Shown here: positions 1 to 64,000 of the stretch, in pieces
How the letters are laid out: each line of letters begins with the position of its first letter
How positions within the stretch are numbered: the first letter of the stretch is position 1
NCBI GenBank assembly: GCA_947494195.1
Contig: CANLUC010000005.1
Coordinates: 62,001-126,000 of the forward strand
From: an uncultured Nesterenkonia sp.
GTDB taxonomy: Bacteria; Actinomycetota; Actinomycetes; Actinomycetales; Micrococcaceae
Reading direction: 5' to 3'
DNA: 64,000 nt
Made by a program: the position numbers and the translations under genes
Notes under the pieces: generated by a model
Seen by the model: the letters and a program-made list of their open reading frames with translations, nothing else
What the model was told of the DNA's origin: nothing
Database searches by the model: none

Positions 1-25
1 GAACGCTCGGCCCGAACGAACCCGG

Positions 26-1003
26 TCAGGGTGCTGCCAGCGTGGCGTCGGAGACGATGTCGATCCGCCAGCCGGTGAGCTTCGCGGCGAGCCGGGCGTT
101 CTGCCCCTCTTTGCCGATGGCGAGCGAGAGCTGGTAGTCCGGGACGACCACGCGGGCGCTGCGGGTGGCCTCTTCCAGGATCGTCACCGATTTCACCTTC
201 GAGGGCGAGAGCGAGTGGGCGATGAACTCGGCGGCGTCGTCGGAGTGATCGATGATGTCGATCTTCTCGTCGTTGAGTTCGGTCATCACCGCGCGGACTC
301 GGGAGCCCATGGAGCCGATGCAGGCACCCTTGGCGTTGATGCCCGACTGGTGGGCACGGACCGCGATCTTGGTGCGGTGTCCGGCCTCGCGGGCGATGGC
401 GGTGATCTCCACGCTGCCGTCGGCGATCTCCGGGACCTCGTGTTCGAAGAGCTTCTTCACCAGGCCCGGGTGGGAGCGGGACAGTGTGATGGAGGGGCCG
501 CGCATGCCGCGGTGGACGTCGACGACGAAGGCGCGCAGCCGCCGGCCGTGGATGTACTCCTCGCCGGGGACGTGCTCCTGCGGGGGAAGCAGCGCCTCGA
601 CGCTGCCCAGGTCCACCTGGATCATGTTCGGGTTGCGGCCCTGCTGGATGGTGCCGGAGATCAGCTCACCCTCGCGGCCGCGGAACTCGCCGAGGACCTG
701 ATCGTCCTCGGCGTCGCGGATGCGCTGCATGATGACCTGGCGCGCCGTGGAGGCTGCCACGCGGCCGAAGTCGCGAGGAGTGTCGTCGAACTCGCCGATG
801 ACCGTGCCGTCCTCGTCGCGCTCCTTGGCCCAGACCGTGACGTGACCCGTGGACTGATCGATCTCCGCCCGGGCGTGCTGCAATGCACCGGGTGACTTGT
901 GGTAAGCCAGCACCAGCGCCTGCTCAATGGCGGGGATCAGCCGCTCCAGCGGGATCTCTCGCTCTTTGACGAGCATGCGCAGTGCGCTCATATCGATATC
1001 CAC
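26..1003 (-). CDS. nusA: Transcription termination/antitermination factor NusA
   Basis: NusA binds RNA polymerase and nascent RNA and modulates pausing, termination and antitermination. The 325-residue product has the NusA N-terminal domain (about 1-130), an S1 domain (about 131-200, starting near GELISGTI) and two KH domains; the segment [11 protein letters not shown] and the later [17 protein letters not shown] are the KH GXXG-type loops. Length fits the short actinobacterial form without the C-terminal acidic repeats of Enterobacteria. A GTG start is preceded by GGAGG five bases upstream. It lies 24 bases downstream of rimP, so the two are probably one operon; the usual next genes (YlxR, infB) would be beyond the window edge. 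Confidence 0.97.
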
Positions 1004-1027
1004 TTGTGCCTCCGGTCAAGCCAGTCT

Positions 1028-1573
1028 CTACTCCGTGTGGGAAAACTCTACCTGCACTCGCGCCTGGGTGATCGACGCGAAACCGATCTCCGTGGGATCC
1101 GCATACTTCACCGGCATGCCCTTCTTGGGCGCAGGCTTCTGCTCGGCCACCGTGATGGAGTCGTCGCTGACCGCGGTGAGCCGGGCCAGCATCGGGCTGC
1201 CTCCGGTCGGGGTGATCTCCAGCAGCCGGCCGAGGTTGCGCTCGAAGTGCCGGGGCTCGGTGAGCGGACGGGTCGCCCCCGGGGTGGAGACCTCCAGCTC
1301 GTAGCTGTCCAGCTCGGGAAGCACGTCCTCCTCGTCCAGCCGGGCGGAGATCGCCTGGGAGAGGGCGGCGACCGTGTCGAGGTCGACCTGGTCCGTGCCG
1401 GAGGGCAGATCCACGGAGACCTTCAGCGTGGTGGTGCCGCCGCTGGGGCTGAGCTCGAGCTCTTCGAGGAAGAGCCCCTGTTCGGTGACCGTGGGGATGA
1501 TCAGCTCGGCGATCTTCGCGGTGCGGGCATCGGTGAAGCGCTGCGCTCCGGTGGGGCGTGGGGCGATGGCCAT
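1028..1573 (-). CDS. rimP: Ribosome maturation factor RimP
   Basis: RimP helps mature the 30S subunit in the cytoplasm. The 181-residue product shows the N-terminal alpha/beta domain with the signature around LFLEELELSPSGGTTTLKVSVDLPSG and the family core DLDTVAALSQAISARLDEEDVLP followed by YELEVSTPGATRPLTEPRHFERN (the conserved EVSSPG-RPL region). The ATG start has GAGAGGA just upstream. It is the first gene of the rimP-nusA unit, and the palindromic element at 1630-1704 lies in its upstream region, so that element could influence its transcription. Confidence 0.96.
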   Translation of the reverse strand: MAIAPRPTGAQRFTDARTAKIAELIIPTVTEQGLFLEELELSPSGGTTTLKVSVDLPSGTDQVDLDTVAALSQAISARLDEEDVLPELDSYELEVSTPGATRPLTEPRHFERNLGRLLEITPTGGSPMLARLTAVSDDSITVAEQKPAPKKGMPVKYADPTEIGFASITQARVQVEFSHTE

Positions 1574-1629
1574 GACGGTCCTCTCAGTGGCGGGTGGTGC
1601 GTCTCCATTGTGCCTGAGACCTCCCCTCC

Positions 1630-1704
1630 GCGTTTTACCTCCCCTTACGTGTTCTACCCGCCCGGCGGTCGGCCGGGTAAAACGCGTCCGCGCCGGTAAA
1701 ACGC
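1630..1704. repeat. Palindromic repeat family A, copy 1 (75 bp)
   Basis: Ends in the 10-bp inverted repeat GCGTTTTACC / GGTAAAACGC. An inner stem TACCCG...CGGGTA lies near the centre. The same 75-bp length and ends recur at 2995-3069 and 5804-5878. This copy contains the last 22 or so codons and the TAA stop of the leftward nuclease gene, the stop being the TAA in the GGTAAAACGC arm as read on the minus strand. An extra internal GTAAAACGC copy is present around 1676-1685. Confidence 0.9.
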
Positions 1705-2921
1705 TGGGACAAGGGGACGCCGGCGGTGCTGAGCAGACGCCGGAGGCGAGAGGGGTCTTGCAGGTCAGCCCAGGTGAAACGCAGGACGGTCAGCCCGAGG
1801 GCGCGCAGCCCGTCCTCACGCTCCTTCTCCGCGATCACCACCTCCTCGGCGCTCCGGCCCGAGAGCGCCCTCGAGGTCCGGTACTTCAAGAGCCCGTCGA
1901 ATTCGCCGACGACGCCCGGACCCTCCCAGAAGAAATCAGTGATGCAGGACCGCCCGTTCGGCAGTTGGAACATGCGCTGCAGGATCGGGGCCGCGAATCC
2001 CAGTTCAGCGATGCGCACCCGCGACCAGGACTCCCCCACAGATTCCGCCCCTCCGTCGGCGAAGTGCCATGCCGCGTCCCAGCGCACGCGGCCTCGCGCC
2101 GATGCCACCAGACGCAGCGAGGGTTCAACCAGGGAGAGAGTTCCTGGCGGGTGCCGGCGCTCGCCTACGCGTCCCGCCTTGTACGCGTCGAGCACCACCA
2201 CCGCATCCGCGAAACCCAGACGGGGCACGGTGTCGGCCAGCACCAGGCCCAGCGGTTCCACGTAGATGCCCTGTGCTGCTGTGCTCTGCCCGTCGAAGGT
2301 CTCCAGATTCGGAAAGGGATACCGGAGCACTGCCTGCTCGTAGCCGGGTTTCCATTCCTCCCCGAGTCCGCCCCGCAGCCGGTCTCGGAGGGTGCGCGGG
2401 TACTGATGGTGACGGGTTCCGATGGCGCGCAGCGATGCGGGACTCCGCGCGCCGCCGTCGTGCGCCTGCTTATGAGCCCGCAGGAGACGTTCGGTCGCGG
2501 TGGTGGAGGCTCGACCGGTCAGCGCGGGCGCCGGGTGGAAGCCACTCTCCGAGTTGCGCGTAGTGCGCACCGTCACGGCGTCGGGAGGGTGCAGCAGCCC
2601 GATCCCATGCAGCGCCAGTGCGGTCGTCCGGCAGAAATGCGTCTCCGGTGCCAGCAGATGCACGGCCGCTGCGGCGATCAGGAGGCGGTCCCAGGACGCC
2701 GTCTCCAGCCAGGTGGAAGGATGGAGGTAGATGCCGCGGCGGATGCGCAACAGCTCTCCGGCGTCGACCAGCGCGCTGAGCCGACGACCGATCCCCTCCA
2801 CATCGCTGCCTGCCCAGGCACCGGCACCCGGTCCGGCACGAGAGCTGTCCCAGAGATCCTTGGCACGAAAGAGACGACCGCGTGGCAGTGCGATGGCGAG
2901 TGGGGTGAGGTGTGCAGCCAT
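1635..2921 (-). CDS. AbiEi-type N-terminal domain fused to Vsr/DUF559-like nuclease domain
   Basis: 428 residues, no assigned pathway. The N-terminal half (about 40-130) has the winged-helix pattern of AbiEi-type proteins: IGRRLSALVDAGELLRIRRGIYLHP, then THFCRTTALALHGIGLL. The C-terminal part (about 295-390) matches the PD-(D/E)XK-like Vsr/DUF559 group: GESWSRVRIAELGF, TDFFWE (D329), VGEFDG (E340, D342), K346 and EKEREDGLRALG. Such proteins are common and multicopy in Actinobacteria; whether they are antitoxins, nucleases or mobile-element proteins is unsettled. The gene lies between two family A palindromes and its last 22 residues and stop are encoded by one of them. It sits between rimP and proS, interrupting two housekeeping transcription units. 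Confidence 0.75.
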   Translation of the reverse strand: MAAHLTPLAIALPRGRLFRAKDLWDSSRAGPGAGAWAGSDVEGIGRRLSALVDAGELLRIRRGIYLHPSTWLETASWDRLLIAAAAVHLLAPETHFCRTTALALHGIGLLHPPDAVTVRTTRNSESGFHPAPALTGRASTTATERLLRAHKQAHDGGARSPASLRAIGTRHHQYPRTLRDRLRGGLGEEWKPGYEQAVLRYPFPNLETFDGQSTAAQGIYVEPLGLVLADTVPRLGFADAVVVLDAYKAGRVGERRHPPGTLSLVEPSLRLVASARGRVRWDAAWHFADGGAESVGESWSRVRIAELGFAAPILQRMFQLPNGRSCITDFFWEGPGVVGEFDGLLKYRTSRALSGRSAEEVVIAEKEREDGLRALGLTVLRFTWADLQDPSRLRRLLSTAGVPLSQRFTGADAFYPADRRAGRTRKGR

Positions 2922-2994
2922 GGGAGAAGCCTGCTCCTGTCACGACACTCCGCGAGTGAAGTCGGCCGCACTGTGGATAACCCTCCCCGCCCTC

Positions 2995-3069
2995 GCGTTT
3001 TACCTCCCCATCCGAGGAATACCGGGCCGACGGTCACCCGGGTAAAGCACGCAAGGGGCGGTAGAACGC
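2995..3069. repeat. Palindromic repeat family A, copy 2 (75 bp)
   Basis: Starts GCGTTTTACC and ends GGTAGAACGC, one base off the exact inverted repeat. The outer stem extends through TCCCC/GGGGC, and the inner stem is TACCGGG/CCGGGTA. It lies 73 bases upstream of the nuclease start at 2921 and 64 bases upstream of the proposed proS start. Together with copy 1 it brackets the nuclease gene. Confidence 0.9.
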
Positions 3070-3133
3070 CCGGGAGCCGGTGCCCCTTAGACTTGGGCCG
3101 GTAGAAGATCCCTCACCGGAAACGAGAACACCT

Positions 3134-4957
3134 GTGCCGCTCCGCCTGTCCCACCTGTTCCTCCGCACGCTGCGCGACAATCCGGCAGATGCCGAGGTCG
3201 CCAGCCACCAGCTGCTGGTCCGCGCCGGCTACATCCGCCGCGCCGCGCCTGGCGTCTACACCTGGCTGCCGCTGGGGCTGACCGTGCTGCGGAAGATCGA
3301 GGAGATCGTCCGCGAGGAGATGCACCGGATCGGCGCCCAGGAGGTCCACTTCCCTGCCCTGCTGCCCAAGGAGCCCTACGAGGCCACCGGCCGCTGGGAC
3401 GACTACGGCGACGGCATCTTCCGGCTCAAGGACCGCAAAGAGGCGGACTACCTGCTCGCGCCCACCCATGAGGAGGTCTTCACCCTGCTGGTGAAGGACC
3501 TCTACAGCTCCTATAAGGACCTGCCGCTCTCGATCTACCAGATCCAGACCAAGTACCGCGACGAAGCACGCCCCCGGGCGGGCCTGCTCCGCGGACGCGA
3601 GTTCATCATGAAGGACTCCTACTCCTTCGCGCTGACCGAAGAGGACCAGCGCGCGGCCTATGACGCCCACCGCGAGGCCTACCTGCGCATCTTCGACCGG
3701 CTCGGGCTGCCCGTGGTTCCGGTCAACGCGGTCTCCGGTGCGATGGGCGGCTCCGCCTCGGAGGAGTTCCTCTTCCCCTGCGACATCGGCGAGGACACCT
3801 TCGTGGAGTCCGACGGCGGCTTCCGCGCCAACGTCGAGGCCGTCACCACGCCGACGCCGGAGCCCATCGACCACACGAACCTGCCCGCCGCGCAGGTGCA
3901 TCACACCCCCGGCACCAACACCATCGCGACCCTGGTCGACGCCGCGAACACCGATCAGCCCCGGGACGACCGGGCTTGGACCGCCGCGGACACGTTGAAG
4001 AACGTGGTCGTCGCGGCCGTGCTGCCCGATGGTTCACGGCGCATCGTGGTCCTGGGCGTGCCCGGTGACCGCGAGGTGGATCTCAAGCGCGCCGAGGCCA
4101 CCATCGGCGGACTCATCGGTGTGGGCGGCGAGGTGGCCCTGGAAGCCGCCAACGAGGCTGACCTGAAGAAGAACCCCGGACTGGTCCGCGGCTACATCGG
4201 CCCCGGCCTGGCCCTGGACGCCCCCGTCCTCGGCAATGAGGGCAGCACCGGGATCACCTACCTCGTGGATCCCCGCGTGGTGGCCGGCAGCAGCTGGATC
4301 ACCGGCGCCAACGAGGCCGATCAGCACGTGTTCGGCCTGGTGGCCGGGCGCGACTTCGGCTGGGACGGCATCATCGAGGCCGTCGTCGTCCAAGAGGGCG
4401 ATCCGGCCCCCGACGGCTCGGGCCCGCTGCGCACCCGTCGCGGCATCGAGATGGGACACATCTTCCATCTGGGCACCCGCTACGCCGAGGCGCTGGGCCT
4501 GCAGGTCCTCGACGTCAACGGCAAGCTCGCCACCGTGACCATGGGCTCCTACGGCTTCGGCGTCACCCGCGCGCTGGCGGCCATCGCCGAGGCCACGCAT
4601 GACGAGAAGGGCCTGATCTGGCCCGCCGCGATCGCTCCCGCCGATGTGCACCTGGTCGCCACCGGCAAGGGTGACGAGGTCTACGCCGCCGCCGAGTCGC
4701 TGATCACCCAGCTCGAAGAGGCCGGCCTCAGCGTGATCTACGACGATCGTCCCAAGGTGTCCCCCGGCGTGAAGTTCGGCGACGCCGAGCTGCTCGGGGT
4801 GCCGATGCTGGTCACCGTGGGCCGCGGTCTGAAGAACGGCACGATCGAGCTCAAGGATCGCCGCTCGGGCGAATCTCATGAGGTCCCCGTGGAGGAAGCC
4901 GCCGCGGCGGTGCTCGACCACGTCCAGGGCCTGCACGACGTCCAAGGCGCGCGCTGA
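3134..4957 (+). CDS. proS: Prolyl-tRNA synthetase (ProS, bacterial long type)
   Basis: Charges tRNA-Pro with proline in the cytoplasm. Class II motifs are clear: motif 1 region [20 protein letters not shown], the TxE loop [10 protein letters not shown], motif 2 [25 protein letters not shown], and motif 3 [13 protein letters not shown]. An insertion (editing) domain lies between motifs 2 and 3 (about residues 215-385), as expected for the bacterial type. I chose the GTG at 3134 ([16 protein letters not shown]...) because the family begins near LRxSxLFLRTLR; an upstream in-frame start at 3080 would add 18 residues read partly from near the palindromic repeat. About 607 residues. Confidence 0.96.
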
Positions 4958-5016
4958 GCGAAGCCCTCGAGGCTGCCACTGACTTCCTGGTCGGGGGCAG
5001 CCTCGAGATCACCTGG

Positions 5017-5781
5017 GTGACCCTGCTGCTGCTCATCGCCGCAGGCTTCGCAGCCGGGTGGGTGGACGCCGTCGTCGGCGGGGGCGGTCTGCTGCAGCTG
5101 CCCGCGATGCTGATGATTCCGGGGATCACCCCGGTGCAGGCGCTGGCCACGAACAAACTCGGCTCGATCTTCGGCACGACGACGTCGGCGATCACCTATG
5201 CCCGGCGGGTGAAGCCGGCGATGGGCACGGCCCTCCCGATGGCACTGGCCGCGCTGCTGGCCAGCTACTGCGGCGCCGTCGTCGCCGCGTCGCTGCCGGA
5301 GCAGATCATCCTGCCGCTGATCCTGCTGGCGCTGATCGGCGTCGGCGTGTTCACCGCGGTCCGCCCCCAGGTGGGCCAGCTGGAGAAGCTGCGCCACGTG
5401 GGCATGGGGCACCTGGCGCGGGCCGTCATGATCGGCATGATCCTGGGCTTCTACGACGGCGTGCTCGGACCCGGCACCGGAACGTTCCTGGTCATCGCAC
5501 TGGTCACCGTGCTGGGCTACAACTTCCTGAACTCCTCCGCGCAGGCCAAGGTGGTCAACGTGGCCACCAACCTCGGCGCGCTGCTCTACTTCGCGCCCGC
5601 CGGGCACGTGCTGCTGGGCCTGGGCCTGGTGCTCGGCGCGGCGAACATGGCCGGCGGCTACCTCGGCGCGCGGATGGCGATCGCCAAGGGCTCGAAATTC
5701 ATCCGAGTGGTGTTCCTGATCGTCGTCTTCGCCCTGGTGATCAAGCTGGGCTACGACGTCGCCGTCGACCTCTTCGGCTGA
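5017..5781 (+). CDS. TauE/SafE family membrane permease
   Basis: 254-residue integral membrane protein of the TauE/SafE (sulfite/organosulfonate exporter-like) group. It shows the two-repeat architecture of the family: AGWVDAVVGGGGLLQLPAMLMIPGITPVQALATNKLGS in the N-terminal half and GFYDGVLGPGTGTFLVIALVTVLGYNFLNSSAQAKVVNVATNLGAL in the second, with about eight hydrophobic segments. The GTG at 5017 is the only usual start codon in frame after proS ends at 4957. It follows proS closely on the same strand, so co-transcription is plausible but functionally unexplained. Substrate unknown; sulfur oxyanions or small organic acids are typical. Confidence 0.85.
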   Translation: MTLLLLIAAGFAAGWVDAVVGGGGLLQLPAMLMIPGITPVQALATNKLGSIFGTTTSAITYARRVKPAMGTALPMALAALLASYCGAVVAASLPEQIILPLILLALIGVGVFTAVRPQVGQLEKLRHVGMGHLARAVMIGMILGFYDGVLGPGTGTFLVIALVTVLGYNFLNSSAQAKVVNVATNLGALLYFAPAGHVLLGLGLVLGAANMAGGYLGARMAIAKGSKFIRVVFLIVVFALVIKLGYDVAVDLFG

Positions 5782-5803
5782 ACCCGCCCCTCCTGCGCCC
5801 CCC

Positions 5804-5878
5804 GCGTTTTACCCCCTCCCGCGAGTTATACCCGTCTGACCGTACCCGGGGTAAAGCACGAAAGGGGAGGTAAAACGC
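5804..5878. repeat. Palindromic repeat family A, copy 3 (75 bp)
   Basis: Has the ends GCGTTTTACC / GGTAAAACGC, with CCCTCCC/GGGGAGG extending the outer stem and TACCCG/CGGGGTA as inner stem. It lies between the 3' ends of the convergent genes ending at 5781 and 5889, with no nuclease gene beside it (an orphan copy). It could also serve as a bidirectional terminator. Confidence 0.88.
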
Positions 5879-5888
5879 GAGAGAGGGG

Positions 5889-6950
5889 TTACTCGAGGCT
5901 GGCCAGCAGGTCCGCGGCCTCTTCCTCCAGTTCGACGACGGCGACCTCCGCCTCCTCCTCGGACAGCGAGTCCTGCAGCGGGACCATCACGGTCACAATC
6001 TGCGAGCCGGTGCGCAGCGTCACCGCCGCGCTGTGCTCGGTCTCCCCTGCCGAGCTGATCCTTCGGGTGATGCCGAAGGCGGCGTCAGCGTCCGAGGAGA
6101 GGTCCACTCGATCGATCGAGGTCGAGGTCTCCACGGCGTCGTCGGCGCTGCGCTGCGCAGTGTAGGAATCACACTCATCCAGACCATCCTGCTCGGCGGT
6201 GAAGTGGGACTCTGCGGCGCGCCAGTCGGGGAAGGTGTAGATGACGGCCTGGCGCTCGGCAGGCAGATCCACGGTCACGGGCTCAGGCTCCTCCTCGGAA
6301 TCCTTCCCGTCCTGCTCGGAATCCTCGGAGTCCCCGGCATCCTCCGCGTCGCCGTCCTCGGCAGAATCGCTGGGGTCCTCTTCACCGCCGGAGTCCCCGC
6401 CCTCGGAGCCTTCCGCTGAGTCCTCCTCGGTGCTGGCCAGCTCAATGGCTGCACCCGAGTCAGAATCCGAAGCCTCGGGCTCCTCGGCGTCTCCGCCAGA
6501 CTCAGCCTCTCCGCCAGACTCCGCGTCTCCGCCGGACTCGGAACCGCCTGTTCCGTCGGCGAAGGCCACCAGGGCCCCGGCGGGCACCGGAACGGCCGAT
6601 CTCACCACGTACTGCTTGCACTCCGGGGGATCCACCACCAGCTTCTGCAGTTCGGTCTCGATGTCGCGCAGACCGGACCAGTAATCATCGGTGTCGGTCA
6701 GCGTGGCCTCTGGGTACCTGGCTTCGAGCTGGGCCCGCATGTCCTCATGCGAGAGCTGATTCCCCGTGGGCTCCGGCGCCTGCGCCTCGGAGTCCCCCGC
6801 GCTGCTGCCGGCGTCGGCGGCCGGCTCCGTGGAGTCCTCCACCGTCGCCGTCTCACATCCAGTCAGCAGCACCATGGCAAGCAGTCCGAGCGTGATGCCG
6901 GCGCGGGCGCGCCGCGGAGGCACGGCAGAGGAAGCGGGGAAGAAAGTCAT
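5889..6950 (-). CDS. Acidic exported lipoprotein of unknown function
   Basis: 353 residues. The N-terminus carries a lipoprotein signal: basic start, hydrophobic LGLLAMVLL, then the lipobox LLTGC. The mature part has two ordered-looking blocks (about 65-130 and 235-353) separated by about 100 residues dominated by Ser, Gly, Asp and Glu, including tandem ESGGDA/ESGGEA units. The second block contains paired cysteine and a hydrophobic beta pattern (QAVIYTFPDWRAAESHF), resembling PknH-sensor-like or other substrate-binding lipoprotein folds only loosely. It directly abuts the GNAT gene (stop at 6951) and is probably the last gene of the ispG unit. Function not recognised. Confidence 0.8.
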   Translation of the reverse strand: MTFFPASSAVPPRRARAGITLGLLAMVLLTGCETATVEDSTEPAADAGSSAGDSEAQAPEPTGNQLSHEDMRAQLEARYPEATLTDTDDYWSGLRDIETELQKLVVDPPECKQYVVRSAVPVPAGALVAFADGTGGSESGGDAESGGEAESGGDAEEPEASDSDSGAAIELASTEEDSAEGSEGGDSGGEEDPSDSAEDGDAEDAGDSEDSEQDGKDSEEEPEPVTVDLPAERQAVIYTFPDWRAAESHFTAEQDGLDECDSYTAQRSADDAVETSTSIDRVDLSSDADAAFGITRRISSAGETEHSAAVTLRTGSQIVTVMVPLQDSLSEEEAEVAVVELEEEAADLLASLE

Positions 6951-7865
6951 CTAGAACAGTATGGTCGCGAAGGTCCCCACCTGGGTGAATCCGACGCGCT
7001 GGTAGGTCCGAATCGCCGCGGTGTTGTAGCTGTTCACGTAGAGGCTCACCGTGGGCGCCAGCCGCAATCCGTGCTCCACCACAGCGGCCATTCCCGGCGC
7101 GGCGAGGCCCTGTCCACGGAAGCTCGGCCGCACCCAGACCCCCTGGACCTGCACCACCTCGGGGCTGACAGCTCCGAACTCGGCCTTGAAGGCGATCTCC
7201 CCGGTCTGCGGGTCATCGGCGATGATCGAATGCCCGGCGTCGATGAGTCCACGCACCCGCTCGCGGTACTGACTCGCTCCCTGGGCGTAGGGCGAGAACC
7301 CCAGCTCCTCGGTGAACATCGCCGCGCTGGCCTTCTCCACCCGGGAGAAGTCCTCCGGCACGGAAAGCCGCGCGGTGGGCAGCGGCGGAATCGACGAAGG
7401 CTCAGTCATCGACATCAGCGGCTGCTCGGGCCGGACATCTCGCGCGTCGGTCCAGCCGGTGGCGTCATAGAGCTCGACGGCGGCCTCGGCCTCCCCATAG
7501 ATCGAGGCCACGCGGCGGCGCAGCGCGCCCACCGCCACCCCGAAGAGCTCAGCCTGCTCCGGTGTCGCGGCCACCGGGATGATGTTGCTGCCGGCCCAGC
7601 AGGCGGCCTCGAGTCCGTTCTCGCCATCGATGCCCATGACCACGGCGCTGTTGCGGCCCCGGCCGGGGCCCGCGCTCTGCCGGGCACGCACCGTGGTGGT
7701 CACCGAGACGTGCGCGACCGGGTCCGTGGCGAGCAGTCGATGCAGGGCAGGGGTGTCCCCATGGGTGAGCACGCGGACTTCGCCGCGGGTCGCGCGGTGC
7801 ACTCGGGCTGCGGCGGCGTCAGCTGACGGAGACCACAGGGGCACTCGTTGCCTGAGCATCTCCAT
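6951..7865 (-). CDS. GNAT family N-acetyltransferase (DUF4081 type)
   Basis: 304 residues with an N-terminal DUF4081-like region (about 30-150) and a C-terminal GNAT domain (about 155-304). The acetyl-CoA-binding motif A is seen in [29 protein letters not shown], and the C-terminal [31 protein letters not shown] is typical. Genes of this type follow ispG in many Actinobacteria. The first in-frame start overlaps ispG by 47 bases; a GTG at the VRVLTHGD segment would remove most of the overlap, so the start is uncertain. The acetyl acceptor is unknown. Confidence 0.87.
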
Positions 7866-8988
7866 CGGATTCGCGTTCCATCTCCTCAGCCAGCCGGTTG
7901 GCCTCTTCGATCAGCGTCTCCACGATCTGGTCCTCGGGCACGGTCTTGATCACCTCGCCCTTGACGAAGATCTGACCCTTGCCGTTGCCGGAGGCCACGC
8001 CGAGGTCGGCGTCGCGCGCCTCTCCCGGACCATTGACCACGCAGCCCATGACGGCCACGCGCAGCGGGACCGTCATGCCCTCGAGCCCGGCGGTGACATC
8101 GTCAGCCAGGGTGTAGACATCCACCTGGGCGCGGCCGCAGGAGGGGCAGGAGACGATCTCGAGCTTGCGCGGGCGCAGGTTCAGCGATTCCAGCAGCTGG
8201 TTGCCGACCTTGACCTCTTCGGCCGGCGGAGCGGAGAGCGAGACCCGGATCGTGTCTCCGATGCCCTGGGCCAGCAGCGTGCCGAAGGCCACCGAGGACT
8301 TGATCGTGCCCTGGAAGGCAGGACCGGCCTCGGTCACGCCCAGGTGCAGCGGCCAGTCCCCGCGCTCAGCGAGCATCTGGTAGGCCTGGACCATGATCAC
8401 CGGGTCGTTGTGCTTGACCGAGATCTTGAAATCGTGAAAGCCGTGCTCCTCGAACAGCGAGGCCTCCCAGACGGCTGACTCGACCAGCGCCTCGGGGGTC
8501 GCCTTGCCGTATTTGTCCATGATCCGCTTGTCCAGCGAGCCGGCGTTGACGCCGATGCGCAGCGAGACTCCGGCGTCGCCGGCGGCCTTGGCGATCTCGC
8601 CGACCTTGTCATCGAACTGCCGGATGTTGCCCGGGTTCACGCGGACCGCACCGCAGCCTGCGTCGATCGCCGCGAAGACGTACTTCGGCTGGAAGTGGAT
8701 ATCGGCGATCACCGGGATCTGCGACTTCGCGGCGATGATCTTCAGCGCCTCAGCGTCCTTGTCCGTGGGGCAGGCCACACGCACGATGTCGCAGCCGGAG
8801 GCGGTGAGCTCGGCGATCTGCTGCAGGGTGCCGTTGATGTCGTGGGTCTTGGTGGTCGTCATCGACTGCACCGAGACGCGGTGGTCACTGCCCACACCCA
8901 CTGACCCGACCTGGAAGTTGCGCGTCTTCCGGCGCGGGGCCAGCACTGGCGGCGGCGCGGAGGGCATTCCGAGATTGATGGCGGGCAC
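7819..8988 (-). CDS. ispG: 4-hydroxy-3-methylbut-2-en-1-yl diphosphate synthase (IspG/GcpE)
   Basis: Iron-sulfur enzyme of the MEP isoprenoid pathway that reduces MEcPP to HMBPP. 389 residues. The TIM-barrel part includes [24 protein letters not shown] and [14 protein letters not shown]. The C-terminal 4Fe-4S ligands are in SCPSCGR and [16 protein letters not shown]. The GTG start follows AGGAGAG with good spacing. It lies in the conserved actinobacterial order dxr - site-2 protease - ispG, so two MEP-pathway enzymes flank the protease. Confidence 0.97.
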
Positions 8989-9097
8989 AGACTCTCCTGG
9001 TGGATCAGTTGCTCCAGAGCCCTCGCGGACCTTGGATTCTCACGGACGGCGTCGGGGTGATCCGACCTTTCCATGGTACCGCCCGTGAGGTGCGCGG

Positions 9098-10630
9098 CTA
9101 ATCGAAGAGTCGTATCGGGTTCACAATGTCGGCGTAGATGAGCAGCACGCCCATGGCCAGCATCATCACGGCCACGACGTAGGTCAGCGGCAGCAGCTTG
9201 GAGATGTCGAAGGGACCCGGATCCGGGCGCCCGAGCAGCTTGGCAAGCCGACGGCGCAGGCTCTCGTAGAGCGCTCCAGCCACGTGGCCGCCGTCCAGTG
9301 GAAGCAGCGGGATCAGGTTGAAGACCATGAGCGCCACATTCACCCCGGCCACCAGGGACAGCAGCGAGGCGAAGCGGGACTCCAGCGGGATCTCCTCCTG
9401 CGCGGAGAGCTCGCCGGCGATCCTGCCCACACCCACCACTGAGAGTGGTCCGTCGGGGTCCCGCTCGGCGGAGGTGAAGGTGGACAGCGCCACGTCATAG
9501 AGGCGCACCGGCAGGTTCGCGACGACGCCGGCCACCGCCTTGGACTGTTCCCACACCACCGGCCCGGCCTCCCAGAACGGCTGCTGGACCATCTCCTGCT
9601 CAGCGCCCATGCCGATGAAGCCCACCGGTTCGGTGATGAGCGCGCCGTCGTCGTCGCGCTGGGCTCGTCCCAGACCGTCGCTGATCGGACGCTCGGTGAG
9701 GATCGGGGTCAGCGTGGTGCTGCGCTCCTCACCGGACCGCAGGTAGGTGACGCTGCTGGACTCGCCCGCGGACTCACGGATCAGTCCGGTGAGCTCGTCC
9801 CACTCATCCACCGACTGGCCGTCGAAGGCGAGGATCTCATCGCCCGGGCGCAGGCCTGCTTCGTAGGTGGGACCGGCAGGATCATCGGGTCCGCATTCGC
9901 TCTGCGCCGCGTCGGCGGCATCGGCCTCGTCTGCGGAGACCACGCATTCGAAGACCTCGTTCACGGTGGTGTTCGGCTGTGCGGTGCCGTGGAGGGAGAC
10001 GATGCCGGCGGTCAGCGCCAGGGCGATGAGCCCATTCATCGCCGGGCCGCCGAGCATGATGATGATCCGCTTCCAGGTGGGCAGCTTGTAGAACGTGCGC
10101 TGCTCATCCCCGGGCTGGAGGTCCTCGGCGGCGACCTCGCGGGCGTCGGCGGACATCTGCTGGAAGAGACCGGTGGACTGCGAGCGCACCGTCTTGGTCG
10201 TGGTGGTCTCAGCGGAGCTCTCCCCCGCAGAAGCAGGTGCGCCGTACTGCGCGCCGACCTCGCTGAGATAGGGGTCCCGCGGCGCTGAGTCCGCAGCATC
10301 AAAGGACTCGGACGCAGCTCCCTCCGCGGATCCTTCAGCTGTCCCGGACTCCTCATGGTGCGCCGGGTGGTTCACCGTCCCGGTCTCATCTGGCGGCGGA
10401 TACATGCCGATCATCGCCACATAGCCGCCCAGCGGGATGGCCTTGACCCCATACTGGGTCTCACCGCGCCGTCGCGAGAACAGGGTCGGGCCGAAGCCGA
10501 TCATGTACTGGGTCACCCGAACGCCGAAGAGCTTCGCCGGAAGCAGATGGCCGACCTCGTGCAGAGCGATCGACAGCGCGATACCCAGCGCCACCAGCAG
10601 GACCCCGAGGATCATCAGCAGCGCGATCAT
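9098..10630 (-). CDS. Site-2 (M50/RseP-Rip1 type) intramembrane metalloprotease
   Basis: 510-residue membrane protease for regulated intramembrane proteolysis, typically of anti-sigma factors. Zinc ligands are in LHEVGHLLPAK (H24, E25, H28) in the first membrane helix and the second active-site motif NLIPLLPLDGGHVAGAL lies near residue 440. A PDZ-like segment (about 255-310, YEAGLRPGDEILAFDGQSVDEWDEL) lies between. Longer than usual (about 430-450) because of Ser/Ala/Glu-rich insertions at about 85-150 and 225-250. Its start overlaps the dxr stop by four bases, so translation is probably coupled. Confidence 0.94.
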   Translation of the reverse strand: MIALLMILGVLLVALGIALSIALHEVGHLLPAKLFGVRVTQYMIGFGPTLFSRRRGETQYGVKAIPLGGYVAMIGMYPPPDETGTVNHPAHHEESGTAEGSAEGAASESFDAADSAPRDPYLSEVGAQYGAPASAGESSAETTTTKTVRSQSTGLFQQMSADAREVAAEDLQPGDEQRTFYKLPTWKRIIIMLGGPAMNGLIALALTAGIVSLHGTAQPNTTVNEVFECVVSADEADAADAAQSECGPDDPAGPTYEAGLRPGDEILAFDGQSVDEWDELTGLIRESAGESSSVTYLRSGEERSTTLTPILTERPISDGLGRAQRDDDGALITEPVGFIGMGAEQEMVQQPFWEAGPVVWEQSKAVAGVVANLPVRLYDVALSTFTSAERDPDGPLSVVGVGRIAGELSAQEEIPLESRFASLLSLVAGVNVALMVFNLIPLLPLDGGHVAGALYESLRRRLAKLLGRPDPGPFDISKLLPLTYVVAVMMLAMGVLLIYADIVNPIRLFD

Positions 10631-11907
10631 GCGGGCGCCTGCACAGACGCAGCGCCGATCAGCGCGTCGGCCTCACGGCGGGCCCAGGTCTCCGCCTCGA
10701 GGACCTCCGCGAGGGAGAGCGTCCCGGCAGAGGGCGCGTAGCGCTCCAGCGTGGCCTCCACCGTGGAGACGATGCCGAGGAAGCTGAGCCGGCCCTCGTG
10801 GAAGGCCTCGACCGCCTGCTCGTTGGCGGCGTTGTAGACCGCCATGTGCGTGTCCGAGGCGGCGCAGGCCTGCTTGGCCAGGGCGACGGCGGGGAACGCG
10901 TGCTCATCCAGCGGCTCGAAGTCCCACTGCATGGCCTGGGTCCAATCGATCGGAGCGTCCACCTCGGTGAGGCGTTGCGGCCAAGAGAGACCGAGCGCGA
11001 TCGGGATCAGCATCCGCGGCTGCCCGGCCTGGGCGATCGTGGAGCCGTCGCAGAACTGGACCATCGAGTGGATCCACTGCTGCGGGTGGACCACGGTCTC
11101 GATCTCCTTCAGACCGATGTCGAAGAGCAGATGAGCCTCGATCACCTCGAGTGCCTTGTTGACCATGGTGGCGGAGTTGGTGGTGACCACGCGGCCCATC
11201 GCGTAGTTGGGGTGCTTGAGCGCCTGGGCCGGGGTGACGTCGGCGAGCGCCGCGGGATCCCAGCCGCGGAAGGGTCCGCCCGAGGCGGTGACGATCAGCC
11301 GGGACACCTCGGAGGCGCCGCTGAGCGCCGTGGCTCCCGATGCTGGGACCGAGCAGAGGCCCCGCTCGTGGCGCCCGGAGCTCAACGCCTGGGCCAGCGC
11401 GGAATGTTCGGAGTCCACCGGGATGATCTGACCGGGTCGCTGCACCGCCTGTGCGACCAGCGCGCCGCCGACCACCAGGGATTCCTTATTGGCCAGCGCG
11501 AGGGTGGCACCCGAGTTCAGGGCCGCCAGGGTGGGCTGCAGGCCAATCGAGCCGGTCATGCCGTTGAGCACGACGTCGGCTCCGGACTGCGCGGCGATCT
11601 GCACCGCCGCCTCATCCCCGGTGAGGATCTCGACTGTCTGCCCTGTCTGCCCTGTCTGTCCTGTGGCACGCAGGGCGGCCTCGAGCTCCCCGGCCGCCGC
11701 GGCGTCGGCGATTCCAGCGAGGCGAGCCCCGGTGGCACGGACCTGTTCGGCCAGCAATGCTGCATTGGACCCGGCCGCGAGCGCGACGACCTCAAAACGC
11801 CCAGGATGAGCGGCAATAACCTCAAGGGCCTGGGTTCCGATGGAACCGGTGGAACCGAGAATCGCCACGCGGCGCTTGGGAGAAGCCATCTCACCATTAT
11901 GGCGCAC
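10627..11907 (-). CDS. dxr: 1-deoxy-D-xylulose 5-phosphate reductoisomerase
   Basis: NADPH-dependent enzyme making MEP from DXP, first committed step of the MEP pathway. The N-terminal Rossmann motif is VAILGSTGSIGTQ; active-site features include ANKESLVVGG, PVDSEHSALAQAL, ASGGPFRGW and KHPNYAMGRVVTTNSATMVNKALEVIEAHLLF. 426 residues from a GTG at 11907; an ATG at 11889 is an alternative. A short in-frame tandem repeat near residues 80-90 (TGQTGQTGQT, from a 9-bp unit around 11635-11665) is unusual. First gene of the dxr-protease pair. Confidence 0.97.
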   Translation of the reverse strand: MRHNGEMASPKRRVAILGSTGSIGTQALEVIAAHPGRFEVVALAAGSNAALLAEQVRATGARLAGIADAAAAGELEAALRATGQTGQTGQTVEILTGDEAAVQIAAQSGADVVLNGMTGSIGLQPTLAALNSGATLALANKESLVVGGALVAQAVQRPGQIIPVDSEHSALAQALSSGRHERGLCSVPASGATALSGASEVSRLIVTASGGPFRGWDPAALADVTPAQALKHPNYAMGRVVTTNSATMVNKALEVIEAHLLFDIGLKEIETVVHPQQWIHSMVQFCDGSTIAQAGQPRMLIPIALGLSWPQRLTEVDAPIDWTQAMQWDFEPLDEHAFPAVALAKQACAASDTHMAVYNAANEQAVEAFHEGRLSFLGIVSTVEATLERYAPSAGTLSLAEVLEAETWARREADALIGAASVQAPA

Positions 11908-12046
11908 CAGCTCCGCCGCGAAGCATGGGGCTCGAGCACCCGCGCCTCATGGCCCACCAGCTCGCCCGTGATGTGAGCGCACAGTAGTCTGGGGACACAC
12001 CAGATGCAGACCCACGCGGCCACAAGCCGATGAAGGAGCCTCACCG

Positions 12047-12514
12047 ATGATCACGCTGCGCAAAGTGGAGACCGAGGATCTGGAGCAGTTCTTCATCTTC
12101 CAGCAGGACGCCGACGCCGCCCATATGGCCGCCTTCGCCTCCACGAATCCCAAGGACCGCAGCGTGTTCGACCATCACTGGGGTGAGCTGCTGAACTCCG
12201 ATGACACCATCGTGCGCACGATCGACCGCGACGGTCAGCCGGTGGGCTCCATCGCCGCCTTCGAGGACGAGTCCAGCCGGGAGATCACCTTCTGGATCGA
12301 AAAGCGCTTCTGGGGTCAGGGCATCACCACCGAAGCTGTGAAGAAGTTCCTCACCGAGTTCCCCGAACGCCCCGTCACCGCGCGAGTCGTAGTGGACAAT
12401 CTGGGCACCTTGAAGATCCTCCAGTCGCTCGGCTTCTCCGAGGTCGGGGAGGAATCGAGCTTCTCCAACGTGCGCGCCGAGGTGGTGCAGGAGAAGATCC
12501 TGCAGCTGAGCTGA
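12047..12514 (+). CDS. GNAT family N-acetyltransferase (RimJ/RimL-like)
   Basis: 155-residue single-domain acetyltransferase. It begins MITLRKVETEDLEQFFIFQQD, typical of the group, and the acetyl-CoA loop is in TFWIEKRFWGQGITTEAVKKFLTEF; the C-terminal VVDNLGTLKILQSLGFSEVGEE is the usual beta-helix segment. An ATG start with GAAGGAG upstream. It is transcribed divergently from dxr with 139 bases between. The acceptor substrate is not known. Confidence 0.88.
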   Translation: MITLRKVETEDLEQFFIFQQDADAAHMAAFASTNPKDRSVFDHHWGELLNSDDTIVRTIDRDGQPVGSIAAFEDESSREITFWIEKRFWGQGITTEAVKKFLTEFPERPVTARVVVDNLGTLKILQSLGFSEVGEESSFSNVRAEVVQEKILQLS

Positions 12515-12556
12515 GCCATTCTGGAGGCCGCCCCGGCCGAAGAACCCCTGCTCAGG

Positions 12557-12586
12557 TGCGTCACACTCGTCTCGAAGTGTGACACA
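12557..12586. promoter_or_regulatory. Candidate operator: inverted repeat upstream of the LuxR-type regulator
   Basis: Arms TGCGTCACACT (12557-12567) and AGTGTGACACA (12576-12586) form an inverted repeat with one mismatch in 11 pairs and an 8-base spacer. A possible -10 TACTAT lies near 12613. The position, about 85 bases before the regulator start, fits a regulator site or self-control; no binding protein is known. Confidence 0.45.
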
Positions 12587-12669
12587 CGACATGGTCTACC
12601 GCGATCCAGCGTCTACTATGAATCAACGTGGCGCCGGGGGTGCCCTGATCCGAAATGGGGGACCACCAC

Positions 12670-15372
12670 GTGAGTGCCAGAGCTGCTGAGGCTGTGATCG
12701 GACGCGACCCCCAGCGCGGCAAGATCCTCAGTGCCATCTACAGCACGCGGGCCGGGCGCAGCACCGTGTGTCTGCTCGAGGGCACGATCGGCTCCGGGAA
12801 GACAGCGCTGGCGGACGAGGCCCGCCGACGCGCAGCTGCTGCCGGCCTCACTGTGGTCTCCTTCGCCGATGTCGAGACCGGGGAAGACGTGTGTGATGCG
12901 CTGCGGCGCCACGGTCCGGGCCCGTACTGCCTGGTCGCCGAGGACTTTCACCGCGCCGGGCCAGAAGTCCATGGCGCCCTGGAAAAGCTCCTCGAGGCAG
13001 GCGCCTTAGGCCCTGGCGCGACGTGCGCAGTGCTGCTGCTCATGACCGTCTCTCCCACAGTGGATCCGCTCGCACGCAGGTTCGCCCGCACTGCGGCCCA
13101 CACCGGTACCCGCATCACGCTGCGCGGCATCACCCGCCCTGAAATGGCCAAGCTGCTCCAGCTCCACGGCCATCGGCCGAGCGTGGAGATGCTCACCCGA
13201 ATTCACAGTCGTTCTGCTGGCAATCCCGGCATCGCGGTGAGTCTGGCGGCTGCGTGTCTGACCGCGGAGGAGGTCTCCGCCTCCACGGTGCCGCAGTCCT
13301 ATCTGCGGGCCGACGTGGAGCACCTGACTGCCCCCCTGCGGACGTTCCTGGAAGTCCTCGCACTGGATGGCCGCAATGCGCGCGCCGGGGAGCTCGCGGA
13401 CGTCGCGGCACAGACCCTCCGTTCCTTCGCACCGGAGGAGGACCAGTCCATGGAGACGGACAGTCTCTTGGACGCACTGAGCCCGATCCTCACCGGCAAC
13501 GGCCGCGAGGTCCGGCTCAGCGACCAGACCTGGCGCGAGACCGCCCTGGCGCTGATCACCCCGGCCCGTCAGCAACTGATCCACCTGCTGCTTGCCGAAC
13601 GAACCATTGGACTCCCGCGCGCGCGACACCTCGCGGCCGCCACACCCGAAAGTGACCCAGGGCTGGCCCAGGAGTTCGAGGCCCAAGCTGAGACAGCCCT
13701 GCGGGACGGCAACTACTCAGCCAGTGCCGAGTACCTCGCTCTCGCCATGCGTGTCAGCCGGGGAAAGGAGAGACGCAGACTGCTGATCTCCGCAGGCCTC
13801 ACGATGGGACTCGCTGAGAATCCCCCGGGCGTCTTCGAACTCTTCGAGGAGATCGACCTGCTCGGGGACGTCCCGCTGGCGGCGTTCCTTCGAGCGGGAA
13901 TGGCCTTCTTCACCGGGCATCTCGATGCGGCGCGCAGCCTGTTGCTCGCCCAGCTCCGCAGCCCGCGCGAGGAGGGGCTGCTCGAGGACATCGTTCGCTG
14001 GAGGATGCTGATCCTGCTCTGCAGCGTGGAGATCGCCGCCGCCAACGAGCAGGCCGCCCAGGTCGCGGTGGCTCAAGCACGCGAACTCGGGATCGTGCCG
14101 AACACCCCGATCGACCGCGTCATGAACCGAGTGATGGTCATGCACGAGGTCTATGCCCTGTGGAATACGGGAGCGATCGAGGAGGCCATCACCTGTCTCG
14201 ATGTCTTCCTGATCGAGGCGGCCGGCACCGCCGAGCACACCGACGCTCTCTACTTCCGCGGACGAGTGCACTTCTACGCGGGGCACACCGCCGCGGCACT
14301 CGATGACCTGGAGCGCGCGGAGGAGGGTCGTCACCTGAATGCGGTTCCGGCGGCCGCGCAGCGCGGAATGGCGGAACAGGCAGTGATGGAGTTCCATCTC
14401 GGGCGCTGGTCGGACGCCATCCTGCGCGCCGAACGCGTCATCGCCATGGCGCCCACCACACGAGACTGGCGTGGTCTGGCGAGTTCACATGCGGTGCTGG
14501 CGATGGTCGCCGTCGCCCACGCCGATGAGACGGCCGCCGCCGAACATGTGGATTGGCTGACCCATTACGTCACCACCGCCAGCGCACTGCCGCTGTACAA
14601 CGTGATGACGGCGCTGGCCTGGACCGCCCGGATGTCGGGTGATCATGAACGTGCCCTCGAGGTCATCGCCGACTTCCGTCGCACCAGGCTCTACGCATGG
14701 TCTGACACCGTGGGGCTGATCGGGTGGCGTGCGCTGGAGATCGGCGCGCTGGTCGACCTCGAGAACCCCGGGGGTGCCAGGCTGGCGGAGGCTGAACGCC
14801 TCCTGGATGCCTTCAGTGAGAAAGTCGCTGCGCGACCGGGCCTCCCGCTTCCCTACGGCCATCCGCTGGCACTTCAGGCCAAGCTCGCCGCGAAGCGGGG
14901 AGACCTTAAGACCGCGGTGTTCGACTACCGCGCCTCGATCTGGTTGGCCGCCGAGTTCCCGCATACCCGCGCGCGACTGCACCATGCTCTCGGCGTGGTG
15001 CACCGTGAGCGCGGTGAGCACTCCGAAGCCGAGGAACAGCTCGAGGCGGCGCGCAACATCTTCGCGCAGCTGGGCGCGGCTCCGGAGCTCAGCGATGTCA
15101 AGAGCAGGCTGCTCTCCGTCGCGGGCCGATACGCCTCCCTCACGCCCCGGGAGAGGGACATGGCGTATCTGATCTCCCAGGGGCGGACCAATCGCGAGAT
15201 CGCGGAGAACCTCTTCGTCTCGGTCAAGACCGTCGAGTACCACGTCTCCAACCTGTTGCCCAAGCTCGGGATCTCGTCCCGCCGGGAGCTCTGGACCGCC
15301 GCCGCCGTGGCGTCCCAGCGGACCAGCCCGCCGGAGCAGACCCCGGGGTTCTCCCCCGGGATCGTCGTCTGA
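12670..15372 (+). CDS. Large ATP-binding LuxR-family transcriptional regulator (LAL/MalT-like)
   Basis: About 900 residues. An N-terminal ATPase has Walker A EGTIGSGKTALADEA (near residue 40) and a Walker B-like CLVAEDFH. The long middle part consists of helical, tetratricopeptide-like repeats (about 330-800). A C-terminal LuxR helix-turn-helix is ASLTPRERDMAYLISQGRTNREIAENLFVSVKTVEYHVSNLLPKLGI. Domain order matches STAND/LAL regulators, which integrate a ligand signal with ATP binding. I chose the GTG at 12670 because GGGGGA lies seven bases upstream; an ATG at 12655 is also in frame. Targets unknown; the convergent GT2-GH18 operon is its nearest neighbour. Confidence 0.9.
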   Translation: MSARAAEAVIGRDPQRGKILSAIYSTRAGRSTVCLLEGTIGSGKTALADEARRRAAAAGLTVVSFADVETGEDVCDALRRHGPGPYCLVAEDFHRAGPEVHGALEKLLEAGALGPGATCAVLLLMTVSPTVDPLARRFARTAAHTGTRITLRGITRPEMAKLLQLHGHRPSVEMLTRIHSRSAGNPGIAVSLAAACLTAEEVSASTVPQSYLRADVEHLTAPLRTFLEVLALDGRNARAGELADVAAQTLRSFAPEEDQSMETDSLLDALSPILTGNGREVRLSDQTWRETALALITPARQQLIHLLLAERTIGLPRARHLAAATPESDPGLAQEFEAQAETALRDGNYSASAEYLALAMRVSRGKERRRLLISAGLTMGLAENPPGVFELFEEIDLLGDVPLAAFLRAGMAFFTGHLDAARSLLLAQLRSPREEGLLEDIVRWRMLILLCSVEIAAANEQAAQVAVAQARELGIVPNTPIDRVMNRVMVMHEVYALWNTGAIEEAITCLDVFLIEAAGTAEHTDALYFRGRVHFYAGHTAAALDDLERAEEGRHLNAVPAAAQRGMAEQAVMEFHLGRWSDAILRAERVIAMAPTTRDWRGLASSHAVLAMVAVAHADETAAAEHVDWLTHYVTTASALPLYNVMTALAWTARMSGDHERALEVIADFRRTRLYAWSDTVGLIGWRALEIGALVDLENPGGARLAEAERLLDAFSEKVAARPGLPLPYGHPLALQAKLAAKRGDLKTAVFDYRASIWLAAEFPHTRARLHHALGVVHRERGEHSEAEEQLEAARNIFAQLGAAPELSDVKSRLLSVAGRYASLTPRERDMAYLISQGRTNREIAENLFVSVKTVEYHVSNLLPKLGISSRRELWTAAAVASQRTSPPEQTPGFSPGIVV

Positions 15373-15463
15373 CCGGACCGGCAGCTCGGTGCCGAGCACT
15401 CGGCGTCTCCACGCTCGCGCCGGGGCCGCGTCACTCGTGACCAGGCCGGGCCGAAGCGCGCCG

Positions 15464-17020
15464 TCAGGACTCCTCGGCAGCGTCCGCCTCAACCTCTTCT
15501 GCGGTCAGCGGCACCCAGGGCGAGCTGTCCGGATCGGCCACTGACGCGTCCGGACTGTCCCCTTCGGTCCACCACTTCGCCTCATAGGGCGTGCCCTCGG
15601 AGAGCACCCTGTCTCCCTTGTCGTAGGAGGCGCTTCCCTTCCACTCCGGGTAGGTGCCCTTCTCGACGGTGAAGACCGGTGCGGGGGTCTCTCCGGGAAG
15701 AACGGGTCCGATCAGCTCCCAGGGCGTGTCCCACTCCTCGAGCACCGGGTTGTCCGGCAGCTCTCCGCGGGTCCACCATTTCGCCTCGTAGACATTGCGG
15801 TGCCAGACGATCTTCGTGCCTTCGAGGTAGGAAGCTTCCTTGTTCCAGATCGGATAGGGGCTGGTCTCCGGGTCATCCTCGGCAGGCGCGGCGGCTGTCG
15901 GGTCCGGCTCAGTGGAGGCGTCTGCCGCCTCGGCGGCGTGGCCGGTGTATCCCTTGCTGAGCACCTCGGCGAAGCGCTGGTCGCCCTGTTCGACGCCACT
16001 GCAGGCATCCGAGACCCGGGTGACGTCTGGGTAGTTCGATCCACAGGTGGCATCGCGGTTCAATGACCACGTCGACATCCGGCCCACGCCGTTCTCGACG
16101 GCGAAGTCGTGGAACCGTTCGGCATCGTCCAGATCGAAGATCTCTCCGGGCACGTCGTTCTGCCCGATCATCGGGGTGGCGCCCAGCTTGCCCCACAGAG
16201 CGGAGTCGCTGAGCGGAATGCCCGCCTGGTCATAGAGGATGCCCAGCTGCCGGTGCGTGGAGCGCATGGCCGCCGCGGAGGCGTCGAACATGGTCCGCGA
16301 CTCCCGGGCCTCCCCGTAATTCATGGTCATCAGGTTCACCCCGGCGAGATCCGTGCCGGAGTCCAACATGCCGCTGACCACATCACGGCCCTCGGCAGTG
16401 AGTCCGCTGGGGATCACGGGCAGGGTGAGCCAGACCGCGAGCGGCTTGCCCTCGGCGCGACGCTCGGCCTGCAGCGAGGCCACTGCCTCGGCCCGCAGCG
16501 CGTTGCTCTTGGTGTCACTGAGCGCCGGTCCTTCGATGTCCAGGTCAATGGTGTCGAGGTCATAGCGCTCGATCACCTGGCGGTAGGCGTCGGCAAGCTC
16601 CTCGGGGGAATCGCAGACCGTGGCGAGCTCATCGTTGATGGCTCCGCCGAAGGAGACCACGACCCCGGCCCCCTGTTCGCGGAGCCGTTCGACGCGGCGG
16701 TCAAGATCGAGCTCCTGGCCGGCCTCATCCAGGCCGTAGTAGGTGCCCCAGCTCGGCGTGCAGCTCCCGTCCTTGTCCGCCACGATGAAGGACAGCACGA
16801 CGTCGGAGGTGTTGCCCTCCGCGTCCGCCGACCCCTCCTCGAAGGCGTAGCTCGGGGTGGCGGTCACGTCCACATACCCGGCGAACCAGTGTGGTGCGGG
16901 CTCCTGAGAAGCCCCAGCCTCGTACATGCGGACTCCTACGACGCCGGCCACAGCGGTGGCCAGAAGAATGACGACGGCGAGGATGACTCGCCAGGGGGAC
17001 AGGCGTGCGGTGGTGCTCAT
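15464..17020 (-). CDS. Membrane-anchored GH18 chitinase-like hydrolase with two chitin-binding modules
   Basis: 518 residues. A single N-terminal membrane segment (about 12-32) anchors an extracytoplasmic domain. GH18 hallmarks are VVSFGGAIND (about 121-130) and LDTIDLDIEGP, with E163 the likely catalytic acid. After a low-complexity linker there are two CBM5/12-like modules (about 388-440 and 468-505) with the repeated motif YEAKWWT. It would cut beta-1,4-GlcNAc polymers or related glycans outside the cell. Its ATG overlaps the stop of the GT2 synthase gene by four bases, so the two are translationally coupled. Confidence 0.88.
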   Translation of the reverse strand: MSTTARLSPWRVILAVVILLATAVAGVVGVRMYEAGASQEPAPHWFAGYVDVTATPSYAFEEGSADAEGNTSDVVLSFIVADKDGSCTPSWGTYYGLDEAGQELDLDRRVERLREQGAGVVVSFGGAINDELATVCDSPEELADAYRQVIERYDLDTIDLDIEGPALSDTKSNALRAEAVASLQAERRAEGKPLAVWLTLPVIPSGLTAEGRDVVSGMLDSGTDLAGVNLMTMNYGEARESRTMFDASAAAMRSTHRQLGILYDQAGIPLSDSALWGKLGATPMIGQNDVPGEIFDLDDAERFHDFAVENGVGRMSTWSLNRDATCGSNYPDVTRVSDACSGVEQGDQRFAEVLSKGYTGHAAEAADASTEPDPTAAAPAEDDPETSPYPIWNKEASYLEGTKIVWHRNVYEAKWWTRGELPDNPVLEEWDTPWELIGPVLPGETPAPVFTVEKGTYPEWKGSASYDKGDRVLSEGTPYEAKWWTEGDSPDASVADPDSSPWVPLTAEEVEADAAEES

Positions 17021-19557
17021 GCGGCGTCCTTCATGGTGCTGTTCGGCTCAGTCGAGCTGGTCTCCTGCTGGCGCGGGGTCTTCATGGACACCACGAGCTG
17101 CTTCGACGACGACGGCGCCTGAGGCTGGGACTGGGACAGGGGCCTGGGCTGTGGGTGGTCGCGCTGGGCGGAGAGTGATCCGATGGTCCCCTCGTCCAGG
17201 ACGACGCGCCAATCCAGATTCTGCTCCGCGGGCTCCTGGGAGCTCGACTTCCGCGCTGACCTGGCGCTGCGGCGTGACTCGGACTTCTTCTCCACGTAGA
17301 ACCATCCGCGGATGGCCAGCATCACATCCACGAAGGCGTTCCACGGGCCGATGTACGCGAGGAAGGCCCAGGTTCCCCAGAAGGCGTTGAAGGCGGCAAA
17401 GGCCGCGTTGCCCCAGTTCTGCTGGGTGATGTCCCGGGCGAGTGTGAGCAGTGAGAATCCGACGATCAGCACGGGTGCCACGGCATAGAGCCAGGGTGCG
17501 GCGGTCCGGTTCTTCACCTTGGGTGTTCTCGCGAACGGGATCTTCTCCCCGGTCAGCGCCTGCTGCAGAGACTTGACCACACCTGCAAGGTTGACCGGCA
17601 GCAGGATCAGGTTGAATCCGTAGATCCGAAAGATGTCCGTGAACTTGTATCCGCACTGCCGCAGGTCCGCGCCCATGGTCAGGAAGTAGGGCACCGCGGC
17701 GAGCAGGATCAGCGGGCTCAGCAGGCGCGAGTCGTAGGGGTAGGCGAGCAGGAAGATCAGCCCCAGCGAGGCCCAGGCGATCGAGGCCATGTAGTTGAGC
17801 CGCAGCAGCACTTCGCTGAGCCGGATCTGTTCCCCCCGACGACGGCGCGCGCGCAGCTCACGGAGCAGCTTGGGCAGGATCAGCAGTCCGCCGTTGGCCC
17901 AGCGTCGACGCTGGACCACCAGCGAACCGAAATCTGGCGGGGTGGCGCTGTAGGAGAGTCGCTCGGGGTAGTTCTGCAGCGTCCATCCGTGGGTCCCGAG
18001 GTCGATGCTCGACTCGGTGTCCTCGATGACCGTTCGGTCTTGCACGAAACGCTGCACCAGGACACCGTTCTCCCAGCTTACTTCAGCGATGTCCTTCAGC
18101 GCTGCGGTGCGGATGACCGCGTTGGCGCCGACCCAGAAGGTGGCTCCGGCGTGGCTCATGCCCTGGTGCAGCAGGTGCTGGATGTCCGTGGTGGCCCCTG
18201 CCAGGCGTTCGATCCGGGAACCTGCTCCACGGAAGGAGGAATAGGGGGTCTGCGTCACGGCGATGCGCTCGTTGCCCGGCTGCTCCAGCACGTGCACGAG
18301 CCGCAGGCAGTATTCGGGCAGAAGCAGCGAGTCGGCGTCGAGGGTCAGCACGAACTCTGCGTCCGGGACGCTGAGATCCGGGGTCACGCCCGGCTGCGCG
18401 GTCTCCAGAGATGTACCGGAGAACCCCTGCTCGATCGTGTAGTCCCCGCCCAGCAGCCCGAGGTAGGCATTGAGGTTCATCGCCTTATTGGCCTCATGGG
18501 AGAGGTTGGTGAAGCGCTTGCGCTCGAAGCTGCTGAGCTTGGCGCTGAAGATCCAGGCGAGTCTGCGATGCATCTGCAGCATGCGCTCGGAGCTGGGGAG
18601 CTCTCCGGACTCGGCCGCCATCTCCAGGGCATCGGCGGTGAGCTCCAGCTCTGCGGCCAGGCCGCCCAGCACCTGGGTGGAGAAGAAGTCATCCACATGA
18701 TCGACTCGCGGCTCCTGGGCGGCCATCGAGCGCAGCCACTCCCCGCCCCAGGCATAGTGTCCGGCCAGGATCATGACCTGGAGCGAGTTCACCTGACGCT
18801 GCTGACCCAGCACCATCTCGAAGACGATCTGCGCGTCACGCATCCGGGTGGCCGGCTGCTCCAGCGCGGCCTCGATCTGTGCAGCGAGCGCTCGAGTCTC
18901 CTGCAGAGCGGGACTGTCCGAATACGGTGCGTCGTCGACCAGCAGCGCGACGTGGATCTCTGGATACTCCTGCAGGGCGGCGGACCAGAGCGTCTGTCGG
19001 ACCACGCTGGGCTCTTCGGCGTAGGAGGGCACCAGCACGACGATGGGCGCATCATTCTCGGACCGCTCCGACACGGTGCTGTGACCGCTGAAATGAGCAT
19101 CCAGCTCCGCCCGCGAGGCGCGACGGTGGGTCCGGAAGCGCAGCAGCGCTCCGTGACGGGCCACCAGGTACATCAGTGCGGAGAAGGTCAGCATGGTGAC
19201 CACCAGCAGGTACCCGACGGTCTCCATGGTGAAGCGAAAGTTCTGCGACCCGTACTCCAGGAACTGCCAGAGCACGGTGGAGATGATGTAACCGACCCAG
19301 GCAAGGATGGTGGTCAGGATCGCCACGCGGCTGAGCACGATCCGACGCACGCTGGGGCGCGGGTGGACGACGGGCAGCGGCTCCGTGCGGCGTTCTGCGC
19401 CGAGCTGGCGGCGACGTTTGGCTGCGGCAGGGGTCTCCGCAGCGCCATCAGGCACGGCCGGCGAGGCGGCAGAGGCTGCCGCGCCGGGCACGGCGAAAGT
19501 GGACGCGCGGGCATGAGGCGCCGACGTGGGCAGGGCTGGTTCAGGGGAAACAGACAT
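17017..19557 (-). CDS. Processive family 2 glycosyltransferase (polysaccharide synthase)
   Basis: 846 residues. Two N-terminal membrane helices, a cytoplasmic GT2 domain, then several C-terminal helices, as in cellulose/hyaluronan/chitin-type synthases. Catalytic motifs: VVLVPSYAEE, ALLVDDAP, LTLDADSLLLPEY (DxD-like), TVIEDTE and QRRRW. The ATG at 19557 starts SVSPEPALPTSAPHARAS; a longer in-frame reading to 20457 would run antisense through the oxidoreductase gene and is rejected. It is followed by the GH18 gene with a four-base overlap. The Ser/Arg/Gln-rich C-terminal tail (about 760-846) is probably unstructured. The polymer is unknown; pairing with GH18 suggests an N-acetylglucosamine polymer. 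Confidence 0.9.
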   Translation of the reverse strand: MSVSPEPALPTSAPHARASTFAVPGAAASAASPAVPDGAAETPAAAKRRRQLGAERRTEPLPVVHPRPSVRRIVLSRVAILTTILAWVGYIISTVLWQFLEYGSQNFRFTMETVGYLLVVTMLTFSALMYLVARHGALLRFRTHRRASRAELDAHFSGHSTVSERSENDAPIVVLVPSYAEEPSVVRQTLWSAALQEYPEIHVALLVDDAPYSDSPALQETRALAAQIEAALEQPATRMRDAQIVFEMVLGQQRQVNSLQVMILAGHYAWGGEWLRSMAAQEPRVDHVDDFFSTQVLGGLAAELELTADALEMAAESGELPSSERMLQMHRRLAWIFSAKLSSFERKRFTNLSHEANKAMNLNAYLGLLGGDYTIEQGFSGTSLETAQPGVTPDLSVPDAEFVLTLDADSLLLPEYCLRLVHVLEQPGNERIAVTQTPYSSFRGAGSRIERLAGATTDIQHLLHQGMSHAGATFWVGANAVIRTAALKDIAEVSWENGVLVQRFVQDRTVIEDTESSIDLGTHGWTLQNYPERLSYSATPPDFGSLVVQRRRWANGGLLILPKLLRELRARRRRGEQIRLSEVLLRLNYMASIAWASLGLIFLLAYPYDSRLLSPLILLAAVPYFLTMGADLRQCGYKFTDIFRIYGFNLILLPVNLAGVVKSLQQALTGEKIPFARTPKVKNRTAAPWLYAVAPVLIVGFSLLTLARDITQQNWGNAAFAAFNAFWGTWAFLAYIGPWNAFVDVMLAIRGWFYVEKKSESRRSARSARKSSSQEPAEQNLDWRVVLDEGTIGSLSAQRDHPQPRPLSQSQPQAPSSSKQLVVSMKTPRQQETSSTEPNSTMKDAA

Positions 19558-19761
19558 GAGATGACATCCCGGGTCTCGAGCAGGCGATCCTGCAAAGGGT
19601 GGCCCGCCGGCGGAAGGACCGGCGGGCCGTGGTGCGTAATAGAGACTATTGTCTATACCCCCTGGGGCACCCTGGGGTCCCACCCTAGGGTTTGACGCTC
19701 TGCGGACTTCTGTCCGTCTCGCCGTGTGAGGTGAAACTCCTCCTCGGTGTATTCTCGGGCC

Positions 19762-20802
19762 ATGACTGTGAGCCACACAACATCTCCCGAGTCCACCCCC
19801 ATCCCCCGCACCCCCGGACTGCGCTGGGGCATCCTCGCCACCGGATTCATCGCGGCGCAGTTCACCGGCGATGCGCAGCTCGCCGGCCTGGATGTGCGGG
19901 CCGTGGGCTCCCGCTCTGCCGAATCCGCCCAGCGCTTCGCCACAACCCATGAAATTCCTACGGCCCATGGCTCCTACGAGGCCCTTGCCGCGGACCCGGA
20001 GATCGACATCGTCTACGTGGCGACTCCGCACCCGATGCACCGCGAGACGGCAGGCATGATGCTCGAAGCTGGCAAGCACGTGCTCGTGGAGAAGCCCTTC
20101 ACGCTGAACCGGGCGGAGGCCGTGGCGCTGCGCAACCTTGCGCGAAACAAGGGGCTGCTGGTGATGGAGGCGATGTGGACCCGCTATCTGCCGCATATGC
20201 GCCGGATCCACGAGATCATCGCCTCCGGAGGCATCGGGGAGGTGCGCACCGTCTTCGCGGACCATACCCAGTTCATGCCCACCGATCCGGAGCACCGGAT
20301 CAACGCTCTGGGACTCGGCGGCGGCGCGCTGCTCGATCTCGGGATCTACCCGATCTCCTTCGCCTGGGACATCCTGGGTGAGCCCATCAGCGTCCAGGCG
20401 GCCGCGCACTTCGGCGCCACCGGCGCCGATACCGAGGTGGCGACGGTGATGACCCACCTCTCCGGTGCGCTGTCCACCACGATGACCTCATCTCGGGGCA
20501 AGGGTCCGAACACGGCGCACATCGTCGGGACCGCCGGTCGGATCGACATCGACGGTGTCTGGTACACCTCCACGGACTTCACCCACACGGCCACCGACGG
20601 CACCGTCGTCGAGCGCTTCGAGACGCCCCGGCAGGGGTTCGGCATGCAGCACCAGGCGATCGCCGCCGAGGACTACGTCACCCGCGGGCAGCTGGAGGGC
20701 GAGCTGCTCACGCTCGACGACTCGGTGAAGATCATGGGAACCCTGGACGAGATCCGCGCACAGATCGGACTGCGCTACCCCGGGGAGCCGCGCCTCCGCT
20801 GA
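19762..20802 (+). CDS. Gfo/Idh/MocA family NAD(P)-dependent oxidoreductase
   Basis: About 346 residues. N-terminal Rossmann fold begins LRWGILATGFIAAQFTGDAQ; the family motif DIVYVATPHPMHRETAGMMLEAGKHVLVEKPFTLN carries the conserved EKP. The C-terminal substrate domain includes LGGGALLDLGIYPISFAWDILGEP. Typical substrates are sugars, inositols or trans-dihydrodiols; this one is unassigned. Start taken at the ATG at 19762; a GTG at 19747 would add five residues. It is divergent from the GT2 gene and ends four bases from the convergent symporter gene. Confidence 0.92.
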   Translation: MTVSHTTSPESTPIPRTPGLRWGILATGFIAAQFTGDAQLAGLDVRAVGSRSAESAQRFATTHEIPTAHGSYEALAADPEIDIVYVATPHPMHRETAGMMLEAGKHVLVEKPFTLNRAEAVALRNLARNKGLLVMEAMWTRYLPHMRRIHEIIASGGIGEVRTVFADHTQFMPTDPEHRINALGLGGGALLDLGIYPISFAWDILGEPISVQAAAHFGATGADTEVATVMTHLSGALSTTMTSSRGKGPNTAHIVGTAGRIDIDGVWYTSTDFTHTATDGTVVERFETPRQGFGMQHQAIAAEDYVTRGQLEGELLTLDDSVKIMGTLDEIRAQIGLRYPGEPRLR

Positions 20803-20806
20803 GCCG

Positions 20807-22339
20807 TCATCGCCGACCCTGCCGCGCGGGAACCTCCGGAGCATGCAGCCGGAGCATCACCGCATCGGTATGGGCCGGAGGCTGACCACGCCCGAACCTG
20901 CTGACCACCACCGTCACGGTGAAGGCCAGCGGGACGCACCACAGCGCAGGGGACACGAGCAGCTGCAGCGCTCCGGGCTGCACCGGCCCCTCCCCCAGCG
21001 CGAGCCCCAGCACCTGAGCGGTCAGCGAGCTCACAGCCCCCACGGCCATGCCCCAGATCGCGCCCTGGGCGGTCAGTCCGCGCCACCACACTCCCAGCAG
21101 CATCACCGGGGCGAGGGCGGAGGCCGTGAAGGTGAACACCATGGCCACCGCTCCGGCCAGGGCAAGCTCAGAGGTGGCGGTCCCCACTGCCAGCGGGACG
21201 GCGATGGCCAGCAGCGCGCCCAGCCGGAAGCCGCGCACCGTCCCGGAGAAGAACTCCTGAGAGAGCACCCCGGAGACCGAGACGACGAGGCCTGAGGTGG
21301 TGGAGAGGAAGGCCGCGAAGGCGCCCCCGGCGATCAGCGCGGTGAGCAGGTCGCTGGAGAGTCCCTCGAAGACCGCGGCGGGCAGCCGAAGGATCGCGGT
21401 GTCATGGCTGAGTCCCCCGCTGCGCGCGATCTCGCCGGCGGCGGCAGGTGTTCCCCAGACCAGACGGGCGACGACGCCCAGGACCACGGGCAGCAGATAG
21501 AACAGGACCAGCAGACCCATCAGGACCGTCGTGGTCCTGCGGGCCGCCGCGCCGTCGGGGTTCGTGTAGAAGCGGACCAGCACGTGCGGCAGGCCGAGGG
21601 TTCCCATCATCAGCGCCAGCAGCACCGAGGTGCTGCGCGAGAATTCGGCCCACGGATCCCCTGCCGGCCCGAACGCCGCCAGAGAGGTCGACCACGCGCC
21701 GTCGATGGCTGGCAGCTGGAGCCGATCCCACAGTCCGACCTGCAGCAGGATGAACACAGTGGGCACCAGCAGCGCGGTGAGCTTCACCCAGTACTGCACG
21801 GCCTGCGCCAGCGTGACCGAGCGCATGCCGCCGGTGAGCACCACGAAGAGCACGACCATGGAGACCAGCAGCGGACCCACCCATCCGGGGGCCCCGCCGG
21901 TGGCGGAGAGCGCGATCGAGGCGCCATGCAGCTGCGGGACGATGTAGAGCCATCCCGCGGCGACGACGACGATCACCGTCATCCGCCGCATCAGCGCCGA
22001 ACGGAAGCGCAGCACCACGAAGTCCGGCAGCGTATAGGCCCCCGAGCGGCGCAGCGGTGCGGCCATGAAGAGCAGCAGGATCAGGAACCCCGCGGTGTAG
22101 CCCACCGGAAACCACAGCCCGTACGTCCCGTGGGCCAGGATCAGTCCGGCCACCCCGAGGAAGCTGGCGGCGGAGAGGAATTCTCCGGCGATCGCTGAGG
22201 CGTTCATCCAGGGCGGCACCCGGCGCGAGGCCACGAAGAAGTCACTGGTGCTGCGCGAGAGACCAGGGCTTCCCAGCAGCAGTGTCAGCGCGCAGACAAC
22301 TCCGACGGCGAACAGGACCGTGATCTGCTCCCCGGTCAT
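20807..22339 (-). CDS. Sodium:solute symporter family permease (cation/acetate-type)
   Basis: 510 residues, about 13 hydrophobic helices. Family features: FFVASRRVPPWMNASAIAGEFLSAASFLGVAGLI near the N-terminus and LGTPHVLVRFYTNPD-like segment GTLGLPHVLVRFYTNPDGAAARRTT. It is the last gene of a four-gene unit (histidine kinase, response regulator, small membrane protein, permease) with four-base overlaps throughout, so it is likely the regulated output or a signal-sensing partner of the kinase. It resembles the ActP/MctC branch; monocarboxylate transport (acetate, pyruvate) is inferred. Confidence 0.88.
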   Translation of the reverse strand: MTGEQITVLFAVGVVCALTLLLGSPGLSRSTSDFFVASRRVPPWMNASAIAGEFLSAASFLGVAGLILAHGTYGLWFPVGYTAGFLILLLFMAAPLRRSGAYTLPDFVVLRFRSALMRRMTVIVVVAAGWLYIVPQLHGASIALSATGGAPGWVGPLLVSMVVLFVVLTGGMRSVTLAQAVQYWVKLTALLVPTVFILLQVGLWDRLQLPAIDGAWSTSLAAFGPAGDPWAEFSRSTSVLLALMMGTLGLPHVLVRFYTNPDGAAARRTTTVLMGLLVLFYLLPVVLGVVARLVWGTPAAAGEIARSGGLSHDTAILRLPAAVFEGLSSDLLTALIAGGAFAAFLSTTSGLVVSVSGVLSQEFFSGTVRGFRLGALLAIAVPLAVGTATSELALAGAVAMVFTFTASALAPVMLLGVWWRGLTAQGAIWGMAVGAVSSLTAQVLGLALGEGPVQPGALQLLVSPALWCVPLAFTVTVVVSRFGRGQPPAHTDAVMLRLHAPEVPARQGRR

Positions 22340-22836
22340 CGGGGCTCGCCTTCTGCGTCGGGGGCGGGTGGGGTGGCCGGGGTGGAGGGCCTGAGCGGAC
22401 CGTCTGGGGCGGCCGGGTCGGAGGGGCTGAGGCCGACCACCTCGGCCCAGCGCCGTTCATTGGCCTCGGCCCGGCGCTGGAAGAGCCAGGCCGTGCCGAG
22501 CAGCACCGGGAAGAAGCCCACGCCGGGCACCACCCATGCTAACGGCACGCCGGCCAGCAGCAGCGCGCCGATCGGGGTGGCGGTCAGCAGCAGTCCCACC
22601 ACCACGAGCAGCACGAAGAACCCGACCCCGAGGACCAGAGCCAACCGAAGCTGGGCTCGCATGAGCCGGCGCACTGCAGCGGCCGACTCGGCGCGGGAGA
22701 GGTTTCCCTGCTCCGCGCCCAGCGTGTGCTCTGCCGCCTGGCCGCGGCTGAGCAGCGCCTCACGCACGCTGGGCACTGCACGAGGCCCGCGCGCCGCACT
22801 CCACGCGGCCGGGGAGGGCTCTTCGGGCGAGCTCAC
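22336..22836 (-). CDS. Small membrane protein of the symporter operon
   Basis: 166 residues, with two central hydrophobic helices (LALVLGVGFFVLLVVVGLLL and LLLAGVPLAWVVPGVGFFPVLLGTAWLF) between charged, proline-rich ends. The two-helix layout resembles the DUF485 partners of acetate symporters, but I do not see a convincing DUF485 motif. Overlaps neighbours by four bases on each side. Likely an accessory subunit of the following permease; inference only. Confidence 0.75.
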   Translation of the reverse strand: MSSPEEPSPAAWSAARGPRAVPSVREALLSRGQAAEHTLGAEQGNLSRAESAAAVRRLMRAQLRLALVLGVGFFVLLVVVGLLLTATPIGALLLAGVPLAWVVPGVGFFPVLLGTAWLFQRRAEANERRWAEVVGLSPSDPAAPDGPLRPSTPATPPAPDAEGEPR

Positions 22837-23612
22837 AGCCTGCGCTCCTCGAGCCGCTCACGGACCTGTGGCATCAGGCGTCGGCTGACCTCGAGCTCCG
22901 CGTCGGGGACCCCGACGAGCATCCGGCCCTGTCGTCGCGTCACCCGTTGGACGTGGGCGAGGTTCACCATGGAGGACCGGTGCGTGCGCAGGAACCCGTG
23001 GACCTCCCACTGGTCCTCCAGCTCAGCCAGCGGCGCGCGCAGCAGGTACGTCCCCGCCTGGGTATGCAGTCGCGCGTAGTCCCCGTGGGCTTGGACCCAG
23101 CGAATGTCCTGCAGGTTGACGAGCACGGTGGAGTCTCCCTGCAGCACTGAGACACGGACCGGATCAGCGCGTTCGGGCCTCGCCGTCTGCTGTGCCGCGG
23201 CTGCGCGGCGCAGCGCCTCGGCGAGCCGCTCCGCCCGCACCGGTTTGAGCAGGTAGTCCCGGGCTTCGAGTTCGAAGGCCTCCACCGCCGGGTGGGCGTC
23301 GGCGGTCACGAACACCACCTGGGGGCCGGTGCTTGAGGAGCCGTCAGCACGCTCCCCCTCGTCCGGAATCTCTTCGCGCAGGCGCCGCGCCAGGGCCAGT
23401 CCGCTCATCGCCGGCATGTGGATGTCGAGCAGCACCACATCGACCTGCTGGGTCTGCAGCAGCTGCTCGGCGGCCCGCGCATCGGAGGCGGTGAACACCT
23501 CCCCTGCCTGGGGCTCGGCTGCCAGGAGCCACTCCATCTGGGTCACCGCGAGCGGTTCGTCGTCGACCACCAGCACGGTGAGGCCCTGGGCGAGGGGTGC
23601 GGTGTCCATCAT
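22833..23612 (-). CDS. LytTR-family response regulator
   Basis: 259 residues. The receiver domain (about 10-140) has the acidic pocket VVDDEP, the phosphoacceptor in VVLLDIHMPAMSG (D63) and the K of DYLLKPV. The LytTR DNA-binding domain (about 150-255) includes IRWVQAHGDYARLHT and FLRTHRSSMVNLAHVQRV. It is translationally coupled to the upstream kinase gene and probably controls this operon and/or the divergent acetate symporter. Confidence 0.95.
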   Translation of the reverse strand: MMDTAPLAQGLTVLVVDDEPLAVTQMEWLLAAEPQAGEVFTASDARAAEQLLQTQQVDVVLLDIHMPAMSGLALARRLREEIPDEGERADGSSSTGPQVVFVTADAHPAVEAFELEARDYLLKPVRAERLAEALRRAAAAQQTARPERADPVRVSVLQGDSTVLVNLQDIRWVQAHGDYARLHTQAGTYLLRAPLAELEDQWEVHGFLRTHRSSMVNLAHVQRVTRRQGRMLVGVPDAELEVSRRLMPQVRERLEERRL

Positions 23613-24529
23613 GGTGCGTCCTGGGCTGGCGGCGGGGTCGGGTGAATCGGTGAGGTCTGGGAAGCCGCGGGGCTCTGCGAGGTCTCGGACGGGAGCTGGC
23701 CGGGCTGGAACTTCGGGATGCGCATCGAGACCCGCATCCCTTCCCCCGGAGCGGTCTCGACCACCAGTCCCGCCTCGGCGCCATAGGCCTGACGCAGCCG
23801 GAGATCCACGTTGCGCACTCCGATATGGGCGTTGCCGGCCTCACCGTGCAGCACCTCCCGCATCGCTGCAGGTTCGGCGCCCTGACCGTCGTCCACCACG
23901 CTGATCTCCGCGTGGGTCCCGGCGTCCGCGGCGCGCAGCCAGACAGTGCCTGATCCGGTCTCGGAATCTACCCCGTGGCGCACCGCGTTCTCGACCAGCG
24001 GCTGCACCGCGAGGAACGGAATCTGCACGCCCAGCACCTCGGGTGCGATCTGCAGCTTGACCTGGATCCGATCGCCGAAGCGCGCCTTCTCCAGGAGCAC
24101 ATAGCGCTCAACCGCGGCAAGCTCCTCGCGCAGGGTCGTGAAGTCTCCCTCCGCGCGAAGGCTGTATCGGGTGAAGTCGGCGAAGTCGAGGACCAGCTCG
24201 CGGGCTCGCACCGGGTCCGCCGGGATCGTCGCGGCGATGGCATTGAGGCTGTTGTAGATGAAATGCGGGGAGATCTGCGCGCGCAACGAGCGCAGCTCAG
24301 CCTCCACCAGCTGACGCCGCATCGCCTCATCCACCGAGGCCTCGCTCAACTCAGCGCGGATCTCCGGGCTGATGACCGACTCCCCCGTGCGGAAACGACC
24401 GGCGTCGTCGTCGGCGGTCTCGGCTCGGTGGGTCCGATACAGCAGCACGGCAGCACCGACCACCCCGGCCACCAGGACCAGGGCGAGCACGAAGGGGGCG
24501 AGCGCCGCCAGTGAATTCATCGTGTTCAT
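23609..24529 (-). CDS. LytS-type sensor histidine kinase
   Basis: About 306 residues. One N-terminal membrane helix (ALAPFVLALVLVAGVVGAAVLLY), then the His_kinase (LytS-type) domain with phosphoacceptor H in LRAQISPHFIYNSLNAIAATI, and an HATPase domain with N-box LAVQPLVENAVRHGV and G-rich VVDDGQGAEP. No periplasmic or cytoplasmic sensor domain is visible, so the input may come from a partner such as the permease in the same operon. The start used (MNTMNSL) removes a ten-residue extension of doubtful quality. Divergent from the DUF485-actP genes. Confidence 0.93.
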   Translation of the reverse strand: MNTMNSLAALAPFVLALVLVAGVVGAAVLLYRTHRAETADDDAGRFRTGESVISPEIRAELSEASVDEAMRRQLVEAELRSLRAQISPHFIYNSLNAIAATIPADPVRARELVLDFADFTRYSLRAEGDFTTLREELAAVERYVLLEKARFGDRIQVKLQIAPEVLGVQIPFLAVQPLVENAVRHGVDSETGSGTVWLRAADAGTHAEISVVDDGQGAEPAAMREVLHGEAGNAHIGVRNVDLRLRQAYGAEAGLVVETAPGEGMRVSMRIPKFQPGQLPSETSQSPAASQTSPIHPTPPPAQDAP

Positions 24530-24627
24530 CCTATGAGGGGTGAGCCGTGGATGTTGCACAGCTCACGGACCGACCATTCACCGCTAATTCGACACCGCTC
24601 ATCGCACGACCCCCGAGAATGGCTGAT

Positions 24628-24643
24628 CGTGACCAGGGTCACA
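24628..24643. promoter_or_regulatory. Candidate CRP/GlxR-type binding site
   Basis: GTGA-N6-TCAC with a perfectly symmetric core (GTGACC AG GGTCAC) matches the CRP-family consensus TGTGA-N6-TCACA at all but one position. It lies between the divergent kinase and DUF485-actP genes, 73 bases before the latter. GlxR/CRP control of acetate uptake is known in Actinobacteria; binding here is inferred. Confidence 0.55.
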
Positions 24644-24715
24644 CTGCAGGCTGGAGACATACATCCGTGAATCTGGCTCGTGCGAGCGAGCCGAGACGAC
24701 CTAGGAGGACCAGCC

Positions 24716-25078
24716 ATGACTCACGTCAATGCCCCGCATGCGGGGCCCGTTGACTACCGGGAGGTGCAGCAGCGGGAAGACTTCAAGGAGCTTCGCAAGA
24801 CGCACCGAAGCTTCGTCTTCCCGATGACGGCGTTCTTCCTGCTCTGGTACATCGCCTTCGTGATCGCCGCCGCGTTCTTCCCCGACTTCATGGCCATCAA
24901 GGTGTGGGGAAACATCAACCTCGGCCTGATTCTGGGGCTCGCGCAGTTCCTGACCACCTTCTTGATCACCGGGCTCTATGTCTGGTTCACCAATTCCAAG
25001 CTGGACCCGAAGTCCTCGGCGATCCGGCTCGAGCTCGAGGCCAGAGGCGCAGGCCTGCCTGAGGAGGAGAAGCACTGA
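24716..25078 (+). CDS. DUF485 domain membrane protein, partner of the acetate symporter
   Basis: 120 residues with two membrane helices (FPMTAFFLLWYIAFVIAAAFFPDFM and LGLILGLAQFLTTFLITGLYVWF). DUF485 features: the N-terminal EDFKELRKTHRSFVFPMTAFFL and the C-terminal YVWFTNSKLDP. AGGAGG precedes the ATG at 24716. Its stop overlaps the symporter start by one base (TGATG), the usual DUF485-actP arrangement, so it is probably an accessory subunit. Confidence 0.93.
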   Translation: MTHVNAPHAGPVDYREVQQREDFKELRKTHRSFVFPMTAFFLLWYIAFVIAAAFFPDFMAIKVWGNINLGLILGLAQFLTTFLITGLYVWFTNSKLDPKSSAIRLELEARGAGLPEEEKH

Positions 25079-26736
25079 TGAACTCCCTGATCACCGCGTT
25101 CACCACGAACGCAGCTGAGGCGCCGCTGGCCAATGCCGCTGCCGAGGCCGGTTCCGACGTCGGCAGCCCGCTGGCGAATATCGCCATCTTCGTCGTCTTC
25201 GTGGGCGTCACGCTCTTCTTCGTGATCCGCGCCTCGAAGAACAACAACACCGCCGCGGACTACTACGCCGGCGGACGTTCCTTCTCCGGCACCCAGAACG
25301 GCACCGCGATCGCCGGAGACTACCTCTCCGCGGCGTCCTTCCTGGGCATCGTCGGCGCCATCGCGGTCTACGGCTACGACGGCTTCCTGTACTCCATCGG
25401 CTTCCTGGTGGCCTGGCTGATCGCCCTGCTGCTGGTCGCCGAGCTGATGCGCAACACCGGCAAGTTCACCATGGCCGACGTGCTCAGCTTCCGCCTGCGG
25501 CAACAGCCGGTGCGGATCGCCGCAGCGATCTCCACGCTGGCCGTCTGCCTGTTCTACCTGCTGGCTCAGATGGCGGGCGCCGGCGCGCTGGTCTCGCTGC
25601 TGCTGGGCATCGACTCCGGCGTGGGTCAGTCGCTGATCATCGCCGTGGTCGGCGCGCTGATGATCTTCTACGTGTTCATCGGCGGCATGAAGGGCACCAC
25701 CTGGGTGCAGATCATCAAGGCCACCCTGCTGATCATCGGCTCCGCGGTGATGACCATCTGGGTGCTCGCGCTCTATGGCTTCAACTTCTCCGAGCTGCTC
25801 GGCGCGGCCGTGGAGAACACCGGCGAGGAGGCGCTTCTCGAGCCAGGCCTGCAGTACGGCGCGGACCTGTTCACCAAGCTGGACTTCATGTCCCTGGGCA
25901 TCGCCCTGGTGCTGGGCACCGCCGCGCTGCCGCATGTGCTGATCCGCTTCTACACGGTGCCGACCGCCAAGGACGCACGCAAGTCCGTGGTGGTTGCCAT
26001 CGCGCTGATCGGCGCGTTCTACCTGTTCACCCTGGTGCTGGGCTACGGCGCAGCGGCGCTGCTGGACACCGAGACGATCCTGGCAGCACCGGGCGGGCAG
26101 AACTCGGCCGCACCGCTGCTGGCCTATGAACTCGGCGGCACGCTGCTCCTGGGCTTCATCGCCGCCGTCGCCTTCGCCACGATCCTCGCGGTGGTCGCCG
26201 GGCTGACCATCACCGCCTCGGCCTCCTTCGCCCACGATGTCTACGCCCAGGTCATCAAGAAGGGCAAGCTGGACTCCGCCGGTGAGGTCAAGGCCGCACG
26301 CATGACCGTGATCGTGGTGGGCATCCTCGCGATCCTCGGCGGCATCGGCGCACAGGGACAGAACGTGGCCTTCCTGGTCGCGCTCGCCTTCGCGGTGGCC
26401 GCCTCGGCGAACCTGCCGACGATCCTGTACTCGCTGTTCTGGAAGCGCTTCACCACCCGTGGCGCACTGTGGTCCATGTACGGCGGGCTCAGCTCCGCGC
26501 TGCTGCTGATCGCCTTCTCCCCGGTGGTCTGGGGCCGCGACACCTCGTTCTTCCCGGATGTGGATCTGGCGATCTACCCGCTCACCAACCCGGGTCTGGT
26601 CTCGATCCCGCTGGCCTTCCTGCTGGGCTGGATCGGTTCGCTGACCTCCAAGGTGGCGGAGGACCCGGCGAAGCAGGCTGAGATGGAGATCCGCTCGCTC
26701 ACAGGTGTGGGCGCGGAGAAGGCCACGGAGCACTAA
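25078..26736 (+). CDS. Cation/acetate symporter (ActP/MctC type)
   Basis: 552-residue sodium:solute symporter. Characteristic segments: DYYAGGRSFSGTQNGTAIAGDYLSAASFLGIVGAIAVYGYDGFLYSIGFLVAWL, VFIGGMKGTTWVQIIKA and GTAALPHVLIRFYTVPTAKDARKS. About 13 helices. Members carry acetate, propionate or pyruvate with Na+ or H+. Operon with DUF485 gene; upstream region has a CRP-like site. A family B palindrome follows 14 bases after its stop and could end transcription. Confidence 0.94.
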   Translation: MNSLITAFTTNAAEAPLANAAAEAGSDVGSPLANIAIFVVFVGVTLFFVIRASKNNNTAADYYAGGRSFSGTQNGTAIAGDYLSAASFLGIVGAIAVYGYDGFLYSIGFLVAWLIALLLVAELMRNTGKFTMADVLSFRLRQQPVRIAAAISTLAVCLFYLLAQMAGAGALVSLLLGIDSGVGQSLIIAVVGALMIFYVFIGGMKGTTWVQIIKATLLIIGSAVMTIWVLALYGFNFSELLGAAVENTGEEALLEPGLQYGADLFTKLDFMSLGIALVLGTAALPHVLIRFYTVPTAKDARKSVVVAIALIGAFYLFTLVLGYGAAALLDTETILAAPGGQNSAAPLLAYELGGTLLLGFIAAVAFATILAVVAGLTITASASFAHDVYAQVIKKGKLDSAGEVKAARMTVIVVGILAILGGIGAQGQNVAFLVALAFAVAASANLPTILYSLFWKRFTTRGALWSMYGGLSSALLLIAFSPVVWGRDTSFFPDVDLAIYPLTNPGLVSIPLAFLLGWIGSLTSKVAEDPAKQAEMEIRSLTGVGAEKATEH

Positions 26737-26750
26737 GCCGCTCCCCCTGC

Positions 26751-26822
26751 GTTGAGGGGCGGATTCTCCGAGTACTCGATGCCGTATGCGGCATGAGATG
26801 CTCGGAGAATCCGCCCCTCAAC
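26751..26822. repeat. Palindromic repeat family B, copy 1 (72 bp)
   Basis: Perfect outer stem of 22 bp beginning GTTGAGGGGCGGATTCTCCG, closed by a near-perfect inner hairpin ATGCCG-TATG-CGGCAT. The TGA stop of the leftward nuclease gene (26818-26820) lies inside its terminal arm. It also sits between convergent genes (actP ending at 26736). Confidence 0.92.
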
Positions 26823-27840
26823 TGTGTGTGGGCAGCTGCGGCGGGCACCAGCCGCGCTGCAGCAGGGCTCGCTGGATCCGCGCGATCGCGAGACGCCCCT
26901 GATCGGCCATGTGGTCCTGGGTGATCCGGACCTCCATCCAGCCCAGCTCCTCGGTGATCTCGCTGCGTCGGACATCCTTGCGGACGCTCGCCGGGGAGGA
27001 ATGAAAGTCCTCACCCTCGTACTGGATGGACACCTTGAACTCCTTCACCGCCAGATCCGGTTCGAACCAGGGGTGGCCGCTGGGGTGAGCAATCACCGGG
27101 TTGACTCGCGGTTCGGGCAGACCCGCCAAGTGCATGTAATAGCGCAGACGCGTCTCCTGAGGAGAGTCAGACCCGACGCGGATGAGCTCCAGCACCTCAC
27201 GTACCTGCCGGATCCCCTTGGTGCGGCCCCGGACGACGGCGACCTGGCGCAGCTCGGACAGTGTGGCCAGAGGAGCCCCCTCCTCCCCGTATTCGCGCCG
27301 TGGGCGGCGCACCGCACGGTCACCGAGAATGAGAGCCTGCTCCAAGGGTCGATGGAGCGCGAGATCCAGCCAGGTCCATGCCGGGTGGGTGAGCCGGACG
27401 CCGTCGAGCGTCACGATGAATCTCTCGGGGACCTCGATGCGGTGCCCGAGGACCAGGCCGGGCCGCTCCACTCGTGGTCCATCGCGCGGACTCGTGACAT
27501 GAAATGGCGGCCCCGGCTCTCCCGGCAGCAGACCCCACTGCACCGCCGCAGTGTCGAAACTGATCACCCGGTCGGAATCTTCGGTGAGTCCCTGCAGCAG
27601 CGCCTGGGCCGCTGACCCACCAAGGACTTCCGGCCCACCAGGGATCCCGTCGATGCCGGGAAGCCCGGTGCCGGCGTAGATGCCATGGGCGACGCGGCGG
27701 ATCAGACCGTTGGCCGCAGAGTGTTCGAGGTCTCGGCGGGTCAGCTCCCCCTCCAGCAGGCCCGCCCGGCGTCGGCCCATCGCGGGCATGATCACCGCGG
27801 GGCGTCGTCGACGGTCGGGAGGATGGCTGAGGAGTTCCAC
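26818..27840 (-). CDS. AbiEi-like protein with C-terminal DUF559/Vsr-like nuclease domain
   Basis: About 340 residues. The N-terminal part (about 25-115) has the AbiEi-like pattern ELTRRDLEHSAANGLIRRVAHGIYAGTG. The C-terminal part (about 225-335) is DUF559/Vsr-like: SPQETRLRYYMHLAGLPEPRVNPVI (E229), WFEPDLAVKEFKVSIQYEGEDFH (D262, Q273, E275, H280) and RRSEITEELGWMEVRIT. It is distant in sequence from the nuclease at 1635-2921 but has the same domain order. Both sides carry a family B palindrome, and the stop codon is inside one. The GTG start lacks a good ribosome site; an ATG at 27789 is an alternative. Function unknown. Confidence 0.72.
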   Translation of the reverse strand: MELLSHPPDRRRRPAVIMPAMGRRRAGLLEGELTRRDLEHSAANGLIRRVAHGIYAGTGLPGIDGIPGGPEVLGGSAAQALLQGLTEDSDRVISFDTAAVQWGLLPGEPGPPFHVTSPRDGPRVERPGLVLGHRIEVPERFIVTLDGVRLTHPAWTWLDLALHRPLEQALILGDRAVRRPRREYGEEGAPLATLSELRQVAVVRGRTKGIRQVREVLELIRVGSDSPQETRLRYYMHLAGLPEPRVNPVIAHPSGHPWFEPDLAVKEFKVSIQYEGEDFHSSPASVRKDVRRSEITEELGWMEVRITQDHMADQGRLAIARIQRALLQRGWCPPQLPTHS

Positions 27841-27957
27841 ACGGCCCAGTCAATGCCTCGTCGGATGAGCTCGCGGCGCCGGACATCGAGCTGTGGAGAA
27901 CAGAGGGTTTCACGCCGCAGCGGTGAACCCCTGGGGAAATCCACCGCCGCTACTCGC

Positions 27958-28029
27958 GTTGAGCGGCGGATTCTCCGAACAGTTGGGGGCTACTTCCGCA
28001 TGAGGTACCCGTAAATTCCGCCGCTCAGC
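27958..28029. repeat. Palindromic repeat family B, copy 2 (72 bp, one arm decayed)
   Basis: Left arm GTTGAGCGGCGGATTCTCCG is intact; the right arm ends CCGCCGCTCAGC but has several mismatches inside. It lies 118 bases upstream of the nuclease start at 27840 and 22 bases after the DivIVA-like stop, so it is the second bracket of the nuclease gene. Confidence 0.85.
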
Positions 28030-28051
28030 GAAAGGGGTGAAACCAGCCTCA

Positions 28052-28618
28052 TCAGCCGACGGAGGCCATGATCTCTGTCATCTTGTCCAGGAAGGCGTCC
28101 ACCTGGGCCTCGTCGTAGCCGTTGTGGCCGTGGGCGCCGGTGAAGGTGATCGTGCGGACCTCATCCACGCTCATCGGGTTCTCCCCATCGAGGTACTGCT
28201 CCAGCTGGCGGCACAGCTCATCCACCTGCTCCTTGCGATAGCCGTTGGAGGAGGAGTGCGCCGGCTCGCGGAAGCGCTTGCCGTCGGGCAGGGCCAGGCG
28301 TCCGCGCAGCGGCTCGGCTCGCTCGGCGAGCAGCTCGTACCAGGCATCCTCGCCATGGGCCTCGATGTACTTGTCGCGCTCGGAGCCGGCGAAGGCGTCC
28401 TCCAGCCGGTCTAGGGCGCCGTCGACCTCTGCGGGGTCATAGCCGCCGCCGGTCATCGAGAAGCTCACGTCCCGGATCTCCGAGAGGGCCATGCCCTCCC
28501 CGGAGTCATAGGCCACGCGGGCCCGTCCCATGAACTCGTCGACTTCGCGACGGCTGTACCCCTGCTCCCCGTCGTCGAGGAGGGTGAAAAGTGCGGTCTC
28601 GTTCTGCGCCATGGTCAT
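28052..28618 (-). CDS. DivIVA-domain-containing protein
   Basis: 188 residues. Two related segments are visible: YSRREVDEFMGRARVAYDSGEGMALSEIRDVSFSMTGGGYDPAEVDGALDRLEDAF (about 20-74) and YRKEQVDELCRQLEQYLDG...VDEVRTITFTGAHGHNGYDEAQVDAFLDKM (about 127-184). Both have the GYDxxQVDxFL pattern of DivIVA N-terminal domains. DivIVA proteins bind curved membrane at poles and septa; a scaffold role is inferred. Its start overlaps the cdsA stop by four bases, placing it at the end of the frr-cdsA unit. Confidence 0.85.
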   Translation of the reverse strand: MTMAQNETALFTLLDDGEQGYSRREVDEFMGRARVAYDSGEGMALSEIRDVSFSMTGGGYDPAEVDGALDRLEDAFAGSERDKYIEAHGEDAWYELLAERAEPLRGRLALPDGKRFREPAHSSSNGYRKEQVDELCRQLEQYLDGENPMSVDEVRTITFTGAHGHNGYDEAQVDAFLDKMTEIMASVG

Positions 28619-29469
28619 AAGCCTAATGGAACTCCGCCGGCATCCCCGTTAAGCGCGACCACGACGAAGAACGCGGTGGGCATGGCGAAGACCAGCGAGT
28701 CGAGCCGATCCATCACCCCGCCGTGACCTGGGAGGAGTCGAGACATGTCCTTGATGCCCAGCTCGCGCTTGACCATCGACTCGGAGAAGTCGCCGGCGGT
28801 GGAGGCGATCACCACGGTGATCGCCAGGACCGCGCCGACGTAGAGCGGCTCGTCGAAGATCAGCCAGGAGGCCAGCACCCCGACTCCGGTAGCGCCGAGC
28901 AGCGAGCCGCCGAATCCTTCCCAGGACTTCTTCGGGCTGATCTTCGGCGCCATCGGATGCCGTCCGAAGAACACACCGAAGATGTAGCCGAAGGTGTCGT
29001 TCGAGACCACCAGCAGCACGACGACGACGAGGCGCCAGTCGCCCTGGTCCAGGTTCAGCAGCAGCACCGCGAAGGACATCATGAACGGCACCCAGCTGGC
29101 CACGAACACCGAGGCCAGGATGGAGCGGCCCGGGTCCCGGACCTTCCACACCGCCGCCGCGACGATGATCGCCAGCCCGGTGACCATGAGCGCCAGGGTC
29201 AGCGCCTCCACACCCCCGAAGTAGGCGGCGGTGGGCATCGAGATGGCCCCGAGGAACAGCGGGATCTTGGGCAGCCGCAGCTGCTGTCCGGTCGGCGCGA
29301 CGCGCGTCTCAAGGGCGCGCGCAACCTCCCAGACGCCCATCGAGAGCAGGATCGTCCAGACGAAGATCAGCATCAGCTCGAAGAAGAAGATCCCCAGCAG
29401 TGCAGGTACCAGCAGGACGACGCCGGTGATGATGGCCGCGGGAAGATTCCTCCCTGCTTTGGTGGACAT
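28615..29469 (-). CDS. cdsA: Phosphatidate cytidylyltransferase
   Basis: Membrane enzyme making CDP-diacylglycerol from CTP and phosphatidate. 284 residues with about eight helices. The C-terminal signature is present: DFSESMVKRELGIKDMSRLLPGHGGVMDRLDSL (S-x2-KR-x4-KD-x5-PGHGG-x2-DR-x-D). The start overlaps the frr stop by one base (TGATG). Gene order frr-cdsA is standard in bacteria. Confidence 0.96.
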   Translation of the reverse strand: MSTKAGRNLPAAIITGVVLLVPALLGIFFFELMLIFVWTILLSMGVWEVARALETRVAPTGQQLRLPKIPLFLGAISMPTAAYFGGVEALTLALMVTGLAIIVAAAVWKVRDPGRSILASVFVASWVPFMMSFAVLLLNLDQGDWRLVVVVLLVVSNDTFGYIFGVFFGRHPMAPKISPKKSWEGFGGSLLGATGVGVLASWLIFDEPLYVGAVLAITVVIASTAGDFSESMVKRELGIKDMSRLLPGHGGVMDRLDSLVFAMPTAFFVVVALNGDAGGVPLGL

Positions 29470-30026
29470 CAGACCTCGAGCAGCTCCGCCTCTTTGCGCT
29501 TGCTCATCTCATCGATCTTCTCGATGTAGGTCTTGGTGAGGTTCTCGAGCTCCTTGGTGCCCCGCTCGCCGTCGTCCTTGCCGACCTCGCCATCCTTGAT
29601 GGCCTTCTCGATCACGTCCTTGGACTTGCGGCGGGTGTTGCGCACCGAGACCTTGTGATCCTCGCCCTTGGACTTGATCAGCTTCACGTACTCCTTGCGG
29701 CGCTCCTCGGTGAGGTCCGGGATGGTGATGCGGATCTGCTTGCCGTCATTGGAGGGGTTGGCGCCGATCTCGGAGTCGGAGAGGGCCCGCTCGATGTCGC
29801 GCATGGCAGAGATGTCATAGGGCGTGATCAGGATGGTCTTGGCGTCCGGTGTGGAGAACGCGGCCAGCTGCTGCAGCGGAGTGGCGGAGCCGTAGTAGTC
29901 GACCAGCACGCGGGAGTAGAGCGCGGGGTTGGCCCGGCCGGTGCGCACGGTGCTGAAGTCCACCGATGTCGCCTCGATGGCTCGCTCGAACTGCTCCTTG
30001 GCGTCTGCCAGGGTCTCATCAATCAC
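29469..30026 (-). CDS. frr: Ribosome recycling factor
   Basis: Splits post-termination ribosomes with EF-G. 185 residues, standard length. Motifs: DFSTVRTGRANPALYSRVLVDYYGSATPLQQLA and the C-terminal DEMSKRKEAELLEV; middle segment IRITIPDLTEERRKEYVKLIKSKGEDHKVSVRNTRRKS is strongly conserved. GTG start with AAGGAG upstream. Confidence 0.98.
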   Translation of the reverse strand: MIDETLADAKEQFERAIEATSVDFSTVRTGRANPALYSRVLVDYYGSATPLQQLAAFSTPDAKTILITPYDISAMRDIERALSDSEIGANPSNDGKQIRITIPDLTEERRKEYVKLIKSKGEDHKVSVRNTRRKSKDVIEKAIKDGEVGKDDGERGTKELENLTKTYIEKIDEMSKRKEAELLEV

Positions 30027-30105
30027 GGGGGTCTCCTTATTGAACGACGTCGGGGGTGACGTTGAGGATCGCGTAGGGGTTCAGTCTAGTGGGGGCAGCG
30101 CCAGG

Positions 30106-30828
30106 TCAGGGCGTGACCAGCGTGCCGATCTCCTCGCCCAGCAGGGCGCGGGTCACGTTGCCCTCCCCCTCCATGCCGAAGACGCGCATGTCGAGGTCGT
30201 TGTCGTTACACATGGTCATCGCGGTCTGATCCATCACCCGGATGTTCCTGCGCAGCGCATCGGTGTAGGTCAGGTGCTCGAGCTTCTGCGCATCCGGATT
30301 GGTCTTCGGATCAGCGGTGTAGACCCCGTCCACGCCCGACTTGGCCATCAGGACCATGTCCGAACGGGTCTCCAGCGCCCGCTGGGCGCAGACCGTGTCA
30401 GTGGAGAAGTACGGCATGCCGGCGCCGGCGCCGAAGACGACGACGCGGTCCTTCTCCATGTGCCGCACCGCACGCAGCGGAATGTAGGACTCGGCGACCT
30501 GGCCCATGGTGATGGCCGTCTGCACCCGGGTCGGCTGTCCGGCCTGCTCCAGGAAGTCCTGCAGGGCCAGGGCGTTCATCACCGTGCCCAGCATGCCGAT
30601 GTAGTCGGCGCGGGCGCGGTCCATGCCGGCCTTGGAGAGTTCAGCGCCGCGGAAGAAGTTGCCGCCGCCGACGACGACGGAGACCTCCACCTGTCCCTTG
30701 ACCGCGGCGATCTGCTCGGCGATCCCGCGGACCGTGGCCGGGTCGACGCCCACGGCACCCCCGCCGAAGACCTCTCCGGAGAGCTTCAGCAGCACCCGGC
30801 GGCGATGTTTCGGTGTCTGTGCGGTCAT
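30106..30828 (-). CDS. pyrH: UMP kinase
   Basis: Phosphorylates UMP to UDP in pyrimidine synthesis. 240 residues of the amino acid kinase fold: [14 protein letters not shown] at the N-terminus, [29 protein letters not shown] and [23 protein letters not shown] chose the ATG at 30828, which has GGAGGAA upstream; earlier in-frame starts run through the terminator. The gap of 79 bases to frr suggests they can be co-transcribed. Confidence 0.97.
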
Positions 30829-30917
30829 GGAGTTCCTCCAGGAATGTAGGCGCGGAATGCGGGTGTGGCGGGGCGTCGTCGAGGGCTGGACGCTGAGATC
30901 CAGGGGTGTGGGCACAG

Positions 30918-30957
30918 AAAAGGGGGTGACCACCTCGTGTGAAGTGGTCACCCCCTT
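30918..30957 (-). terminator. Rho-independent terminator after rpsB-tsf
   Basis: A 14-bp perfect stem (30920-30933 with 30944-30957, AAGGGGGTGACCAC) with a 10-base loop. Read on the minus strand it is followed by a T-run (TTTTC). It lies 68 bases after the tsf stop and upstream of pyrH, so it separates the two transcription units. Confidence 0.88.
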
Positions 30958-31024
30958 GACGTCTGGACTGATGAATCGCGACCAGTCTAATGGGCCGCGA
31001 CGCTCAGTTCAGCAGTATCGCGTG

Positions 31025-31864
31025 TCAGGCTCCGACGCGGAAGCGAGCCAGGCCCTTGGCCGAGGCGCCAGCGGACTCGAGGACCTGGGTGACGGTCTTC
31101 TTCGGGTCCTTGGCGAACGGCTGGTCGACCAGCACGTTGTCCTTGAAGTACGCGTTGGTGCGTCCTTCAATGATCTTCGTCATGGCCTGCTCCGGCTTGT
31201 TCTCGGCGCGGGCGGTCTCCTCGGCGATGCGGCGCTCGTTCTCCACCGTCTCGGAGGGGACCTCGTCGCGGGTCAGGAACTGCGGGGACAGTGCGGCGGC
31301 GTGCACCGCGATGTCGTGCGCAGCTTCCTTGGCGGCGTCCGAGTCAGCGTCGACGGCGAAGAGCACGCCGACCTGTGCCGGAAGATCCTTGGAGGTCTTG
31401 TGCAGGTAGGCATCCACGAAGGCGCCTTCCAGCTTGGCAAGACGACGCACGACGACCTTTTCGCCCAGGATCGCGCCCTCTTCGGTGACCACGTCGGAGA
31501 GCTTCTTGCCGTCGACCTCAGCCTCGAGCAGCGCTTCCACGGTGTCCACGTCATGAGCGACGGCGGTCGCGAGGACCGTGTCGGTCAGCGCGACGAACTT
31601 CGCAGACTTTGCCACGAAGTCGGTCTCGGCGTTGACCTCGATCAGGTAGCCCTTGGTGCCGTCGACGACCTTGGCGGTGACCAGGCCTTCTGCGGCGGAG
31701 CGTCCCTCGCGCTTGGCAGCGCCCTTGAGACCCTTGATGCGGATGCCCTCGATGGCCTTGTCGACGTCGCCGTCGGCCTCGTCGAGAGCCTTCTTGACGT
31801 CCATCATGCCGGCGCCGGTGCGCTCGCGCAGGGCCTTGATGTCAGCAGCGGTGTAATTCGCCAT
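31025..31864 (-). CDS. tsf: Elongation factor Ts
   Basis: Guanine nucleotide exchange factor for EF-Tu. 279 residues. The N-terminal signature is YTAADIKALRERTGAGMMDVKKALDEADGDVDKAIE, followed by the conserved GYLIEVNAETDFVAKSAKF. Lies 18 bases downstream of rpsB; the pair is followed by a strong terminator. Confidence 0.98.
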   Translation of the reverse strand: MANYTAADIKALRERTGAGMMDVKKALDEADGDVDKAIEGIRIKGLKGAAKREGRSAAEGLVTAKVVDGTKGYLIEVNAETDFVAKSAKFVALTDTVLATAVAHDVDTVEALLEAEVDGKKLSDVVTEEGAILGEKVVVRRLAKLEGAFVDAYLHKTSKDLPAQVGVLFAVDADSDAAKEAAHDIAVHAAALSPQFLTRDEVPSETVENERRIAEETARAENKPEQAMTKIIEGRTNAYFKDNVLVDQPFAKDPKKTVTQVLESAGASAKGLARFRVGA

Positions 31865-31882
31865 AGAAACGCAGTTCCTCTC

Positions 31883-32791
31883 TTACTTGGCTTCTTCAGC
31901 CGAAGCTTCGGTGGACTCGGTGGACTCTGCGGCGGGTGCCTCTGCAGCCTGCTCGGCCTGTGCAGGCTCCTCAGTGGTCTGCTCAGCCTGCGCAGGCGCT
32001 TCGGCTGTCGCGGTCTGCTCGGTGGCGTGCTGCTCGAGCAGTTCGCGCTCCCACTCGGCCATCGGCTCTGCGGCAGTGCCGGAGCCGCCGCCGCGCTTGG
32101 ATTCGCGAGCCATGAGGCCATCGGCCACGGCGTCGGCGATCACGCGAGTCAGCAGGTCCACGGACCGGATGGCGTCGTCGTTGCCCGGGATCGGGTAGTT
32201 GACGTCATCGGGATCGCAGTTGGTGTCGAGGATGGCGATCACGGGGATGCCCAGCTTCTTGGCCTCGTCGACGGCAAGGTGTTCCTTGTTGGTGTCGACG
32301 ATCCAGATGGCGGACGGAGTCTTGGTCAGGTTGCGGATACCACCGAGGTTGGACTGCAGCTTGGTGAGCTCGCGGCGCATCAGCAGCAGTTCCTTCTTGG
32401 TGTGACCGGAGCCGGCGACGTCGTCGAAGTCGATCTCCTCGAGCTCCTTCATGCGCTGGACGCGCTTGGAGACCGTGGCGAAGTTGGTCAGCATGCCGCC
32501 GAGCCAACGGTGGTTGACGTAGGGCTGGCCGACGCGGGTGGCCTGCTCGGCGATGGCTTCCTGGCCCTGCTTCTTGGTGCCGACGAAGAGGACGGAGCCG
32601 CCGTGGGCGACAGTCTGCTTGACGAATTCGTAGGCGTTGTCGATGTAGGACAGCGACTGCTGGAGGTCAACGATGTAGATACCGTTGCGCTCGGTGAAGA
32701 TGAATCGCTTCATCTTCGGGTTCCAGCGGCGAGTCTGGTGTCCGAAGTGGACGCCGGAGTCGAGCAGCTGGCGCATGGTGACGACAGGCAT
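31883..32791 (-). CDS. rpsB: 30S ribosomal protein S2
   Basis: 302 residues. Starts [45 protein letters not shown], the S2 signature; [12 protein letters not shown] and [35 protein letters not shown] confirm. The ATG at 32791 has GAAAGGAAA upstream. A C-terminal tail of about 50 residues rich in Ala, Glu, Gln and Thr, with repeated AQAEQ units, extends beyond the core, a known tendency in Actinobacteria. Confidence 0.98.
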
Positions 32792-33175
32792 GGTATTTCC
32801 TTTCAATGCCGGGCTTGGAACACGCAGGGTGAACCTGGTGCAGCTCCGGCTGGGATTCTCGGTTGGACAATAGCCCGGTTCTCTCGGGCTCCTGGCAGAG
32901 AAGGGAGTTCTCCCGCGATCCTCGCCACACCTGCGCGTCCTGAAAGGACGAGTACGATGCGGACCGATGAGAATCACCCCGATCGCTCGGGCAGTCTCTG
33001 CGCGTAGTCAGCTGATCCAGGCGTGCGTAGGCACACCAGTGTCAACTGCTGGGGTTCAGCTTAGCGGCTCGACGGCGTTTTCCCCAACCGTCCCAGACCT
33101 CACTCGACGCAGCCGACTCTCCTCAGATTGCGACCATGCTCTCGATGGAGATGCTCGGCGCGGCAGGCTGACGCC
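32792..33175. promoter_or_regulatory. 384-base divergent promoter/leader region between rpsB and the M23 peptidase gene
   Basis: No gene is supported here. On the minus strand a leader of about 80-100 bases would precede rpsB, with a possible -10 TATTGT near 32868. Ribosomal protein leaders upstream of rpsB are known, but I cannot fold this one confidently. Confidence 0.35.
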
Positions 33176-33766
33176 ATGAACGCTGTTGAGCCTGGTCCTC
33201 CCCGGCAGCGACCGGAGTTTCGACGCCGGCTCCCGGGGCTCCTCCTGCTTCTGCTGGTCGTGGCGCTGGCGACTTCCTCGGCTGGGCCGCTCGCGGCCTC
33301 GGGGGTAGGTTCATCCCCGGACTCGGACTCGCCCATCGGCCAGCAGCTCCAGGGCCTCTGGCGCAGTCCCGTGACGGCGGCGGAGCTCCGTCCCTTCGCA
33401 GCTCCGCCGTCCCCCTGGGGCGCCGGCCACCGCGGGGTGGATCTGGGCCCGCTCACAGCAGGCGCCACCATTCGCGCCCCTGCTGATGGTCACGTGAGCT
33501 TCGCCGGGGTGGTGGTGGACCGTCCCGTGCTCTCCATCGACCACGGATCGGGGTACCTGAGCTCCTTCGAACCGGTGGAGGGGTCCCTGGAGGTCGGCGA
33601 CATGGTCTCCGCAGGCGATCCGGTGGGAACCCTTGCTCCGGGCAGAGGTCACTGCACAGCACCCTGCCTGCACTGGGGTGTGCGCCTGCACGGGGAGTAC
33701 GTCAACCCGCTGCTGCTCACCGGGGACGTCGAGCCTTCAGTGCTGCTCCCTCTGAGCGAGCGATGA
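33176..33766 (+). CDS. M23-family (LytM) metallopeptidase, exported
   Basis: 196 residues. Signal sequence of Arg-rich start and LLLLLLVVALATSSAG, then a short M23 domain. Metal ligands: GHRGVDLG (H85, D89) and HWGVR (H166). The usual HxH is CLH here, a variant common in actinobacterial family members. Predicted to cut peptidoglycan peptides, or to act as an activator. Divergent from rpsB, as often in Actinobacteria. The end of this gene (33731-33766) is repeated in diverged form at 37148-37183, the other side of the accessory island. ATG chosen because the signal peptide begins there. Confidence 0.87.
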   Translation: MNAVEPGPPRQRPEFRRRLPGLLLLLLVVALATSSAGPLAASGVGSSPDSDSPIGQQLQGLWRSPVTAAELRPFAAPPSPWGAGHRGVDLGPLTAGATIRAPADGHVSFAGVVVDRPVLSIDHGSGYLSSFEPVEGSLEVGDMVSAGDPVGTLAPGRGHCTAPCLHWGVRLHGEYVNPLLLTGDVEPSVLLPLSER

Positions 33767-33785
33767 TGCCGGCCATGACGAGTTC
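33760..33785. repeat. 26-bp direct repeat, left boundary of island
   Basis: Identical to 37177-37202 (begins GCGATGATGCCGGCCATGAC). Similarity extends 29 bases further left with six mismatches, into the M23 coding end. Candidate attachment-site duplication. Confidence 0.8.
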
Positions 33786-33904
33786 GGTGAGTCCTAGGGA
33801 GATCAGGGCGATACTGAAGTTCCCTAAATTATGGCTCTTGATCGAAGGAATATGGAAACATAATCGATCAATCAGAAGAGGACACTTCTGCCCCTAAATC
33901 GTCT

Positions 33905-34900
33905 ATGGTCGAACTTACTAGCGGACAACGGCACCAACAATCATGGGCTGAGGGGATTATCATCGTAAACGCCGGACTAGCTTTTGCAGTCGTCGACTTC
34001 GAAACCGCGCACCCGCCTCGACACTCAATCTGTCAAGTAGGCACAACTATTGTGCTCGACGGCATGATCGAGGCTACTTACCAGCATACGATCATCCCAC
34101 CTACCGGCCTTTCGCCCTTCACAAGCACACACGTACACGGACTCACTGCCGATTACGTCGCTGAACACGGACACCCCTGGACGGAGGTTGAGCCTCGGGT
34201 CCGCGACATCATCGGAACTCTTCCAGTAGTCGCGCACAACGCAGTTTTCGACAAAAGCGTCTACATGCGCTCTTGCGAAGCCACCGGACTCAATCCCGCA
34301 CAGTGGGAGTGGTTATGTACCCGGCGGCTCTCTGAGCGACTCATCGGCGTCGGCGGCCTGGCGGACGCCTGCGCGCATCTGAAAATCGACCAGCAAAACC
34401 ACCACCAAGCCGGCGCGGACTCATACTATGCGGCCAAGGTGGCTCTTCTACTGGCCGAGCGCACGGGCGCAGAGACCGTGACCGAGCTCTGGCAGGCCCT
34501 CGCCGGGCCGAAGGCGTCCAAGGCCTCTGCGAAATTGCCCAGACCGTCAAGGATGAGTCAAACGGAGTTCTTACGGCACAGCGCTAGCGCCGCTCGTCGC
34601 CGGTACAAGAGCAACGCAGACTTCCCTCCCCCTAATCCCAAATCAACCAAGAATCTCCTAAAGGGAGAAACCGTCCTCATCACAGGGGAGATTCCCGGCT
34701 GGGAGGACCGAGACGAAGCCTACGACGCCGTCGCAGCGGCTGGCGGGCAAGGCACCAATACCCTATCCAGAAAGACTACGATCGTTCTCGCAGGCGACGG
34801 AGCGGGTCCAACGAAGCTCGACAAAGCTTCCGCTCTAGGTATCAACATCATTCTCGGCTCCGACGCCGCTGACCTCTTGAACCCAAGAGGAATCCAATAG
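33905..34900 (+). CDS. DEDDh exonuclease domain fused to BRCT domain
   Basis: 331 residues. The DnaQ-like exonuclease domain (about 25-185) has ExoI VVDFETA, ExoII VVAHNAVFDKSVY and ExoIII HHQAGADSYYAAKV, giving D, E, D, H and D catalytic positions. A linker follows, then a C-terminal BRCT domain (about 250-328: LLKGETVLITGEIPGWEDRDEAYDAVAAAGGQ...KASALGINIILGSDAADLL). Such fusions are seen as accessory DNA-processing proteins and sometimes in defence loci; the target is unknown. Codon use differs from neighbours (more A/T-ending codons). No good ribosome site; the start could be a few residues later. Confidence 0.82.
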   Translation: MVELTSGQRHQQSWAEGIIIVNAGLAFAVVDFETAHPPRHSICQVGTTIVLDGMIEATYQHTIIPPTGLSPFTSTHVHGLTADYVAEHGHPWTEVEPRVRDIIGTLPVVAHNAVFDKSVYMRSCEATGLNPAQWEWLCTRRLSERLIGVGGLADACAHLKIDQQNHHQAGADSYYAAKVALLLAERTGAETVTELWQALAGPKASKASAKLPRPSRMSQTEFLRHSASAARRRYKSNADFPPPNPKSTKNLLKGETVLITGEIPGWEDRDEAYDAVAAAGGQGTNTLSRKTTIVLAGDGAGPTKLDKASALGINIILGSDAADLLNPRGIQ

Positions 34901-34998
34901 CGGCCAGCAGATCACACCGAACCATGGTCCCGGGCTACGAAACGACGAGACAAGCGTGACTCGGTCTTCGGATCACTCAAGCGGCAGCACGGGCCGAA

Positions 34999-35030
34999 GG
35001 AGGGTAACCTCCCGGCACGTTCTTTTTCAC
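34999..35030. terminator. Possible terminator between convergent island genes
   Basis: Short hairpin GGAGG-GTAA-CCTCC followed, after nine bases, by a T-rich run (TTCTTTTT). It would act on the rightward exonuclease gene. Weak evidence. Confidence 0.35.
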
Positions 35031-35101
35031 GAGTTAGTCGAGCCGCGCTATTGAATCCTTCGGTCTGCCCGGAGACCTAGACAAGCTTCAGTCGGGGCCG
35101 C

Positions 35102-36991
35102 TCAGTTGGTCAACGTGTTTGTCAGATGCATGCCGATGTACCCCACATAGATTTTCCCTGTCGCATCGAGATCGTCGTAGTAGTACATCCGGGGTGCGAC
35201 GCTCTTATTCCGAGTCGGCTTGAAGTGAGCCCCCATGTAAAGTTCTCCGCTGCCGTCGACTGAGACCGGCACCGGGAGAACTCGCTCTGCCCGCCAACTG
35301 CTGTTGTTCTCGACCGACTCACTTTCGCGAGCAGCGTGGCGCTGCAGCGAACACTTGTGGCCAGGGGCGTTGTCGTCCGTAAGGTACATGTGCAACCCCC
35401 CTGCAAAACCTCTCTCCCGCTTCAGCGTCGCGTAGTCGTGGAGAACCTTGACGCAATCCCACAGCGCGGTCGCGAAACGGCCCAAGTCGTCGCGAGTGTC
35501 AATCTCTTCGGCTTCCTTGGCGTCTCCGGTGAACTCAATGTACGTAGTAGCAGGGTGAGAAGCTCGGTCGAACAGCTCATTCCCTGAGATTCGAGCCACT
35601 AGCTCCTCAACGTTCTCGGGATCCTTCCAGAGGTCCTCAATTGGCGCCACAAAGGTGTCGTGCTGTCCAGCTTTGATAAGGCGACGTCGCAGCTCCGTAA
35701 CCTCGTGCGCCACTGCGCCCCTTGCGCTTTCGGCCTCTGCCGCTTCAAGCTCAAGGTCTTCTAGATTCGACTGCAACTGCTTCAAATGCTCTTGGAGCTC
35801 ATCTTCTCGGGCGGCGGCCTCCTGTAGTTGCTCTTCCGCTACGCTCACCGTGCTGCGTTGTTCGTCGATGAATTGGTCTAGCTCTTTCAGCGTTCCCGGA
35901 CCGGATCCCTCCTTGCCGAGCCAGCGCTTCAGCAACTGCCTCCCAAAAGTGACCCACTTCGAATCCGTCGAATCAGCCTGTTCTACCTGCCGTTGAACAA
36001 CCGGCATCGGTTCCGTTCGCACCGCACTAGCGGCGACCCTGTCCTGAACCCGCTGTCGTCGTTCGTTCTCAAGCTCTGCCCGCCGGAGGATCTTGAGTGC
36101 CCGGTCCAGGTCAGGAGGCAGGTCACGTTCGACAGACCGTCGTCGCGCGACTTCAGCGTGCCGCTTCTGCAAAGGGCCGGCGACAAAGAACTTTCCATTC
36201 TTCTGCTCAAGAGACCTTTGAAGTGTCTGGGGTCCCAGGATTCTATGTCTTCGTCCGTCCTCGGCGTGAGCCCAGTCCACACCGGGCAGGAATGTTCTTA
36301 CCTGGCCGGCGGCGACATCGTGACTTTCAGGAAGCGCGCACTTGAGCTCGTCCATTGCATCGTGGTACACCACGTACTTGGACGTGATTCCTACACTGTC
36401 GTTGGTGAGAGTGCGAACGACGTCGCGCCAAGTTTCGTCGTACTCGGGCCCGGGAGAAGCTGCTACCACAACCGAAGCCGTTCGACTAGGATCCTTGATC
36501 GCTGCGACGACCCGTTCGACGTCACCTCGTCTGATCACCTCAGGCACTCCAGTAAGGGCAACCGCACCGTCGGTTGCGTTCTCTGTCTCTAGAATGCTGC
36601 CCACGAGGCGAGGCGGCTTGATGCCCCGCAATGCTTGGTCGGCCTCGACGCCTTCGAGTTCGGTCTCGATCATGAGCGACTGTTGATGTTCTCGTGCGGT
36701 CGCGCGTGAGATCGCGTAGAGCGACACCACGAAGGCGCCTTGCAGGTTCTCCTCGCGGAAACGGTACAAGCGGCGGGTTGCGGGCTCTCTTGGGTCGTGG
36801 TGTTCTACAACCTGGAGTGCGGCACCTCCACCTAGCCTGTAGGTTCCTGCACCGTCCCAATCCCAGTCTCGCGAACCGGAATTCTGACGCTTGGCTTTGC
36901 GCCGCAACCAGTCGCGAAGGTGCCGTTCAGCGACGTCGAGAGCGTCGCTTTGCCTGTCGAGCCTCAGAATCGCCCGGTATCCGATCGTCAT
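35102..36991 (-). CDS. Unknown 629-residue coiled-coil protein of the island
   Basis: No family recognised with confidence. N-terminal region (1-180) begins TIGYRAILRLDRQSDALDVAERHLRDWLRRK and has a beta/alpha pattern suggesting a globular domain that includes LYRFREENLQGAFVVSLYAIS. Residues about 290-330 are basic and helical, and about 366-440 form a heptad-rich coiled coil (EEQLQEAAAREDELQEHLKQLQ). The C-terminal domain (about 445-629) has many aromatics and ends RMYYYDDLDATGKIYVGYIGMHLTN, which resembles tails seen on defence-island hypotheticals, a recollection not checked. No membrane segment or signal peptide. It converges with the exonuclease-BRCT gene. Confidence 0.75.
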   Translation of the reverse strand: MTIGYRAILRLDRQSDALDVAERHLRDWLRRKAKRQNSGSRDWDWDGAGTYRLGGGAALQVVEHHDPREPATRRLYRFREENLQGAFVVSLYAISRATAREHQQSLMIETELEGVEADQALRGIKPPRLVGSILETENATDGAVALTGVPEVIRRGDVERVVAAIKDPSRTASVVVAASPGPEYDETWRDVVRTLTNDSVGITSKYVVYHDAMDELKCALPESHDVAAGQVRTFLPGVDWAHAEDGRRHRILGPQTLQRSLEQKNGKFFVAGPLQKRHAEVARRRSVERDLPPDLDRALKILRRAELENERRQRVQDRVAASAVRTEPMPVVQRQVEQADSTDSKWVTFGRQLLKRWLGKEGSGPGTLKELDQFIDEQRSTVSVAEEQLQEAAAREDELQEHLKQLQSNLEDLELEAAEAESARGAVAHEVTELRRRLIKAGQHDTFVAPIEDLWKDPENVEELVARISGNELFDRASHPATTYIEFTGDAKEAEEIDTRDDLGRFATALWDCVKVLHDYATLKRERGFAGGLHMYLTDDNAPGHKCSLQRHAARESESVENNSSWRAERVLPVPVSVDGSGELYMGAHFKPTRNKSVAPRMYYYDDLDATGKIYVGYIGMHLTNTLTN

Positions 36992-37129
36992 GAGCCAGTT
37001 TCCTCAGTTCTTCTCTAACGTCTTTTCGGGAGTGCAACGCCTTGAGTTCAGTTCGCGAACCCGGGCCATTTATTTGAGGTTACCAATCCGCACTGACATG
37101 GTCGGATAGTGGATGAGGACGCGCTCACA

Positions 37130-37177
37130 AACCCCGACTACTTAACCGAGCCCTCCGTGCTGCCCCCGCTGGGCTAG
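37130..37177 (+). pseudogene. Remnant of an M23 peptidase 3' end
   Basis: Reading the frame into the right repeat gives NPDYLTEPSVLPPLG and a TAG stop, which parallels NPLLLTGDVEPSVLLPLSER at the end of the intact M23 gene at 33176-33766. Only the last 15 or so codons remain, with 6 mismatches in 55 bases at DNA level. It marks the right edge of the island. Confidence 0.55.
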
Positions 37178-37202
37178 CGATGATGCCGGCCATGACGAGT
37201 TC
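37177..37202. repeat. 26-bp direct repeat, right boundary of island
   Basis: Exact copy of 33760-33785. Lies 75 bases before the FUSC gene start. Confidence 0.8.
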
Positions 37203-37276
37203 CCGGAGCAGTGTCAGAATATTCTCACCGATCTCCGCACCGATCACCGATCACCGACCCAGAAGGAGGAGCACGA

Positions 37277-38506
37277 GTGGCCGAAGGTTCCACCGACGAT
37301 GCGATGACTCCGCACGAACAAGACCAGCGCGAGCAGGACCAGCGCGAGCGCGAGGCCGAGAACCCCTCACACCGAGCCCCTTCCCTGCGCGAGCCCGCCG
37401 GCTGGTTGCGGGAGCTGGGGAGGCGACCCGAGTTCCTCACAGATGTGCTGCAGATCCTCAAGACCGTGATCGCGGGCACCCTCGCCTGGTGGATCTCCAC
37501 CTCCGTGCTGGATTCCGAGCTGGCGTTTCTGGCCCCGTGGACCGCGCTGCTCACTGTCCACGCGACGGTCCACCGTTCACTCTCCCACGGCGTTCAGACC
37601 ACCATCGCCTCCACCATCGGAGTCGGGCTCTCCTTCGTGATCGGCTACTTCCTGGGGGTGAGCCTCTGGACCTTCGCCCTGGCGCTGCTGGTGGGGGTCA
37701 CCGCAGCTCGGATCTCTTGGATCCGGGATGAGGGGGTGGCGATCGCCACCACGGCGATCTTCGTGCTGGGCAGCGGCTTCGATGATCAGGCTCCGCTGCT
37801 CGACGACCGCATCCTCGAGGTCGCCATCGGCGTGGCCGCAGGAGTCCTCGTCAATCTGCTGATCCTGCCGCCGCTGCGGGACAAGCAGGCCGGTCGATAC
37901 GTGGACAGCGTGAACGAACGCATGGGCAGCGTCCTGGTGAGCATCTCCCGAGAATTCTCCGACTCCTGGGACACCGATAAGGCTGAGTCCTGGTTCCAAG
38001 AGACGGAATCGATGACGCAGGAGCTGAACTCGGCCTGGACGGTGGTGCGCTTCGCTCGGGAATCACGCCGCGCGAATCCCCGAGCACGGCAGGGACGACA
38101 GACCCTCGAACACAGCAGCTGGAATGCCCAGGAGGCAAGTTACGAAGAGATCCTCGAACGGGCCGACGAGGGCATCTCACACCTGCGCCACCTCACCCGC
38201 ACGCTGCGCGAAGCGACATACTCCGAGGGCGATTGGGATGACGACTTCCGCGAACGGTGGGCGAGGATCGTCGGTGACGTCGGGCGGGCAATCGCCGATC
38301 CCGATGCAGAGGTCGCATCCCTGCACGAGGATCTGACCTCTCTGTCCACCGAGATGTCCGAGGACAAGGGACTGCCCAGGACCTCGTGGCCCATCTATGG
38401 CTCCCTGATCTCCAGCCTGCGTCATCTCGTGATCGTCGTCGACGACGTCGCCTCAGCACGCCAGGCTCGAGAGGGAGGGGCAGAGAACCCGAAGGTCTCT
38501 GACTAG
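37277..38506 (+). CDS. FUSC-family membrane protein (aromatic acid exporter-like)
   Basis: About 409 residues. Four to six membrane helices (about 60-190, for example DVLQILKTVIAGTLAWWISTSVL and HGVQTTIASTIGVGLSFVIGYFLG) followed by a long soluble helical C-terminal half, as in FUSC/ArAE proteins. The GTG at 37277 follows GGAGGA with six-base spacing; a longer frame from 37211 is unlikely. N-terminus has an EQDQREQDQRE repeat. Export of small organic compounds is inferred. Confidence 0.85.
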   Translation: MAEGSTDDAMTPHEQDQREQDQREREAENPSHRAPSLREPAGWLRELGRRPEFLTDVLQILKTVIAGTLAWWISTSVLDSELAFLAPWTALLTVHATVHRSLSHGVQTTIASTIGVGLSFVIGYFLGVSLWTFALALLVGVTAARISWIRDEGVAIATTAIFVLGSGFDDQAPLLDDRILEVAIGVAAGVLVNLLILPPLRDKQAGRYVDSVNERMGSVLVSISREFSDSWDTDKAESWFQETESMTQELNSAWTVVRFARESRRANPRARQGRQTLEHSSWNAQEASYEEILERADEGISHLRHLTRTLREATYSEGDWDDDFRERWARIVGDVGRAIADPDAEVASLHEDLTSLSTEMSEDKGLPRTSWPIYGSLISSLRHLVIVVDDVASARQAREGGAENPKVSD

Positions 38507-38584
38507 CCGAGCTTGCGTCACACCCAGCGGGGCTGAGCCGGACTCAGCGGGGCCGCAACCGGGCTCCGCCGGACTCAATAATGC

Positions 38585-39691
38585 TCAACAGGGCCGCGCA
38601 GCGTCGCCGTGTCCGGCAAGCCGCTCCCCCAGTGAGACCAGACGTTCCGCAGAGGCTGACCAGGAGAATTCAACGCTGCGCCGTCGTGCCGCAGCGGAGG
38701 CTTGGGCAAACTGGGCGGGGTCCTCGAGCCTCCGGACCGCGGCGGCGAACGCCTGCGGGTCCTGGGCCGGCACGAGCTGTGCGCCCGCATCGGCCACCGC
38801 CGACCCTCCGATCTCTGTGAAGATGGGGAGGTCGGAGAGGACGCAGGGCGTGCCGTGTGCCATCGCCTCCACCACAGGCAGCCCATAGCCCTCGGCACGG
38901 GAGAGCGTGACCAGCGCGGCGGCGCGCTGCAGGAGGGCTGAATAGTCCTGTTCAGAGATGCCGTGGTGAAAGACCAGCTGTGCGGGGTTCACCGCGAGCG
39001 CGCGCAGCTGGGACTCACGGGTCTCCTCGATCGGGCTGCAGAGATGCAGCGTGTAGCCCGGCAGCTGGTTGAGACCGGCGATGACGGATTCCACGTTCTT
39101 GTACCCCATGAAGGAGCCCATATAGACGAGCTCTCGGCTCGGTGGGGCCTCCGGGTCGCGGGGCCGATCCACCGCTGGTGGGGCGTTGGAGATCAGCTCG
39201 ACGGGCCGTCGGGTGAGGCGGTGTTCACGGATGAGCCCACGGGTGGTCTCCGAGACGGTGGCCACGGCGTCCGCCTGGTTGAGCACCAGCCGCTGGGGCA
39301 GATAGCTCCAGTGGTAGGCCCGCCAGCCGAGCCGCACCGCGGGGGGAAGGTTCCTCGGCGGGGTGGGGTGCGCATAGTAGATGAGGTCGTGCACCGTGAG
39401 GATCAGCGGATACCGGCGGCCGATTCCGCCCATGGTCTGCATCGGCGAGAACACCACATCCGGCCGGTGAGGGTTCAGCTGCCGGGCCACCCAGGGCTCC
39501 CTCGCCGAGGTGGGCGAGGAGATCCGCAGATGCGGCAGGTCCGGCAGCAGGTTCAGCTGCTCCGGCTCATGGATCAGCATGGTGACGTCGGCCTTCTGCG
39601 CGGCGGCCTCCACGAGTGAGGCGGTGAACCGTGAGATGCCGTCGTGGACCCGGGTGCGGGTGTACCGGCAGTCGAAGAAGAGCTTCAGCAC
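38585..39691 (-). CDS. Family 4 glycosyltransferase
   Basis: 368 residues. GT4 C-terminal nucleotide-sugar motif is RAEGYGLPVVEAMAHGTPCVLSDLPIFTEIGGSAV (E-x7-E). N-terminal segment KLFFDCRYTRTRVHDGISRFTASLVEAAA is typical of GT-B mannosyl/glucosyltransferases. GTG start. Divergent from the dehydrogenase and pterin-synthase-like genes, with which it may form a functional cluster. Acceptor unknown. Confidence 0.92.
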   Translation of the reverse strand: MLKLFFDCRYTRTRVHDGISRFTASLVEAAAQKADVTMLIHEPEQLNLLPDLPHLRISSPTSAREPWVARQLNPHRPDVVFSPMQTMGGIGRRYPLILTVHDLIYYAHPTPPRNLPPAVRLGWRAYHWSYLPQRLVLNQADAVATVSETTRGLIREHRLTRRPVELISNAPPAVDRPRDPEAPPSRELVYMGSFMGYKNVESVIAGLNQLPGYTLHLCSPIEETRESQLRALAVNPAQLVFHHGISEQDYSALLQRAAALVTLSRAEGYGLPVVEAMAHGTPCVLSDLPIFTEIGGSAVADAGAQLVPAQDPQAFAAAVRRLEDPAQFAQASAAARRRSVEFSWSASAERLVSLGERLAGHGDAARPC

Positions 39692-39742
39692 CCCCTGATT
39701 CTGGCACAGCGCTCGCGCTCATCTGAGGTGGACAGCTCTGGC

Positions 39743-40813
39743 ATGATGATTCTCATGAGCGAGTCAGGTGTCACCGGTGTCAGCCAGGACGAACAGGGCG
39801 CGACTGGACTGCCCAGCATCTCGCGCCAGTACTGGACGGAGGCAGCGCACACCGGGGCGCTGCGCGAGGTCCGCCTCCCGCAGGCCGGTCCCGGTGAGGT
39901 GCTCATCGAGACGCTGCACAGCGGGATCTCCCGAGGCACTGAATCTGTCGTGCACCGGGGCGAGGTCCCGGAGAATGTCACGGCGATCATGCAGGCGCCC
40001 TTCCAGCTCGGGCAGCTCCCCTTCCCGGTCTCGCACGGCTACCTCAATGTAGGCGTGGTCCGTGAGGGCAGTGAGGAGCTGCTCGGCCGCACGGTCTTCA
40101 CCCTTGCCGGCCACCGAGAACACGTCGTGGTGCCCGAGGCTGACTGCCACGTGCTGCCCGAGGACTGCCCGTCGGAACGTGCAGTCTTCGCCGGCATCGG
40201 CGAGGTCGCGCTGAACGCACTCTGGGAGGCCCCTGTGCTGGCGGGCGACCGGGTCGCCGTCGTCGGCGGCGGACTCATCGGGCTGACCACCGCGCTGTTC
40301 GCCTCGAAGCTGCCGCTGCAGCGCCTGCAGGTGGTGGAGATCGACGCCGAACGGCGGGAGCTGATCCGCGAGCTCGGCCTACAGGCGGTCGCGCCCGAGG
40401 ACGCGGCCCCGGACAATGATGCGGTGCTGCACAGTTCCGCCAGTTCTGCGGGGCTGGCCACCGCACTGCAGATCGCCGGCGACGACGCCGTGATCGTGGA
40501 GCAGTCCTGGTACGGCACGGGCGAGCAGCAGATCCCGCTCGGCGCCGATTTCCATGCGCGGCGGCTGCGGATCGTCGCCACCCAGGTGGGCGAGGTTCCC
40601 GGTCCACGACGGATGCGCCGGACCCGGGGGCAGCGGCTCGCCACAGCCCTGGGGATGTTGGACCCGCGTTTCGACATGCTCATCAGCGGTCGCTCGCCGC
40701 TGGCCGAGCTTCCCAGCGTGATGCGCGACGTCGCCGCAGGGGCGCCCTGGACACGAGACCAGATCCTGCACATCATCGACCACCCGCTGACCGGGAATCA
40801 CGCCTTCGGCTGA
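39743..40813 (+). CDS. Zinc-type alcohol dehydrogenase-like (MDR) oxidoreductase
   Basis: About 356 residues. GroES-like N-terminal domain includes QAGPGEVLIETLHSGISRGTESVVHRGEVPE, and the nucleotide fold is RVAVVGGGLIGLTTALFASKL. The canonical zinc-site glycine-histidine-glutamate block (GHE) is not evident; the catalytic metal may be absent. Start uncertain between 39743 and 39755. Followed 55 bases later by the pterin-synthase-like gene; the pairing recurs in Actinobacteria as far as I recall, but I cannot verify this here. Confidence 0.85.
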   Translation: MMILMSESGVTGVSQDEQGATGLPSISRQYWTEAAHTGALREVRLPQAGPGEVLIETLHSGISRGTESVVHRGEVPENVTAIMQAPFQLGQLPFPVSHGYLNVGVVREGSEELLGRTVFTLAGHREHVVVPEADCHVLPEDCPSERAVFAGIGEVALNALWEAPVLAGDRVAVVGGGLIGLTTALFASKLPLQRLQVVEIDAERRELIRELGLQAVAPEDAAPDNDAVLHSSASSAGLATALQIAGDDAVIVEQSWYGTGEQQIPLGADFHARRLRIVATQVGEVPGPRRMRRTRGQRLATALGMLDPRFDMLISGRSPLAELPSVMRDVAAGAPWTRDQILHIIDHPLTGNHAFG

Positions 40814-40868
40814 GACCTCCCCCATCACCACGAACCCTCACGAATCACCACGAACCCCAAGGAGAACC

Positions 40869-41255
40869 ATGAGTCGCTTCCGCCTGACCGTCGATGACCA
40901 CATCATGATCGCGCACAGCCTGAACGACCCGTTCTTCGGGCCCGCGCAGAACCTCCACGGTGCGACGCTGAGCATCCAGGCCAGCTTCTTCCGGGACAGC
41001 CTGAACGAGTTCGGGGTCGTGATGGACATCGGCGCCGCCTCGGAGCTGCTCGCCAGCACGCTCGAGCCGCTGCGCTATCAGAACCTCGACGAGCTCGATG
41101 AGTTCCGGGACCGGTTCACCACCACCGAGGTCATCATCGAGCACATCGCCCAGCGCCTGGCGGAAGGACTGCCCGCCGATCACGGACTCAGCGCGATCGA
41201 GGTGGAGGCCGAGGAGCACCCCCGCGCCCGGGCCTCCGTCAGGGTTCAGCTTTAG
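40869..41255 (+). CDS. 6-pyruvoyl-tetrahydropterin synthase/QueD-like protein with altered active site
   Basis: 128 residues of the T-fold PTPS/QueD family. Conserved: AHSL (H16), LHG (H30), VMDIG (D53), TTTE (T86, E87) and a late EEHP glutamate. Altered: the second zinc histidine of HGH is alanine (A32), the catalytic cysteine before HGH is absent, and the LDHxxLN block reads LRYQNL (R69, Y70). So normal pterin or queuosine-precursor chemistry is doubtful. Downstream of an MDR dehydrogenase; no queC, queE or folE is seen in the window. Substrate unknown. Confidence 0.85.
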   Translation: MSRFRLTVDDHIMIAHSLNDPFFGPAQNLHGATLSIQASFFRDSLNEFGVVMDIGAASELLASTLEPLRYQNLDELDEFRDRFTTTEVIIEHIAQRLAEGLPADHGLSAIEVEAEEHPRARASVRVQL

Positions 41256-41326
41256 CCGGACCGGCTCGGTAGTATGTCTCAGTGTCCTCGGCTGGCAGAT
41301 CCAGACCGCACGGCGGAGGACACGAG

Positions 41327-41398
41327 GGGCGTTAGCTCAGTTGGTTAGAGCAGAGGACTCATAATCCTTTTGTCCTGGGTTCAAGTCCCAGACGCCCT
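41327..41398 (+). tRNA. tRNA-Met (anticodon CAT, elongator type)
   Basis: Cloverleaf with acceptor GGGCGTT pairing GACGCCC, D arm from AGCTCAGTTGGTTAGAGC, anticodon loop CTCATAA with CAT at 41360-41362, and T arm CCTGGGTTCAAGTCCCAG. No encoded CCA. The CAT anticodon is also used by tRNA-Ile2, but the loop fits elongator Met better. Confidence 0.9.
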
Positions 41399-41501
41399 AC
41401 AAGCACCCCGGCCCCCTGTTCGTCCACACAGCCGTCCGCCGACACAGCGGTTCCTCGACACAGCCGGGACTGACCCGGTCACGATGAACTAAGGTCGGCT
41501 C

Positions 41502-42731
41502 ATGGGACGCCTTCCTGCCATCACCGCCGGACTCTGCACCGCGATCCTCCTCGCGGGCTGCGCCGACGCAGACCCGAGTGCCGAGTCTGATTCCGACGAC
41601 GGCGCGGCGGACACCTCCCCGGGGGACACAGACCAGGGCCCAGGATCGAGTTCAGACCCGGGCTCAGCCTCCGCGGGCGGCAAGCCGTTCACCATCGAGG
41701 AGTACGGCAGCTACGACTCCCCCTGGGCGCTGGAGTTCCTTCCCGGCACCGAGCAGATGCTCATCTCCACACGCACCGGCGAGCTCCTGCTCCGCAGCAC
41801 CGAAGACTCCACCGACCCCACGGAGGTCAGCGTGGAGGGGCTCCCCGAGAACATCGTCGTCGACGGTCAGGGCGGTCTGGGTGACGTCGTCGTCGCCCCG
41901 GATTTCGAGGAGAGCCAGCGGGTCTACCTGAGCTGGGTCGCCGCCGGTGAGGGCGGCACAGGCGCCGTCGTCGGTCACGCACGCCTGGTGGACTCGGGCT
42001 CCTCAGCCCAGCTCCAGGACCTCACCGTGATCTGGGAACAGAGCCCGAAGACCTCCGGCTCCGGACACTTCTCCCACCGGCTGGCCTTCAGCGCCGATGG
42101 AGAGCATCTCTTCGTCACCTCCGGTGACCGGCAGCAGATGACACCGGCCCAGGATCTCTCCAGCGGGCTCGGCAAAGTCATGCGACTGACCCCCGAGGGA
42201 GAACCTGCAGACGGGAACCCCTACGCGGAGGAGGGCGGCGTCTCCGCCGAGATCTGGACCTGGGGCCACCGCAATCCGTTGGGCATCGATGTCACCGAAG
42301 AGGGCCAGCTGTGGAGCTCCGAGATGGGCCCCGAGGGCGGCGACGAGCTCAACCTCCTGCAGGAGGGCGAGAACCACGGCTGGCCCGAAGCCTCCAACGG
42401 CTCGCACTACGGCGGAGGGGGGATTCCCGATCACAGGCAGGACGACGGGTTCGCCGCTCCCGCCACCTCCTGGACGCCGTCCATCTCCCCCGGCAGCCTG
42501 ATGATCTACCAGGGAGAGCTGTTCTCCGACTGGACCGGCGATGCTTTCCTGGGGGCACTCTCCGGGCAGGCTCTGGTGCGCGTCGACCTGGATGGCGACT
42601 CGGCGGGCGAGGAGCAGATCTGGGACATGGGCGCGAGGATCCGCGATGTGGAAGAGGCGCCGGACGGGAGCATCTGGGTGGTCGAAGATGGCGACGGAGC
42701 AGCGTTGCTGCGCCTGACTCCGCCCGCCTAG
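41502..42731 (+). CDS. PQQ-type sugar (sorbosone/glucose) dehydrogenase lipoprotein
   Basis: 409 residues. Lipoprotein signal with LLAGC near residue 20, then a Ser/Asp-rich spacer (about 25-62) and a beta-propeller: YDSPWALEFLPGTEQMLISTRTGELL, GQGGLGDVVVAPDFEESQRVYLSW, HFSHRLAFSADGEHLFVTSGDR, WGHRNPLGIDVTEEGQLWSSEMGPEGGDELNLLQEGENHGWP. These are the hallmark strings of soluble-type PQQ glucose/sorbosone dehydrogenases (catalytic His in the GHRNPLG region). Acts outside the membrane on aldoses. No pqq genes are in the window. Confidence 0.92.
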   Translation: MGRLPAITAGLCTAILLAGCADADPSAESDSDDGAADTSPGDTDQGPGSSSDPGSASAGGKPFTIEEYGSYDSPWALEFLPGTEQMLISTRTGELLLRSTEDSTDPTEVSVEGLPENIVVDGQGGLGDVVVAPDFEESQRVYLSWVAAGEGGTGAVVGHARLVDSGSSAQLQDLTVIWEQSPKTSGSGHFSHRLAFSADGEHLFVTSGDRQQMTPAQDLSSGLGKVMRLTPEGEPADGNPYAEEGGVSAEIWTWGHRNPLGIDVTEEGQLWSSEMGPEGGDELNLLQEGENHGWPEASNGSHYGGGGIPDHRQDDGFAAPATSWTPSISPGSLMIYQGELFSDWTGDAFLGALSGQALVRVDLDGDSAGEEQIWDMGARIRDVEEAPDGSIWVVEDGDGAALLRLTPPA

Positions 42732-42783
42732 AAGTCTGCGGCGCCCCGTCAGCGCCGGCGAAGCTCGATCAGCGTCGGATGCC

Positions 42784-44013
42784 CTACTGGCCGCTGTTCT
42801 TGTACTGGTTCTCCACCCAGTCGGCACCGCGGTAGAGCTCCTCGAAGGCATCCATCGTGGTCTTGATGCTGTGCCTGCCCGCCATCTCCCGACTGCGCTC
42901 CCCCATGGCTGCGCGCTCGGCGGCGTCCCGTGAGAGGACTCTGACCAGGCGCTCGGCCAGTTCCTGGGCGTTGCCGGGTTCGAAGAGGTAGCCGTTGACC
43001 CCCTGATCGACCAGATGCGGCAGGGCCAGCGCGTCGGCCAGCACCACCGGCAGGCCCGCGGACATCGCCTCCAGGGAGACCAGCGACTGCAGCTCGGCGG
43101 TGCCGGGCTGGCAGAAGACGTCCGCCTGGAGGTAGGCGAGGCGCAGCTCCTCCTCCGTCACGTGCCCGCGCATGCGCACACGGTCGCCGAGCCCCAGGGC
43201 GGCGATCTGTTCGGCGAGCACATCGCGCTGTTCGCCGTCTCCGACGATGTCGAGCCCGATGTTCAGCGCGGGATCGGTCTTGGCGATGGCGTCGATCAGC
43301 ACGTCGACGTTCTTCTCCACAGCGAGCCGGCCCACGAAGAGCACCGTGGGTCGCTCCGGGCGGGCGAGCACCTCACCGGGCTGCACACGGTAGTGGGCAA
43401 GGTCGATGCCGTTGGAGAGCGGCAGGACCTTCTTGAAGCCTGCGCGCTCCATCATGGTGCGTGCTGCCAGCGGCGTCGGGGTGGTCACCACGGCCGCCTT
43501 GCTCATCAGTCGACCCATGTCTCGCCAGGAGTTCTTCGCGACGATCCGCCGGAACCACGCGGGAAACGGCAGGAACGGATCCAGGTTCTCGGGCATGAAA
43601 TGGTTCGTGGCGATGGTCCGCAGGCCGCGGTCCGCAGCGGCGTCGATGGCTGCCTTGCCGATCATGTAGTGGCACTGCACGTGGACCACGTCGGGCTTGA
43701 GCTCGTCCATGAGCCGACCCATGGCCGGTTCGATGAGCCAGGGCAGGCAGAGCCGCAGGTACTCGTGGGTCGGCGCCTTGAAGGACCGGAACCGGTGCAC
43801 GACGGCTTCCTCGGTGTGCTCCACAATGTCTGGGCCACGCTCGGTGCGGGCGGCCGCGATATGGACCTCGTGGCCGCGGGCTGCCATGTTCTTCGCGAGT
43901 CGATGCGAGAAGACCGCGGCCCCGTTGACGTCGGGAGGATACGTGTCAGCGGCGATCAGGATGCGGAGTTTGGGCTCACTGCGGGGAGCCTCAGCTGGCA
44001 CAGCATTGATCAT
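42784..44013 (-). CDS. Family 4 glycosyltransferase, PimB/MgtA-like
   Basis: 409 residues. N-terminal LRILIAADTYPPDVNGAAVFSHRLAKNMAARGHEVHI and donor-site ELQSLVSLEAMSAGLPVVLADALALPHLVDQGVNGYLFEP are typical. Start at 44013 overlaps the stop of the CDP-alcohol phosphotransferase by one base (TGATG), so the two are coupled. Context suggests glycolipid or phosphatidylinositol-type lipid glycosylation; inference. Confidence 0.92.
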   Translation of the reverse strand: MINAVPAEAPRSEPKLRILIAADTYPPDVNGAAVFSHRLAKNMAARGHEVHIAAARTERGPDIVEHTEEAVVHRFRSFKAPTHEYLRLCLPWLIEPAMGRLMDELKPDVVHVQCHYMIGKAAIDAAADRGLRTIATNHFMPENLDPFLPFPAWFRRIVAKNSWRDMGRLMSKAAVVTTPTPLAARTMMERAGFKKVLPLSNGIDLAHYRVQPGEVLARPERPTVLFVGRLAVEKNVDVLIDAIAKTDPALNIGLDIVGDGEQRDVLAEQIAALGLGDRVRMRGHVTEEELRLAYLQADVFCQPGTAELQSLVSLEAMSAGLPVVLADALALPHLVDQGVNGYLFEPGNAQELAERLVRVLSRDAAERAAMGERSREMAGRHSIKTTMDAFEELYRGADWVENQYKNSGQ

Positions 44014-44648
44014 CAGGCGGTTGAATCCTCCTCGATGCCCGGCCGGCGCTGTTCGCGTCGCTGCCGCCGCGCCTTGTTCTGGGCTTTTATGAAGTAGTCG
44101 GCTGAAGCAATGATATGCATCCCAGAGCCCGTCGCCAGGAGCACCACGGCGACGTCGGGGAGCATCCCCTCGTGCAGGCTCGCGCCGAGCAGCGCCATGG
44201 GCAGACCGATCAGCAGGCAGGCAGTGCGCAGCTTGCCCAGGAGCGTGATCTCCAGGTCCGGGGGGCCCTTGAAGAGCACATAGGTGTTGATGGAGAGGAT
44301 CACGTCGGGAATGACGATCGCCAAGACCACCCACACCGGCGCGACGTCGAAGACCACGAGTGTCGCGGTGACGATGATCAGGGAGAGCCGATCTGCCAGC
44401 GGGTCCAGCCATCGCCCCACCGTGCTGAGCTGGTCGAAGCGACGTGCGATGTAGCCGTCGATCCAGTCGGTGCTCGAGAGTGCCACCAGGACCCAGAAGG
44501 CCGTCATGAAGCGATCCTGCGCGACCAGCCCGACGAACACCGGGATGAGCAGGAATCGCAGCACGGTGACCACATTGGGCGCGGTCCAGAAGCCCTCATG
44601 GATGGTGTACTCGAAACCCTCCCGGGTTCCGGCACCGATGAATCTCAC
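44013..44648 (-). CDS. CDP-alcohol phosphatidyltransferase
   Basis: 211-residue membrane enzyme. The family signature DG-x2-AR-x8-G-x3-D-x3-D is intact in DGYIARRFDQLSTVGRWLDPLAD. Attaches an alcohol (glycerol-phosphate, inositol-phosphate or similar) to CDP-diacylglycerol; the alcohol is not determined. Overlaps the glycosyltransferase gene. Confidence 0.92.
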   Translation of the reverse strand: MRFIGAGTREGFEYTIHEGFWTAPNVVTVLRFLLIPVFVGLVAQDRFMTAFWVLVALSSTDWIDGYIARRFDQLSTVGRWLDPLADRLSLIIVTATLVVFDVAPVWVVLAIVIPDVILSINTYVLFKGPPDLEITLLGKLRTACLLIGLPMALLGASLHEGMLPDVAVVLLATGSGMHIIASADYFIKAQNKARRQRREQRRPGIEEDSTA

Positions 44649-44657
44649 CTGCGCAGT

Positions 44658-45578
44658 TTATTTCTTCACAAGCTCGCGAAGGAAGACGGCTCCGGCAGCG
44701 GCAGAACCGGCGACGACGGCGAGCGGCTTCCACCGCGCCGCCACGTGCTCTCCGGCAGCATGGGCGGTGGACTCTCGAGTCCCGGACTCCGGCGTGCCGG
44801 GGCTGCGCCGGTCTGCCCGGGCCGGCTTTGCCGTTGCGCCCGTGGTCCCAGCGCGGCTGGTCTTGTCCTTGCCGGGCTTGTCCTTGCTGGTCTTGTTCTT
44901 GCCGGGCTTCTCGCGGCTGGTCTTCTCCCGAACGGTCTCGCCGATCTGGCGAGTACCGGTGGTGATCTGGTCCTGGAGCGAGGCGAGGTGCTCGCGGCGC
45001 AGCGCCGTCCGGCGGAGCAGCTCGCTGTAGGTCGGTGCCGTGGGCTCTCCGGCGCCGGGGGTCTTGGCGTCCTTCTTGGCCTGCTCGGCGGCCGCCTGCT
45101 TGGACTCTTCCTTCTCGCGGCGACGCTCGGCGTCCTCACGGTCCAGGCTCTGCGGGTCGAAGCTGGTGCCTTCTCGGGCGACCCCGAGATCCAGCCGGAA
45201 TCCGCGAATGGCGTCCTCGGGCAGCAGGGGCATGGTCTTCTTGAACTTGAGCAGGCCGATCAGCGCGAAGATCAGCGCGATGATCAAGAAGATGCCGGCG
45301 ACGATGAGCGCGGCGGCCCACAGCTCGAAGATCAGCGCGAAGGCGGCAACTGCCGCGACGATGAGCGCCACCACGAGGAAGGCGAGGAACACTGCGCCGA
45401 CGACCATGAGTGCCACGGCGATGCCGGCGGCCACACCCTTGGTCTTCATCTGGCTGATGGCCAGCTGGATCTCGTCGTTGATCTGCTTGGGGCCGAGTCG
45501 CAGAACGACCTTGATCACATCGAGCAGCGACGTGCGGGGCGCCGTGCCCTTGGTGCGGCCAGTTTCTGGCTGAGACAA
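44658..45578 (-). CDS. Membrane protein with phage-holin-like and DUF3618-like segments
   Basis: 306 residues. Two pairs of hydrophobic helices (GIAVALMVVGAVFLAFLVVALIV and AAALIVAGIFLIIALIFALIGLL) in an Actinobacteria holin-X/YqjE-like domain (about 20-115), a charged linker, YSELLRRTALRREHLASLQDQITTGTRQI (DUF3618-like, about 190-220), and a Lys/Thr/Ser/Asp-rich repetitive tail (KTSKDKPGKDKTS) before a last hydrophobic helix. TTG start with GGAGG seven bases upstream. Cell-envelope role inferred. Confidence 0.75.
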   Translation of the reverse strand: MSQPETGRTKGTAPRTSLLDVIKVVLRLGPKQINDEIQLAISQMKTKGVAAGIAVALMVVGAVFLAFLVVALIVAAVAAFALIFELWAAALIVAGIFLIIALIFALIGLLKFKKTMPLLPEDAIRGFRLDLGVAREGTSFDPQSLDREDAERRREKEESKQAAAEQAKKDAKTPGAGEPTAPTYSELLRRTALRREHLASLQDQITTGTRQIGETVREKTSREKPGKNKTSKDKPGKDKTSRAGTTGATAKPARADRRSPGTPESGTRESTAHAAGEHVAARWKPLAVVAGSAAAGAVFLRELVKK

Positions 45579-45646
45579 GTCAGCGCCTCCATGCTTGTGG
45601 GTGACTGGTGAGTTGGTTACAAACTACCACCTATACCATGAGGGAT

Positions 45647-46093
45647 ATGGCTGATCAGTACGATTTCGACGAGCTCTACGCCAACACCTATACGGCTGCT
45701 GACCAGCTGGCACATGAGTCTGAGCCGACCTCGGAGAAACGTTTTGTGCCCGCTTGGGCCCTGACACTTTTCCTGGGCCCCACCGGCGCCCACCGCTGGT
45801 ATCTCACCCGACGCATCTCGGCGCTGCTCATGCTGGCCGCCAGCCTGACCACCGTCGCCCTTCTTGTTGCCGGACAGCAGACGCTGGGGCTGCTCTGCCT
45901 GACCGTCGTGATCGCGTGGACGCTGATCGATCTGATCATGCTGCTGACCGGGTCGATGCGCGACCGGGCGGACCTCCGGCTGGCAGGACACCGTGAGCGG
46001 GCCGGCCTCTGCGCCGCGATCACCGTGATCCTGCTCGCGCTGGTGCTGATGATCTCGCTGATGATCAGCGCCAGTGCCCGGGTCACTGGCTGA
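45647..46093 (+). CDS. TM2-domain membrane protein
   Basis: 148 residues. TM2 signature KRFVPAWALTLFLGPTGAHRWYLTR, with three to four hydrophobic helices and a polar N-terminal tail. GAGGG precedes the ATG at 45647. Divergent from the holin-like gene. Function unknown. Confidence 0.83.
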   Translation: MADQYDFDELYANTYTAADQLAHESEPTSEKRFVPAWALTLFLGPTGAHRWYLTRRISALLMLAASLTTVALLVAGQQTLGLLCLTVVIAWTLIDLIMLLTGSMRDRADLRLAGHRERAGLCAAITVILLALVLMISLMISASARVTG

Positions 46094-46133
46094 GCTTCCG
46101 GAGGCTGAGGGCCTGCTCGGGGTCGCTTGGGGC

Positions 46134-47006
46134 CTACGCGGGGTCGATCTGCCCCACCGGGGTGCGCTTCTCGGCCTGGAACTGGTCCTCGATGCGGCCG
46201 TGGGCCCAGTACGCGGAGAGTGACATTCCCTTGCGCGGAAGGCCCTTGTCTTCGACCAGCAGCGTGCGGATCCGTTTGGTCTGCCCGCGCTCCCCGTGGA
46301 CGAAGACCTGCACATCGCCCTCGGGGATGCTCAGGTATTCGAGGTAGTCGGCGAGCATGGTCGTCTCCGGGCTGAAATCAGCTTCTCGGTGCAGCCACAC
46401 CAGGTCCATGCCGGCCGGCACGGTCAAGGGCTGACGCTCCGATTCGTCTCGGACCTCGACGACGGCGACGCCGCGCGCATCCTCATCCATGGACTCCAGT
46501 GCCGAGGCGATCGCGGGAAGAGCCGCCTCATCCCCAGCGAGCAGGTGCCAGTCGGCCTCCCCGCGCGGCGCGTAGGCGCTGCCAGGACCGAAGAAGCTGA
46601 TCTGGTCTCCGAGCTCGGCGTTCTGCGCCCAGACTCCGGCGAGGCCCTCGTCGCCGTGGACCACGAAGTCCACCCAGATCTGCGAGTTCAGGTGATCCAC
46701 GTGGCGAATCGTATAGGTGCGCGTCACCGGCATCAGCTCGGTGGGCAGGAGTTCGCGCAGCGCCTCCATGTCGAAGGGACGGCTCAGGTCCACCTTCTGC
46801 TGCACGTCCGGATCCTCCAGGAGCGCGGCCGGAGGGAAGAGCAGCTTGATGTACTGGTCCGTCGCCGGTGACTCCCCCACGGACTTGAACTCGATGGCAT
46901 CGAAGCCGGGTCCACCGAGGATCACCCGGATCATGTGCGGGCTGAGCTGCTTCTTGGCCTCGACGCGGAGCACGTGCTGCACGCGTGTTTTCTTTGACTT
47001 GGACAC
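46134..47006 (-). CDS. Siderophore-interacting protein (FAD-dependent ferric reductase, ViuB-like)
   Basis: 290 residues. FAD-binding core includes RTYTIRHVDHLNSQIWVDFVVHGDEGLAGVWAQNAELGDQISFFGPGSAYAPR, followed by the NAD(P)H-binding part (LLAGDEAALPAIASALESM, FVHGERGQTKRIRTLLVEDKGL). Reduces ferric siderophores inside the cell. GTG start. An IdeR/DtxR-like box lies 28 bases upstream (47034-47052), consistent with iron repression. Confidence 0.93.
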   Translation of the reverse strand: MSKSKKTRVQHVLRVEAKKQLSPHMIRVILGGPGFDAIEFKSVGESPATDQYIKLLFPPAALLEDPDVQQKVDLSRPFDMEALRELLPTELMPVTRTYTIRHVDHLNSQIWVDFVVHGDEGLAGVWAQNAELGDQISFFGPGSAYAPRGEADWHLLAGDEAALPAIASALESMDEDARGVAVVEVRDESERQPLTVPAGMDLVWLHREADFSPETTMLADYLEYLSIPEGDVQVFVHGERGQTKRIRTLLVEDKGLPRKGMSLSAYWAHGRIEDQFQAEKRTPVGQIDPA

Positions 47007-47033
47007 CAGCGCACTCTAATCCACTCGTCGAGC

Positions 47034-47052
47034 TCAGGTCAGGCATGCCTCA
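47034..47052. promoter_or_regulatory. Candidate DtxR/IdeR iron box
   Basis: TCAGGTCAGGCATGCCTCA matches the 19-bp consensus TTAGGTTAGGCTAACCTAA at 13 positions, with the central dyad intact in outline. Located just upstream of the siderophore-interacting protein gene. Confidence 0.6.
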
Positions 47053-47120
47053 GTCGAGACAGGACTATTACGCAAGACCTCCCTGTCTGATTGCCGCGGG
47101 CTCGGACTCCACGGCCCAAA

Positions 47121-47147
47121 AAAGTTGAGTGCACCATGCTCAACTTT
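47121..47147. promoter_or_regulatory. Candidate HAIR-like heat-shock operator
   Basis: Arms AAAGTTGAG (47121-47129) and CTCAACTTT (47139-47147) form a perfect 9-bp inverted repeat with a 9-base spacer, resembling the HspR HAIR element (CTTGAGT-N7-ACTCAAG). It lies 90 bases before the Hsp20 start, and a possible -10 ATATAC follows near 47150. Confidence 0.6.
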
Positions 47148-47236
47148 GAAATATACTGGTCTCAGGTTCCGTTGGAACCGGTGCCGCGAGGCATGACATG
47201 TACCCGTTGAGCAATGAGTTGAAGGAGCTGATTGCT

Positions 47237-47686
47237 GTGATGAACACCTCTCTGACCCGCCTGGACCCGTTCACCCTGATCGATGACGTGTTCCGCACGA
47301 TGCGCACACCGGGAATGGACGCGGCACAGCGTCAGTCGGGCTTCGTCCCACCCGTGGACGCCCACCGGGAGGGCGAGGATCTCCTGCTGAGCGCAGATCT
47401 TCCGGGCATCGACCCGGACAAGGATGTCTCCGTGGAGCTGGCCGGACGCACATTGACGGTCTCCGGGGAACGCCGGAGCCAGACCGAGGCCGATGGGCTC
47501 CGCGAGGTCCGCTACGGATCCTTCTCCCGCACCATCACCCTGCCGAGCGAGGTCTCCGGCGATGCCATCACCGCGAACTACGAGTCGGGGGTCCTGAAGG
47601 TGCGAGTGGCCGGGGTCTACGCCGCCGAACAGCCGCGCAAGATCCAGGTCTCCTCCACCGAGCGCCCCCACACGATCGATTCCTGA
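47237..47686 (+). CDS. Small heat shock protein, Hsp20/alpha-crystallin family
   Basis: About 149 residues. Alpha-crystallin domain (about 35-130) has DLLLSADLPGIDPDKDVSVELAGRTLTVSGER, FSRTITLPSEV and NYESGVLKVRVAG (the GVL motif). A holding chaperone for unfolding proteins. Start chosen at the GTG at 47237, with AAGGAG nine bases upstream; an ATG at 47240 and one at 47198 are alternatives. Upstream HAIR-like repeat suggests HspR control. Confidence 0.93.
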   Translation: MMNTSLTRLDPFTLIDDVFRTMRTPGMDAAQRQSGFVPPVDAHREGEDLLLSADLPGIDPDKDVSVELAGRTLTVSGERRSQTEADGLREVRYGSFSRTITLPSEVSGDAITANYESGVLKVRVAGVYAAEQPRKIQVSSTERPHTIDS

Positions 47687-47719
47687 CCCACCCCACCGCC
47701 ACCCCACCACCACCCCACC

Positions 47720-47791
47720 GCTGAGGGGCGGATTCTCCGACTAGTTTGACCCGATTTGGGGGTCAGATACCCGGAGATTCCGCCCCTCAAC
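47720..47791. repeat. Palindromic repeat family B, copy 3 (72 bp)
   Basis: Arms GCTGAGGGGCGGATTCTCCG and the complement ending CCGCCCCTCAAC, inner stem TGACCC...GGGTCA. Between the convergent Hsp20 and purU genes; no nuclease gene nearby. Confidence 0.88.
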
Positions 47792-47836
47792 GTGGGGGGG
47801 GGCACCCTGGGAACCCTCCCCCACATGGGGTCTGGG

Positions 47837-48712
47837 TCAGAAGACGATCGTGGTGCTGCCGTTGCGGATCACGCGATCTTCGCAGTGCCACTTCACCGCG
47901 CGGGAGAGCACGGCGCGCTCGACGTCGGCGCCGAAGCGGGTGAGCTGGGCGACGTCGTCGCTGTGTGAGACCCGGATGACGTCCTGCTCGATGATCGGGC
48001 CCTCGTCGAGGTCGCGGGTCACGTAGTGGGCCGTGGCGCCGATGAGCTTCACGCCGCGGTCTTTGGCCTTCTGGTAGGGGCCGGCGCCGATGAAGGCCGG
48101 TAGGAAGCTGTGGTGGATGTTGATCACCGGGGCGCCGACCTGGTCCAGGAAGTCCTCGGAGATGATCTGCATGTAGCGCGCCAGCACGATCATGTCCACG
48201 TTCCCACGCAGCAGCTCCAGGTGCTTGGCCTCGGCCGCGGCCTTGTCCCCGTCGACGATGGGCACGTGGAAATAGGGGATGCCGAAGGGTCGCACATCCT
48301 CGGCGAGGTCTGCGTGATTCGAGATGACCATCGCGATGTCCATCGGGATCTCGCCGCGGCGGTGGCGCCAGAGCAGGTCCAGCAGGCAGTGATCGGTCTT
48401 GGACGCGAAGATCGCCACCCGCTTGGGCTGATCGGCCGCAGTGAGCGAGAAGTCCATGGAGAAGCGATCGGCGAGCTTCGTCTGGACTGCCTGCTCCACG
48501 GCGGGCTTGGCTGCTGCGAGTCCCGGAAGATGGAAGACGGTGCGCTGGAAGAAGCGCCCGCCTTCCACGCCGGTGGAGTACTGGTCGAGGCTGATGATGT
48601 TGCCGCCGACCTCGGCGATCACCTCAGAGACGGCGGCCACGATCCCCGGCTGATCGGGGCAGGAGATGATCAGTCGGGCGATGTCGTGGGTCTGCGTCTC
48701 AGGGGTGCTCAT
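47837..48712 (-). CDS. purU: Formyltetrahydrofolate deformylase
   Basis: Hydrolyses 10-formyl-THF to formate and THF. About 291 residues. An N-terminal ACT domain (ARLIISCPDQPGIVAAVSEVIAEVGGNIISLDQYS) precedes the formyltransferase domain with the catalytic region VINIHHSFLPAFIGAGPYQKAKDRGVKLIGATAHYVTRDLDEGPIIEQD. ATG at 48712 with GGAG upstream. Last gene before tRNA-Asn on the same strand. Confidence 0.96.
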   Translation of the reverse strand: MSTPETQTHDIARLIISCPDQPGIVAAVSEVIAEVGGNIISLDQYSTGVEGGRFFQRTVFHLPGLAAAKPAVEQAVQTKLADRFSMDFSLTAADQPKRVAIFASKTDHCLLDLLWRHRRGEIPMDIAMVISNHADLAEDVRPFGIPYFHVPIVDGDKAAAEAKHLELLRGNVDMIVLARYMQIISEDFLDQVGAPVINIHHSFLPAFIGAGPYQKAKDRGVKLIGATAHYVTRDLDEGPIIEQDVIRVSHSDDVAQLTRFGADVERAVLSRAVKWHCEDRVIRNGSTTIVF

Positions 48713-48793
48713 CAAGTCTCCGAATCAGGCTCGCCAGGTCAGTGCGGGCGGACGGCGCCGCGCCATGGACACTATGACACGAAACAGGGCATG

Positions 48794-48824
48794 AAAAACG
48801 CCCCCGCCCAGAAGGGCGAGGGCG
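48794..48824 (-). terminator. Terminator after tRNA-Asn
   Basis: Hairpin of CGCCC-x-CGCCC type (48799-48824) with an AGAA loop, followed on the minus strand by TTTTT. Lies seven bases after the tRNA 3' end. Confidence 0.8.
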
Positions 48825-48830
48825 ACTCTG

Positions 48831-48902
48831 CTCCCCCAGTTGGATTCGAACCAACAACCGCTCGATTAACAGTCGAGTGCTCTGCCGTTGAGCTATGGAG
48901 GA
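48831..48902 (-). tRNA. tRNA-Asn (anticodon GTT)
   Basis: On the minus strand: acceptor TCCTCCA pairing TGGGGGA (one G-T pair), D arm AGCTCAACGGCAGAGC, anticodon loop with GTT (complement of 48868-48870), T arm with GGTTCGAATCC. No encoded CCA. A terminator follows. Confidence 0.93.
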
Positions 48903-48991
48903 TTGCGACTAAAAAAGTCTAACAGGGGTTCCGGGTCGCTGTGAAATCCCCGCTGCGGATCTGCCCGCGTCCGCTGTGACATCATCTCCTC

Positions 48992-49636
48992 GTGAGCCAC
49001 GATCCCGCAACCGCTCCTGAAGCCGCCTCCGCCACCACCCCTGGGGGCACACCTGCCCGGGACTCTCCTGCACAAGACTCCGGCTTCGGCAGCCTGACCG
49101 TCTTCACCGGGTCCGCCTCGGGAACTGACCCGGACTACGCCGAGGAGATCCGTGAGCTCGGCACCGCCCTGGCGGCCGCCGGGATCGGCGTGGTCTATGG
49201 CGGGGCCACGGTCGGACTGATGGGGCATATCGCTGATGCGGCCCTGGAGGCTGGCGGCGAGGTCCGTGGTGTGATCCCAGAGGTGCTGATGAACCGCGAG
49301 GTGGCTCACCAGGGCCTGACCTCGTTGGAGCTGGTCCCAGACATGCATGCGCGCAAGTCGCGGATGGCCGAGCTGGGTGACGGATTCCTCGCCCTTCCCG
49401 GAGGCATGGGGACCTTGGAGGAGTTCTTCGAGGTATGGACCTGGCAGTATCTCGGTCTGCATGCCAAGCCCGTCGGGCTCTATAACCTGAAGGGGTTCTG
49501 GGACCCGCTGCTGAGCATGGTCGACCATATGGTGGCCGAGGGGTTCCTGTCTCCCGCGCGCCGCGACGCCCTGGTGATCAGCGCGGACCCTCAGGATCTG
49601 ATCCACCAGCTGCGCGCCTGGTCTCCTGCGTGTTGA
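48992..49636 (+). CDS. LOG family protein (TIGR00730 type, nucleotide 5'-monophosphate phosphoribohydrolase-like)
   Basis: About 214 residues. Signature FLALPGGMGTLEEFFEVWTWQYLGLHAKPVGL (PGGxGTxxE) and FTGSASGTDPDYAEEIRELGTALAAAGIGVVYGGATVGLMG are diagnostic. Release of free cytokinin-like bases from nucleotides is the family activity; the role in bacteria is unclear. The first 25 residues are Ala/Pro/Thr-rich. Confidence 0.93.
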   Translation: MSHDPATAPEAASATTPGGTPARDSPAQDSGFGSLTVFTGSASGTDPDYAEEIRELGTALAAAGIGVVYGGATVGLMGHIADAALEAGGEVRGVIPEVLMNREVAHQGLTSLELVPDMHARKSRMAELGDGFLALPGGMGTLEEFFEVWTWQYLGLHAKPVGLYNLKGFWDPLLSMVDHMVAEGFLSPARRDALVISADPQDLIHQLRAWSPAC

Positions 49637-49639
49637 CCC

Positions 49640-50086
49640 TCAGGAGTCCAGCCACCGCCCGAGCACGACGGTGTCCTGATCGGTGTACCCGAGTCCCCGG
49701 TAGAACTGCTGGACCTCCGCGTTCTCCTGACGCACCATGAGCATGAGCTTGGGCACGCCGCGAGCGCGCAGCCAGTCCTCCGCCGCGGCCAGCAGTCGCT
49801 TGCCGATCCCGCCACCCTGCAGCGACTCCTCCACCGCGGTGTAATAGATCCAGCCCCGGTGACCGTCCTGGCCCAACATCACGGTGCCGAGCAGCCGACG
49901 CCGAGAGTCCACCGCCGCGAGCACCGTGGACTCCGCTCCGGCGAGCGCGCGCCGGCAGTCCTCGTGCGGATCGTTCCAGGGCCGGGTCAGGCCGGTCTGC
50001 TGCCAGAGCCCGACGGCGGCGTCGACCAGATCGTCTGGGAGGTCGATGATCTCCACCGGAGAGGTCAGCGAGTCCTGCTCACCCAT
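49640..50086 (-). CDS. GNAT family N-acetyltransferase (YpeA-like)
   Basis: 148 residues. LVDAAVGLWQQTGLTRPWNDPHEDCRRAL and the acetyl-CoA loop VEESLQGGGIGKRLLAAAEDWLRARG, ending LMVRQENAEVQQFYRGLGYTDQDTVVLGRWL, are typical of the YpeA subgroup. Substrate unknown. Converges with the LOG gene. Confidence 0.9.
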   Translation of the reverse strand: MGEQDSLTSPVEIIDLPDDLVDAAVGLWQQTGLTRPWNDPHEDCRRALAGAESTVLAAVDSRRRLLGTVMLGQDGHRGWIYYTAVEESLQGGGIGKRLLAAAEDWLRARGVPKLMLMVRQENAEVQQFYRGLGYTDQDTVVLGRWLDS

Positions 50087-50094
50087 GGCGGACG

Positions 50095-50841
50095 CTACTT
50101 CTGCACGGGTCGGATGGAGATGCTCTCGACCATGGAGGCGTCCTCCATGTCGACCACGGTGCGCGCCGCCTCCGCGATGGCTCGCGGGGAGATGTAGATG
50201 CCGCCGTCGTAGTTCTCGTTCCCCATGGACTCCTGCAGGGCCACCTGCATATCGGTGTCCACGCGGCCGGGATGGATCGAGGTCACCTTGACGCGTCCGC
50301 GCTCCTCTTCACGCAGCGCATCGGTCATCGCGCGCAGCGCGAACTTGGTGCCCGAGTACATGGAGCTGCCCGGTCCGGCGGTGAAGCCGGCGCCGGAGTT
50401 GATGCTGAGCACCTGGCCGTGGGACTCGCGCAGCAGCGGCAGCGCGGCCCGGGTCAGCTCGGCCACGGCGAAGACGTTGACGGTGAACATCTGCTGGAAC
50501 TGCGCCGGCGAGCTCTCCGCAACCGGGTTCATCCACGCCAGACCGGCGGAGTGCACCAGCACGTCCAGCCTGTTGAGACCCGCTGCCTCCAGGGCCGGAG
50601 CGATCGCGTCGAGGTCGGTGAGATCGACCAGGAACGGCTCCGCACTGGGCAGTGTCTGCACCACCGCGTTCACCGTCTCCGGGTTGGTGCCGCCGACCAG
50701 GATGTGGTGCTCCTGGCCCAGCTCCTCTGCGATGGCCCTGCCGATCCCTCGGGAGGCTCCGGTGATCAGCGCGACGGGGCGGGTCGATCCGGAGCTGGAT
50801 GACGGGGTGGACGCGGAGGCGGGGCTGGGCTGTTCGGTCAT
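50095..50841 (-). CDS. Short-chain dehydrogenase/reductase
   Basis: 248 residues. NAD(P)-binding ALITGASRGIGRAIAEEL, the N of DVLVHSAGLAW, and the catalytic S-YxxxK in INSGAGFTAGPGSSMYSGTKFALRAMTDALREE. Substrate unassigned. Leaderless spacing to dapE suggests shared transcription. Confidence 0.93.
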   Translation of the reverse strand: MTEQPSPASASTPSSSSGSTRPVALITGASRGIGRAIAEELGQEHHILVGGTNPETVNAVVQTLPSAEPFLVDLTDLDAIAPALEAAGLNRLDVLVHSAGLAWMNPVAESSPAQFQQMFTVNVFAVAELTRAALPLLRESHGQVLSINSGAGFTAGPGSSMYSGTKFALRAMTDALREEERGRVKVTSIHPGRVDTDMQVALQESMGNENYDGGIYISPRAIAEAARTVVDMEDASMVESISIRPVQK

Positions 50842-50850
50842 GAATCCAGC

Positions 50851-51990
50851 TTAGAGGACGCCGCCCAGCAGCCAGCGGTGCAGCGCCTGGTGGCATGCTC
50901 GCAGCGCTTCGGCGCTGACGTGTTCGTCATCGGTGTGCGCCAGCAGCGGGTCTCCGGGACCGAAGTTCACCGCGGGCACTCCCCTGGCGGAGAACCGCGC
51001 CACGTCGGTCCACCCGTACTTGGGCATCGGCTCGCCGCCCACCGCTTCGATGAACGCCTTCGCCGCGGGGTGGTCCAATCCCGGACGAGCGGCCGCGGAG
51101 CTGTCGGTGATCCGCACCTGATCGCGGGTGATCCCGGCAGCGGAGAGCACCTCGTAGACGTGGGCGTGGGCCTGCTCCTCGGTCTTGTCCGGGGCGAAGC
51201 GGTAGTTGATCTCCACCACGGTGGAATCCGGGATGACGTTGCCGGCCACGCCTCCGTGGATCCGCACCGCATTGAGCCCCTCGCGGTAGTCCAGGCCCTC
51301 CACGCCGATGGTCTGCGGCGAGTAGTCCTGCAAGACGCGCAGCAGCCCGGCGGCCCGGTGGATCGCGTTCTCCCCCCTCCACGCGCGGCCTGAGTGCGCG
51401 GCGACCCCGGGGATGCTCACCTCGAAGCGGCAGGTGCCGTTGCATCCGCCCTCCACGACCCCGTAGGTGGGTTCCAGCAGCACCGCGAAATCAGCCTCGA
51501 GGAGCTCGGGCACGCTGCTCAGGACTCTGCCCAGCCCGGACTTGCTGGCCTCGACCTCCTCGTGGTCGTAGAAGACCCAGGTGATGTCCCGGTCAAGGGA
51601 GCCGCCGGCGTCCAGGTGAGCCGCGACGTCGTCGGCCAGCTTCAGCTGCACCGCCACCCCTCCCTTCATATCGGTGGCTCCGCGACCGTAGAGGACGTCT
51701 TCGCCCTCCTCCCGCGTCCAGCGCGGCGGGACCGTCCCGCGGGATCCCTCAGTGGTGGGCAGCGGCACCGTGTCCAGATGCCCGGCGAGGATCACCCGCT
51801 GGCCCGCGCCGGTCTCGGTGCGCGCAATGATGGTGTCCCCGTCGCGGTGCAGGCTCAGGCCATCGAGTCCTGCGAGGGCCGACTCCACGGCGTCGGCGAG
51901 GGCCTTTTCATTGCCGGAGACGGATTCGCAGGCGATGATCGCCTCGGTGAGCGCGGCGACGTCTGTGGAGAGCTGAGCACGGATATCCAT
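50851..51990 (-). CDS. dapE: Succinyl-diaminopimelate desuccinylase
   Basis: Zn-dependent amidase releasing LL-diaminopimelate for lysine and peptidoglycan. 379 residues. M20 motifs: ILAGHLDTVPLP, GRGATDMKGGVAVQL and FYDHEEVEASKSGLGR; the C-terminal part has YGWTDVARFSARGVPAVNFGPGDPLLAHTDDEHV. Divergent from dapD, an arrangement common in Actinobacteria. Confidence 0.96.
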   Translation of the reverse strand: MDIRAQLSTDVAALTEAIIACESVSGNEKALADAVESALAGLDGLSLHRDGDTIIARTETGAGQRVILAGHLDTVPLPTTEGSRGTVPPRWTREEGEDVLYGRGATDMKGGVAVQLKLADDVAAHLDAGGSLDRDITWVFYDHEEVEASKSGLGRVLSSVPELLEADFAVLLEPTYGVVEGGCNGTCRFEVSIPGVAAHSGRAWRGENAIHRAAGLLRVLQDYSPQTIGVEGLDYREGLNAVRIHGGVAGNVIPDSTVVEINYRFAPDKTEEQAHAHVYEVLSAAGITRDQVRITDSSAAARPGLDHPAAKAFIEAVGGEPMPKYGWTDVARFSARGVPAVNFGPGDPLLAHTDDEHVSAEALRACHQALHRWLLGGVL

Positions 51991-52066
51991 CCCTCCAGCC
52001 TAGGCGCGGATCGCGCGCAGCACGGCCGCCGGGCCCGAAGTCACCGGGAAAAAGTAGGATGGGGCC

Positions 52067-53020
52067 ATGAGCTCTGAATCCCGAATTGCATCTGGCCATG
52101 GTCTTGCCAGCGTGACCGCCGACGGCACCGTCCTGGACACCTGGTTCCCGCACCCCGTGATGACCCCGCTTTCCGAGAACGACGACGACGCGCTGATCGC
52201 CGGCCTGCAGGCCGCCACCGGCGAGGACGCTGACCGCGGGGTGAGCACTCAGCTGGTCTCCGTGGAGTCTGCTCTCGATGCTGAGGCGACCTCCGCCTCC
52301 GATGTGTGGCTGCGTCTGCACCTGCTCTCGCATCGGTTGGTGAAGCCGCGGACCATCAACCTGGACGGCATCTTCGGTCACCTGAGCAATGTGGTGTGGA
52401 CGAACTTCGGTCCCTGCGCCGTGGCCGGGTTCGAGACCACCCGGCTGAGGCTGCGCGCCCGGGGCCATGTCAGCGTCTACTCCATCGACAAGTTCCCCCG
52501 CCTGGTGGACTATGTGACGCCCTCAGGCGTCCGCATCGGCGACGCCGACCGCGTCCGGCTCGGTGCGCACCTGGCCGAGGGCACCACCGTCATGCACGAG
52601 GGCTTCGTGAACTTCAACGCCGGCACGCTGGGGACCTCCATGGTGGAGGGCCGCATCTCCGCGGGAGTCGTGGTCGGCGACGGCACCGACATCGGTGGCG
52701 GCGCCTCGATCATGGGCACCCTCTCCGGCGGCGGCAAGGAGAAGATCACCCTCGGCGAGCGGGTCCTGCTGGGCGCGAACTCCGGTGTAGGCATCTCGAT
52801 CGGCGATGACTGCGTGGTCGAGGCGGGCCTCTATGTCACCGCAGGCACGAAGGTCTCGGTGCTCGCCGATGACCGCAGCGTGGAGGACACCGTCAAGGCC
52901 TCTGCCCTCTCCGGGGTGCCGAATCTGCTCTTCCGTCGCGATTCGGTCACCGGCGCGGTGCAGGCAGTCCCCCGCAAGGGCCAGAAGGTGGAGCTCAACG
53001 CGGCTCTGCACAAGAACTGA
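52067..53020 (+). CDS. dapD: 2,3,4,5-tetrahydropyridine-2,6-dicarboxylate N-succinyltransferase
   Basis: Trimeric left-handed beta-helix acyltransferase of the succinylase lysine branch. 317 residues, the actinobacterial length. Hexapeptide region: [85 protein letters not shown]. 76 bases from the divergent dapE gene, so they probably share a promoter region. Confidence 0.97.
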
Positions 53021-53043
53021 GCCGAGCCCACAGAGAGGTCCTG

Positions 53044-54126
53044 ATGAGCCCGCGAGCTGATCGTCCCATCACCGTCACGCGCAAGGTCCACCGTCGTCGC
53101 CGCCGAGCCAGGGCGGTCATGGCCATCACGGTGGTCGCCGCGGTCGTGGCAGCCACCGGCTACGGCGCCTGGCAGTTCATCGAGGAGAACGAGTACCTCC
53201 TCGACGAGCGCTGCCAGGTGACCGTGGGTGAGACCGAGCATCGACTGACTCCCGCACAGACGTACTCCGCGGCCCAGCTCGCCGCGGGAGCGGCCGATCG
53301 CGATATGCCGGTGCAGGCGGCCACCGATGCCCTGGCCGTCTCGCTGCAGGAGACGCAGCTTGAGAATCACGCGGATCCGGAGGCGACCAGCGCCGCCGAG
53401 GACGAGGCCAGCGCCGAGGACTCCGAGGCGAGTGAGAGTGGTGCAGACGAAAGCGGTGCAGACGAAGCCGCCGAGGCGCCGGCGCCGATCCTCTTCGCCA
53501 GCGGTGGCGCCCAGTGGGACGCCGTGGATGCCTCAAACCCCACCCCGCGGACCGCAGACGAGTTCTACCAGGAACTTTCCAACAGCAGCCGCGGCGAAGG
53601 CGCCTCGGAGCTGGAATGGTCTCCCGAGCTCGAGCTCGATGAGGCGGCCCAAGCACTGAGCCGCCCGCACAACCCCACCTTCTACCCGCAGCATGGTGAG
53701 CTTGCCCGGGCCTTCGCCCGTCCGCTCACCGGCGTCCAGCCGCTGGGGATGACCTGTCAGCTCAGCCAGATCGACGTTCCCGGCCCGGATGGGGAGGGTC
53801 TCGGTGAGGAGCTGCAGGCCACATTGCCGAACCTCCTCGGTGAAGAGGCCATCACCGTCGAGGGCTCCGGTGCGAACGGGACGGTCAACGTCTCGGTCGC
53901 AGAGGTGGGCCCCGAGGCGGGAGTCTATGATCCGGTCAATGGGGACTCCGCTGAGCGCGGGGACCCGCTCTGGCTGGTGGCGCAGTGGGCGGTCGCGGCG
54001 GCGGAGACCTATGGCGTGCAGTCGGTGCACGCGGGCACGCATGAATGGCAGCGCGACACCGGGCGCTGGGAGCGTGTCGACGAGGTCAGCGACGAGGCCG
54101 TCGAGATCGGCTTCTCGCGGGACTGA
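53044..54126 (+). CDS. Hypothetical membrane-anchored exported protein
   Basis: 360 residues. Arg-rich N-terminus, one membrane helix (about 27-47), then an extracytoplasmic region with Ala/Glu/Ser-rich low complexity (about 110-150, including repeated SGADE). A C-terminal domain (about 235-355) has WLVAQWAVAAAETYGVQSVHAGTHEWQRD. It follows dapD by 23 bases with GAGAGG upstream and may be co-transcribed. No function recognised. Confidence 0.78.
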   Translation: MSPRADRPITVTRKVHRRRRRARAVMAITVVAAVVAATGYGAWQFIEENEYLLDERCQVTVGETEHRLTPAQTYSAAQLAAGAADRDMPVQAATDALAVSLQETQLENHADPEATSAAEDEASAEDSEASESGADESGADEAAEAPAPILFASGGAQWDAVDASNPTPRTADEFYQELSNSSRGEGASELEWSPELELDEAAQALSRPHNPTFYPQHGELARAFARPLTGVQPLGMTCQLSQIDVPGPDGEGLGEELQATLPNLLGEEAITVEGSGANGTVNVSVAEVGPEAGVYDPVNGDSAERGDPLWLVAQWAVAAAETYGVQSVHAGTHEWQRDTGRWERVDEVSDEAVEIGFSRD

Positions 54127-54146
54127 GTCAGTCGTCCCACTTACAC

Positions 54147-54217
54147 GTTGAGCGGCGGATTCTCCGAGCAGTTGAGGCCGAAAAGGCCCAAACCAGTCGG
54201 AGAATCCGCCGCTCAAC
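54147..54217. repeat. Palindromic repeat family B, copy 4 (71 bp)
   Basis: Perfect 21-bp outer stem (GTTGAGCGGCGGATTCTCCG and complement) and inner stem GGCC-GAAAA-GGCC. Between the convergent hypothetical gene and gltA. Confidence 0.9.
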
Positions 54218-54244
54218 GATGGGGGGTCGACCCAGTGGAGGAGC

Positions 54245-55528
54245 TCAGACTCCCGGGTAGTTGCGCTCGGGCTCGCCGATGTAGATCTGGCGAGGCCGGC
54301 CGATCTTGGTGGAGGGATCCTCGATCATCTCGCGCCACTGTGCGATCCAGCCGGGAAGCCGGCCGAGTGCGAAGAGCACGGTGAACATCTTCTCCGGGAA
54401 GCCCATGGCCTTGTAGATCAGGCCGGTGTAGAAGTCCACGTTCGGGTAGAGCTTGCGCTCGATGAAGTAGTCGTCCTCCAGGGCCTTCTGCTCCAGGCGC
54501 TGCGCGATGTCGAAGAGCTCGTCGTCGCCGCCGAGCTTGGCGAGCAGGTCATCGGCCAGGCCCTTGACCACACGGGCACGCGGGTCGTAGTTCTTGTACA
54601 CCCGGTGTCCGAAGCCCATGAGCCGGACGCCGTCCTCCTTGTTCTTGACCTTCTCCATGAAGGCCTCCGGGCTGACGTCGCCGGACTGGATCTGGCGCAG
54701 CATCTTCAGCACCGCCTCGTTGGCGCCGCCGTGGGCGGGTCCGTAGAGGGCGTTGATGCCGGCGGAGACCGAGGCGAAGAGGTTCGCCTGCGAGGAGCCG
54801 ACCAGCCGCACGGTGGAGGTGGAGCAGTTCTGCTCGTGGTCCGCGTGCAGGATCAGCAGCGTGTCCAGGGCCTTCACGATGTCCGGGTCCAGCTCGTACT
54901 GCTCTGCGGGCACGCCGAAGCAGCCCCGCAGGAAGTTCTCGGTGAGCGTGAGGTTGTTGTCCGGGTAGAGCATCGGCTGTCCGATGGACTTCTTATACGC
55001 ATAGGACGCGATGGTGGGGACCTTCGCGAGCATGCGGTAGGTCGAGCGCTCCACGTGGTCCTTGTCGAAGGGATCCAGCGAGTCCGGGTAATAGGTGGAC
55101 AGCGCGGAGACCGCCGAGGAGAGCACCGGCATCGGGTGCGCATCGCGGGGGAAGCCGCCGAAGAAGTCGCGCAGCTCCTCATGCAGCAGCGTGTGCCGCC
55201 GGGTGACCTGGTCGAAATCCGTGAGCTGCGTCTGGGTGGGCAGCTCGCCGTAGATCAGCAGGTAGGAGACCTCGAGGAAGCTGGAGTGCTCTGCGAGCTG
55301 CTCGATCGGGTATCCGCGGTAGCGCAGGATGCCCTCATCGCCGTCGATGTAGGTGATCGCGGACTTCGCGTTGGCGGTGTTCATGAACCCGGGGTCATAG
55401 GTGACCGCACCGGTGGTCTTCAACAGCGGCGCGATATCGAGGCCGTCGTTGCCCTCGACCGAGGACTGCACGGGAAGTTCCAGATCGCCCCCCTGGTAGC
55501 TCAGGCGGGCAGGAGTCTGCTCAGTCAT
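54245..55528 (-). CDS. gltA: Citrate synthase (type II)
   Basis: First TCA-cycle step. About 427 residues. Catalytic regions: HADHEQNCSTSTVRLVGSSQANLFASVSAGINALYGPAHGGANEAVLKML (first His) and MGFGHRVYKNYDPRARV (second His and Asp), with the usual C-terminal YTGLIYKAMGFPEKMFTVLFALGRLPGWIAQWREM. ATG at 55528 follows an AAGGAG. Family B copy 4 lies just downstream. Confidence 0.98.
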   Translation of the reverse strand: MTEQTPARLSYQGGDLELPVQSSVEGNDGLDIAPLLKTTGAVTYDPGFMNTANAKSAITYIDGDEGILRYRGYPIEQLAEHSSFLEVSYLLIYGELPTQTQLTDFDQVTRRHTLLHEELRDFFGGFPRDAHPMPVLSSAVSALSTYYPDSLDPFDKDHVERSTYRMLAKVPTIASYAYKKSIGQPMLYPDNNLTLTENFLRGCFGVPAEQYELDPDIVKALDTLLILHADHEQNCSTSTVRLVGSSQANLFASVSAGINALYGPAHGGANEAVLKMLRQIQSGDVSPEAFMEKVKNKEDGVRLMGFGHRVYKNYDPRARVVKGLADDLLAKLGGDDELFDIAQRLEQKALEDDYFIERKLYPNVDFYTGLIYKAMGFPEKMFTVLFALGRLPGWIAQWREMIEDPSTKIGRPRQIYIGEPERNYPGV

Positions 55529-55638
55529 GGGTCTCCTTATCAGACACACTCGGGGGACATCATGACAAACCTACCGTGAGGTCACGGCCGGTTGCCAGTT
55601 GTGTCCTGGTTCACGGATTTGGGTGTAACCTGCGCCGG

Positions 55639-56808
55639 TCAACCCATCAGTCGAGCCACTGCAGCAGCGATCCGTTCATCCGTGGCGGTCAGCGCCACGC
55701 GGATATAGCCGTTGCCGTGCTCGCCGTAGAACACCCCCGGGCCGACGACGATTCCCCACTGGGCCATCATGCGCACCAGGTTCCAGGTGTCCTCAGCGGT
55801 GGCCTGCGCGGGATCAGCCTGCGCGGAGCGGCACCAGAGGTACAACCCGGCGTGGGAGTCTTCGATCTGCAGCCCGGCGGCCTGCAGCGCCGGCACCATC
55901 AGCTCGCGACGCCGGCGGTAGACCTCGCGCTGAGCATTCACGTGGGCGTCGTCGTCCAGGGCGGCCGCCAGCGCGGCCTGGATCGGGGCCGGAACGATCA
56001 TGCCGGCGTGTTTGCGGGTGTTGACCAGACCGGCGATCAGCTCGGGGCAGCCCGCGGCGAACGCTGCCCGGTATCCGGCGAGGTTCGACTGCTTGGAGGC
56101 GGAGTAGACGGCGAGCAGCCCGCGGTGGTCGCTGAACCCGGTCTTGGGATCCGTGCCGCAGACCCTCGGGTCCAGGATCGAGGGGACGTCGTCCCCGTCG
56201 ACCTCCCAGGGAAGTTCGGCGTAACACTCGTCGGAGGCCACCACAGCACCGATCCGACGCGCCAGAGACACCACGGAGCGCATCCACTCGAGGCTGGCGA
56301 CCGCGCCGGTGGGGTTCGAGGGGGAGTTGATCCAGATCAGCTTGACCCGCTGCAGCATCTCCTCGTCGAGGCTGAAGGGGTCATCGGTGGCGATCGGCGT
56401 CGCCCCGGCGATCTGCGCGCCGATGTCATAGGTCGGGTAGGCGACCAGCGGGCGCAGCACGACGTCGGCGGCTCCCGCCCCAGCTCTCGCACCGAGACCC
56501 AGCAGGGTGGGCAGCCATGCCACGAGCTCCTTGGATCCGACCGTGGGCAGGATGTGCTCGGGGTCGAGATCCGGCACCCGACGACGACGGGCGAACCACC
56601 CGGCGATGGACTCGCGCAGCGCGGGCGTGCCGTGAGTGGTGGGATAGCCCGGTGCATCCGCGGCCTCGGCCAGGGCACGCTGGACGACCCCGGGCGTGGG
56701 GTCAACCGGCGTGCCGATGGACAGGTTCACGGCCCCGTCGGGGTGGGCCCGGGCCTGCTCCAGGTAGGGAGCCATCGCGTCCCAGGGGTACTCAGGAAGA
56801 GTGAGCAT
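55639..56808 (-). CDS. dapC: Succinyldiaminopimelate transaminase
   Basis: Class I PLP aminotransferase, 389 residues. PLP lysine in YSASKQSNLAGYRAAFAAG; INSPSNPTGAVASLEWM and DECYAELPW carry the Asn/Asp/Tyr ligands. The gene pairs with fdxA upstream, the order seen in Mycobacterium (fdxC-dapC). With dapD and dapE it completes the succinylase branch. GAAGGA precedes the ATG. Confidence 0.94.
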   Translation of the reverse strand: MLTLPEYPWDAMAPYLEQARAHPDGAVNLSIGTPVDPTPGVVQRALAEAADAPGYPTTHGTPALRESIAGWFARRRRVPDLDPEHILPTVGSKELVAWLPTLLGLGARAGAGAADVVLRPLVAYPTYDIGAQIAGATPIATDDPFSLDEEMLQRVKLIWINSPSNPTGAVASLEWMRSVVSLARRIGAVVASDECYAELPWEVDGDDVPSILDPRVCGTDPKTGFSDHRGLLAVYSASKQSNLAGYRAAFAAGCPELIAGLVNTRKHAGMIVPAPIQAALAAALDDDAHVNAQREVYRRRRELMVPALQAAGLQIEDSHAGLYLWCRSAQADPAQATAEDTWNLVRMMAQWGIVVGPGVFYGEHGNGYIRVALTATDERIAAAVARLMG

Positions 56809-56844
56809 GGCTTCCTTCGCCGAGATGGCCGGTGGGGCGGATGG

Positions 56845-57165
56845 TCAGTGCTCTTGAACGGGCAGCGCGGAGACGATCTCGTGATCCTTCGGGATCAGTC
56901 CGACCTTCGCGGCGCCGCCGGGCGAGCCGACGTCATCGAAGAACTCGACGTTGGCGCGGTAGTACTCGGACCACTGCTCGGGGGTGTCGTCCTCGTAATA
57001 GATGGCTTCCACGGGGCAGACAGGTTCGCAGGCGCCGCAGTCGACACACTCATCCGGGTGGATGTAGAGCATCCGGTCACCTTCATAGATGCAGTCCACA
57101 GGACATTCATCGATGCAGGCCTTGTCCTTCAGATCCACGCAAGGAAGGGCGATGATGTACGTCAT
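56845..57165 (-). CDS. fdxA: Ferredoxin, 7Fe (3Fe-4S/4Fe-4S) type
   Basis: 106 residues. Cysteine motifs CVDLKDKACIDECPVDCIYEG and HPDECVDCGACEPVCPVEAIYYEDD match the FdxA/FdxC type, with an acidic C-terminal extension. ATG at 57165 with GAGGAG upstream; longer in-frame starts lack support. Electron carrier; partner unknown. Confidence 0.96.
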   Translation of the reverse strand: MTYIIALPCVDLKDKACIDECPVDCIYEGDRMLYIHPDECVDCGACEPVCPVEAIYYEDDTPEQWSEYYRANVEFFDDVGSPGGAAKVGLIPKDHEIVSALPVQEH

Positions 57166-57202
57166 GGACTCCTCAGTCTTTCTACGAGTGCGTGCTTTGA
57201 GT

Positions 57203-57679
57203 CTACCGAGATGAGGCGCGGTCTCGCACAACGATCCATTTGACCAGGATCATTGCAAGCAGTGTCACCACGGCAGCGCCCAGCCACCAGACCAGCGAGG
57301 CCAGCGTGGGCCCGGGAAGCAGCCCCATGGCCTCGGAGCTGTACGGGACCACGAGCTGGTCAGGGCCTGGCCAGAGATAGGCGATGGTGGCCACCGTGAA
57401 GGTGGTCACGCCCATGACCATGGGTTCGGCCAGGGACCCGCTCTTCAGCCCCGCCCAGAGCTGCGCCATCAGGCACATCACGAGCGCCAGCAGCGCTCCC
57501 CAGGGGATGACCGTGCCGGTCTCGGTGGAACCGAGCACCAGGATGTTGCCGTGCAGGACGGTGCCCAGGATCCCGAGGACCACCCCGGCGGAGAAGCACA
57601 CTCCCATCAGCACTGGGCTGACGGAGCGGCGTCTCCGCGCGGGAGCCTCGGGCTGCCCGGTGTCCTGCGCGGCGGTCAC
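57203..57679 (-). CDS. Small integral membrane protein (DUF6113-like)
   Basis: 158 residues with four to five hydrophobic helices (SPVLMGVCFSAGVVLGILGTVLHG, IPWGALLALVMCLMAQLWAGL, MVMGVTTFTVATIAYL, SLVWWLGAAVVTLLAMILVKW). Position near ferredoxin and dapC matches DUF6113 proteins of Actinobacteria. Start overlaps the typA stop by one base. Function unknown. Confidence 0.8.
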   Translation of the reverse strand: MTAAQDTGQPEAPARRRRSVSPVLMGVCFSAGVVLGILGTVLHGNILVLGSTETGTVIPWGALLALVMCLMAQLWAGLKSGSLAEPMVMGVTTFTVATIAYLWPGPDQLVVPYSSEAMGLLPGPTLASLVWWLGAAVVTLLAMILVKWIVVRDRASSR

Positions 57680-59625
57680 TACTGTGCCGCGCTCTTCTTC
57701 TTACGAGTTTCCTTCATGCGCTCCGAGGAGTTCAGGATGACCTTGCGGATGCGGATGGAGTGCGGGGTGACCTCCACGCACTCGTCCTCATTGGCGAACT
57801 CGAGGGACTCCTCGAGGGTCAGCTTGGTGGGCGGGGTCAGACCTTCGAAGGAGTCAGCAGCCGCTGCACGCATATTGGTGAGCTTCTTCTCCTTCGTGAT
57901 GTTGACCTCCATGTCATCGTGGCGGGCGTTCTCGCCGACGACCATGCCCTCGTAGACCTCTTCCTGCGGGTCCACGAAGAACGTGCCGCGCTCCTGCAGG
58001 TTGATCATCGCGAACGGAGTCGCGGTGCCGGTGCGGTCAGAGATCAGCGAACCGGAGACGCGGTACTCGATCTCGCCCTTCCACGGCTCGTAGCCGGCCG
58101 CGTAGGAGGAGCCGATGCCGGCGCCGCGGGTGTCGGTGAGGAACTTGGTGCGGAAGCCGATGAGTCCGCGAGCCGGGACCATGAACTCCATGCGGATCCA
58201 GCCGGTGCCGTTGTTGGTCATCGTGGTCATCGTGCCCTTGCGGGCCGCCATGAGCTGGGTGATCGCGCCCATGAACTCGTCCGGAGCATCGATGGTCATG
58301 TTCTCCATCGGCTCGTGCAGCTTGCCGTCGATCTCGCGGGTGACGACCTGCGGCTTGCCCACGGTCAGCTCGAAGCCTTCGCGACGCATCTGCTCGACCA
58401 GGATGGCGAGTGCGAGCTCACCACGGCCCTGGACCTCCCAGGTGTCGGGACGCTCGGTGGGGAACACCTTGAGCGAGACGTTGCCGATGAGCTCCTTGTC
58501 CAGGCGATCCTTCACCTGGCGGGCGGTGACCTTGGCGCCCTTGACGCGGCCGGCCATCGGCGAGGTGTTGATGCCGATGGTCATGGAGATCGCAGGATCA
58601 TCCACGACGATGTTCGGCAGCGGCTTGGGGTTGTCCAGATCCGTCAGGGTCTCACCGATCATGATGTCGGAGATGCCGGCGACGGCGACGATCTCACCGG
58701 GCCCGGCAGAATCGGCGGAGACGCGCTCCAGACCCTTGGTGGCGAGCAGCTCGGTGATCTTGACGGTCTTCATCGTGCCGTCCTTGCGGGCCCAGGCGAC
58801 CTGCTGGTTCTTCTTCAGCGTGCCGTTGAAGATGCGCAGCAGGGCCAGACGACCCAGGAACGGCGAGGCGTCCAGGTTCGTGACGTGGGCCTGGAGGACC
58901 TCTTCGGCGTCGTACTTGGGGGCCGGGACGTGCTCGAGGATGGTGTCGAAGAGCGGCTCGAGGTCCTCGCTGTCGGGCAGTCCGCCGTCGGCGGGCTGGG
59001 TCTTGGAGGCGCGGCCGGCCTTGCCGGAGGCGAAGACCACGGGGACGTCCAGCACGGAGTCCAGGTCCAGCTCGGGGTTCTCCTCGGCGACGTCGGAGGC
59101 CAGGCCGAGCAGCAGGTCCATGGTGTCGGAGACGACGCCGTCGATGCGTGCATCGGGGCGGTCGGTCTTGTTGACCACCAGGATCACGGGAAGCTGAGCG
59201 TTCAGTGCCTTGCGCAGCACGAAGCGGGTCTGCGGCAGCGGGCCCTCGGAGGCGTCCACCAGCAGGACCACGCCGTCGACCATGGAGAGGCCGCGCTCGA
59301 CCTCACCGCCGAAGTCGGCGTGACCGGGGGTGTCGATGACGCTGATGGTGACCTCATCGGTGCCTGCGCGCTCCTTGGCGGCGGGGCCCGAGTAGAACAC
59401 GGTGGTGTTCTTGGCCAGGATCGTGATGCCCTTCTCCTTCTCGAGCTCACCGGAGTCCATGACTCGGTCCTCGAGGTCGCCGTGGCCACCGACAGACTTG
59501 GTCTGCGTGAGCATGGCGTCGACCAGTGTGGTCTTGCCGTGGTCGACGTGGGCGACGATGGCGACGTTGCGCAGATCCTGGCGCTCGTCAGTGCCTGCAA
59601 GTGCGCGAGCGGCGGCAGTGGTCAT
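57679..59625 (-). CDS. typA: Translational GTPase TypA/BipA
   Basis: About 648 residues. GTPase motifs: [15 protein letters not shown] (G1), GITILAKNT (G2), [14 protein letters not shown] (G3), [12 protein letters not shown] (G4). The C-terminal domain with [25 protein letters not shown] is specific to TypA. Ribosome-associated, stress and 50S assembly roles. ATG at 59625 chosen as the Met before [10 protein letters not shown]. Confidence 0.97.
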
Positions 59626-59816
59626 AAGTGGGGCAACGCCTTCCATAGAGGAGATGTGACTTCGTGGAGGTCAGTGTCATGTCTGACTCGTCCGCGTCAC
59701 GTCGTGGTTCAACAATCATCTTGAATGTGGGGGTCTTCAGTGTGGATTCGGGTGGGTCAGAGCGCACAGCAACGCGGCTGTGTCGCGACCACACCATTCC
59801 AGTGTACGGCCTGACA

Positions 59817-59855
59817 CCGCGAGACCGGCAATGAGGTGCATCACCGGTCTCGCGG
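59817..59855 (-). terminator. Strong hairpin between the opp operon and typA
   Basis: Perfect 12-bp arms CCGCGAGACCGG (59817-59828) and CCGGTCTCGCGG (59844-59855) with a 15-base loop, 47 bases after the oppF-like stop. No T-run, so it is either a U-less terminator or an operator. Confidence 0.5.
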
Positions 59856-59901
59856 AGAGGAAGCCCCGGGCCTGCTGCGCCGGGGAGATCGGGGCTAGGT
59901 T

Positions 59902-60954
59902 CTAGCTGTGCGCAGGGGCCACCCGCTCGTTCGGTGCCGCATGGTGACAGGCGGCCGCCTGGGTGATCTGACCCCGGGAGATCAGCTCGGGCTCCTCGGT
60001 GGCGCAGATCTCCGTCGCCTTCCAGCAGCGCGTGCGGAAGCGGCACCCTGAGGGCGGATTCGCCGGGTTCGGCGGATCCCCCTGAAGCACGATCTGCTCG
60101 CGATCGCCGCGCAGCGTGGGGTCGGGAACCGGCACGGCCGAGAGCAGCGCCTGGGTATAGGGATGGGCAGGCGCGTTGTAGATCTCATCCTGCGTGCCCA
60201 GCTCGGCGAGCTTGCCCAGGTACATCACGCCCACTCGATCCGAGATGTGCCGGACCACGGAGAGATCGTGGGCGATGAAGATGTAGCTGAGCCCGAACTG
60301 CTTCTGCAGATCATCGAGCAGGTTCATCACCTGCGCCTGCACCGAGACGTCCAGAGCGGAGACCGGCTCGTCGCAGATGATGACGTCCGGGTTCAGCGCG
60401 AGGCCGCGGGCGATCCCGATGCGCTGGCGCTGGCCGCCGGAGAACTGATGCGGATACCGGTTGATGTGCTCCGGGTTCAGCCCGACCAGGTCAAGCAGCT
60501 CCTTCACCCGGTTGCGGATGCCCTGCTTGGGCTTCTCCTCCGGGTGCAGCTTGAACGGCTCGGCGATGATGTCGCCCACCGACATGCGTGGGTTCAGCGA
60601 GGTGTAAGGATCCTGGAAGATGATCTGAATCTTGCGCCGCAGCCGGCGGAGCTCATCTCCCTTGACGGAGAGGAAGTCCTCGCCGCGGAATTTGACGCTG
60701 CCGGCGTCGGGCTCCTCCAGCCGCATCAGCAGCTTCGCGAGCGTGGACTTGCCACAGCCGGACTCCCCCACGATGCCGAGCGTCTCGCCTTCACGCAGGT
60801 TGAAGCTCACGCCGTCCACGGCCTTGACGGCGCCGACCTTGCGCTGGAAGACGATCCCCTGGGTGATCGGGAAGTGCTTGACCAGGCCATCGACCTGGAG
60901 CACTGACTTCTTGTCCGCGAACGGATCCGCCGCAGCGGGTACAGAGAGACTCAT
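59902..60954 (-). CDS. Peptide ABC transporter ATP-binding protein (OppF/DppF-like)
   Basis: 350 residues. Walker [15 protein letters not shown], Walker [22 protein letters not shown] signature [16 protein letters not shown]. The oligopeptide/dipeptide C-terminal extension has the [14 protein letters not shown] cysteine pattern. Energises import of peptides with its partner OppD-like subunit; four-base overlap with it. Confidence 0.95.
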
Positions 60955-62054
60955 TCGGGTGCCTCCTCAGAGATCGGGATCATGCCCGCGCCAGTGGGTG
61001 ACGGGCGCTGCGTGACGGTCGCGGTGCCTGCGTAGACGTCCTCGGCATAATGGCACGCCGAGAGATGTCCTTCGGCCACCAGGCGCAGCTCGGGACGCTC
61101 GGTCCGGCAACGGTCGGTGGCGAACTCACAGCGTGGATTGAAGGGGCAGCCCGAGGGCATGTCCGTCAGTGAGGGCGGGAGACCCGGAATCGCGCGGAGA
61201 CGACCGCCTTCGTCGTCGATCCGAGGGATCGAGGCGAGCAGTCCCTGTGTATAGGGGTGGCCGGGCTTGCCGTAGATCTCGTAGACATCGGCGGCCTCCA
61301 TCACCCGGCCGGAGTACATCACCGCGATCTTGTCAGCCACGTCGGCGACCACTCCGAGGTCATGGGTGATCAGGATCAGCCCCATGTTGAACTCATTCTG
61401 CAGGTCCTTCAGCAGCCGCATCACCTGCGCCTGGACGGTGACATCCAGTGCAGTGGTGGGCTCATCAGCGATCAGCACGTCGGGGTCGAGAGCGATGGCC
61501 ATTGCGATCATGATGCGCTGGCGCATGCCGCCGGAGAACTGATGGGGGTAATCCCCTGCGCGTTCCTCCGCACCGGGGATTCCCACGCGCTCCATCATCT
61601 CCACGGCCTTGACGCGGGCCTCCTTGCGCTTCATACCGCGGTGGATGCGGAACATCTCGGCGATCTGCCAGCCCACCGGCATGACCGGGTTGAGCGAAGA
61701 GAGCGCGTCCTGGAAGATCATCGCGATCTTCCCACCGCGCAGCTTGCGGCGAGCCTCCTCCTTCATGGTCAGCAGGTCGTCCCCGCGATAGCGGATTTCG
61801 CCACCGGCGATGCGTCCGGGCGGCACATCGAGGATTCCCATGATGGTCTGCGCTGTCACCGATTTGCCGGAACCGGACTCACCGAGGATGGCAAGGGTTT
61901 CCCCGGCGTGCAGGGTGAAATTCAACCCGTTGATCGCCTGAGAGACTCCCGCCTTGGTGCGAAACTCCACGTGCAGGTCCTTGACCTCCAGCAGTGGAGT
62001 GTCGCCAGGTCGGGTGCCGGGGGCGGTGCGGGTCGAGGTCTGGGATTCAGTCAT
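60951..62054 (-). CDS. Peptide ABC transporter ATP-binding protein (OppD/DppD-like)
   Basis: About 367 residues. Walker [17 protein letters not shown], signature [17 protein letters not shown], Walker [19 protein letters not shown], and the OppD-type C-terminal [17 protein letters not shown] at 62054 with GAAGGG upstream. Gap of 13 bases to the permease gene. Confidence 0.95.
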
Positions 62055-62067
62055 GAGATCCAGCCCT

Positions 62068-63009
62068 TCACTTCTTGGATTTGGGATCAAGGGCGTCGCG
62101 CACGGCGTCGCCCATGGTCATGAACGCAAAAACTGTGAGCCCGACGAAGATCACCGGGAACAGCAGCAGGTGCGGTGCGGTCTGCAGGTACGGCTGTGCG
62201 TCGGAGAGCTGCAGGCCCCAGGAGATTGCCGGCAGCTGCAGGCCGACGCCGAGGAAGGTCAGCGTGGCCTCTGCACCGATGATGATGCCGGTGAACACTG
62301 TGGCGTAGCCGATGACCGGGCCCAGCGAGTTCGGCAGGATGTGTCGACGCATGATGGTGATCGGACCGGCACCGAGTGCGCGGGCGGCCATCACGAACTC
62401 GGAGTTCACCACGGAGATGACCGAACCGCGCATCAGGCGCGTCATGGTCGGCCACATGAACAGGATCAGCACGAAGGCGACCTCACGGACACCACGCGAC
62501 TGCAGCACATTGAGGAACACCAGAGCGCCCAGGATGTAGGGCACCGCGAAAACCATGTCGGTGATGCGGGAGAGCAGTGCATCCACCCAGCCGCCGAAGT
62601 ACCCGGCCACGAGCCCGACGACCACGGAGATGATGAAGGTGCCGATGGCCACGATGAAGCCCACCGCGATCGAGTTTCGTGCGCCGTGGATGACCCGGCT
62701 GTAGTAGTCACAGCCCTGGACATCGGTGCCGAACCAGAACTCCCCCGAAGGATCCTGCCGGCTTCGGGCGAGCAGACACTCCCGTGGATCGGTGTTGGTG
62801 AACAGCGACGGGAAGACCGCCATGGTCAGGAAGATCAGCAGCAGCACGGCCGAGATGATGAACCAGGGGTTCCGTCGCAGCGAGCGCCAGGCGTCGGCCA
62901 GCAGGCTGGCCTCTTCGGCCTTCTTCGTCTTCTCCGGCTTCTTGCCCTGAGTCTCGAGCTGCGAGTCGATCGGTTCCGTGCGCGCTTCAGGTCTGTGTAT
63001 CTCACTCAT
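62068..63009 (-). CDS. Peptide ABC transporter permease (OppC/DppC-like)
   Basis: About 313 residues with an N-terminal cytoplasmic tail (TEPIDSQLETQGKKPEKTKKAEEASLLADAWRSLRRNP) and six helices. The EAA loop is in AARALGAGPITIMRRHILPNSLGPV. Overlaps the OppB-like gene by eight bases. Confidence 0.95.
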   Translation of the reverse strand: MSEIHRPEARTEPIDSQLETQGKKPEKTKKAEEASLLADAWRSLRRNPWFIISAVLLLIFLTMAVFPSLFTNTDPRECLLARSRQDPSGEFWFGTDVQGCDYYSRVIHGARNSIAVGFIVAIGTFIISVVVGLVAGYFGGWVDALLSRITDMVFAVPYILGALVFLNVLQSRGVREVAFVLILFMWPTMTRLMRGSVISVVNSEFVMAARALGAGPITIMRRHILPNSLGPVIGYATVFTGIIIGAEATLTFLGVGLQLPAISWGLQLSDAQPYLQTAPHLLLFPVIFVGLTVFAFMTMGDAVRDALDPKSKK

Positions 63010-63928
63010 AACGGATCCTTGGGTCGAGAAGGCCATAGAGAAGATCAACGATCAGGTTGATCACCACGAAGAAGATGACGAAGAGGGTCACGATGCCGAC
63101 GACGACCGTGCCCTCCTGCCCCTGGATGGAGGCGAACACCTGCTGCCCGAGGCCCGGGAGGTTGAAGATCGTCTCCACGATGATCGAGCCGCCGAGCATG
63201 CTGGCGAGGTCGGCGCCGATGAAGGTGACCGCCGGGATCAGCGAGTTGCGCAGGCCGTGCCGTCCGATCACTCGGGTGCGCTTCATGCCCTTGGCGGTCG
63301 CCGTGCGCACGTAGTCAGACTTCAGCGAGTCCAGCAGCTCACCGCGCACCAGGCGGGCGAGGATGCCTGTGGAGACCGAGGCCATGGTCAGCGCGGGGAG
63401 GATGTAGCTCATCAGACCGTCGTTGGCCCCCGCGATGGGGAAAAGCCCCAGGTTCAGTCCGAAGACCAGCTGGAGCACGAATCCGATCACCAGTGTGGGC
63501 AGCGCGACCATGGTCACGGTGGCGACCTGGACGAAGCGGTCGAAGAATCGATCACGGTAGAGCGCCGCGAGGATGCCGGCGACGATGCCCATGATCGACT
63601 GGATGACGAAGGTCACCAGGGCGAGCGTGGCGGTGACGGGCAGACGCTGGGTGATCAGGTCGTTGACGGGGCGACCGTTGAAGGTGCTGCCGAAATCCAG
63701 GGCCGTGAAAACACCCCAGATGTACTTGAAGTACTGGATGAAGAAGGGGTCATCCAGGTTGTACTGCTCGCGCAGCGTCTCTCTGACGGCGTCGCTCATC
63801 GGCCGATCACCGGCGAGAGCCCGGATCGGGTCCCCTGGCATGGCGAAGACCAGCGCGTAGACGATCAACGTGGAGATCAGGATGACCGGAACGAATTGGA
63901 GCAGACGCCGAATGATATAGCGGGTCAT
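63002..63928 (-). CDS. Peptide ABC transporter permease (OppB/DppB-like)
   Basis: 308 residues, six helices. N-terminal MTRYIIRRLLQFVPVILISTLIVYALVFAMPGDPIRALAGDRP and the EAA loop TATAKGMKRTRVIGRHGLRNSLIPAV are typical of the OppB/DppB family, ending IVETIFNLPGLGQQVFASIQGQEGTVVVGIV. First of four genes; the substrate-binding protein gene would lie beyond 63928, outside the window. The last 72 bases hold only its leader. Confidence 0.95.
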   Translation of the reverse strand: MTRYIIRRLLQFVPVILISTLIVYALVFAMPGDPIRALAGDRPMSDAVRETLREQYNLDDPFFIQYFKYIWGVFTALDFGSTFNGRPVNDLITQRLPVTATLALVTFVIQSIMGIVAGILAALYRDRFFDRFVQVATVTMVALPTLVIGFVLQLVFGLNLGLFPIAGANDGLMSYILPALTMASVSTGILARLVRGELLDSLKSDYVRTATAKGMKRTRVIGRHGLRNSLIPAVTFIGADLASMLGGSIIVETIFNLPGLGQQVFASIQGQEGTVVVGIVTLFVIFFVVINLIVDLLYGLLDPRIRYE

Positions 63929-64000
63929 TGCTGTCCTTGTGGGTACGGGCGGGGGCGCGGGTGCGCTTGGCGACCGGTTCGACGGAGAGGTCTTCTCCTA

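Follow-up and report, generated by a model that had tools for sequence, protein, structure and literature searches.

Why should a gene for an AbiEi-like nuclease lie between two copies of one palindrome, and a second, nuclease-like gene on the same DNA lie between two copies of an unrelated one? The window analysed here is a stretch of 64,000 nucleotides from an uncultured Nesterenkonia sp. (genome G000 among the 30 genomes of the genus compared below). The two genes are referred to as nuclease A and nuclease B and their palindromes as family A and family B.

Nuclease genes and palindromes in the window

The features of the nuclease B locus, together with the further family B copies of the window, are as follows.

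26818 to 27840, minus strand: nuclease B, 340 aa, with an AbiEi-like N-terminal region and a Vsr/MTES_1575-type C-terminal nuclease domain
26751 to 26822, minus strand: family B palindrome on the stop-codon side of nuclease B, 72 nt, stop inside the arm
27958 to 28029, minus strand: family B palindrome on the start-codon side of nuclease B, 72 nt
47720 to 47791, minus strand: isolated family B palindrome, intergenic; of the 9 regions compared (the window among them), 8 have a copy at the corresponding position
54147 to 54217, no strand: isolated family B palindrome between convergent genes; here too 8 of the 9 regions (the window among them) have a copy at the corresponding position

Both palindromes around nuclease B (26751–26822 and 27958–28029) are located where the preliminary description of this DNA had placed them, and reading of the sequence bears out its claim that the TGA stop codon of the gene lies inside the GTTGAG arm. 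The left copy is paired at 22 of its 22 outer positions and folds as DNA with −37.8 kcal/mol (z −13.7), while the right copy is a less perfect palindrome (z −3.7 in the DNA fold). The two isolated copies at 47720–47791 and 54147–54217 are additions to that description. In an initial collection of 23 distinct family B copies the lengths are 71–72 nt. The arrangement had been thought hard to explain by chance, and a chance origin is indeed excluded, as GGCGGATTCTCCG with at most one mismatch is present 62 times in the genome and 7 times in the reversed control. The neighbours of nuclease B are what we take to be a symporter-like gene and a DivIVA-like gene.

The nuclease A locus is organized in the same manner.

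1635 to 2921, minus strand: nuclease A, 428 aa, with an AbiEi-like N-terminal region and a putative nuclease domain (conserved residues, weak DUF559 matches in relatives)
1630 to 1704, minus strand: family A palindrome on the stop-codon side of nuclease A, 75 nt, stop inside the arm
2995 to 3069, plus strand: family A palindrome on the start-codon side of nuclease A, with an almost ambiguous orientation
5804 to 5878, plus strand: isolated family A palindrome, with no counterpart at the same site in G004, G023 and G020

The TAA stop of nuclease A (1635–1637) lies within the GCGTTTTACC arm that begins at 1630, as had been claimed. The stop codon inside the terminal arm is thus a property of both nuclease genes of the window, but it does not hold as a general rule across loci, where the palindrome usually starts about 30 nt or less from the stop. 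The isolated copy at 5804–5878 had not been noted before. Arms of family A are unrelated to those of family B and all family A copies in the window are exactly 75 nt long. The constant lengths (75 nt in family A and 71–72 nt in family B) indicate that both are elements of fixed size.

Residues 33–163 of nuclease B match the AbiEi models of PADLOC (E 7e-9) and residues 263–326 match the Pfam model MTES_1575 (REase) with 25 bits, below the cut-off of 38.2. MTES_1575, described in the available text of one study as a Vsr-fold REase (PMC3710099), is matched by 20 of the 21 aligned nuclease B members (B included), AbiEi_1 by 4 of the 21 and, in the C-terminal domain, vsr by 2 and DUF559 by 1. Invariant residues in the C-terminal domain include E229, D262, H280 and D289, which may form the active site. 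For nuclease A, Pfam gives AbiEi_4 as the sole match (23.3 bits, below the 25-bit cut-off) and no nuclease domain. We call it a nuclease because DUF559 is weakly matched in 2 of the 10 A-type proteins scanned, both below cut-off, and because E297, D329, E340, D342 and K346 are invariant in 9 aligned A-type relatives. The same domain order, earlier ascribed to both proteins, is thus weakly supported. The two proteins are almost unalignable (25% over 145 residues, E 0.035). Among close relatives dN/dS is 0.17–0.28 for nuclease B and 0.20–0.23 for nuclease A, so both proteins are under purifying selection. A profile search against solved structures gave no credible match (best E 0.31).

Folding differs between the families. 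Family B folds strongly as DNA (z −3.7 to −13.7), unlike family A, for which hairpin folding is poor (z −1.3 to −2.9). Covariation does not rise above shuffles in the alignment of either family and was rejected as evidence that a hairpin is under selection; in family B, numerous exchanges between G-C and C-G are confined to columns 7/66 (9 and 7 of 21). Owing to the poor folding of family A and the covariation at the level of shuffles, it is as likely that a duplex inverted repeat is recognised as a hairpin.

Distribution and stability of the palindromes

The covariance model of family B finds 50 matches in G000, which correspond to about 25 elements because hairpins are counted on both strands; the set of 25 leaves out two weak candidates (score 27). 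With neighbouring genes called by a simple composition rule, 20 of the 25 elements are positioned −5 to 42 nt from a stop codon, two are present between divergent genes and three have an ambiguous neighbouring start. Several are paired 0.5–2.5 kb apart with a gene between them. A further nuclease of the same genome (C1:121925) has a family of its own, family C, with ten arm matches in G000 (one in the reversed control), a fixed 43-nt offset in four elements and 1–5 matches in seven relatives. REP-like dispersed copies in the genome of the nuclease are therefore extragenic for family B, and dispersal is also seen for family C, for family D (described below) and for two Arthrobacter families. 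No flanking palindromes were found at another homologue in G000 (L032, C2:381300).

Homologues of nuclease B are present in 28 of the 30 genomes. The close B clade occupies one syntenic place, between the symporter-like and DivIVA-like genes, in G000, G009, G024, G023, G004 and G019, and is broken in G025. Family B matches number 54 in G009, 51 in G024, 50 in G000, 44 in G004, 42 in G023, 36 in G019, 34 in G020, 32 in G012 and 30 in G025, and 0–3 in the other 21 genomes; counts of families A and B are possible floors, the best 150 of about 1,500 to 5,100 first-look candidates having been scored per genome. Family B is hence abundant in all seven genomes with nuclease B or a broken copy and in 2 of the 23 others, namely G012 and G020. 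At the nuclease B locus these two carry nuclease remnants along with two palindromes and one palindrome, respectively. The three genomes with a ruined nuclease have the three lowest family B counts among the nine B-rich ones (1 of 84 permutations). In the outgroups G002 and G028 both neighbour genes are present, with neither nuclease B nor a family B palindrome between them. Other inverted repeats are located at this place in both (L108 in G002 and L105 in G028), and are perhaps terminators or further palindrome families.

Nuclease A (at least 63% identity) is present in G000, G009, G024, G012, G020 and G019, in which family A has 35, 36, 36, 40, 4 and 36 matches, respectively. Elsewhere family A has 0–2 matches except in G017, and it has none in the B-rich genomes G004, G023 and G025. 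Taking at least 30 matches as abundant, family A is abundant in 5 of the 6 genomes with nuclease A and in none of the 24 others. The exception is G020, where nuclease A is present and the only copies picked up by the model are the two flanking ones, both divergent. G017 has 13 weak matches (best E 3.5e-6) without a close nuclease A. Family D has 23 and 26 matches in G001 and G029, whose nucleases it flanks, and 0–1 in the other 28 genomes (reversed control 0–5). Fisher tests give 1.8e-5 for family B (7/7 versus 2/23), 4.2e-5 for family A (5/6 versus 0/24) and 0.0023 for family D; as the genomes are related, these tests amount to about three independent events. The proposal that each nuclease has its own palindrome thus agrees with the distribution over the 30 genomes, in which the occurrence of family A, B or D goes with that of the corresponding nuclease.

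Positions of family B are old and mostly stable. All 25 copies in G000 have flank matches at copies in G009, two of them sharing one G009 copy, and for the copies at 47.7 and 54.1 kb a counterpart is present in 8 of the 9 regions (the window among them). Flanks of these two were not found in the G024 stretch, and two G024 copies with a spacing of 6.4 kb are present farther along. No recent clean insertion of a palindrome was found in the genomes compared.

A polymorphic site is located behind a gene which, from its translation, we take to be glmM. The copy is present in G009, G024, G012, G023 and G025 and missing in G000 and G019, and arm remnants are seen in G004 and G020. A recent gain in G009 was rejected since four other B-clade genomes share the copy; its retention there indicates a loss in G000 rather than a gain in G009. 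This is the single polymorphic site that could be polarised, and the change is a loss. No flank of the glmM site was found in the 100 kb of G024 searched, and a target-site duplication, looked for at the A5804 and glmM sites, was found at neither. Behind glmM in G005 (L328) a palindrome is present which by eye resembles the A-type family flanking G005's own nuclease, and suggests an independent arrival. At the same site in G023 (L323) two short left-arm fragments of family B stand in tandem and are followed by a full palindrome.

Some of the palindrome pairs enclose other genes. In G000 (C4:182654–185191; L304 2155–4692) two B palindromes bracket a 707-aa gene of secreted type with low third-codon GC, and the matching site in G009 (L308 2123–2194) has a single B palindrome with the outer flanks joined; this difference suggests that cassettes are gained or lost by recombination between palindromes. 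In a stretch of G020 C8 (L184), at the site of the 47720 copy, two B palindromes 1.1 kb apart bracket genes that by eye are TetR-like and VOC-like. In G001 and G029 (L103, L104) a similar TetR-like/VOC-like pair occupies the place, flanked by the symporter-like and DivIVA-like genes, that nuclease B takes elsewhere.

Matched flanks of homologous nucleases

Bracketing extends well beyond the window. Our wide set consists of the best 80 of 187 loci in Micrococcales and draws on Nesterenkonia, Garicola, Arthrobacter, Sinomonas, Tersicoccus, Paenarthrobacter, Pseudarthrobacter, Micrococcus, Brachybacterium, Cryobacterium and others. The preliminary description had expected palindromes beside homologues elsewhere, and matched ones are present at 54 of these 80 loci (upstream–downstream flank match of 22 or more), as compared with 2.0% of the pairs formed across loci. 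At a flank match of at least 25 the corresponding values are 49 of the best 80 loci and 1.3%. No matched pair was found at the remaining 26 of the 80.

Within the genus, where flanks slightly different from those of the wide set were taken, they are matched at 22 of 32 B-type loci and 17 of 29 A-type loci (29 of 30 used, one short locus being omitted), and at 0 of 21 loci of a control gene; 10 B-type and 12 A-type loci have no matched pair. This control-gene test was used in place of an earlier null that included orthologous pairs, under which 0 of 32 own pairs exceeded the 95th percentile. When 30 of the 32 loci were scanned, those of less than 200 aa being left out, 22 had a palindrome with at least 17 of 22 pairs following the stop and 23 had one preceding the start; the maxima of 12 shuffles were 14 and 16. 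The start-side palindrome is usually located 100–250 nt upstream of the nuclease gene.

For the correlation between palindrome and nuclease clade we used the 49 of the best 80 wide loci with a flank match of at least 25, of which 39 have upstream segments palindromic beyond 50 shuffles and 10 do not. A palindrome similarity of at least 20 is seen in 9 of 9 nuclease pairs at 80% identity or more, 10 of 26 at 60–80%, 3 of 28 at 50–60% and 3 of 1113 below 50%. The predicted tracking of nuclease clade by palindrome sequence was recovered in this set, with a low Mantel rho of 0.146 whose observed value was reached in 1 of 5000 permutations. The nuclease of L255 is 77–78% identical to those of L238 and L242, and the palindromes are unrelated. 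Sharing of palindromes between close nucleases may reflect common descent of the locus. A stronger point for pairing is that the two flanks of one locus agree with each other while those of other loci differ. Cognate pairing of nuclease and palindrome is accordingly well supported, and it would be accounted for if each nuclease recognised its own palindrome by binding or cutting it.

Three of four homologue matches in a plasmid collection were examined, all from Arthrobacter, and all three have matched flanks. The palindromes of two nucleases in one Arthrobacter strain occur at 35 and 10 places (both strands counted) and, among 72,556 plasmid records, are confined to the two records of that strain. 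At locus L051 of G014 the palindromes at 624–692 and 2586–2654 have the same outer motif and different inner arms, perhaps a specificity change in progress.

Proposed mechanism and alternatives

We consider it probable, with moderate confidence, that these loci represent a REP-like system made up of chromosomal AbiEi-like/Vsr-type nucleases, each with a palindrome family of its own, constant in length, that it recognises, cuts and spreads in a RAYT-like manner. In such a system the nuclease gene would be enclosed by two palindrome copies, with further ones, from a few to some tens, placed mostly just behind stop codons. The AbiEi-like DNA-binding region of the nuclease would recognise the conserved arms and the nuclease domain would cut or nick the palindrome, in duplex or cruciform form. 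Repair or copying may then spread and homogenise the family, in line with the role proposed for RAYT transposases in REPINs. Recognition, cutting and spreading by the nuclease are thus the conjectural part of this reading. The arrangement of a nuclease with private palindromes suggests that a type of repeat system, selfish or regulatory, has escaped notice. We regard as evenly poised the broader view that REP-like palindromes without a Y1 enzyme are made, spread and kept uniform by domesticated AbiEi-like/Vsr-type nucleases, as coevolving pairs, across the Micrococcales and perhaps other actinobacteria.

The main rival is a regulator, in which the AbiEi-like protein binds the palindromes as operators or 3'-end control sites for itself and a regulon, without mobilising them. 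The AbiEi models matching residues 33–163 of nuclease B fit this role, as do arms that are conserved as sequence with covariation not beyond shuffles, and sites that are stable between genomes and in 20 of 25 cases lie within 42 nt of a stop codon. We nevertheless consider it unlikely, because acidic and His residues are invariant in the conserved nuclease domain of a protein under purifying selection, the start-side copy usually lies 100–250 nt upstream and is accompanied by a second copy behind the gene, and the dispersed sites are found mostly behind genes rather than at promoters. A regulator also leaves unexplained the fixed length of the dispersed copies and the new sequence that comes with each nuclease.

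A defence by self-marking is improbable; in it, DNA would be the target of the nuclease, and the host chromosome would be labelled by its palindromes, either as protected sites or as decoys. No methylase or toxin partner was seen by eye beside the gene in the ORF lists, and 30–34 palindrome matches remain in genomes that have lost the nuclease, although the matching AbiEi models belong to PADLOC and the palindrome families are strain-specific.

It is very improbable that we are dealing with ordinary REP or MITE repeats which a Y1 (RAYT) or other transposase moves, with the nucleases as incidental passengers. The palindromes look and are located like REPs, so far as REPs are described in the available portions of the literature. 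However, the three families follow three nucleases separately, and by the Y1 model, the only one used here, a Y1 enzyme is present in one of the 30 genomes (G010), none of the A-, B- or D-rich ones. RAYT as the mover of the palindromes was rejected, Y1 (PF01797) being missing from the other 29 genomes. Least probable of all are host transcription terminators that flank the nuclease genes by happenstance, for in spite of the position behind stop codons and the strong hairpins of family B, the palindrome sequence goes with the nuclease clade and is seldom or never present in relatives lacking it, and the control gene is not bracketed.

The REP-like reading invites comparison with the REPIN/RAYT system, in which, according to the accessible parts of two studies, the enzyme gene is flanked by palindromes, many extragenic copies of the family are present, pairing is repeat-specific in multi-family genomes and RAYT phylogeny is largely congruent with that of the species (PMC3116915, PMC3733652). 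The nuclease gene is likewise flanked by, and the genome dotted with, extragenic copies of its family. Unlike there, the bracketed gene encodes an AbiEi-like/Vsr-type nuclease and not a Y1 HUH tyrosine transposase, no GTAG/CGTC foot is seen by eye in the alignments of family A or B, and the copy number is in the tens rather than the hundreds. Excision, which they report for REPINs, was not seen here, where losses, remnants and an empty A site in G004, G023 and G020 are observed. Since the Y1 enzyme is missing, the nuclease–palindrome system is not a REPtron member, though it may work alike. CGTC REPs and other untagged palindromic repeats are said, in the part of the source available, to lack a dedicated transposase (PMC3733652); on that account our families resemble them as dispersed palindromes and differ in that each flanks a candidate dedicated enzyme.

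In its N-terminal region, which matches AbiEi models, nuclease B resembles the AbiE antitoxin AbiEi. AbiEi binds inverted repeats at its own promoter. Unlike the type IV AbiE toxin–antitoxin system, a fused nuclease domain and dispersed palindromes are present here, and inspection of the window ORF lists by eye revealed no AbiEii toxin gene beside nuclease A or B; as far as these lists show, it is therefore not an AbiE system. Vsr works in mismatch repair beside a cytosine methylase, whereas the nuclease here is paired with private palindromes and no methylase was seen by eye in the ORF list. Among the literature matches listed, mostly at title or abstract level and from few subscription journals, there was no description of a nuclease–palindrome pairing. 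The loci offer a candidate enzyme for REP-type repeats, with dozens of natural enzyme–palindrome pairs and several per genome, and swapping of pairs allows direct tests of the rules of recognition, of the spread of the palindromes and of what this widespread actinobacterial nuclease family does.

A homologue is also encoded at 4956–5519 of MT837503.1 (H5; 36.6% over 55% of the query), a phage-labelled record of 6.7 kb from human faeces, and is the sole match among 50,697 phage records. In the window itself, a 56-nt direct repeat (33730–33785 and 37147–37202, 89% identical) encloses about 3.4 kb, in which an exonuclease/BRCT-like gene and a coiled-coil type gene of 629 aa were recognised by eye, and looks like an integrated island.
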